Of a stretch of 23,919 nt of DNA, positions 1 to 23,919 are shown piece by piece (the first letter of the stretch is position 1; each line of letters opens with the position of its first letter). A program made the position numbers and the translations under genes. The stretch lies in the IMG/VR virus record IMGVR_UViG_3300046007_012629, positions 1 through 23,919 of that record. One strand, 5' to 3'. The notes beneath the pieces are model-generated. The model was not told the DNA's origin, made no database searches, and worked only from the letters and a program-made list of their open reading frames with translations. This DNA comes from a virus.

Positions 1-675
1 AATAGTAAGAACTGCATTAGCTGTATCAGCAGCATGCAACCAAGTACGTCTGGGTAGTCCCCCGTCATGAAGTTCAATTTGTCTGCCTACAGTTAAAAAC
101 TTAACTGATTTTGGAATAAGCTTTTCAACATATTGTCCAATACCATAGTTGTTGGTTGGTCGTACAATAACATAGTTTAATCCAAAAGTTCGGGCCCAAG
201 CTAAAATTAACATGTCTGCACTGGCTTTAGTTGCACTGTAAGGATTACTGGGTCTCAGCACGTCAGTTTCTGTATGGCTTCCCTCTAAAATATCTCCGTA
301 TACTTCATCTGTACTGAAATGCAGCAACACTGGCCTTCTATATTTTTTACTATTAATAAGTTTTAAAAGATGATGTACACCATCAATATTACTGTGTACA
401 AATTCATCGCTGCTTTCGATGCTGTTATCAACATGAGTTTCCGCTGCGGTGTTTATTACATAATCGCACTCATGTAATCTATCTAAATCATTAATATCTT
501 TTCTTAGAAACTTAAAATTGGGGTATTCATAAAATTCATCTAGAAAAGATTCAGTGGCAGCATAAGTCACTTTGTCTACACCTATTACATACCATCCACG
601 TTCCAAACAGGCTCTAGTAACATTGCTACCAATAAATCCCAAACATCCTGTAACATATACTATTTTTTTATTCAT
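1..675 (-). CDS. rmlB: dTDP-glucose 4,6-dehydratase-like SDR (3' end beyond window)
   Basis: Only the N-terminal 225 residues are present. The frame is open to base 1, so the C-terminus lies outside the window. The protein is an extended SDR: a Rossmann glycine motif (G10-C-L-G13-F-I-G16), the TDEVYG signature with T122, D123 and E124 typical of RmlB, and Y146-SAT-K150. The family converts dTDP-glucose to the 4-keto-6-deoxy sugar, the first committed step to dTDP-rhamnose-type sugars. The ATG at 675 overlaps the stop of the upstream SDR gene by 8 nt, so the two are probably co-translated. In this context it likely feeds a sugar modification of virion or host surface. The family is clear; the exact nucleotide-sugar substrate is inferred. 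Confidence 0.85.
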   Translation of the reverse strand, partial: MNKKIVYVTGCLGFIGSNVTRACLERGWYVIGVDKVTYAATESFLDEFYEYPNFKFLRKDINDLDRLHECDYVINTAAETHVDNSIESSDEFVHSNIDGVHHLLKLINSKKYRRPVLLHFSTDEVYGDILEGSHTETDVLRPSNPYSATKASADMLILAWARTFGLNYVIVRPTNNYGIGQYVEKLIPKSVKFLTVGRQIELHDGGLPRRTWLHAADTANAVLTI

Positions 676-1483
676 ATTGTTCTAAACCTTTTTCTAATCC
701 TTCCAGTTGAGGAAAGTCCGAATTCTTACGTAACATACTTAATAGTTTACCACTACCAGTGTAAGAAAAATGTGTAAGTGCATCTGTATAAATGGGAATG
801 TCCAATTGTTTGATATAATTGAGTTTACCCAATATTTCATTCAACATATATTTTTCATTGTAAACACAATTTACGTCTGCAGGCAGTTCAGAATCAGTGG
901 TACAATAATAATCTACAACTTTGGCAAAGTCTACTAAACTAAAATAATCAAACCATTTATTTTGTATTGAAGTAACTTGCCCCGACAAAAAACGCTTAAA
1001 CAGTCTAATATTAGGCTCTGAAGAATTAAAACATCCAAACAGACGTAAAGTATAAAAATTAGATTTTTTTAAAATTGTTCTTGCAATTATATTTTTACTA
1101 AATCCGTAACTATCTTTAGGACAAGCATTTTGTATTTCGTATTCGTGTACCAATTTAATATCTCTTGTACGATCAAACTCGGCACCACTACCTATATTAA
1201 TATATCTAAAGGGCACACTGCTGTTATAAAAATTAAAGAATACAACAAGATTGTTTTGTACATCAGCATAATTTATATCGTTTACAGTTAGGCCGCCACC
1301 AGCGATAGCTGCATTAATAACAACATCTGGGCTATTTTTCTCCAACCATACACTAACTATATCCTTATCAGTTAAGTCTAAATCTTTTCTAGTTATAGGA
1401 AGAACTTCGTGATTTCGAGTCCATAAATATGTGCATAGATAGGATCCTATAAATCCATTAGCTCCCAGTACTGCTATTTTCAT
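668..1483 (-). CDS. NAD-dependent epimerase/reductase (extended SDR)
   Basis: A 271-residue short-chain dehydrogenase with N-terminal NAD(P) motif G7-A-N-G10-F-I-G13, a serine-rich strand near residue 99 and catalytic Y126-GFS-K130. The N-terminal half resembles dTDP-4-dehydrorhamnose reductases and GDP-fucose synthases, so the reaction is probably epimerisation or reduction of a 4-keto nucleotide sugar. It overlaps the downstream RmlB-like gene by 8 nt and shares an ATGA overlap with the upstream glycosyltransferase-like gene. The three genes therefore look like one translation-coupled sugar-modification unit. The exact substrate cannot be told from the sequence. Confidence 0.75.
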   Translation of the reverse strand: MKIAVLGANGFIGSYLCTYLWTRNHEVLPITRKDLDLTDKDIVSVWLEKNSPDVVINAAIAGGGLTVNDINYADVQNNLVVFFNFYNSSVPFRYINIGSGAEFDRTRDIKLVHEYEIQNACPKDSYGFSKNIIARTILKKSNFYTLRLFGCFNSSEPNIRLFKRFLSGQVTSIQNKWFDYFSLVDFAKVVDYYCTTDSELPADVNCVYNEKYMLNEILGKLNYIKQLDIPIYTDALTHFSYTGSGKLLSMLRKNSDFPQLEGLEKGLEQYE

Positions 1484-2241
1484 TTTAAGTCTGACGCTAG
1501 CGGAACACCTAATGCCTCATTAACTTGTCGCATACATTCTAATTTTGTAGGACTATGACGACTGCTGTGCCAGTGAACTACTCTAGCATCCTCATACCGA
1601 CACCCATTCCATTCATCCATTGCTTCTGTCATTATCCACGGTAACAAATGTGCTTGATAAAATAATTCAGGCCTATGGGCGTCGTCCCAACTTAATCCCT
1701 GACTCCAAAACATAGTATTATGGATAATTTGCTGATTGTTATAACTTTTCATACCATTACTATTATCCCACTGGGCTCTCATTGCCCTTTCCGTTTTCCA
1801 TAATTCGGGATCCATGGTACTAGGATAATATTGTAAGTCATTATTAAACAAGTTATCGAAAGTTTTGTTATATTGATTGGATTCATACCAACTTTTTGGA
1901 TCTGTCCAATTAAACAGTCTAAATTCTGTAAATTCTTCAAAAATTTTAGTTGGCTTTACAAATTGTACATCTGGGCCTACCCATAAAATATTGCAGGGTT
2001 CTCTATGCCACAGTTCATAAATTCTATCATTGTTTAGTGGCATGGCATCGTTGATACTGTTGATATCTTCATCAAAAAGAACGTATTCCCAATCACCTTC
2101 TAAAAAATGTCTTGCACTACTCAAACTGTGCAAACATAATTGACGATACGTTTCATAAATATCACCTTCGTCGCGAGTATCTTTCCAAACCCATTTTGTA
2201 CTTTGAATTCTCCGATGGGCACATACTACATAATTTTTCAT
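1480..2241 (-). CDS. Putative glycosyltransferase-like protein
   Basis: A 253-residue protein with no signal peptide or membrane segment. Residues 83-97 (ILWVGPDVQFVKP) resemble the strand before and after the DxD region of small glycosyltransferases that read 'LWLDxD...L/V-P', but the first acid is replaced, so the metal-binding motif is not clean. It is rich in Trp, His and Asp, notably a WHREP segment near 78 and VVHWHSSRHSPTK near the C-terminus. It is coupled by an ATGA overlap to the downstream SDR gene, which supports a role in glycan building. The fold assignment is a weak inference. It may instead be an unrelated phage-specific protein. Confidence 0.45.
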   Translation of the reverse strand: MKNYVVCAHRRIQSTKWVWKDTRDEGDIYETYRQLCLHSLSSARHFLEGDWEYVLFDEDINSINDAMPLNNDRIYELWHREPCNILWVGPDVQFVKPTKIFEEFTEFRLFNWTDPKSWYESNQYNKTFDNLFNNDLQYYPSTMDPELWKTERAMRAQWDNSNGMKSYNNQQIIHNTMFWSQGLSWDDAHRPELFYQAHLLPWIMTEAMDEWNGCRYEDARVVHWHSSRHSPTKLECMRQVNEALGVPLASDLK

Positions 2242-2256
2242 TGTCTATTGATCCAA

Positions 2257-2697
2257 TCAAATATTTAGATATTCGTAATTAACTGTTTCTTCATTAACTT
2301 TTAACACTATAGCGCCGTTTTTAGTATGAAACTTTCTTGCCATTTCTGTAGGCGGACTTAAAGTTACAAATCTTTGGTTCTTTGTGGTTTGTTTTTTTAA
2401 AAATTCTCCGCCTTCTCTAATTAGACGTTGGCCCGACCCAGATTGATAACTCCAAATAGTATAAAAAATAACATTAGATGGATCATCACCAGTATCTTTT
2501 AATAGTTCTTTTTCGGTGGTGGGGATATTAGAACAAAGTTTCACACAAACAATTGCGCAAACAACGTCATCTTCTTTTAATGCAAGCACAAACTTATTTT
2601 TGCCGAATCGATCTTTGGGAAGAATGTTTGGTCTTACAGGATCATCATTGATGAGTTTGGCTAAAGGATCATCAATTCCTCGAATAGCATAGATCAT
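2257..2697 (-). CDS. Hypothetical protein, possibly GNAT-like
   Basis: A 146-residue cytosolic protein. The C-terminal part (RFVTLSPPTEMARKFHTKNGA, then strand-like VLKVNEETVNYEY) resembles the end of GNAT acetyltransferases, where an F/Y-H-xx-N/x-GA segment precedes the last strands. The SGSGQRLIREG stretch could be the acyl-CoA pyrophosphate loop. No catalytic residue can be fixed by eye. A late-promoter-like AATAAATA lies about 25 nt upstream of the ATG. The gene stands between the sugar cluster and nadE. The call rests on pattern resemblance only. Confidence 0.35.
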   Translation of the reverse strand: MIYAIRGIDDPLAKLINDDPVRPNILPKDRFGKNKFVLALKEDDVVCAIVCVKLCSNIPTTEKELLKDTGDDPSNVIFYTIWSYQSGSGQRLIREGGEFLKKQTTKNQRFVTLSPPTEMARKFHTKNGAIVLKVNEETVNYEYLNI

Positions 2698-2721
2698 GGT
2701 TGAAGTTTCAGCAGTTAAACT

Positions 2722-2729
2722 TATTTATT
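2722..2729 (-). promoter_or_regulatory. T4-type late promoter (AATAAATA)
   Basis: Read on the minus strand this is AATAAATA, one base from the T4 late consensus TATAAATA, placed about 25 nt before the ATG at 2697. Spacing matches the other late-type boxes in this window. Confidence 0.4.
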
Positions 2730-3693
2730 TTGCCCATAATGCCGAGTCAATAGAAGTTAACCCAGGATATCTATTAGGTTGTGACGGATGAGGCAAATTA
2801 TAAGGATTGCTGCGTTTAAAACTGCTCATGCGAATTCTATCTAAGATTTTGTTAACCCTGAACAACTCAGAATTTGGAACCTGTAAGTAATTTAGAATTT
2901 CTTGTCGATTCGTAAATGCACGATACGCAAGACATAATTTCATTAAAACAATATCAAATTCTAAGTAGCTAAATCCAAATTGATCTTCATCACCATTACT
3001 GATTCCTAATCCGTCAGTAGGAGTGGCAAACACTGTACTTTGGGGCACTTGATAAATTTCTGCTAATTTAGGAACTTCCCAACTCTTAATAAGACTTTGT
3101 ATGGGTGCTAAATCTCCCACATCTCCATGCAGGGTCCAAAAACCTGCTGCCAGTTCACTGAAATTATCTGTGCTAGCCACTAGTCCTTGCTCCATGCTAG
3201 CGATATTATAAAGAGTAATCATTCTACTGCGAACACGAAGATTACCTCTACGTATAGAATTTTTTGGATCATCAATTTTTAGATCATAGTCACGTACATT
3301 AGACAATAAAGATTCATATTGTGCCGTCAGATCAATATGCATATGGTCCAATTTCAATGCTCGGCAAGCTTCAATGCCTCTTTCGGTTTCTTCTTCTCTT
3401 TGATGGATTGGCATGGTTACGCCTATTACGTTCCAGCCAGCAGATTTAAACAATGCAGCAGTAAGGGCGCTGTCTACTCCCCCACTCATACCTATAACTG
3501 CCGTTTTAATATTATATAAAGAAGAATAATCTTTAAGACCTGCCACAATTTTTTGACCAGTATCTTCCAATCCATTTAGATCAGTGTATACTCCCGCGGA
3601 TATCAATGCGTCAAGGGCAGCATCGCACCAATTAGATAAAGGTGACATTTTTTCTTGGCGACTATAGCGCAAGATTTCTTCTTTGATAGCCAT
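2725..3693 (-). CDS. nadE: NAD+ synthetase (NH3-dependent type)
   Basis: A 322-residue single-domain N-type ATP pyrophosphatase. It has the PP-loop SGGVDSA at residues 70-76, the adenylate-domain segment RVRSRMITLYNIA near 153-165, STDNFSELAAGFWTLHGDVGD near 173-193 typical of NadE, and a C-terminal SSFKRxxP. There is no nitrilase-type glutaminase domain, so ammonia is the expected nitrogen donor. The enzyme amidates nicotinate adenine dinucleotide to NAD+ in the last step of NAD synthesis. About 50 residues precede the usual core. Phage NAD genes are thought to restore NAD pools drained by replication or by NAD-degrading defence; the role here is inferred. It lies 1 nt after a small upstream gene in the same operon. 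Confidence 0.9.
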   Translation of the reverse strand: MAIKEEILRYSRQEKMSPLSNWCDAALDALISAGVYTDLNGLEDTGQKIVAGLKDYSSLYNIKTAVIGMSGGVDSALTAALFKSAGWNVIGVTMPIHQREEETERGIEACRALKLDHMHIDLTAQYESLLSNVRDYDLKIDDPKNSIRRGNLRVRSRMITLYNIASMEQGLVASTDNFSELAAGFWTLHGDVGDLAPIQSLIKSWEVPKLAEIYQVPQSTVFATPTDGLGISNGDEDQFGFSYLEFDIVLMKLCLAYRAFTNRQEILNYLQVPNSELFRVNKILDRIRMSSFKRSNPYNLPHPSQPNRYPGLTSIDSALWAK

Positions 3694-3694
3694 A

Positions 3695-3940
3695 TTATTT
3701 CTCTTGTTGTTGAAGTAGTTTTATATTTAATACAAAATTTTCTACTGTCAATTTTACTAAAGAAACTAATAAGAACTGCGACCTATCAGAGTCTGATTCC
3801 AAACTGTTGAAGTGTTCCAAAAGCCCGGAAGCAATGAGCTCATAAGCAGATTGCTCATCTATGTTGAGATAGCCCCAGTCAATTGGATCAGTTATTTCTA
3901 CTTCTCTTGCCAGGTCAACTAATTGGTGCAGATTCATCAT
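3695..3940 (-). CDS. Small acidic hypothetical protein
   Basis: An 81-residue, predominantly helical, leucine-rich acidic protein (VDLAREVEITDPIDWGYL near residues 8-25, C-terminal KLLQQQEK). I do not recognise a characterised domain. It begins with tandem ATG codons and overlaps the upstream gene by 26 nt. It ends 1 nt before nadE, so it is surely co-expressed with nadE. Strong packing supports a real gene of unknown function. Confidence 0.6.
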   Translation of the reverse strand: MMNLHQLVDLAREVEITDPIDWGYLNIDEQSAYELIASGLLEHFNSLESDSDRSQFLLVSLVKLTVENFVLNIKLLQQQEK

Positions 3941-4133
3941 TCTTGAAACTCATATAAGGCCCAATATTATTATCGAATAGTTGTGCCATTTGACGCCACA
4001 AAAAGTCTCTTTCAGACTGTGTAAGTCCGCAGGAAATCAAACCACCCGGGCCATCATGTTCCTGTTTTTCCAAACCGTAGTCGTGACGCCAAGTGTAACA
4101 CATAGCAGTAATTATTTGTTCTCTAGTTTTCAT
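3915..4133 (-). CDS. Small hypothetical protein
   Basis: A 72-residue protein with a compact helical N-terminus (REQIITAMCYTWRHDYGL) and a second helix (SERDFLWRQMAQLFDNNI). No known domain is evident. Similar short 'MCYTWRHDYGL' proteins occur, to my recollection, as conserved hypotheticals in T4-like marine phages. The gene overlaps the next small gene and starts 9 nt after the preceding one, consistent with a continuous operon. Confidence 0.6.
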   Translation of the reverse strand: MKTREQIITAMCYTWRHDYGLEKQEHDGPGGLISCGLTQSERDFLWRQMAQLFDNNIGPYMSFKNDESAPIS

Positions 4134-4142
4134 ATTTTAAAT

Positions 4143-4544
4143 TTATCGATAGTAATCACGATCATCGTCGTCATAGGATGGATCGTAATCAGCTTTTTTA
4201 GATTCAGCATCATCCCAAATTTCTTGTTCTATCATGTCGATAACTTGATTTGGTATGTTTGTAAGTTCTTCGCCAGTGTCTGCATTGTAAACAGCAAATT
4301 CATCTAGTTCTGGGTATTCGGCAGGATGGTCATAATCATCATAGCGTATTCTGGCTGGGATATATTTCCCTACTATTGAATAATTTACACCAAGATTAAT
4401 GTAGTAAGGAAAGCTTTCGTCATCAGGATCTGTAGGTTGAACCCAATTTTCAACTTCAGGAATAACTAAATCATAATGTCTTTGAGCAGCTTCTTCCATT
4501 TTATTCATCAAATTTCTAATTTCTTCAGCTAGATTTTTGTTCAT
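4143..4544 (-). CDS. Acidic hypothetical protein behind a late promoter
   Basis: A 133-residue very acidic protein with an N-terminal helix (residues 1-20) and a C-terminal tail of Asp and Tyr (YDPSYDDDDRDYY). I chose the ATG at 4544 rather than the TTG at 4550. An AAGGA Shine-Dalgarno lies 8 nt upstream of that ATG, and a perfect TATAAATA late box lies about 20 nt upstream. No domain is recognised. The strong late-type promoter suggests expression late in infection of this gene and those after it. Confidence 0.65.
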   Translation of the reverse strand: MNKNLAEEIRNLMNKMEEAAQRHYDLVIPEVENWVQPTDPDDESFPYYINLGVNYSIVGKYIPARIRYDDYDHPAEYPELDEFAVYNADTGEELTNIPNQVIDMIEQEIWDDAESKKADYDPSYDDDDRDYYR

Positions 4545-4562
4545 TTTCAAAATCCTTTTCAG

Positions 4563-4570
4563 TATTTATA
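4563..4570 (-). promoter_or_regulatory. T4-type late promoter TATAAATA
   Basis: Exact T4 late consensus TATAAATA on the minus strand, followed by an AAGGA ribosome site and the ATG at 4544. Confidence 0.7.
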
Positions 4571-4583
4571 ACTGATGATTTTT

Positions 4584-5045
4584 TTAAACATTCCAAATTT
4601 CGGAAAATCCTTCATCGATTGTAGGAAAAGCAAAACCTGAAATCATGTCGGATACTGCTCCCCATGGGATGTTTTTACCGGGTCTACTGCTTAAACGACT
4701 CAGAAGTTCCTTATTATCTGGAGTTTTAAATACCACTGCAATGTGCTTATAATCAGGCAACATACCAAACTTTCTGCGACGGCTAGTAACAGTAGTAGAA
4801 GTTTGATCCCAAATTATATCTTTATTGCTTTCTGCAGCACGTACAACTTGTTCAGCCATGAGTTTTACAGCAGTGGGCATGTATTCTTTAAAGACTTCGT
4901 TATATGTCTTCCCTGATTCTTTTGCGTACTGTTCTACTAGATTATCGGTAGAAACAATTACGCAATCTTTAGCCCACAGCTGATTTGTGATCCAGGTAGA
5001 CTTTCCGCTACCTGGTACTCCCACTAGTTGATAACAAATAGGCAT
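4584..5045 (-). CDS. P-loop polynucleotide kinase-like protein (RNA 5' end healing)
   Basis: A 153-residue P-loop kinase of the T4 Pnkp / zeta-toxin-like type. It has Walker A G9-VPGSG-K15-S, an IIWDQTSTT strand near 85-93 comparable with the D-N/Q-T motif of polynucleotide kinases, an SRRRKF segment, and a lid-like SRPGKNIP near 121-128. T4 Pnkp carries a HAD phosphatase domain after the kinase; it is absent here and the protein stops after the kinase fold. The gene begins 1 nt after the RNA ligase stop, and a metallophosphoesterase gene lies just upstream, so it is probably the 5'-phosphorylating part of a three-gene RNA-repair cassette. Activity on RNA rather than DNA is inferred from context. 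Confidence 0.75.
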   Translation of the reverse strand: MPICYQLVGVPGSGKSTWITNQLWAKDCVIVSTDNLVEQYAKESGKTYNEVFKEYMPTAVKLMAEQVVRAAESNKDIIWDQTSTTVTSRRRKFGMLPDYKHIAVVFKTPDNKELLSRLSSRPGKNIPWGAVSDMISGFAFPTIDEGFSEIWNV

Positions 5046-5046
5046 G

Positions 5047-5952
5047 TTAATGCTCCAAAAATTTTCTAATCCAAGCTAATCTGGATTGTTCATCTAAATT
5101 AGTATATTCTGCAATATTGGCACGTATGGCATCTACCAAAGGATAGTATTCTTCATCGAGGCTCAGTTTAATGTCTTTGTTTAAATCTACTAATTTGTCT
5201 GTTCGTGGGTTACGTGCTACCCACTTTGAAGTCAAGTAGTATGGTGACTTGATCTTAGCACTTACATCATCTACAGTGTAGAATACAAATCCTTCGTGAC
5301 GGACGTTTTTAGTATGTTCAACTAGGTTACCCACTGTAGTTTCTACTGCTTCTGGAACATGACATTTAAACACTTTGCTTAGGAGCCATAGTGTATCCTT
5401 ATCGTGCCCGACCTTGCTACCCCATGTGTTTTTACGATAGCCTAGCACATACATACCAGGTACTTCTGGAATGATATGAGGATCATCGGGATGAACACAC
5501 TCAAACATCACAGTCATGCCCTGCATATCTGTTCTAGTAAATCCCAGTTGCCAGTCAGACCAAGACATGTGTTTGAGCATCATTTCCTTAGCCATAGCAA
5601 CATAGTCGCTGTCAGTGCTACCAGTAGTAGATACTAAAATATCATCATTGTGCCAAGCACAAGCAACCATAAATCCGTTTACCTTACGAAATGCAGTAAC
5701 TTTGGTATCTGGAGCAAGCACTGGTGCTTCCTTCTCTATACCGTAGTTATAGATCTTAGTAAAAGGATATGACACTAAGTTGAAATCGGCATCTACGATA
5801 CTCCCCCGGCATTCGGCAATGTAATTGTTCCACAGGTTATCGTAGAATACTTTTTTCTTATACTTTAACACATAGATGCCAGGACCAGCCGGCTTCATAT
5901 TCACTAACTTAGGATTTTTCGATACATAATTTTTAAGTTCATTCGCGAACAT
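5047..5952 (-). CDS. rnlA: RNA ligase, Rnl1-related
   Basis: A 301-residue covalent nucleotidyltransferase. Motif I is K90-V-N-G93, which takes the AMP; upstream is AECRGSIVD (residues 46-54), typical of T4 Rnl1-type ligases. Motif III-like TVMFECVHP spans about 147-155, motif IV EGFVFY 220-225 and motif V AKIKSPYYL (K233, K235) 232-240. It would seal 5'-phosphate and 3'-OH RNA ends with ATP. It is shorter than T4 Rnl1 (about 374 residues), so the C-terminal specificity domain is reduced. It overlaps the metallophosphoesterase gene by 14 nt and precedes the kinase by 1 nt. Together with the tRNA arrays this points to repair of cleaved tRNAs. The symbol is given by analogy with T4. Confidence 0.85.
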   Translation of the reverse strand: MFANELKNYVSKNPKLVNMKPAGPGIYVLKYKKKVFYDNLWNNYIAECRGSIVDADFNLVSYPFTKIYNYGIEKEAPVLAPDTKVTAFRKVNGFMVACAWHNDDILVSTTGSTDSDYVAMAKEMMLKHMSWSDWQLGFTRTDMQGMTVMFECVHPDDPHIIPEVPGMYVLGYRKNTWGSKVGHDKDTLWLLSKVFKCHVPEAVETTVGNLVEHTKNVRHEGFVFYTVDDVSAKIKSPYYLTSKWVARNPRTDKLVDLNKDIKLSLDEEYYPLVDAIRANIAEYTNLDEQSRLAWIRKFLEH

Positions 5953-6490
5953 GATGATTTCTCACTTCCCCACGCATTGCTTTTGATATTGCTGTTTCAA
6001 TTAAAGTAACAATTTGACCAGAAGCATCATACCCTACATCTAATGCTCTGTATTTTTCTAAGTTAGATGGACTGCCATGAAGATGTCCATGAAAATGAAC
6101 ACTTCCCCTGTGCATTTGATCCCACTCCCAAATCGGATAATGAAACATTATTACAGTAGTTTTATCAAATGATCTTTTTAAATAATCATGAATTTCAACA
6201 AAACAATCGCTAAATTTTTTATCTTTAATTAATTTACTGTCGTGGTTACCTTTAATGAGTATTTTGTTTCCATTAAGAGATCGCATAATTGATGTAGCAC
6301 GTTCTGCGTTTAAAAATGCCACATCACCCAAAATGTAAACCAAATCATCAGACCCGACTGATTCATTCCAAAGGCGGATCATCTCTGAATTCATATGGTC
6401 CACATCACGAAAATGACTTCGTGTTTTGGGACAAAACTTCATAATATTAGTGTGACCAAAATGTAGGTCAGATGTGATCCAAGTTTTCAT
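5939..6490 (-). CDS. Metallophosphoesterase (candidate RNA 3'-end phosphatase)
   Basis: A 183-residue calcineurin-type phosphoesterase with all metal-binding motifs: D8-L-H10, G55-D56-V, G81-N-H-D84, H117 and G135-H-L-H138. Related phage proteins are often annotated simply as phosphoesterases. Here it is the first gene of an operon followed by RNA ligase (14-nt overlap) and polynucleotide kinase. Bacterial Pnkp has the same three activities (kinase, metallophosphoesterase, ligase) in one chain, so this enzyme may remove 2',3'-cyclic phosphate or 3'-phosphate from broken RNA. That role is inferred from neighbourhood; the enzyme class is clear. Translation may use the AGGAGG 12 nt upstream, or be leaderless from the promoter described separately. 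Confidence 0.8.
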   Translation of the reverse strand: MKTWITSDLHFGHTNIMKFCPKTRSHFRDVDHMNSEMIRLWNESVGSDDLVYILGDVAFLNAERATSIMRSLNGNKILIKGNHDSKLIKDKKFSDCFVEIHDYLKRSFDKTTVIMFHYPIWEWDQMHRGSVHFHGHLHGSPSNLEKYRALDVGYDASGQIVTLIETAISKAMRGEVRNHHVRE

Positions 6491-6496
6491 AATCTT

Positions 6497-6525
6497 ATTA
6501 TACCTCCTTTAAAAATTTTAGTCAA
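6497..6525 (-). promoter_or_regulatory. Host-type promoter of the RNA-repair cassette
   Basis: On the minus strand TTGACT (6525-6520), a 17-nt spacer, then TATAAT (6502-6497). The AGGAGG ribosome site lies inside the spacer. Initiation about 7 nt downstream would fall on the ATG at 6490, so the mRNA may be leaderless. Confidence 0.65.
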
Positions 6526-6548
6526 TAAAAAACCCGCCTAAGCGGGTT
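6521..6548 (-). terminator. Rho-independent terminator
   Basis: Perfect 7-bp stem AACCCGC/GCGGGTT with a 4-nt loop (6531-6548), followed on the minus strand by TTTTATT. It insulates the repair cassette from transcripts arriving from the tRNA region. The plus strand also has a T-run just after, so it may act both ways. Confidence 0.75.
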
Positions 6549-6675
6549 AGTTTAGTTTTTTTGTGTGTCAGGAAAAACTAAAAACCCCGGGAAAGCAGCC
6601 CATCCCACTTTTCGCTTCCGCTGATGCTGATTTCGTTTGCAATGCAATAAACAATGCAATAATGGGTCAGCAAAT
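6549..6675. other. Intergenic region without recognised gene
   Basis: Between the terminator and the plus-strand SGNH gene. It holds a T-rich plus-strand run, an ACCCCGGG motif and a repeated AATGCAATAA-like stretch. No ORF or strong hairpin is seen beyond the terminator. Confidence 0.4.
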
Positions 6676-6683
6676 AATAAATA
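6676..6683 (+). promoter_or_regulatory. T4-type late promoter (AATAAATA), plus strand
   Basis: AATAAATA on the plus strand, 20 nt before the ATG at 6703. It supports that start and a late, independent transcript for the SGNH gene. Confidence 0.4.
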
Positions 6684-6702
6684 TTTTAATACTCAACATT
6701 TA

Positions 6703-7404
6703 ATGTTATTACATATATATTCCGAATACAAAAATAAAACTTTAAATTGGTTACCTAGTGATACTGAAGAATTATATTTAAAAAATTTAAAAAATGAATT
6801 TTATCGATTAGAAAAATTTGGTTGGATTGACAATAAAATTCAATATAAATTTAACAGTAACGGATTTAGAGGTGATGAAATTACAACTAAACCATCCTTA
6901 CTTGCTTTAGGCTGTAGTTTCACTGTTGGAATAGGACTACATTATGAACAAACTTGGCCGTGGCTTGTAAGTCAAATATTACAATTAAATTGTATAAACA
7001 TGGGGTTGGGTGGTAGCAGCAATGATACTGCATTTAGACTTGCTGATTATTATATACCAAAAATTAAACCAAGAATAGTGTTTTTACTAAGTCCAGAAAA
7101 AGAAAGATTAGAAATACTTAATTATGAAGATCAATCTATTTTTTATTGGCCAAGTATGTCCCCAATTGATGCATTTTATCGTAGTTGGATCATAAATGAA
7201 AACAATGCATTATTGGATGAAAAGAAAAATATTTTAGCAATTAAACAACTATGTTCAGAAAATAAAATAAAATTTGTACATGCAAGTGTACAATCCTTTT
7301 TCAAAAACTACGCTAATCACCCATTTGATTATGCTAGAGATTTAATGCATTTAGGTCCTAAAAGTCAAAAATTAATTACAGAACATATCATGTCAAGTTT
7401 GTAA
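6703..7404 (+). CDS. SGNH/GDSL-type hydrolase-like protein
   Basis: One of few plus-strand genes. With the ATG at 6703 it has 233 residues; an in-frame TTG at 6637 has no ribosome site. SGNH blocks are visible: G70-C-S72-F-T (block I nucleophile), GLGGSSN107D (block III Gly/Asn) and D213-L-M-H216 (block V). The N-terminal NSNGFRGDE segment (residues 51-59) is common in phage and LPS-linked SGNH proteins. The family removes or transfers acyl groups on sugars or lipids, so it may trim host surface glycans or modify phage-borne sugars. It is very AT-rich and faces the minus-strand tRNA-Arg gene tail to tail. Family confidence is good; substrate is unknown. Confidence 0.7.
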   Translation: MLLHIYSEYKNKTLNWLPSDTEELYLKNLKNEFYRLEKFGWIDNKIQYKFNSNGFRGDEITTKPSLLALGCSFTVGIGLHYEQTWPWLVSQILQLNCINMGLGGSSNDTAFRLADYYIPKIKPRIVFLLSPEKERLEILNYEDQSIFYWPSMSPIDAFYRSWIINENNALLDEKKNILAIKQLCSENKIKFVHASVQSFFKNYANHPFDYARDLMHLGPKSQKLITEHIMSSL

Positions 7405-7406
7405 AA

Positions 7407-7481
7407 TGGCCCGACCGGAGGGAATCGAACCCCCATTCGCGCTTTAGAAGAGCGCTGTCCTATCCGTTGAACGACGGTCAG
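7407..7481 (-). tRNA. tRNA-Arg (TCT)
   Basis: Acceptor CTGACCG/CGGTCGG, anticodon stem GCGCT/AGCGC with loop CTTCTAA, T-loop TTCGATT, encoded CCA. Reads AGA. Confidence 0.93.
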
Positions 7482-7491
7482 TATGTTTACA

Positions 7492-7520
7492 ATATTACAG
7501 TTAAATTCAATATTTGTCAA
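7492..7520 (-). promoter_or_regulatory. Host-type promoter for tRNA-Arg
   Basis: Minus strand TTGACA (7520-7515), 17-nt spacer, TAATAT (7497-7492), about 10 nt before the tRNA-Arg 5' end. Confidence 0.6.
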
Positions 7521-7526
7521 CTTTGC

Positions 7527-7601
7527 TGGTGCTGATGATCGGGATCGAACCGATGACTTCTATCTTACCAAGATAGCGATCTACCACTGATCTACATCAG
7601 C
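7527..7601 (-). tRNA. tRNA-Thr (GGT)
   Basis: Acceptor GCTGATG/CATCAGC, anticodon stem CTATC/GATAG with loop TTGGTAA, T-loop TTCGATC, encoded CCA. Its first 10 nt overlap the 3' end of the DUF3445 gene. Confidence 0.95.
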
Positions 7602-8335
7602 AAAATTCGATTAAGTATTGGCTTAATATGTGTTAAATTTTTATACTGCAAGACAGAATCACTCATCGAGTTTACACTCATTTTAAGTTGATTACCTAAC
7701 AAGTGCCAAACTTCTACTAGAGGAACTACATCTATTTTTACAAAAAACAGACTGGTTTGATTATCACCTATGGCGGCAGTAGTCTGCGTCTCTACTCTCA
7801 AAAAAAGATCATTAATACTGGTAGGTACATTCGATGACTTATACACAGGATGATTACTTAAACCCTCTGTTTGTGTAATGGTCCACACTTGCCTAGTAAA
7901 TGATCCTTTGGCAGTATCTGCCATTGTGCTAGACAGTTTGTAACTGGACTGCACTAACTTGTCACCGTCTGCTACAGGTTTATGAATGTCTGATAAAGTT
8001 AACCCTATTCTTTCTGCAGGTACCCAACTGCTAGGGAAACAAAAACATATTGCAGACAAAATACCTCGGTGCATAATGGCAACATCTTCTTCAAACATTA
8101 AAGCAAAATCTTTGATAGATGTTTTGGGAGGTAGATTTAAATATTGGCAAGCTTTTTCAATAAGATGATTAGTTTTGCTTTCAAAAGTTTCTGCATAAAG
8201 GTCAGAATCAAATTTTTCTAATTCAACAATTTTTTGATCAAGATATCGTTTATCGGGTTGCGAATTGAATACGGGCCCATGATTCTGTTTCATCATGGGC
8301 CGTGTTGTATAAGGTATTTGAATATCAACTCGCAT
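7592..8335 (-). CDS. DUF3445 protein (heme-dependent oxidative N-demethylase-like)
   Basis: A 247-residue protein with hallmarks of the DUF3445 family: CFPSSWVPAERIGL (99-112), SDIHKPV (116-121, H118), FTRQVWTI (146-153) and FLRVETQT (178-185) followed by a FFVKI strand. Characterised members bind heme in a PAS-like fold and demethylate small amines. Which ligand residues are kept cannot be judged by eye, and a phage role is unknown. The stop codon lies 10 nt inside the tRNA-Thr gene. The start overlaps the upstream small gene by 11 nt. It could act on methylated amines or osmolytes of the host, or be a repurposed heme sensor; both are speculation. Confidence 0.7.
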   Translation of the reverse strand: MRVDIQIPYTTRPMMKQNHGPVFNSQPDKRYLDQKIVELEKFDSDLYAETFESKTNHLIEKACQYLNLPPKTSIKDFALMFEEDVAIMHRGILSAICFCFPSSWVPAERIGLTLSDIHKPVADGDKLVQSSYKLSSTMADTAKGSFTRQVWTITQTEGLSNHPVYKSSNVPTSINDLFLRVETQTTAAIGDNQTSLFFVKIDVVPLVEVWHLLGNQLKMSVNSMSDSVLQYKNLTHIKPILNRILLM

Positions 8336-8510
8336 GATAGGCGTTTTGCAATTTTTCTAACGCATCTCTGCGCATGAGAAAAGGTCGCGATTCTGTGTTT
8401 CTTCGAACAATTAGAAACTCTACTCCATCAATATACTGTTTATCTTGTTTGGGATTTAGACAAATTACTTGTTCCCCAGTCATGATGTTCTTAAATTTAA
8501 TTGGCTTCAT
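8325..8510 (-). CDS. Small hypothetical protein
   Basis: A 61-residue protein (starts MKPIKFKN, ends NAYHAS) with a strand-rich N-terminus and a C-terminal helix. I chose the ATG at 8510, preceded by GGAG at 6 nt, over an upstream TTG. A TATAAAATA late-like box lies near 8527-8535. It is coupled to the DUF3445 gene by an 11-nt overlap. No domain recognised. Confidence 0.6.
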   Translation of the reverse strand: MKPIKFKNIMTGEQVICLNPKQDKQYIDGVEFLIVRRNTESRPFLMRRDALEKLQNAYHAS

Positions 8511-8522
8511 GATTATCTCCAA

Positions 8523-8583
8523 ATAGTATTTTATAAGACAGAGAGTAATCGATCTGTCTTTAAGGATATTTTTTAAGATGGTT
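8523..8583. other. Intergenic hairpin and late-like box
   Basis: AAGACAG/CTGTCTT hairpin with a 12-nt loop, next to TATAAAATA on the minus strand. It may be a weak terminator on the plus strand or a promoter-adjacent structure. Confidence 0.3.
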
Positions 8584-8799
8584 TTAACTTAAGTCGTCGT
8601 AAGGATCTGTTTGAAGATTTTGTTGATCTGAAATGGATTTCCATTTTCCGGCAGGACAGTCTGCTAACGCAAACTTGACCTTTATGGGCATAATACAATT
8701 ACAAATACTGCAAATCTTTAATTTTGTAAATCGTGGACAACTTTTACAAGTATCGTAGCGTTGTTGAGCAATCGTTTTGTGCACTAATAGAATCTGCAT
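8584..8799 (-). CDS. Small zinc-ribbon-like protein
   Basis: A 71-residue protein with paired cysteines C18-x2-C21 and C30-x2-C33, plus C35 and C48, in a pattern (CKSCPRF...LKICSICNCIMPIKVK...CPAGKW) common to short phage zinc-ribbon proteins of unknown role. It probably binds one zinc. It starts just after the glycosyltransferase stop with no clear ribosome site, so it is likely translated by coupling. Confidence 0.65.
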   Translation of the reverse strand: MQILLVHKTIAQQRYDTCKSCPRFTKLKICSICNCIMPIKVKFALADCPAGKWKSISDQQNLQTDPYDDLS

Positions 8800-8803
8800 T
8801 GGT

Positions 8804-9550
8804 TCAAATGTGTTCCCATTTGCCGTGCTCTATAGGAACATAATGAGCAGGATCCCTTACTATTTCCCAACTTGTAGGTGGCCAACTTATTCCGTTCCTG
8901 TATAAATGTGTCTGTAACAGATATTCCGGATTGTATTTTATACCAGCTCGATACATACTATCAAATTCATCCACTGCATTGGTATAAATTTCCATAGTAG
9001 GCTGCAAACCAATGGCAAACTGGTCGTTGAATCCCGATCGGAAAAATCCAAAATCAACCGGATATCCGTATCGTTGATTACGCGGAGTCCATATACATTT
9101 AGGATAATTTAATAATGAATTATAAGCTAACGGTAAGTCAATTGGTTCACTTAACCCTAAATCTGTTCTAGATCTAATAATTAAATCATAATCACCAAAT
9201 TGTTTACGCTTTGAATCACAATATTTTAGAATATTATATTGTTGCCAAACATTAATAGGAGTGCTATTGAAGGATTCATAAGCAAAAGGCAACGGACCAA
9301 ATTGATCTTCTAATAGAACTTCTGCGTACTTAATTGTATATCTAGTAGGTATATGTGGAGATAATTTTGCAATAATTTGATCTCCAGATTGTAAGTTACA
9401 CCAATTTTCAGATATTTTAGGATCAAGGCCTTGCTGTCTTTGCCAAAGCACAATAAAAATATCTACATCACAATTTTGCAGATTGTCAAGTTGACTGTCA
9501 AAATCCTTGCTGAATCTAGGATTGCCAGATAAAAGAAGTGCGGTCTTCAT
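8804..9550 (-). CDS. Glycosyltransferase-like protein
   Basis: A 248-residue cytosolic protein. The N-terminal TALLLSGNPR (3-12) and the YDLIIRSRTDL segment (121-131, with R128-T-D130 in the place of the metal-binding DxD) match a family of small phage and bacterial glycosyltransferases. A later VDFGFFRSG region and EYLLQTHL helix fit the same fold. It may decorate virion proteins, DNA or host-type polysaccharide. The acceptor is unknown. Confidence 0.55.
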   Translation of the reverse strand: MKTALLLSGNPRFSKDFDSQLDNLQNCDVDIFIVLWQRQQGLDPKISENWCNLQSGDQIIAKLSPHIPTRYTIKYAEVLLEDQFGPLPFAYESFNSTPINVWQQYNILKYCDSKRKQFGDYDLIIRSRTDLGLSEPIDLPLAYNSLLNYPKCIWTPRNQRYGYPVDFGFFRSGFNDQFAIGLQPTMEIYTNAVDEFDSMYRAGIKYNPEYLLQTHLYRNGISWPPTSWEIVRDPAHYVPIEHGKWEHI

Positions 9551-9580
9551 ATATGAAGAAGTTAAAGACTTTAAAGTTAA

Positions 9581-9859
9581 TTAAGAGTTTTGAATAATTT
9601 CAAAAGTTGGCACTACTTGATCAAAATCTATTAATGTTTCAGTCAAGAAATTTTGAAACTCTAAAGCTGCAGCAGAACTGACAAAATTCATTGTTGTAAC
9701 ATTATTAGCAACCATTAAATTACCTAGTAGATTGGTAGCTTGCATTTCAGTGATTTTTGTTCTTCTTGCTTCTTGCAAAGGTAACCATGCAGGATTCACA
9801 TCAGGTGGTAATCCTGTTTGATTTGGTTGATAAGTAATTACTAATGCTGTATTAAACAT
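9581..9859 (-). CDS. Hypothetical protein behind a perfect late promoter
   Basis: A 92-residue protein with an N-terminal strand, Pro-rich PPDVNPAWLP (18-27), then helices (QEARRTKITEMQATNLLGNLMVANN). No domain recognised. It has AGGA 9 nt before the ATG and an exact TATAAATA box 22 nt upstream, so it is probably a late, possibly virion-related, product. That role is inference only. Confidence 0.6.
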   Translation of the reverse strand: MFNTALVITYQPNQTGLPPDVNPAWLPLQEARRTKITEMQATNLLGNLMVANNVTTMNFVSSAAALEFQNFLTETLIDFDQVVPTFEIIQNS

Positions 9860-9880
9860 ATTAACATTTCCTGTTTAAAT

Positions 9881-9888
9881 TATTTATA
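9881..9888 (-). promoter_or_regulatory. T4-type late promoter TATAAATA
   Basis: Exact TATAAATA on the minus strand, followed by AGGA and the ATG at 9859. Upstream, AAAACA/TGTTTT with a T-run could end tRNA-Lys transcription. Confidence 0.7.
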
Positions 9889-9957
9889 TCTTTGTTAAAC
9901 AAAGAAACGTTACTAGACGTATATGAAAAAACATTATTATGTGTTTTGATATAAATC

Positions 9958-10033
9958 TGGTAGGGGCAGGGGGACTCGAACCCTCCAACTTACCGGTTAA
10001 AAGCCGGTTACTCTACCATTGAGTTATGCCCCC
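9958..10033 (-). tRNA. tRNA-Lys (TTT)
   Basis: Acceptor GGGGGCA/TGCCCCT, anticodon stem ACCGG/CCGGT with loop CTTTTAA, T-loop TTCGAGT, encoded CCA. The upstream small ORF reads into its D and anticodon arms. Confidence 0.95.
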
Positions 10034-10160
10034 AATGACGTTGATTTTCTTGCTTACGCAGAGCTTTAGTGCTTTTGCGATGGCTTCCCGCTTTCAAAAA
10101 CATTGCCGCGGCCACGAAGCGGTTACGTGGAGCGACGATCGGTTTAAGTTTTGCTTTCAT
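10008..10160 (-). CDS. Small basic conserved phage protein (50 aa)
   Basis: ATG at 10160 preceded by AGGAG at 7 nt, encoding a very basic 50-residue peptide with FVAAAMFLKAGSHRKSTKA (residues 15-33). This KAGSHxKSxKALRxxEK pattern occurs in short conserved phage and bacterial proteins, to my recollection (DUF7230-like). It has its own host-type promoter. The last ten residues are read from the tRNA-Lys gene, so the C-terminus is probably not under selection. It may bind nucleic acid given its charge. Confidence 0.6.
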   Translation of the reverse strand: MKAKLKPIVAPRNRFVAAAMFLKAGSHRKSTKALRKQENQRHWGHNSMVE

Positions 10161-10184
10161 TGCTAATCTCCTAACTATGAATAC

Positions 10185-10213
10185 ATTATAAAAAAAATTG
10201 GATTATTTGTCAA
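10185..10213 (-). promoter_or_regulatory. Host-type promoter for the small ORF and tRNA-Lys
   Basis: Minus strand TTGACA (10213-10208), 17-nt spacer, TATAAT (10190-10185). Confidence 0.75.
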
Positions 10214-10222
10214 TCAAAAAAT

Positions 10223-10312
10223 TGGCGGAAGCGGTGAGATTCGAACTCACGGACCCTTTCGGGCCGTCTGTTTTCAAGACAGATGCAATAAACCGGGCTC
10301 TGCCACACTTCC
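10223..10312 (-). tRNA. tRNA-Ser (TGA)
   Basis: Acceptor GGAAGTG/CGCTTCC, anticodon loop CTTGAAA on stem TCTGT/ACAGA, long variable arm GGCCCGAAAGGGTCC, T-loop TTCGAAT, G73 and CCA. Confidence 0.95.
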
Positions 10313-10318
10313 GAAAAA

Positions 10319-10393
10319 TGGAGCGGGTAGTCGGGTTCGAACCGACGACATTTTCCTTGGCAAGGAAACATTCTACCACTGAATTATACCCGC
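10319..10393 (-). tRNA. tRNA-Gly (GCC)
   Basis: Acceptor GCGGGTA/TACCCGC, anticodon stem TTTCC/GGAAA with loop TTGCCAA, T-loop TTCGAAC, T73 and CCA. Confidence 0.95.
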
Positions 10394-10399
10394 TAAAAA

Positions 10400-10474
10400 T
10401 GGTGCTGGTGAAAGGAGTCGAACCCTCAACCTACTGATTACAAATCAGTTGCACTACCATTGTGCTACACCAGC
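10400..10474 (-). tRNA. tRNA-Thr (TGT)
   Basis: Acceptor GCTGGTG/CACCAGC, anticodon stem ACTGA/TCAGT with loop TTTGTAA, T-loop TTCGACT, encoded CCA. Confidence 0.95.
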
Positions 10475-10494
10475 AAAAACTATTAAATACTTTT

Positions 10495-10686
10495 ATGAGT
10501 CTGAAAGAATCTAAACAATTAGTGGAAACCTTTATCTCCACAAAAATTACTGCTAATGAACGAAAATTTTCGTCTTCCGCTCAGCGTTTGGCTTACGAAA
10601 GGGGACTCTTAACAGGACTCATCATTGGTCTAATGGACAATAATACTTATATTAAAAATATCATATTAGATAAATTAATAAAATAA
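10495..10686 (+). CDS. Small plus-strand hypothetical protein
   Basis: A 63-residue ORF on the plus strand between two minus-strand tRNAs. It is helical and amphipathic (ESKQLVETFI near the start, AQRLAYERGLLTGLIIGLM in the middle), with the AYERG-x-L-x-G pattern I associate with small conserved phage proteins. The ATG at 10495 has an ATTAAATA late-like box 7 nt upstream but no clear ribosome site. It fills the gap between tRNA-Thr and tRNA-Ser almost exactly, which argues against chance, though its opposite orientation lowers confidence. Confidence 0.5.
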   Translation: MSLKESKQLVETFISTKITANERKFSSSAQRLAYERGLLTGLIIGLMDNNTYIKNIILDKLIK

Positions 10687-10689
10687 TAT

Positions 10690-10776
10690 TGGCGGAGAGT
10701 ACAGGACTCGAACCTGTGCGCCCATTTCTGGACGGCGGATTAGCAATCCGGTGCATTACCACTCTGCCAACTCTCC
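10690..10776 (-). tRNA. tRNA-Ser (GCT)
   Basis: Acceptor GGAGAGT/ACTCTCC, anticodon loop TTGCTAA, variable arm CCGTCCAGAAATGGGCGC, T-loop TTCGAGT, G73 and CCA. Confidence 0.93.
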
Positions 10777-11251
10777 TTAAACTTAATATGGGACACGGTC
10801 TTGTTCTGTTATTTAAGAGTGAGCGGTAAGGGGTCTGTAATTTCATACCGCAACTCTCCCCTGTTATACTGGCGACCTGTAGGGGTAACGATCCCCTCTG
10901 AATATCCTGCGTGACAGGCAGGTGTCCACTCCATGCAGACCCACAGGCCCGGAATTCGGGTGCTGCCTCCCTGCGGCGGTAACTATAGCAGATCAAGTTT
11001 ATTACATCACTTGCATCCGGGTGTATACGCCTTCTGCATCAGTAAATCAACCATCACGCCTGCCCTCCATCCGCTTCCCGACCAGGGAGGATTGTCGCAT
11101 TGCCAGCGCCGGTTAGGTTGGACCGCAGCTTTCACTGGAGCAGATTCTCTGGCCTCATTACTGAGGGTAAGCCCTTGCTCGAACCACCCGTGGTTATCAC
11201 ACCACTTCCTATCGTGTGGGTCACACTAGCTGTTGATTAGACAGCACGTCT
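10777..11251 (-). ncRNA. Large structured RNA candidate between tRNAs
   Basis: 475 nt without credible ORFs. On the minus strand it folds into many perfect hairpins: GCTGT/ACAGC with 7-nt loop (11245-11229), CCTCA-GTAA-TGAGG with a GNRA loop (11166-11153), CCTGC/GCAGG with 7-nt loop (10922-10906), AGGGG/CCCCT with loop ATCGTTA, the same as a T-loop in this array (10897-10881), and GAGT-GCGGTA/TACCGC-ACTC (10856-10817). CCCC/GGGG pairing between 10858-10862 and the loop of the last stem makes a pseudoknot. The GNRA loop exists only on the minus strand, in line with the neighbouring tRNAs. Size, complexity and tRNA proximity recall GOLLD/ROOL-type phage RNAs; identity is not shown. Confidence 0.6.
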
Positions 11252-11343
11252 TGGTGCCTCTGGTAGGATTCGAACCTACGACCTGCCGCTTATCTGGCGC
11301 TACGGGGTATAAATCCGCTGCTCTTCCACTGAGCTACAGAGGC
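11252..11343 (-). tRNA. tRNA with enlarged variable region, anticodon read as TAT (Ile?)
   Basis: Acceptor GCCTCTG/CAGAGGC, D-arm GCTCAGTGGAAGAGC and T-arm GTAGG-TTCGAAT-CCTAC are canonical, with CCA. The anticodon loop TTTATAC suggests TAT, but the stem has an A-C pair next to the loop. About 16 extra nt (GCGCCAGATAAGCGGC) sit between the anticodon stem and AGGTC. That is odd for any class I tRNA; it may be an insertion or a novel long variable arm. Isotype is uncertain. Confidence 0.7.
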
Positions 11344-11350
11344 AAAACTT

Positions 11351-11435
11351 TGGTGGAGTGTACTGGGATCGAACCAGTCGTGCCCGAAGGCGGCGGATTT
11401 ACAGTCCACTGCATCACCATTGATGCTTCCACTCC
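11351..11435 (-). tRNA. tRNA-Tyr (GTA)
   Basis: Acceptor GGAGTGG/ACACTCC (G7-A66 mismatch), anticodon stem GTGGA/TCCGC with loop CTGTAAA, long variable arm CGCCTTCGGGCACG, T-loop TTCGATC, encoded CCA. Confidence 0.93.
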
Positions 11436-11443
11436 AAATTCTT

Positions 11444-11539
11444 ACCATATTGAAACACACTACCTGCTCTGCCGGCCACTATCACTTACCGCGGAGTTGT
11501 GCGCCTTCCAGCTCCTTTCGTAATGCGTTTCAATATGGT
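11444..11539 (-). repeat. Inverted-repeat hairpin H1 between tRNA-Leu and tRNA-Tyr
   Basis: Arms 11444-11461 and 11522-11539, 18 positions. Two deviations are G-U/U-G wobbles on the minus strand and A-C mismatches on the plus strand. The tRNA-Leu ACCA end forms the base of the stem. Enclosed 60 nt are unique. Confidence 0.8.
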
Positions 11540-11623
11540 GCCAGTGACCGGACTCGAACCGGTACGCCGTTTTAGGGCGAGGGATTTTAAGTCCCTTGTG
11601 TCTACCTATTTCACCACACTGGC
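11536..11623 (-). tRNA. tRNA-Leu (TAA)
   Basis: Acceptor GCCAGTG/CACTGGC, anticodon loop CTTAAAA on GGGA/TCCC, variable arm CGCCCTAAAACGGCG, T-loop TTCGAGT. Its CCA is shared with hairpin H1. Confidence 0.95.
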
Positions 11624-11637
11624 AAAAAACTAACTGT

Positions 11638-11699
11638 GTTAAAGATCGTTTACTGCACTATTTCATTAGTATAAAGAAATAATGAATATTTGTCAAACA
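11638..11699 (-). promoter_or_regulatory. Host-type promoter, copy 1 of a 62-bp direct repeat
   Basis: Minus strand TTGACA, 17-nt spacer, TATACT, then about 30 conserved nt (ATGAAATAGTGCAGTAAACG). Almost the same as 14110-14170. It drives tRNA-Leu and what follows. Confidence 0.8.
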
Positions 11700-11705
11700 G
11701 TTTTT

Positions 11706-11782
11706 TGGGGTGTCTAACGGGTTTCGATCCCGTACTGACAGTTTCACAGACTGCCGTGCAGAGCCACTACACTATAGACACC
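11706..11782 (-). tRNA. tRNA-His (GTG)
   Basis: Acceptor GTGTCTA/TAGACAC with the His-specific extra G-1 opposite C73, anticodon loop CTGTGAA, encoded CCA. The T-loop is ATCGAAA, lacking T54. Confidence 0.93.
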
Positions 11783-11787
11783 ATTGT

Positions 11788-11863
11788 TGGTGCCGCCCCC
11801 TGGGATCGAACCAGGTTCCACGGTTCTTCAGACCGTTGCTATGACCACATCAGCTAAAGCGGC
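11788..11863 (-). tRNA. tRNA-Phe (GAA)
   Basis: Acceptor GCCGCTT/GGGCGGC (two G-U pairs), anticodon stem ACGGT/ACCGT with loop CTGAAGA, T-loop TTCGATC, encoded CCA. Confidence 0.95.
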
Positions 11864-11875
11864 ATAATTGTTTAT

Positions 11876-12003
11876 GGTTACTATCGTCTGTTTAAGAGGC
11901 TAAAGCGCCTCTCCTACTGGTCAACTTCTCTGGGGCTAGCAGAAAGTAGGATTCGGTATTACCCTGATAGTTGGGCTACTTGGCCACGTATTTTTACAGA
12001 ACC
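11876..12003 (-). ncRNA. Structured RNA unit closed by GGTT/AACC
   Basis: About 128 nt with no ORF. Closing pairing TATGGTT/AACCATA (12006-12000 with 11879-11873), then ACTATC/GATAGT, CCTACT/AGTAGG and AGAGGC/GCCTCT hairpins, all on the minus strand between hairpin H2 and tRNA-Phe. It uses the same TATGG...CCATA frame as the other units. Function unknown. Confidence 0.45.
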
Positions 12004-12047
12004 ATATCGAAACACATTAATACCTGTATAGTGTGTTTCGATATGGT
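12001..12047 (-). repeat. Inverted-repeat hairpin H2
   Basis: Arms 12001-12018 and 12030-12047 with an 11-nt loop, the most compact copy. Both arms carry a paired change (T-A to C-G) relative to the consensus, i.e. covariation. One pair is a wobble only on the plus strand. Confidence 0.8.
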
Positions 12048-12187
12048 GGCAGGTGCTCATCTCCTGCTGCTATCGTGCTCCGCTGTTCACGTTGTACAGC
12101 CTATATCTTTAAGGGAACGACCCATCCTAGTCACCAGCACGATAGTTATAGGTTCAGCATTTGAGCAGAATGCAATATTTTCTCACC
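12045..12187 (-). ncRNA. Structured RNA unit closed by GGTG/CACC
   Basis: About 143 nt between hairpins H3 and H2. Closing TATGGTG/CACCATA, an internal 10-bp stem CTATCGTGCT/AGCACGATAG (12146-12137 with 12078-12069), a CCTATA/TATAGG pairing, and GCAGG/CCTGC next to the closing stem in the place of a T-arm, but with a 9-nt loop. No ORF. Confidence 0.45.
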
Positions 12188-12273
12188 ATAGTTCAACTCA
12201 CTTGAACTGTTCTTCAGCCCGGATCTGGCTATCTCTGGGTATCCACCAGCGAATCAGTATGAGTTGAACTATG
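12187..12273 (-). repeat. Inverted-repeat hairpin H3 (divergent sequence)
   Basis: Arms 12187-12200 and 12260-12273, 14 bp perfect (CATAGTTCAACTCA). Same architecture and CCATA start as the main family but a different stem sequence. Confidence 0.75.
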
Positions 12274-12620
12274 ATGCCACTCCCTAAAGTGGTGTCATAG
12301 TGTCTTCTTGATCTTGGGCGACAGCCCTCAAGCCTAGACGTCCGTATGCGAAGTCCGCTATCACTCGCATATTTTAGTTGACGGGAATCTCACCCGCCAC
12401 GACCTAGTGTGCTACACAGACTAGGGATATGTCTGTGTAAGCATGTCGGGACTCTTTAAATTTTTATTTTGTATGGCCAGTGTAGACACATCAAGGCATC
12501 ACCCTCTCCCGCTACTCCGTTTACCAAGATGGCTGTTCGCTACTGGTCGATTGATGGTCGATCTTCACTACTTTGTTTTTACGGGCCACTGGTTGTCCTT
12601 CCCACTAGACTCTGCTCCCA
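12274..12620 (-). ncRNA. Structured RNA unit of about 345 nt
   Basis: ORF-free except for overlapping spurious plus-strand frames. Minus-strand stems: ACACAGAC/GTCTGTGT (8 bp), CTTGA-GGGC/GCCC-TCAAG, TATGCGA/TCGCATA, CCACT/AGTGG, CCAGTG/CACTGG spanning the 5' half, and GCGGG-TGAGATT-CCCGT, a T-arm-sized hairpin that keeps the U54...A58 spacing of a T-loop. Closed by TATGGTG/CATCATA with one G-U. It lies between hairpins H4 and H3. Function unknown; a large phage RNA domain is the best guess. Confidence 0.5.
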
Positions 12621-12755
12621 CCATATTGAAACACACTCGACCGTCTCTCTTTTACACAGCAGACCGGAGCGACCGGGGCTTGAACTGTTTATGCGATATC
12701 CTGCTTCGAAACAGGGACGGACCGAGCGCCACAGTGTAAGTGTGTTTCAATATGG
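12621..12755 (-). repeat. Inverted-repeat hairpin H4
   Basis: Arms 12621-12637 and 12739-12755, 17 bp perfect (consensus CCATATTGAAACACACT). It encloses about 100 unique nt with inner hairpins such as CCGG/CCGG and CCTG/CAGG. Confidence 0.85.
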
Positions 12756-12859
12756 CGGTTACTGATGGAGTCGAACCATCACTCCGCTCTCGCCGTTAAC
12801 CTATTCGGAACACATTGCTAGCAATGTGCCGTCTGGGACCAGATCACCCACTAATAACC
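12753..12859 (-). tRNA. tRNA-Ser-like gene with abnormal anticodon arm
   Basis: 107 nt: acceptor GGTTATT/AGTAACC, D-arm TGGG/CCCA, T-arm GATGG-TTCGACT-CCATC, G73-CCA and a long variable region of about 28 nt. The anticodon arm is the palindrome CACATTGCTAGCAATGTG. With a normal 5-bp stem the loop would be 10 nt (TTGCTAGCAA) instead of 7. It may be a pseudo-tRNA, a tRNA with an expanded loop, or a tRNA-like RNA with another job. It is bounded on both sides by hairpins H5 and H4. Confidence 0.55.
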
Positions 12860-12937
12860 ATATTGAAATACACTGACCGCTCTGTTGCTGCTGTATGCCT
12901 ACAAGTTGTATCCATTCGTCCAATGTATTTCAATATG
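12859..12937 (-). repeat. Inverted-repeat hairpin H5
   Basis: Arms 12859-12874 and 12922-12937. A C-G pair of the family is replaced on both sides by U-A, and one further pair is a U-G wobble only on the minus strand. Confidence 0.8.
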
Positions 12938-12989
12938 TTATATGCTACCAGCCCGATAGTGGGCTGTATCACAGTTAGTTGATATACCA
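12934..12989 (-). ncRNA. Short RNA unit between H6 and H5
   Basis: About 56 nt with near-complete closing pairing TATGGTATAT/ATATAACATA (9 of 10) and an AGCCC/GGGCT hairpin. It ends in ACA instead of CCA. It looks like a reduced tRNA-like unit. Confidence 0.4.
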
Positions 12990-13116
12990 TATTGAAACAC
13001 ACTGACGACAAATTTTCACCCAGTCTGTCTAAGACAACCCCCGGGCACCTTTATCATCTTCCAGGCAGCATCACTACTGCTGGTGAAGATGGCATAGTCA
13101 ATGTATTTCAATATGG
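12987..13116 (-). repeat. Inverted-repeat hairpin H6
   Basis: Arms 12987-13003 and 13100-13116. Two deviations are U-G wobbles on the minus strand, mismatches on the plus. It encloses about 96 unique nt. Confidence 0.8.
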
Positions 13117-13318
13117 CGGTTCTTGTGGAATCTCACCACCCGATACGATAAGAGCGTTACTAGTCTCTGAGATTTCGGTCCAGTCACGGTCCTTGAGCCT
13201 CAGGTTACGCGGCGTTTGATGTTCCTTACTACTGTTGACAAGACAGCGTTTGAAGTTCATTACTACCACACCTAGCAGAGTCACTGAGAGCTTATCGTTC
13301 AGCCCTTTATGGAGAACC
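13114..13318 (-). ncRNA. tRNA-like RNA of about 205 nt with acceptor stem and GCCA end
   Basis: The ends form an acceptor-like stem GGTTCTC/AAGAACC (6 of 7 pairs) with a GCCA tail, and a T-arm-sized hairpin GTGG-TGAGATT-CCAC directly before the 3' acceptor strand, as in a tRNA. The interior is far too long for a tRNA: an 8-bp stem ACGATAAG/CTTATCGT (13298-13291 with 13152-13145), two 21-nt direct repeats differing at two bases (13212-13232 and 13246-13266), and TGAGATT complementary to AATCTCA upstream. The form resembles a tmRNA-like RNA, but no tag-encoding frame is seen. Confidence 0.5.
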
Positions 13319-13522
13319 ATAAGAATGACAACTAGATCCTGCCATCACATACATTGGCAGCATTTTCCGCAAATTATCCCGGGTGCGGAGTGAACATTGC
13401 TGTTCTTAGGATCCGTGAGTGATAGTGCTACTTGTTTGCTACTAGGCTAATTAGGCCCAACTCACCAGGATTTCGAGGCCCTGGCTTTCGCACATCTCAC
13501 AACCTAATTGTCATACTTATGG
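13317..13522 (-). repeat. Inverted-repeat hairpin H10 (divergent sequence)
   Basis: Arms 13317-13331 and 13508-13522, 14 of 15 pairs (CCATAAGAATGACAA type). It encloses about 176 nt of ORF-free DNA. Its outer ends lie in a duplicated TTATGGAGAACCATA at 13308-13322 and 13517-13531. Confidence 0.7.
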
Positions 13523-13525
13523 AGA

Positions 13526-13624
13526 ACCATATTGAAACACACTAGCCCCTGAGTCTCCCGTTTTAACCAGGCGGTTACTTGTCCTTTCCTGCTTTCGGCT
13601 CAGACTAATATGCTTCAATATGGT
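13526..13624 (-). repeat. Inverted-repeat hairpin H7
   Basis: Arms 13526-13543 and 13607-13624. All three deviations are G-U or U-G wobbles on the minus strand and A-C mismatches on the plus. The loop has CTGAG/CTCAG. Confidence 0.85.
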
Positions 13625-13712
13625 AGATTGGAATCGAACCAATCGCTCGGGCATGGATGCCTACCCACCTTTCGGTTCTCGGACTTCCCGTATGCTTCCA
13701 TTACATTATACC
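13621..13712 (-). tRNA. tRNA-like gene with canonical T-arm, isotype undetermined
   Basis: T-arm GATTGG-TTCGATT-CCAATC is canonical and a D-arm-like ATGTAATGGAAGCAT is present, with an ACC-GAAA-GGT hairpin and a GGCAT/ATGCC variable-arm-like stem. The acceptor is only GGTA/TACC before it merges into the flanking repeat arms, and no 7-nt anticodon loop on a 5-bp stem can be placed. Pseudo-tRNA or specialised tRNA-like RNA. Confidence 0.45.
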
Positions 13713-13816
13713 ATATTGAAACACACTGACTGCATTGAAACAGTCCACCCTGCCACATGGCAGAGCTGAGTCCACTCTCGAGGCGTGGCCTACGCCTTAG
13801 TGTGCTTCAATATGGT
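13710..13816 (-). repeat. Inverted-repeat hairpin H8
   Basis: Arms 13710-13727 and 13799-13816, one deviation, a G-U wobble on the minus strand. The loop holds GGCGT/ACGCC, CTGCC/GGCAG and GACTG/CAGTC hairpins. Confidence 0.85.
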
Positions 13817-13925
13817 GGAGACCGCCTATGTACAGGCATGACCCATACATCGTCCACGTTATCCGCTTATCTCAGTTCGTCCGTTGGTTTTATCCGCTGT
13901 ACACCGATGATAAGTTTCTGTCTCC
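13813..13925 (-). ncRNA. tRNA-like RNA unit with ACCA end and non-canonical interior
   Basis: 113 nt closed by GGAGACA/GGTCTCC (6 of 7 pairs) with an ACCA tail. A TGCCT/AGGCG hairpin with loop GTACAT sits in the T-arm position, but there is no TTCGA loop. CTTATC/GATAAG and TGTACAG/CTGTACA pair inside, in a partly overlapping (pseudoknot-like) order. Confidence 0.45.
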
Positions 13926-14021
13926 ATAGTGAAACACACTACCAGTCCCGGGGACTCGAACCCCTTTACTCTTGATAGTTTCCCGACATCTCAGTCTGGC
14001 AAGCAATGTGTTTCAATATGG
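13924..14021 (-). repeat. Inverted-repeat hairpin H9 after tRNA-Glu
   Basis: Arms 13924-13940 and 14005-14021, 15 pairs plus one minus-strand U-G wobble and one mismatch. The tRNA-Glu CCA is part of the stem. The loop contains the T-armed mini-RNA at 13942-13999. Confidence 0.8.
13942..13999 (-). ncRNA. Mini tRNA-like element with T-arm but no anticodon arm
   Basis: 58 nt inside hairpin H9: acceptor-like CCAGACT/GGACTGG (6 of 7 pairs) and a perfect GGGG-TTCGAGT-CCCC T-arm, with only about 28 nt between, too short for D and anticodon arms. No CCA follows. Confidence 0.45.
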
Positions 14022-14093
14022 TACACCGTATGGGAATCGAACCCATCTTTCCACCTTGAAAGGGTAGCGTCCTAACCGATAGACGAACGGTGC
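14019..14093 (-). tRNA. tRNA-Glu (TTC)
   Basis: Acceptor GCACCGT/ACGGTGT, anticodon stem CTACC/GGTGG with loop CTTTCAA, T-loop TTCGATT, encoded CCA shared with hairpin H9. Confidence 0.95.
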
Positions 14094-14109
14094 AAAATTT
14101 GTACAACTT

Positions 14110-14170
14110 GTTAAAGATCGTTTACTGCACTATTTCATTATTATAAGAAAATAATGAATATTTGTCAAAC
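14110..14170 (-). promoter_or_regulatory. Host-type promoter, copy 2 of a 62-bp direct repeat
   Basis: Minus strand TTGACA, 17-nt spacer, perfect TATAAT, followed by the same 30-nt initial transcribed region as at 11638-11699. It drives tRNA-Glu and the hairpin-rich RNA region. Confidence 0.85.
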
Positions 14171-14177
14171 TGCTATT

Positions 14178-14253
14178 TGGTGGTAATGGTTGGACTCGAA
14201 CCAACGATAGTCTCCGTATGAAGGAGGTGCATTAGCCACTATGCTACATTACC
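14178..14253 (-). tRNA. tRNA-Met (CAT), elongator-like
   Basis: Acceptor GGTAATG/CATTACC, anticodon loop TTCATAC, T-loop TTCGAGT, encoded CCA. An Ile-type (lysidine) CAT tRNA cannot be excluded. Confidence 0.9.
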
Positions 14254-14259
14254 TTAATT

Positions 14260-14337
14260 TGGAGCACAGAGTAGGATTCGAACCTACGACTTTACTGGTT
14301 TGCAATCAGTTGCATTGGGCCACTCTGCCATCTGTGC
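14260..14337 (-). tRNA. tRNA-Cys (GCA)
   Basis: Acceptor GCACAGA/TCTGTGC, anticodon loop TTGCAAA, T-loop TTCGAAT, T73 typical of Cys, encoded CCA. The YkgJ-like CDS reads 54 nt into it. Confidence 0.95.
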
Positions 14338-14769
14338 ATTAATTTCTTGTTCTAAATTAAGTGTTTCATGACTTAGATAATACCAATAACCACGTACTTG
14401 GTATCTTACATTTAAAATCTTCCGATCTATAAACATACGAAACATCCAATGTAAAACTTCTATTGGCATGGATTGACCGCACTCACGCAATTCTAAAATC
14501 ACGTATTGACCAAACTTATGAGTTGTGCATATAACTTTTACCCTATCAGGTTTCATCCATTCAGGTATACTCGAATCAAATGACCACTGACAAAGATATG
14601 TTTTACAAGGATGTTCAGGACGACGATCATATATACCACAGCCTGTGCCCAAGTTATATTTACAAGGACTACCAGGCTTAATGACATGACCGTGTATTTC
14701 ACCTTCTAACCAACCTGCACAACATTCAGTACAGCCATCACAAGATCTAATCTGAATAGGTAATTGCAT
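14284..14769 (-). CDS. YkgJ-type CxxCxxCC metal/Fe-S-binding protein
   Basis: A 161-residue protein starting at ATG 14769 with C10-x2-C13-x2-C16-C17, then GSPCKYN and GCGIYDRRPEHPCKTYLC, the cysteine pattern of the YkgJ/UPF0153 family, which is thought to bind zinc or an iron-sulfur cluster. Its function in phages is unknown. The gene is wedged between tRNA-Ala (7 nt upstream) and tRNA-Cys, and its last 17 or so codons lie in tRNA-Cys, so the C-terminus is fixed by the tRNA. No ribosome site precedes the start. It resembles a cassette picked up into the tRNA array. Confidence 0.75.
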   Translation of the reverse strand: MQLPIQIRSCDGCTECCAGWLEGEIHGHVIKPGSPCKYNLGTGCGIYDRRPEHPCKTYLCQWSFDSSIPEWMKPDRVKVICTTHKFGQYVILELRECGQSMPIEVLHWMFRMFIDRKILNVRYQVRGYWYYLSHETLNLEQEINAQMAEWPNATDCKPVKS

Positions 14770-14776
14770 AATTAAT

Positions 14777-14851
14777 TGGTGGACCGTAAGAGAATCGAAC
14801 TCTTACCTTCGCCGTGCAAAGGCGACGTGCTCCCATTATCACTAACAGCCC
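14777..14851 (-). tRNA. tRNA-Ala (TGC)
   Basis: Acceptor GGGCTGT/ACGGTCC with two wobble pairs, anticodon stem TCGCC/GGCGA with loop TTTGCAC, T-loop TTCGATT, encoded CCA. Confidence 0.93.
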
Positions 14852-14859
14852 ATAAAACT

Positions 14860-14936
14860 TGGTCGGAGTTGCAGGATTCGAACCTGCGACCCTCTGCTCC
14901 CAAAGCAGATGCGCTACCGGACTGCGCTAAACTCCG
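14860..14936 (-). tRNA. tRNA-Pro (TGG)
   Basis: Acceptor CGGAGTT/AACTCCG, anticodon stem TCTGC/GCAGA with loop TTTGGGA, T-loop TTCGAAT, encoded CCA. Confidence 0.95.
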
Positions 14937-14944
14937 AATACTTC

Positions 14945-15020
14945 TGGTGGGACGTGACGGGATCGAACCGCCGACATTCACGGTGTAAACGTGACGCTCT
15001 ACCATCTGAGCTAACGTCCC
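14945..15020 (-). tRNA. tRNA-Val (TAC)
   Basis: Acceptor GGGACGT/ACGTCCC, anticodon stem TCACG/CGTGA with loop TTTACAC, T-loop TTCGATC, encoded CCA. Confidence 0.95.
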
Positions 15021-15029
15021 AATACAACT

Positions 15030-15103
15030 TGGTAGCGCAGGAGGGAGTCGAACCCCCAACTCCAGCTTATGAGACTGGTGAGATGCCATTTCTCTACCGC
15101 GCG
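15030..15103 (-). tRNA. tRNA-fMet-like (CAT)
   Basis: Acceptor CGCGCGG/CTGCGCT with an unpaired C1-T72 end, the initiator hallmark (C1-A72 in E. coli), and anticodon loop CTCATAA. The anticodon stem CCAGT/GCTGG lacks the three consecutive G-C pairs of a canonical initiator. T-loop TTCGACT, encoded CCA. Confidence 0.85.
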
Positions 15104-15117
15104 GCCGTTTAAAACTT

Positions 15118-15192
15118 TGGAGCGGGTAATCGGATTCGAACCGATTCGATCAGCTTGGAAGGCTGTCATGCTACCGTTAACATCATACCCGC
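15118..15192 (-). tRNA. tRNA-Gly (TCC)
   Basis: Acceptor GCGGGTA/TACCCGC, anticodon loop CTTCCAA, T-loop TTCGAAT, T73 and CCA. Acceptor identical to tRNA-Gly (GCC) at 10319, suggesting duplication. Confidence 0.93.
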
Positions 15193-15236
15193 TTACATTC
15201 ATACTTATTACTACATACTTAACAAATAAAATTCTT

Positions 15237-15317
15237 TGGTGCCGCAGGAGGGACTCGAACCCTCACCCGAAGACTGGCTTCTAAGACCAGCGTGTCTACC
15301 AATTTCACCACCGCGGC
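15237..15317 (-). tRNA. tRNA-Leu (TAG)
   Basis: Acceptor GCCGCGG/CTGCGGC, anticodon stem CTGGT/GCCAG with loop CTTAGAA, variable arm TCTTCGGGT, T-loop TTCGAGT, encoded CCA. Confidence 0.95.
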
Positions 15318-15324
15318 CGAATTC

Positions 15325-15400
<76 letters not shown>

Positions 15401-15410
15401 TCATTCTATA

Positions 15411-15439
15411 ACTATATATGACATTAACGCAAATGTCAA
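15411..15439 (-). promoter_or_regulatory. Host-type promoter for the tRNA-Asn group
   Basis: Minus strand TTGACA (15439-15434), 17-nt spacer, TATAGT (15416-15411), about 10 nt before tRNA-Asn. Confidence 0.7.
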
Positions 15440-15448
15440 GATATTTTT

Positions 15449-15522
15449 TGGTTGCTCCTGATGGTAACGATCCAACGTCGCACGATTATCAGTCGTGTGC
15501 TCTACCTTTGAGCTAAGGAGCA
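15449..15522 (-). tRNA. tRNA-Ile (GAT)
   Basis: Acceptor TGCTCCT/AGGAGCA, anticodon stem CACGA/TCGTG with loop CTGATAA, encoded CCA. The T-loop is ATCGTTA, without T54, with a T-T mismatch in the T-stem. Confidence 0.9.
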
Positions 15523-15524
15523 AA

Positions 15525-15599
15525 TGGCCGGTCTTACAGGAATCGAACCCATAACTTTTCGTTCGAAGCGAAAGATGATATCCATTTCACCAAAGACCG
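15525..15599 (-). tRNA. tRNA-Arg (TCG)
   Basis: Acceptor CGGTCTT/AAGACCG, anticodon stem TTTCG/CGAAA with loop CTTCGAA, T-loop TTCGATT, G73 and CCA. Confidence 0.95.
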
Positions 15600-15603
15600 T
15601 ATC

Positions 15604-15677
15604 TGGCAGGGGTACTTGGAATCGAACCAAGGCTATCGGAATCAAAATCCGGTGTGATACCATTTCACTATACCCCA
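15604..15677 (-). tRNA. tRNA-Gln (TTG)
   Basis: Acceptor TGGGGTA/TACCCCT with an open T1-T72 end (weak first pair is usual for Gln), anticodon loop TTTTGAT, T-loop TTCGATT, G73 and CCA. Confidence 0.93.
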
Positions 15678-15682
15678 ACAAC

Positions 15683-15756
15683 TGGCATCCCGGGAGGGAC
15701 TCGAACCCCCACGAACAGTTTTGGAGACTGTCATGCTGCCATTACACCACCGAGAC
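15683..15756 (-). tRNA. tRNA-Trp (CCA)
   Basis: Acceptor GTCTCGG/CCGGGAT, anticodon loop CTCCAAA on CAGT/ACTG, T-loop TTCGAGT, G73 and CCA. First tRNA of the array in transcription order. Confidence 0.93.
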
Positions 15757-15935
15757 ATATTCATAACGCACTCATAAGAATGCGTATAATAAAACAGACT
15801 TTAGCAATCTGTTTTATTATAACCGATTTTTACTACCAACGTTATCGCCGCTAGCCTCTCATCCTCGGTTCCGCCCTCATTAGTAGCTGATGTTTAACGT
15901 GCCAGCAGGGTCGCGTTCCCTATCACACGTACTAC
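15757..15935 (-). other. Intergenic region with hairpins
   Basis: No ORF. A perfect 13-bp AT-rich hairpin (15786-15798 with 15808-15820, 9-nt loop) may be a bidirectional terminator or a processing site before tRNA-Trp. An ACGTG/CACGT stem enclosing AGGG/CCCT lies between about 15885 and 15930. Possibly a short structured RNA. Confidence 0.4.
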
Positions 15936-15968
15936 AAAACAAAACCCCAGGGTGTTTAATCCTGGGGT
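15936..15968 (-). terminator. Rho-independent terminator
   Basis: 8-bp stem ACCCCAGG/CCTGGGGT (15944-15968) followed on the minus strand by TTTTGTTTTG. It ends transcripts from 16130 upward before the tRNA array. Confidence 0.75.
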
Positions 15969-15998
15969 CCTTTGGAGTTTAAGTGTATTTGTGTACTC

Positions 15999-16130
15999 TT
16001 AGGTCTCCTGGACCCCCGGGGTTTTGGGTGTACTATCATTAATATGACGGCACACCTGCCAATACAATGACTCCTTGGCCATTGCTGGAACTATGTTGTG
16101 CTGTCTAAATAATGAAAGTATGTTTTGCAT
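15999..16130 (-). CDS. Very small hypothetical protein (43 aa)
   Basis: ORF from ATG 16130 to TAA 15999, MQNILSLFRQHNIVPAM... with a helical middle (KESLYWQVCRHIND). A late-promoter-like AATAAATA lies about 20 nt upstream and a strong terminator about 30 nt downstream, which together frame a monocistronic transcript. The ribosome site is weak (AGG). Unknown function. Confidence 0.45.
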   Translation of the reverse strand: MQNILSLFRQHNIVPAMAKESLYWQVCRHINDSTPKTPGVQET

Positions 16131-16148
16131 CTTGTACCTATTGTAGTT

Positions 16149-16156
16149 TATTTATT
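16149..16156 (-). promoter_or_regulatory. T4-type late promoter (AATAAATA)
   Basis: AATAAATA on the minus strand, upstream of the 43-aa ORF. Confidence 0.4.
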
Positions 16157-16164
16157 CTTTTTTG

Positions 16165-16893
16165 TCAATACCATTGATTTAAATAATTTTGGAAAATTTT
16201 TTGTTTAAGACCAGTGACAGTCTTGTCAACATAAATTCTGCCTATAGCAACATATCTATCAATTGATTCTTGATTTATAACACAATGAACAAAAGAACAA
16301 TTATTAAAAAAATACATTGATCCTAAATTAGGTGTTAAAAAACCATATGGGTAAATTTTTACACTAGGTTCCAAGCTATGCAAAGGAATCCAGAAATACT
16401 CCATTCGATGCCCATCAATTAATGGGGGATCTATATGAGGTTGTACCCATCCACCTGCAGCTAATTTCATTATTTGAAAACTTTTTATTTTGAACCCAAA
16501 ATTTTCAAGTTGATTGATTAAATCTACGTTGAAATTATAAGCAAAATCATTTTCAATTTCTCTACTTTTTTCGCCAGACTGTACTAGGTTTTCTTTTTGC
16601 ATAGTAGAATAAATTAGCCGCACAGTGGTCCAATTTTCGCTATGATTTTGTGAAAACCAACTATGACCTAAATCCTGCTGTTTTCTTGCAGCATAATTTT
16701 GAGTATAATTTTGTTCGAATAAGTTCTTATTTGCTAAACACCAATTGTAAGTATCTAAAGTGTTCAAATTTAAATCAACTTGAACAAATGGTATAATTTT
16801 GTTTTTCCAAAAATTAGATTCTTTCAATACTGTTGAAACAGTATATCCAGGAAAGTCATTGTCTATAAAATCTTTAGTAAATTTGTTAATCAT
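16165..16893 (-). CDS. 2OG-Fe(II) oxygenase-like protein (Asp/Asn hydroxylase type)
   Basis: A 242-residue protein. I chose ATG 16893, which overlaps the upstream stop by 8 nt, over an in-frame TTG at 16914. The C-terminal half has the jelly-roll iron site pattern: GGWVQPHIDPP (H-x-D), then FVHCVIN with the distal His and RYVAIGRIYVD with the 2-oxoglutarate Arg. This resembles aspartyl/asparaginyl beta-hydroxylase-like enzymes. The N-terminal half is phage-specific. Phages often carry such oxygenases, which hydroxylate proteins or nucleotides; the substrate is unknown. Confidence 0.65.
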   Translation of the reverse strand: MINKFTKDFIDNDFPGYTVSTVLKESNFWKNKIIPFVQVDLNLNTLDTYNWCLANKNLFEQNYTQNYAARKQQDLGHSWFSQNHSENWTTVRLIYSTMQKENLVQSGEKSREIENDFAYNFNVDLINQLENFGFKIKSFQIMKLAAGGWVQPHIDPPLIDGHRMEYFWIPLHSLEPSVKIYPYGFLTPNLGSMYFFNNCSFVHCVINQESIDRYVAIGRIYVDKTVTGLKQKIFQNYLNQWY

Positions 16894-17380
16894 TGGATTT
16901 TGCAATATGTTCAATTACCCATTTCCATATAGGCAATGAAAACTTTAATATCCACTCACCATTTAGTCGTATGTCAGTTTGATTGTACATTACTTTATCT
17001 ATTGTAAATCCTTTTGATGCCATGTCAGCTACCCAACTGTCAGACTGAAAATGTGTGAACGTTGAATTAGCAAAATAAAGTGCAGTTTCGAGCTTAATAT
17101 CGTCTATTTCTACTTCTCTGATTTTAATATAATGATCGATGAAATTGCCATCAATTAATCGTAAATCATTATCAGTTTTATCCAACTGTACTAATTTGAG
17201 TATATTAATATCTTCTTTAAATTCTGTTCTGTAATGTATAATTTCTTTTTTTGTAAATTCTGTGCGGTCAATTACATCTATTCTGTCAGCTGACAATAGG
17301 GTGTCATTTAAGAACACTTGAAATACAGGTTCTCTAACTCCAAAAAAACTTTCTATGTAAAGTTTTAAACTTGTAGTCAT
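16886..17380 (-). CDS. Hypothetical protein
   Basis: A 164-residue, strand-rich, acidic protein (FQVFLNDTLLSADRIDVIDRTEFTK near residues 21-45; ETALYFANSTFTHF near 99-112). Alternating charged and hydrophobic residues suggest a beta-sandwich, but no domain is recognised. It starts 3 nt after a small gene and is coupled to the oxygenase gene downstream. Confidence 0.6.
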   Translation of the reverse strand: MTTSLKLYIESFFGVREPVFQVFLNDTLLSADRIDVIDRTEFTKKEIIHYRTEFKEDINILKLVQLDKTDNDLRLIDGNFIDHYIKIREVEIDDIKLETALYFANSTFTHFQSDSWVADMASKGFTIDKVMYNQTDIRLNGEWILKFSLPIWKWVIEHIAKSND

Positions 17381-17383
17381 TGA

Positions 17384-17587
17384 TTAATAAGGTCTAGTCA
17401 AGTTTGCCCAAGTTAACCATTCTTTGAATGCGTGGTAAACACGTTGCGCTTCACGTTCATCCTGGTCAACTTTGACTCCGCGCACCCAAAACCCATTGCC
17501 GTCAATTCTAAGCATTTCTGTTTGATTAGAATGTAAAACAATGTTGCCTTGTGCTACAGTAGAGTCATCAATTGCCAACTTATCCAT
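17384..17587 (-). CDS. Small conserved phage hypothetical protein
   Basis: A 67-residue protein starting at MDKLAIDDST; longer frames run into the tRNA and are not real. The C-terminal part (MLRIDGNGFWVRG, then EAQRVYHAFKEWL) fits a short family I have seen in T4-like marine phages, with an R-x-DGxGFxVRG strand pair and an amphipathic helix. Role unknown. Confidence 0.65.
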   Translation of the reverse strand: MDKLAIDDSTVAQGNIVLHSNQTEMLRIDGNGFWVRGVKVDQDEREAQRVYHAFKEWLTWANLTRPY

Positions 17588-17613
17588 TCGAATACCACGA
17601 ATTAATATAATTT

Positions 17614-17690
<77 letters not shown>

Positions 17691-17699
17691 AATGTGTGT

Positions 17700-17727
17700 A
17701 TTATACAGATATTAAAATTATTGTCAA
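17700..17727 (-). promoter_or_regulatory. Host-type promoter for the CAT tRNA
   Basis: Minus strand TTGACA (17727-17722), 16-nt spacer, TATAAT (17705-17700), 10 nt before the tRNA. Confidence 0.75.
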
Positions 17728-17728
17728 C

Positions 17729-19339
17729 CTATCTACGTTCTCTAGATTTAGATGCAACGGGTTCCTGTTTTGTGGGCCCTTTTCTAGCTTTTAGTCCTTG
17801 CACTGAATGCGTCGGTGCTGGTGTATCTATACCCGGCACGGGTTTTGCAGGTTGACTGTATTGATCTTTAGGTTTGCCTGCGTTAAAACTAAAACTAATT
17901 TTACGGCTGGGTTTAGTTCTTGCTGTATAACTATCAGCATCTACTTCGATTCGGCCGTTGAACACTGGTGGCCAGACAACTTTAAATTGGCTATAATGCA
18001 ACCCGCCTTCTTTGTCTGTTTTTGTTTTAGCATAAACTTGAACCAAACTACTTTTGTTCAATACTTGTTTAAAAAAGTCAGTGATTTTTTCACTGTCTTC
18101 ATTTAACATACCAGCTACATACTTTGCACAGATTGCTAATAAATGAAATCCTAATTGATATTCTGGATGAGTAGCATCTGGTTGATAGGGTATAGTTTCC
18201 TTGAGCATTTCCCACCGAGGTGGCAATTGATCTACATGTTTAATATCTTTATTGTAGATACTCATTAAAAAATCTACATCAGAAGGATCAAGAATTCCAT
18301 ACTCCTGTGCTAACACTAAAGGCCCTTCAATGGCGCTATTCGTATCTAATATTTCAACTGCATCGATTTCATTTTTGAATTTAGTTTTAAAATTACTACC
18401 AAAATCAGTGTTTTCTAAAGTTTCTGCAATTGTCGCTGTGCTAGGTCTACCGCCGCCCGAACTGTCTTTAACACTAATATCAACTTTTTCATCTCCAAAC
18501 CAAATTGTAGCATCAATAAGTTTTTCTGCTTTAGCGGGGAAACTTGCTGCGGTTGCTTGCTGCCAAGTATATCCCATGGGCTTTAACAATTGTTCATTCA
18601 CCATATTGTAATCACCAGTTACAAAATTGCCGCTTTGTAACGCTATAGGTGCTGCTAATTCACTTAGTTTAATTTCAATAGCACTTTGAAATTCTGCTAG
18701 GCCAGGAACCCCAGTAGTATTTCCCAGTTGAACATTCTTAATCAGTTCGGGTAATCCTTTTTTTAACTCTATAGGCATATTACTTTGAGATAAACCTGCA
18801 CTTACATTTTGAACTAGTTGTCTAATACTATATTTGGTCCCTTCCTCAACAAAATCTGTAGGCTCAATCGGAATAGCTGCTTTTTTCATTTGTGCAGTTT
18901 GAGCCCACAGTCCAGTTTCTTTAGCAAAATTTGTAGTTTGCCAATAGATACCATTTGGTCCCAAACTTTTTTTGGCTATAAATTTTTTGGCAAATACATA
19001 TACGTCGCCTTTACTATTTTTCATAATACAAACCATAGCAGCTCGGCCATAACTAACCCCAAACACATTGACCTGTAATGGATTTACTTGTTCTACTATG
19101 TCTTGTATTGCAGTATCTAAAGCTGCAGTTCCTTTTTGTTGCGGAGTGTCTTCATATTTGTATTCGGGATCTGGAGGCACAATTTGAACATCTGTTAATG
19201 TATACTCTTCTTTTGTGTTTGCATCAACAAACGGAATGTCTTTTCCGCCTTGAATTTCTATCCATCTACGTGCTATTCCGCCTGTGCTTTCCTCAAGATC
19301 GATAGCTTCAATTAGGTCAATATATTTTCTTAAATCCAT
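17729..19339 (-). CDS. Large hypothetical phage protein
   Basis: A 536-residue protein from ATG 19339 (an upstream TTG is less likely). The N-terminal MDLRKYIDLIEA helix is a common opening of proteins in T4-like marine phages. No signal peptide or membrane segment. Residues near 290-310 (ATIWFGDEKVDISVKDSSGGGRPST) contain a D-x-S-V-K strand that loosely recalls PD-(D/E)xK nucleases, but a full motif is not visible. The C-terminal 50 residues are Pro/Lys/Arg-rich and disordered. A late-type AATAAATA lies about 30 nt upstream. It may be a structural or DNA-handling protein; function unknown. Confidence 0.65.
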   Translation of the reverse strand: MDLRKYIDLIEAIDLEESTGGIARRWIEIQGGKDIPFVDANTKEEYTLTDVQIVPPDPEYKYEDTPQQKGTAALDTAIQDIVEQVNPLQVNVFGVSYGRAAMVCIMKNSKGDVYVFAKKFIAKKSLGPNGIYWQTTNFAKETGLWAQTAQMKKAAIPIEPTDFVEEGTKYSIRQLVQNVSAGLSQSNMPIELKKGLPELIKNVQLGNTTGVPGLAEFQSAIEIKLSELAAPIALQSGNFVTGDYNMVNEQLLKPMGYTWQQATAASFPAKAEKLIDATIWFGDEKVDISVKDSSGGGRPSTATIAETLENTDFGSNFKTKFKNEIDAVEILDTNSAIEGPLVLAQEYGILDPSDVDFLMSIYNKDIKHVDQLPPRWEMLKETIPYQPDATHPEYQLGFHLLAICAKYVAGMLNEDSEKITDFFKQVLNKSSLVQVYAKTKTDKEGGLHYSQFKVVWPPVFNGRIEVDADSYTARTKPSRKISFSFNAGKPKDQYSQPAKPVPGIDTPAPTHSVQGLKARKGPTKQEPVASKSRERR

Positions 19340-19367
19340 GGTAATGTCCAAAATAAGTTGTTATTCT

Positions 19368-19375
19368 TATTTATT
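19368..19375 (-). promoter_or_regulatory. T4-type late promoter (AATAAATA)
   Basis: AATAAATA on the minus strand, about 30 nt before ATG 19339. Confidence 0.4.
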
Positions 19376-19399
19376 AGTTGTTTTTATATTGCAGCGCAA

Positions 19400-19407
19400 C
19401 ATAAATA
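19400..19407 (+). promoter_or_regulatory. Late-promoter-like CATAAATA, plus strand
   Basis: CATAAATA, one base from the T4 late consensus, 31 nt before the first ORF of the plus-strand mini-operon, which also has AAGGA. Confidence 0.4.
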
Positions 19408-19438
19408 ATAGTGTTCACAAGACAAAAAAGGAAATCAA

Positions 19439-19591
19439 ATGATAATTTTAAAATGGATCAAAAGTCTATTTAATGACAGTACAGTATATGAAAGTAGATT
19501 AGAATCGTTTCTTAGTTCAAAAAAGCCCTCATCTGTAGCAGAGATAGAGCATTGGATTACAGAGTTTCACAGACGGGGAGGCATACTATGA
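19439..19591 (+). CDS. Small plus-strand protein (50 aa), first of a mini-operon
   Basis: ATG with AAGGA 7 nt upstream. The peptide (MIILKWIKSLFND..., then YESRLESFLSSKKPSSVAEIEHW near 17-39) has the form of a family of short phage proteins with 'RLExFIxSKxPxxVAEVExW'. It ends in ATGA, overlapping the start of the next ORF. Function unknown. Confidence 0.65.
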   Translation: MIILKWIKSLFNDSTVYESRLESFLSSKKPSSVAEIEHWITEFHRRGGIL

Positions 19592-19689
19592 GTAAAATTA
19601 TTTCTATGTTAGATTTTTTGTTCAGTCTGACAAGTGATATCGCCAAGTTAAGAACAATGTATAAAGCACATCATCGAGATTATCAATGA
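19588..19689 (+). CDS. Tiny plus-strand protein (33 aa)
   Basis: Starts in the ATGA overlap with the 50-aa ORF and ends in a similar ATGA overlap with the next. One hydrophobic stretch (IISMLDFLFSLTS) is followed by basic AKLRTMYKAHHRDYQ, so it could be a membrane-associated micropeptide. The chain of exact overlaps is the main evidence. Confidence 0.5.
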   Translation: MSKIISMLDFLFSLTSDIAKLRTMYKAHHRDYQ

Positions 19690-19766
19690 TAGCCAATTGG
19701 ATTCCAATGACCGATGATGACTGGGATTGGGTAAACGGAAAAGTTCCTACTCCTAAAAAACAATAA
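19686..19766 (+). CDS. Tiny plus-strand protein (26 aa)
   Basis: Third ORF of the chain, overlapping its predecessor at ATGA. Trp/Asp-rich (WIPMTDDDWDWVNG). Its TAA directly abuts the stop codon of the convergent minus-strand gene. Very short, so moderate confidence. Confidence 0.45.
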   Translation: MIANWIPMTDDDWDWVNGKVPTPKKQ

Positions 19767-20531
19767 TTACTTTCGTTCAATGTCCTCTTCTGCACAGTTT
19801 TCACCATACTGGATTTCAATTATTTTTAGAGGCTGGTCTGTTTCATTACAAAGCATATGCCACTGATTAAATTCGATCCATGTATGTTGATGACGTGCAG
19901 GACTGGCCATTAAATCATAATCAGTGTCGTAAGGATCCACAGTATAAACTGTAGCTTCTCCTTCTGCAACAAACCAAAATTCAGCACGTTCTCGATGTCT
20001 TTGCATACTTAAACACATTTTTGGTTCGACGGTTAATTCTTTGACTTTTACATGTGTATCCACATTGTGGAGAATTCTATAATACCCCCAAGGTCTTTTC
20101 GTTTTGGGTGACTTCCATTCATCCAATAACCATCTACTACTGTTTAACTTATCTGTGCCACCCACACCAAATACAAATTCTAAGTTTGGATCCTGGACAT
20201 CCATCTCCGGAATATTTGTTTCTGTACGATCACCACCATTAGCAAAGATAATTGTGTCAGATGGATAGTTAAGTCTTACTTTTCGAATGGCGTTTTTTGC
20301 AGTTCCATCGCTGTCATTAAACTCAACTGTGCCGTCTACCATTTTAAGATTTCGAACAATAGTTTGCCTATCTTTAAACTTCATAAACGGTCTGCTTTTT
20401 TTCTTAGCTAACCACTCATCACTGTTTATTCCTACAATCAGAATATCACCTAATTTTTTTGCTTCTTTGAAATATTCAATATGTCCCGAATGAAGCGGAT
20501 CAAACCCGCCAGTGCATAGTACAACTTTCAT
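19767..20531 (-). CDS. Nucleotidyltransferase fused to a mannose-6-phosphate isomerase-type cupin
   Basis: A 254-residue two-domain protein. Residues 1-140 are a cytidylyltransferase-type nucleotidyltransferase: GGFDPLHSGH (8-17, H14-x-G-H17) and GGTDKLNSSRWLL near 124-136. Residues 143-254 form a type II mannose-6-phosphate isomerase / ManC C-terminal cupin: RPWGYYRIL, SMQRHRERAEFWFVAEGEATV with metal ligands His and Glu, then a HTW and WHMLCNE part. It probably makes or senses an activated sugar phosphate for glycan assembly, linking it to the sugar genes at 1-2241. It shares an ATGA overlap with uvsY. The exact reaction is not deducible. Confidence 0.8.
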   Translation of the reverse strand: MKVVLCTGGFDPLHSGHIEYFKEAKKLGDILIVGINSDEWLAKKKSRPFMKFKDRQTIVRNLKMVDGTVEFNDSDGTAKNAIRKVRLNYPSDTIIFANGGDRTETNIPEMDVQDPNLEFVFGVGGTDKLNSSRWLLDEWKSPKTKRPWGYYRILHNVDTHVKVKELTVEPKMCLSMQRHRERAEFWFVAEGEATVYTVDPYDTDYDLMASPARHQHTWIEFNQWHMLCNETDQPLKIIEIQYGENCAEEDIERK

Positions 20532-20980
20532 AATGATACGTCTTCCATTCCTGATGTTCTCAATCTACTTATGTGACCTAACATAAAGTTTTTACTTTCT
20601 AATCCTTTCATTAGGCCTAACCATTTATTTCTTAATAATGCAACTTCATTTATAATAGTTTCAAAATCTATAACTTCATCTTCACCGTCTACATACTTTT
20701 CGGCATCTCTGCTCGTTAAAGCTCTAGGATAATTTTCAAGATATTTTTGAAAATGTCGTTTACGTATTTTCCTTAATTGCAAATTCAAATAATTCAGTAC
20801 CGCCTCAATTTCTTGGAGCTGATTGAATCTATGTTCAGTTACACCTGGCAAATTGGCAATATTGCGTTCTAAATGTCCTTTGATGCCACATTCGAATTTA
20901 GCTTCTGCCAATTCATTTTCGTAATGAACAATAAAGGCAGGTATACTGCCTAAGTCAGATACTACTCGGTTATACCACAT
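20528..20980 (-). CDS. uvsY: UvsY recombination mediator
   Basis: A 150-residue helical protein matching UvsY of T4-like marine phages in size and in the YPRALTSRDAEKY (84-96) and C-terminal SRLRTSGMEDVSL segments. UvsY loads UvsX recombinase onto ssDNA coated by gp32. It lies two genes downstream of uvsX, in the same operon, which supports the call. It overlaps the next gene by ATGA. Confidence 0.8.
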   Translation of the reverse strand: MWYNRVVSDLGSIPAFIVHYENELAEAKFECGIKGHLERNIANLPGVTEHRFNQLQEIEAVLNYLNLQLRKIRKRHFQKYLENYPRALTSRDAEKYVDGEDEVIDFETIINEVALLRNKWLGLMKGLESKNFMLGHISRLRTSGMEDVSL

Positions 20981-21211
20981 TTATTCTTCGTAGTCAGGAT
21001 CTTCTTCATCTTCTTCGTAGTTTCCTGCGTACTCATCAAAACTACGTTTGGTATAACTGTCAACTCCACTGAATTCTTTTAATTCTTTATCCCCTAGTAA
21101 GTCGACCAATACGCTCATTAAATTATCGCTAGCTTCCTGACGATCTTTTTGTGGAATATATTGTTTTAAAATACTATATGTTTCTGTAATTACATCAATG
21201 TCTATGCTCAT
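20981..21211 (-). CDS. Small acidic protein between uvsX and uvsY
   Basis: 76 residues: a helical N-terminal domain and a very acidic tail (YEEDEEDPDYEE). It has an ATGA overlap with uvsX and directly abuts uvsY. The acidic tail could mimic DNA or contact recombination proteins, as the gp32 tail does; this is inference. No family recognised. Confidence 0.65.
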   Translation of the reverse strand: MSIDIDVITETYSILKQYIPQKDRQEASDNLMSVLVDLLGDKELKEFSGVDSYTKRSFDEYAGNYEEDEEDPDYEE

Positions 21212-22263
21212 GATTCAATATCCTGTGTTTGGGACAGTTTATGAGGATTTTCCACATAGTCTTTCATAATTCGATCTAGAGTTTGATCATCATTTCTTTC
21301 CCAAGCTTTCCGAAACTGTTTAATTACGGTCCCGTCTGCCAATGTATATTTAAGACTATTACCATCTTTTTGCAATAATCCTTTTGCTTCAAACATATCA
21401 ACTAGACCACTATGAGGATTCATACCAGTTTCATAAGGAATTTTAATTTGTACACCTTCAAAAGGTTTGGCATATCGAGTTTTCATAATCTTACAAGCAG
21501 CGCGAATTCCCCGCACTTCAGAAATTTTGTTCCCTTCGTCGTCTTCTTTAAGTTTAAGTTTACGCATTGCAACCACAATACTGGATGCATAGATAAAACC
21601 TTGACCACCACTAATCTTATCATCCGGGTCAAACATATCCTGACTGGCATAGGTATGATTAGTTGCTACTAGTCCGATATTTAAATCACCAAATTGATTA
21701 ACACAATTACGAACTAATGCAGTCAATGCTTTGGGTTTGCGTCCCATGTCGCCTTTAAGATCACCTGCATCAAATTGATTGACATCAGTGGGAGTAAGTA
21801 ACATGCCTAAACTATCAAGAACAAATAAAACTTTAGGCCTATCTGTTTCAGGAATAGTTTTATATTCTTTAACAAATTCACTAATCATTTTAGCTACATC
21901 ATCAATCATGGCCATGTTAAGCTTAAGCAATTTATCTTCAGTTGTATCCACTCCTAATGCATGGAGCCAACTTTCATCCAAAGCATTTTCTGTATCTATT
22001 AGAATACAGTAAATTCCTGCTTGTTGTGCATTACGAATTAGATTGCCTGAACAAATAAAACTTTTACCAGCTCCAGATTCACCTGCAAATACTGTGACTT
22101 TTCCCAAAGGAATTCCCTTATGAAAATCACCACTTACAAGATAATTCAGTGCATAATTGCCTGTGCTAATCCAAGTATCGGGGTCACGAAATCCTACACT
22201 AATACCGTCTATGCTTTTTGTAATGCTTTTACGAAATTTACTTAAATCAAAAGGTTTAACCAT
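21208..22263 (-). CDS. uvsX: UvsX, RecA-like recombinase
   Basis: A 351-residue RecA-family ATPase: Walker A G61-ESGAG-K67-S68, Walker B VLFVLD150, a GLVATNHTYA strand and a GGQGFIYASSIVVAM region as in T4 UvsX. It forms presynaptic filaments for strand exchange, repair and recombination-dependent replication. AAGGA lies 6-7 nt before ATG 22263. Together with gp32 and UvsY it makes up the T4 core recombination set. Confidence 0.95.
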   Translation of the reverse strand: MVKPFDLSKFRKSITKSIDGISVGFRDPDTWISTGNYALNYLVSGDFHKGIPLGKVTVFAGESGAGKSFICSGNLIRNAQQAGIYCILIDTENALDESWLHALGVDTTEDKLLKLNMAMIDDVAKMISEFVKEYKTIPETDRPKVLFVLDSLGMLLTPTDVNQFDAGDLKGDMGRKPKALTALVRNCVNQFGDLNIGLVATNHTYASQDMFDPDDKISGGQGFIYASSIVVAMRKLKLKEDDEGNKISEVRGIRAACKIMKTRYAKPFEGVQIKIPYETGMNPHSGLVDMFEAKGLLQKDGNSLKYTLADGTVIKQFRKAWERNDDQTLDRIMKDYVENPHKLSQTQDIES

Positions 22264-22265
22264 AA

Positions 22266-23078
22266 TCAGTCCTTAATAATTATTTGTTTAATATGTTTAT
22301 TATCTGTAATTTTAGTATAAGTTGTATCTAAATCCAAGACTTTTCCCAAACAAATTATACCGTGCCCTAAAGATTTGTTAAAAGGATCAATATTATTTTT
22401 TTCAAGCCAATTTATGTATTGAGAATTTTTAGTCATACTAAAACCACTAAACAATAAACTAGCTTCCCCACTGTAATAATGCAAATTTTTAAATCCTTGA
22501 TAACTAATATCTAACCCATCTTTGTATAAGTCAAAATAATTTTTACCTAACTCGGCATAATGCAGAATCAATGTTCCCGGTTCGCATTCGAATTGAAAAT
22601 AATCATAATCATCTTCACTGAATCCGTAACGCCGATATTGGTCTTTGTTAAAACTAATGTAAAAAGATTGCTTACCGTAAGACTCAAACGCATGGACATA
22701 AAAATTTAAATCTCTGATAGCAGATTTTAATTCATGATTGGCTATTACGAATAGTCTTGTTGGTTTATTGTATTCCCCACTCAAGCTTTCAAACTTTTGA
22801 TGCAAATAATTAAAATATTCCTGGGGTTGTTCATCTAAATTTTGCCGTATTTCTATAAAATTTTTTAAGTATTTGTTAATTGTAACACAGGCTGCTGTTA
22901 AACGATTTTGAATATTTTGTTTGTTCTTAAAAGCAGTAAAAGCCTCGTCTTGATTAAAATCACAGTTGTTTAGGCACCATCTTAATTCATTTATCCATTT
23001 TTCGGTAAATGGATTTTGATAAAGTGAGATATCAAAAGACACCTCACCTTTAGTGCCTAAAACAACTGTTAGATGCAT
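22266..23078 (-). CDS. Hypothetical protein between gp32 and uvsX
   Basis: A 270-residue cytosolic protein, aromatic- and Asn-rich, with no recognised motif (central segment QYRRYGFSEDDYDYFQFECEPGTLIL, then LHYAELGKNYFDLY). It starts 9 nt after gp32 and ends 2 nt before uvsX, so it is co-expressed with the replication/recombination genes. No function assigned. Confidence 0.65.
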   Translation of the reverse strand: MHLTVVLGTKGEVSFDISLYQNPFTEKWINELRWCLNNCDFNQDEAFTAFKNKQNIQNRLTAACVTINKYLKNFIEIRQNLDEQPQEYFNYLHQKFESLSGEYNKPTRLFVIANHELKSAIRDLNFYVHAFESYGKQSFYISFNKDQYRRYGFSEDDYDYFQFECEPGTLILHYAELGKNYFDLYKDGLDISYQGFKNLHYYSGEASLLFSGFSMTKNSQYINWLEKNNIDPFNKSLGHGIICLGKVLDLDTTYTKITDNKHIKQIIIKD

Positions 23079-23087
23079 TTTACTGCA

Positions 23088-23919
23088 TTATGATTTTTGA
23101 CGATTACGAATCATTGCCAAAATATCTTCTGCACGTTGGCTGGCAGGTTTTGTTGCTTGCACAGGCGCAGTAGGTGCAGGTGTATCCTCTACATCAAAAG
23201 GAGGCTCATCATCTTCAACCTTAGCTACTGGAGCAGGACGACTTTGTGCAACTGGCTTTACAGCAGGTGCATCATCATCCGCACTGCGATTAGTTGAACC
23301 TGAGTTCATCATACCTGCAGGCTTAAAATATGCTCCCCAGCGATCCATATCAAACGGTTCACCGTTAACACTGGCTTCAAACATTTCCTTAATGATTTTC
23401 AGTTCCTGTTCACTGGGCTTTTTAGGCAGAAAATCAGCAAGATTGTAAAGACCAAACTTTTCGATTGCATCACGTTCTGCTTGGGTAAGTGCACTTTCTT
23501 TTCTTGCCCAAGTACTAGTACTGTAATCAGCATATCCACCTTTGCTGGTTTTCTTGACATTGAAATCAAGACCACCCTCATAGTCAGTAGGCATGTTTTC
23601 CAGTTCAGGATCCATCAAAGCGTTTTTAACAAGGTTAAAAATTTGCGGACTGATAATGAAACGACGAATTGGATTGTCGATTGCTTTTTCATCGTTCAAC
23701 GGATTTTCACGAACAAATCCTTGAAACAAATAAGATTTTTTTTTCCAATACTTGCGACCCATTTCCTCGAGACTTTTGTCTTTAAACCATGTACGAACTT
23801 CTGCAAGAATTGGACATGCTTCACCCCACATTTCCACACAGGGTACTTGAACAAAAGTGGGCTTGCTATCAACTTGGCCTTTTACACCAGCAAAAGGCAA
23901 TTTGATCATTAGTCGCTCC
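23088..23919 (-). CDS. 32: gp32 single-stranded-DNA-binding protein (5' end beyond window)
   Basis: At least 276 residues; the frame is open past the ATG at 23909 to the window edge, so the N-terminal basic tip is probably missing. The OB-fold core is recognisable: KYWKKKSYLFQGFVRENPL, NPIRRFIISPQIF, KTSKGGYADYSTSTWARKESALT and GLYNLADFLPKKPSE. A Pro/Ala/acidic linker (PPFDVEDTPAP) precedes a C-terminal AEDILAMIRNRQKS. gp32 coats ssDNA and recruits UvsY and replication proteins through its acidic C-terminal region. The zinc-ribbon cysteine set of T4 gp32 is not evident here. Confidence 0.85.
   Translation of the reverse strand, partial: ERLMIKLPFAGVKGQVDSKPTFVQVPCVEMWGEACPILAEVRTWFKDKSLEEMGRKYWKKKSYLFQGFVRENPLNDEKAIDNPIRRFIISPQIFNLVKNALMDPELENMPTDYEGGLDFNVKKTSKGGYADYSTSTWARKESALTQAERDAIEKFGLYNLADFLPKKPSEQELKIIKEMFEASVNGEPFDMDRWGAYFKPAGMMNSGSTNRSADDDAPAVKPVAQSRPAPVAKVEDDEPPFDVEDTPAPTAPVQATKPASQRAEDILAMIRNRQKS

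Follow-up and report, generated by a model that had tools for sequence, protein, structure and literature searches.

The nearest precedents for the elements described here are the RNAs rnaC and rnaD of phage T4 and the large RNAs GOLLD and ROOL. T4 rnaC and rnaD (species 1 and 2) are small stable RNAs of unknown function located directly after a tRNA in the tRNA cluster, and rnaC has a T-arm (GGGTTCGAATCCC) towards the 3' end. They are two RNAs only, without a 17-bp CCA/UGG closing helix, and we know of no swapping between them. GOLLD (RF01998) and ROOL are large structured RNAs, also of unknown function, that reside close to phage and prophage tRNA islands (PMC12286853). Each forms a single large defined fold, which in GOLLD often exceeds 800 nt. 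Two DNA-level systems are comparable in layout: integron attC cassettes, whose units shuffle and whose arrays are split by imperfect palindromes of tens to more than 100 bp with a variable inner part, and MITEs or REP palindromes, which are dispersed, palindromic and protein-less.

Here we analysed a 23,919-nt stretch of viral DNA (IMG/VR record IMGVR_UViG_3300046007_012629), hereafter termed the window. With moderate confidence, we interpret its tRNA region as an array of structured RNA modules, each clamped by a helix and probably co-transcribed with the tRNAs. Like rnaC, some modules carry a T-arm, but comparison with rnaC and rnaD gave T-arm matches only and no nhmmer match. Compared to GOLLD and ROOL, the modules are many, small and variable in order. 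Modules and integron cassettes both shuffle; however, the modules have no attC core consensus or extrahelical bases, their helix is fused to a tRNA CCA, and most recurrences of a hairpin lack the unit before it (26 UI pairs, 5 ID pairs and 291 I-only cases, the pairs being few and redundant). They also differ from MITEs and REP palindromes in strand-biased G-U pairs, fixed placement at the tRNA CCA and conserved RNA-like interiors.

Hairpin modules in the tRNA array

All ten inverted repeats of the original prediction are present in the window (Table 1), eight of which share one arm sequence type as variants of CCATATTGAAACACACT, whereas the other two have divergent arms with a CCATA/TCATA start. 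The predicted lower limit of 11 nt for the interiors agrees with our measurement, but the longest has 172 nt instead of 176. The interiors are mutually unrelated, as had been noted, yet they are not unique, for many recur in other phages and contexts. The wobble counts were reproduced exactly, with ten minus-strand G-U pairs in six hairpins and a single wobble of the opposite kind in the shortest one; the 13317-13522 hairpin adds one further minus-strand G-U pair. The alternation of C-G, U-G and U-A was located at stem position 12, and the double change from U-A to C-G in the 12002-12046 hairpin at position 7.

The arms were also proposed to abut the CCA of one tRNA and the 5' G of the next. 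The former holds in that the arm shares the tRNA's own CCA, at 11536-11538 for tRNA-Leu and at 14019-14021 for tRNA-Glu. The latter is exact only at the tRNA-like unit 12756-12857, whose acceptor stem (GGTTATT/AGTAACC) takes its GG from one arm and its terminal CCA from the next, whereas tRNA-Tyr starts 9 nt past the 11445-11538 hairpin. Neither ARAGORN nor Rfam called a tRNA in the unit 13624-13710 or in any hairpin interior of the window. The modules between the hairpins are shuffled in order between contigs, and the non-coding stretch 10780-11250 is partly conserved (best at about 11040-11280), with as many as 16 other contigs sharing parts of it.

Table 1. Features of the tRNA array in window coordinates; for hairpins with CCATATTGAAACACACT-variant arms, the first position is the arm start on the plus strand
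Position	Strand	Feature	Details
10780..11250	-	Non-coding stretch	Same tRNA array as the hairpins
11445..11538	-	Hairpin module, CCATATTGAAACACACT variant	60-nt interior; two minus-strand G-U pairs; 5' end CCA is the tRNA-Leu CCA
11536..11623	-	tRNA-Leu(taa)	Its CCA is the hairpin start
11888..12000	-	Conserved structured RNA module between hairpins	7 contigs; double changes at 10/20 pairs
12002..12046	-	Hairpin module, CCATATTGAAACACACT variant	Shortest, 11-nt interior
12049..12167	-	Conserved structured RNA module	9 loci; double changes at 12/17 pairs, 7 sequences
12186..12274	-	Hairpin module, divergent arms TCATAGTTCAACTCA/TGAGTTGAACTATGG	Interior homologous to L063 element
12277..12401	-	Conserved structured RNA module, T-loop-like hairpin	19 loci; double changes at 7/18 pairs, 12 sequences
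12621..12755	-	Hairpin module, CCATATTGAAACACACT variant	101-nt interior; family of 10 members in all
12756..12857	-	tRNA-like unit between two hairpins	Sequence inspection
12858..12938	-	Hairpin module, CCATATTGAAACACACT variant	47-nt interior; one minus-strand G-U pair
12987..13116	-	Hairpin module, CCATATTGAAACACACT variant	96-nt interior; two minus-strand G-U pairs
13317..13522	-	Hairpin module, divergent arms CCATAAGTATGACAATT/AGTTGTCATTCTTATGG	172-nt interior; homologues in L040, L156
13527..13623	-	Hairpin module, CCATATTGAAACACACT variant	63-nt interior; three minus-strand G-U pairs
13624..13710	-	tRNA-like unit	T-arm GATTGGTTCGATTCCAATC
13711..13815	-	Hairpin module, CCATATTGAAACACACT variant	71-nt interior; one minus-strand G-U pair
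13924..14021	-	Hairpin module, CCATATTGAAACACACT variant	64-nt tRNA-like interior with T-arm GGGGTTCGAGTCCCC; one minus-strand G-U pair; 5' end CCA is the tRNA-Glu CCA
14019..14093	-	tRNA-Glu(ttc)	Its CCA is the hairpin start

The closing helix covaries on the tRNA-sense strand

At least 120 IMG/VR stretches, almost all of which are tRNA-rich, contain the 17-mer of the arm, and 381 elements from 156 loci were collected, with interiors that fall into about 191 families (clusters). A covariation model of the kind suggested at the outset was built and run on homologous contigs, where it held up. Pairing between the two arms of an element reached 97.9%, compared to 92.4% for re-paired arms (maximum of 200 re-pairings, 92.8%). 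Among 62 diverse arm pairs, double changes occur at 16 of the 18 stem pairs, and 134 cells are doubly changed against 30.9 after shuffling, a value reached by none of 500 shuffles. Arms picked by sequence only gave a similar picture (96.9% versus at most 92.5% re-paired), and the result was replicated on held-out contigs (95.1% versus at most 85.6%), in line with the predicted covarying stem-loop family. Chance does not explain the inverted repeats: no random re-pairing of the arms paired as well as the real elements, and the motif is shared by more than 120 viral stretches, almost always within a tRNA array.

On the sense strand, G-U pairs make up 9.7% and A-C only 1.3%. The strand of the G-U pairs agrees with that of the tRNAs at 259:11, and at 88:12 in the held-out contigs. 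The prediction that the minus strand, here the tRNA-sense strand, carries the functional form is thus supported. Altogether, selection maintains the stem as a paired structure on the tRNA-sense strand, and selection at the RNA level is well supported.

Of the 170 left arms that lie close to the 3' end of a tRNA, 152 start at one exact offset, the CCA of the tRNA; the replication set has the same offset in 53 of 138. Hairpins with quite different arms also start at a tRNA CCA (56 extra cases, compared to 14 in the reversed control). By sequence, each hairpin module is closed by a helix of 17-18 bp. Its 5' strand opens with the CCA that the tRNA or tRNA-like unit before it contributes, its 3' strand ends with GG, and it can include the discriminator base.

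Occurrence among viruses

A search of 50,697 named phages with the window array and 21 interior families as queries returned no match, nor did GTDB genomes with two gapped patterns. In Rfam, no family was matched by the modules, even when 10700-14200 of the window was scanned at E up to 5. The 15-20 kb tRNA-array stretches of the named UvsX-clade jumbo phages Phosso, Atu_ph07, Vibrio 2.275.O, XbC2 and CBB that were examined have no hairpins, so Rak2-like phages of this kind, related by UvsX, do not generally need them. Moreover, we found no description of such elements in the open-access literature. The swappable modules are a large class of structured RNA that we found in no catalogue, including Rfam, and in no cultured virus or named phage genome searched; they lie between the tRNA genes of many uncultured large viruses of bacteria. 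Fragmented rRNA was tried as a candidate and rejected: comparison with E. coli 16S, 23S and 5S by blastn gave 520 matches, all weak and close in number to the 407 of the reversed control.

Interiors of the modules

A T-arm (TTCRANY) is found in 11 of the 191 interior clusters, compared to 0.3 in shuffles, and lies 0-3 nt from the R arm in eight of these 11. In such interiors, the T-arm immediately precedes the closing helix, as it does in a tRNA. ARAGORN found a tRNA inside nine of the 381 elements. Several interior clusters show internal covariation, but interiors in general lack unusual stability when compared with mononucleotide shuffles (mean z of -0.42, and -0.48 for the other strand), so the case for interior structure comes only from covariation in the larger clusters, and many of the clusters are singletons. 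The folding energy is lower on the sense strand in 124 cases versus 56; as the z-scores of both strands are about equal, this difference reflects composition, and we dropped it as evidence on the strand.

We consider it unlikely that the region from about 11.9 to 14.0 kb forms one giant ornate RNA (about 2.1 kb) with the helices as peripheral arms, akin to GOLLD or ROOL though without sequence relation to them. Such an RNA would be consistent with the predicted folding into contiguous closed domains with almost no linkers, with the conserved structured RNA between the hairpins, and with the location of GOLLD and ROOL, likewise near phage tRNAs (PMC12286853). However, the order of modules varies between contigs, many elements stand singly between two ordinary tRNAs, and the Rfam models of GOLLD and ROOL neither match 10700-14200 at E up to 5 nor appear among the matches listed for 14 loci (Rfam, gathering). 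The shuffled order and the lone elements weaken the earlier idea of a giant RNA built of such domains, although the neighbouring stretches are indeed structured RNA.

No more probable is a role as punctuation, in which the hairpins are processing signals, such as RNase III sites, and the loop content is filler. Interiors that recur across phages and contexts, several of them with internal covariation and T-arm geometry, are unlike filler, and most tRNA spacers in hairpin-bearing arrays have no hairpin (1411, versus 132 with one), even though the helix is conserved while the interiors differ, one window hairpin has a loop of merely 11 nt, and RNase III is known to act on the T4 tRNA transcript.

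Exchange of modules between arrays and phages

We found 25 pairs of elements with identical flanks but different interiors, and the flanks of the 12002-12046 hairpin hold a different, 29-nt interior in L099. One clean empty site was also found, which is empty in L026, L013 and L139 and filled in L128 and L143; it shows an 8-nt repeat (ATACCATA) that may be homology rather than duplication. Sequence comparison thus indicates that whole modules, arms and interior together, are exchanged between array positions and between phages, and the recurring interiors, whole-hairpin swaps and empty site point to elements that are mobile in evolution. The argument that unique interiors rule out a MITE fails on the same evidence. 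Presence and absence at otherwise identical sites is seen here as in MITEs. Evidence against conventional MITEs comes from the strand-biased G-U pairs and the lack of target-site duplication beyond chance: direct repeats or pairing between the flanks equal the re-paired control. Arms are not more alike within than between phages (3.37 versus 3.48 mean differences, inside the permutation range), which gives no sign of a phage-specific recogniser of the arm sequence.

Mobile palindromes at the DNA level, of MITE, REP or attC type, which would act as single-stranded hairpins in site-specific recombination at tRNA CCA ends, seem quite improbable. They would account for the whole-element swaps, the empty site and the occurrence of one interior in many contexts, and the element sizes resemble those of attC sites with their variable inner part. 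A single-stranded DNA hairpin of the sense strand is also expected to show the same G-T bias. However, target duplication is not above the re-paired control, the sequence CCATATT...AATATGG at the ends of the helix departs from the RYYYAAC/GTTRRRY core consensus of attC, and the arm consensus CCATATTGAARCACATT/AGTGTGTTTCAATATGG forms a fully paired helix without extrahelical bases. Moreover, T-arms arranged as in tRNA are features of RNA, as is covariation within the interiors. The idea that units and hairpins are decaying tRNA copies left by recombination, suggested by T-arms and CCA in some interiors and spacers, is already contradicted by the strong double-change covariation and the conservation across phages, neither expected of decay, and by the 180 of 191 interior clusters without a TTCRANY arm.

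A putative pathway of excision and exchange

For an array of helix-clamped modules, we propose that the phage tRNAs and modules, read on the same strand, are transcribed as one precursor. The 18-bp closing helix would stack on the acceptor end of the preceding tRNA, protect the 3' end of the pre-tRNA and flag the module to be cut out by double-strand-specific or tRNA-maturation nucleases. By analogy with T4 rnaC and rnaD, excision might yield free tRNAs and stable module RNAs. T4-like phages possess efficient homologous recombination, and the modules are probably exchanged in this way at their shared arms. In this architecture, which is new, the modules are exchanged as units and clamped by a shared helix joined to the CCA ends of tRNAs, suggesting that structured RNAs may evolve by module swapping. 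It makes an old question testable, namely why phages keep stable non-tRNA RNAs such as T4 rnaC and rnaD in their tRNA clusters, and raises another, how a tRNA precursor is processed when its CCA end is buried in a helix.

The likeliest target of the modules would be the tRNA-handling or translation machinery of the host, given their location among tRNAs and their partial likeness to tRNA. More speculatively, and with considerable doubt, the modules could be a swappable arsenal of functional RNAs, about 190 sampled families built on a universal CCA-stacked helix and traded between phages, with tRNA-like decoys or inhibitors against RNA- or tRNA-targeting host defences as one possible use. If true, this would be the RNA counterpart of a shuffled island of counter-defence genes.

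Hairpin modules in the tRNA array of the window

The window is a tailed-phage genome fragment with T4-like genes, whose UvsX is nearest to those of Rak2-like jumbo phages (65-70% identity). Its tRNA genes are all encoded on the minus strand, and a stretch of ~2.1 kb without a plausible gene separates tRNA-Phe from tRNA-Glu. The observation behind the original prediction is real: all ten inverted repeats were found, and the wobble count matched exactly, with ten minus-strand G-U pairs spread over six of the eight hairpins with like arms and a single opposite case in hairpin 12002-12046 (plus numbering). Each hairpin module, or element, consists of a left arm, an interior and a right arm, the arms forming a closing helix. 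Read on the minus strand, the hairpins at tRNA-Glu and tRNA-Leu open with three bases that are the CCA of the tRNA itself. Unit 12756-12857 resembles a tRNA, with a seven-pair acceptor stem (GGTTATT/AGTAACC) that takes its GG from one arm and ends with the CCA of the next, and hairpin 13924-14021 contains a TTCRANY-type T-arm ~12 nt before its right arm.

Features of the window (double changes were counted on RNAalifold structures of small alignments without a shuffled control, and are weaker than the arm statistics)
Feature	Position	Strand	Observation
tRNA-Phe	11788-11863	minus	
Structured stretch between hairpins	11888-12000		double changes in 10/20 predicted pairs
Structured stretch between hairpins	12049-12167		double changes in 12/17 predicted pairs
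Hairpin with different arms	12186-12274		found by arm-independent CCAT...ATGG scan
Structured stretch between hairpins	12277-12401		double changes in 7/18 predicted pairs
Hairpin with different arms	13317-13522		found by arm-independent CCAT...ATGG scan
tRNA-Glu	14019-14093	minus	

The arm model also gives weak scores to two short hairpins, one at 15783-15823 next to tRNA-Trp at an end of the cluster (E 4.6e-5) and one at 9918-9955 next to tRNA-Lys (E 0.016). A class II tRNA at 11354-11435, called by Rfam and missed by ARAGORN, reads as tRNA-Tyr (GTA). A tRNA-Asp at 10870-10949, called by ARAGORN but not supported by Rfam, falls within non-coding sequence that is also conserved among other contigs. 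The same window encodes a T4 Rnl1-type RNA ligase (PF09511) next to an AAA_33/polynucleotide-kinase-like protein (4584-5952), together the usual tRNA repair pair of phages, in addition to a haem-dependent oxidative N-demethylase alpha-like domain (7592-8335; PF11927, E 2.4e-24), unexpected for a phage.

Distribution and placement at tRNA ends

An exact scan of IMG/VR with the 17-base arm, a pattern that itself contains no tRNA information, returned at least 120 stretches, nearly all of them tRNA-rich. Two-arm patterns for three arm subtypes matched 54, 38 and at least 120 stretches, on contigs of up to 524,565 bases. In total, 381 elements were extracted from 156 loci, nearly all within tRNA arrays, with a length of 45-169 nt (median 89; first set, n=259). 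The shared CCA recurs: a tRNA 3' end was detected in range of 170 left arms, 152 of which begin at one identical offset, and 42 right arms run into the following tRNA, ending with its first two bases. Moreover, scanning for any 16-bp CCAT...ATGG hairpin gave 56 additional hairpins, compared to 14 in reversed sequence, many of which also begin at a tRNA CCA despite wholly different arms. Pre-tRNAs do not usually have their CCA buried in a helix, and this arrangement predicts that the 3' end matures through endonucleolytic, not exonucleolytic, processing.

Hairpins occur on small contigs as well as on very large phage contigs such as L254 (524,565 bases), L038 (399,796) and L268 (383,411). The arm subtype CCATATAAAAACACATT/AGTGTGTTTCTATATGG (e.g. 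IMG/VR loci L198-L273; at least 120 stretches) is at least as common as that of the window and retains A opposite C at stem position 8, possibly a conserved A-C wobble.

Covariation and strand of the closing helix

Across 62 diverse arm pairs, the share of paired cells is 93.7%, versus 80.7% after shuffling; both sides change at 16 of the 18 pairs, and doubly changed cells number 134 versus 30.9, neither of which was reached in 500 shuffles. As these rows had been selected for good pairing, the test was repeated with arms chosen by sequence alone, giving 96.9% versus at most 92.5%. The covariation predicted for homologous contigs was also found in a later-fetched set with the searched elements excluded (95.1% versus at most 85.6%). 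When each right arm was instead matched to the left arm of the following element, pairing was 92.2%, similar to random re-pairing; thus what the conserved helix closes off is the interior rather than the stretch separating two hairpins.

On the tRNA-sense strand, G-U accounts for 9.7% and A-C for 1.3% within elements. Counted per element, wobble favours the tRNA strand 259 times and the opposite strand 11 times (88 and 12 in the later contig set). This bias fits single-stranded RNA, or single-stranded DNA of the same strand, but not a palindrome acting as double-stranded DNA. Judging from covariation and wobble, the closing helix is under selection on the tRNA strand, which upholds the core of the RNA-level reading.

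Recurrence and exchange of interiors

The interiors, originally described as unique, fall into 191 clusters (largest, n=12) and recur across elements. Several clusters have compensatory changes of their own and very conserved loops. A TTCRANY T-arm is present in 11 clusters, compared to 0.3 in shuffles, and in 8 of the 11 it is separated by 0-3 nt from the right arm that follows, as in a tRNA whose T-arm stacks on the acceptor stem. Folding energy lends no support, as the interiors barely exceed shuffles in stability, whichever strand is folded. The interior of one element (locus L033, 4920-4998) contains TATGCGATGAAAGTC, reminiscent of group II intron domain V, possibly by chance.

Of the element pairs whose interiors are homologous, 291 have no flank in common and 14 have both, and a further 65 represent near-identical arrays. 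Conversely, 25 element pairs agree in both flanks but have unrelated interiors, as in window hairpin 12002-12046 (11-nt interior) against locus L099 (29-nt interior), or locus L036 against L083, with flank identity of up to 100%. An empty site also exists: L026, L013 and L139 lack a hairpin present at the same place in L128 and L143. No target duplication signal was found at the elements, and homologous recombination at common arms would be the simplest exchange route. Since interiors both recur and move, the argument drawn from their uniqueness is wrong.

The non-tRNA stretches of the window have homologues in 72 loci, in differing order, and minimum-energy folding turns the whole stretch into a string of closed domains. 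Given this fold and the structured stretches between hairpins (see table), the region is more aptly described as an array made up of structured modules, a subset of which carry the common closing helix.

Proposed working and comparison with known RNAs

Altogether, sequence comparison establishes that the modules use a single strand and a single helix stacked directly on the CCA end, that interiors recur and that whole modules are exchanged. We propose that the modules are co-transcribed with the tRNAs and might be released by nucleases acting on the helix or the tRNA ends, yielding stable RNAs that would act inside the infected cell. To our knowledge, T4 offers the only characterised parallel: its stable RNAs rnaC and rnaD directly follow tRNA-Arg in the tRNA cluster, and rnaC also has a T-arm, but both differ from the modules in lacking homology and a closing helix of this type. 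The large structured RNAs GOLLD and ROOL share the neighbourhood, and in neither case is the function understood (PMC12286853); among the features tested there is no further likeness.

We found no match to the array or to 21 interior families in 50,697 named phages, no two-arm pattern in GTDB species genomes, no such hairpins in the tRNA-array stretches of five named Rak2-like jumbo phages, and no earlier description in the open-access literature. As a widespread class of modular phage RNAs that lacks annotation, the modules merit attention. Among the Rfam matches listed, only tRNA, tmRNA and group I introns occur; locus L151 has a permuted tmRNA in a phage tRNA array (1997-2228, minus; RF04321, 82.7 bits) and two group I introns (7381-7572 and 12747-12981).
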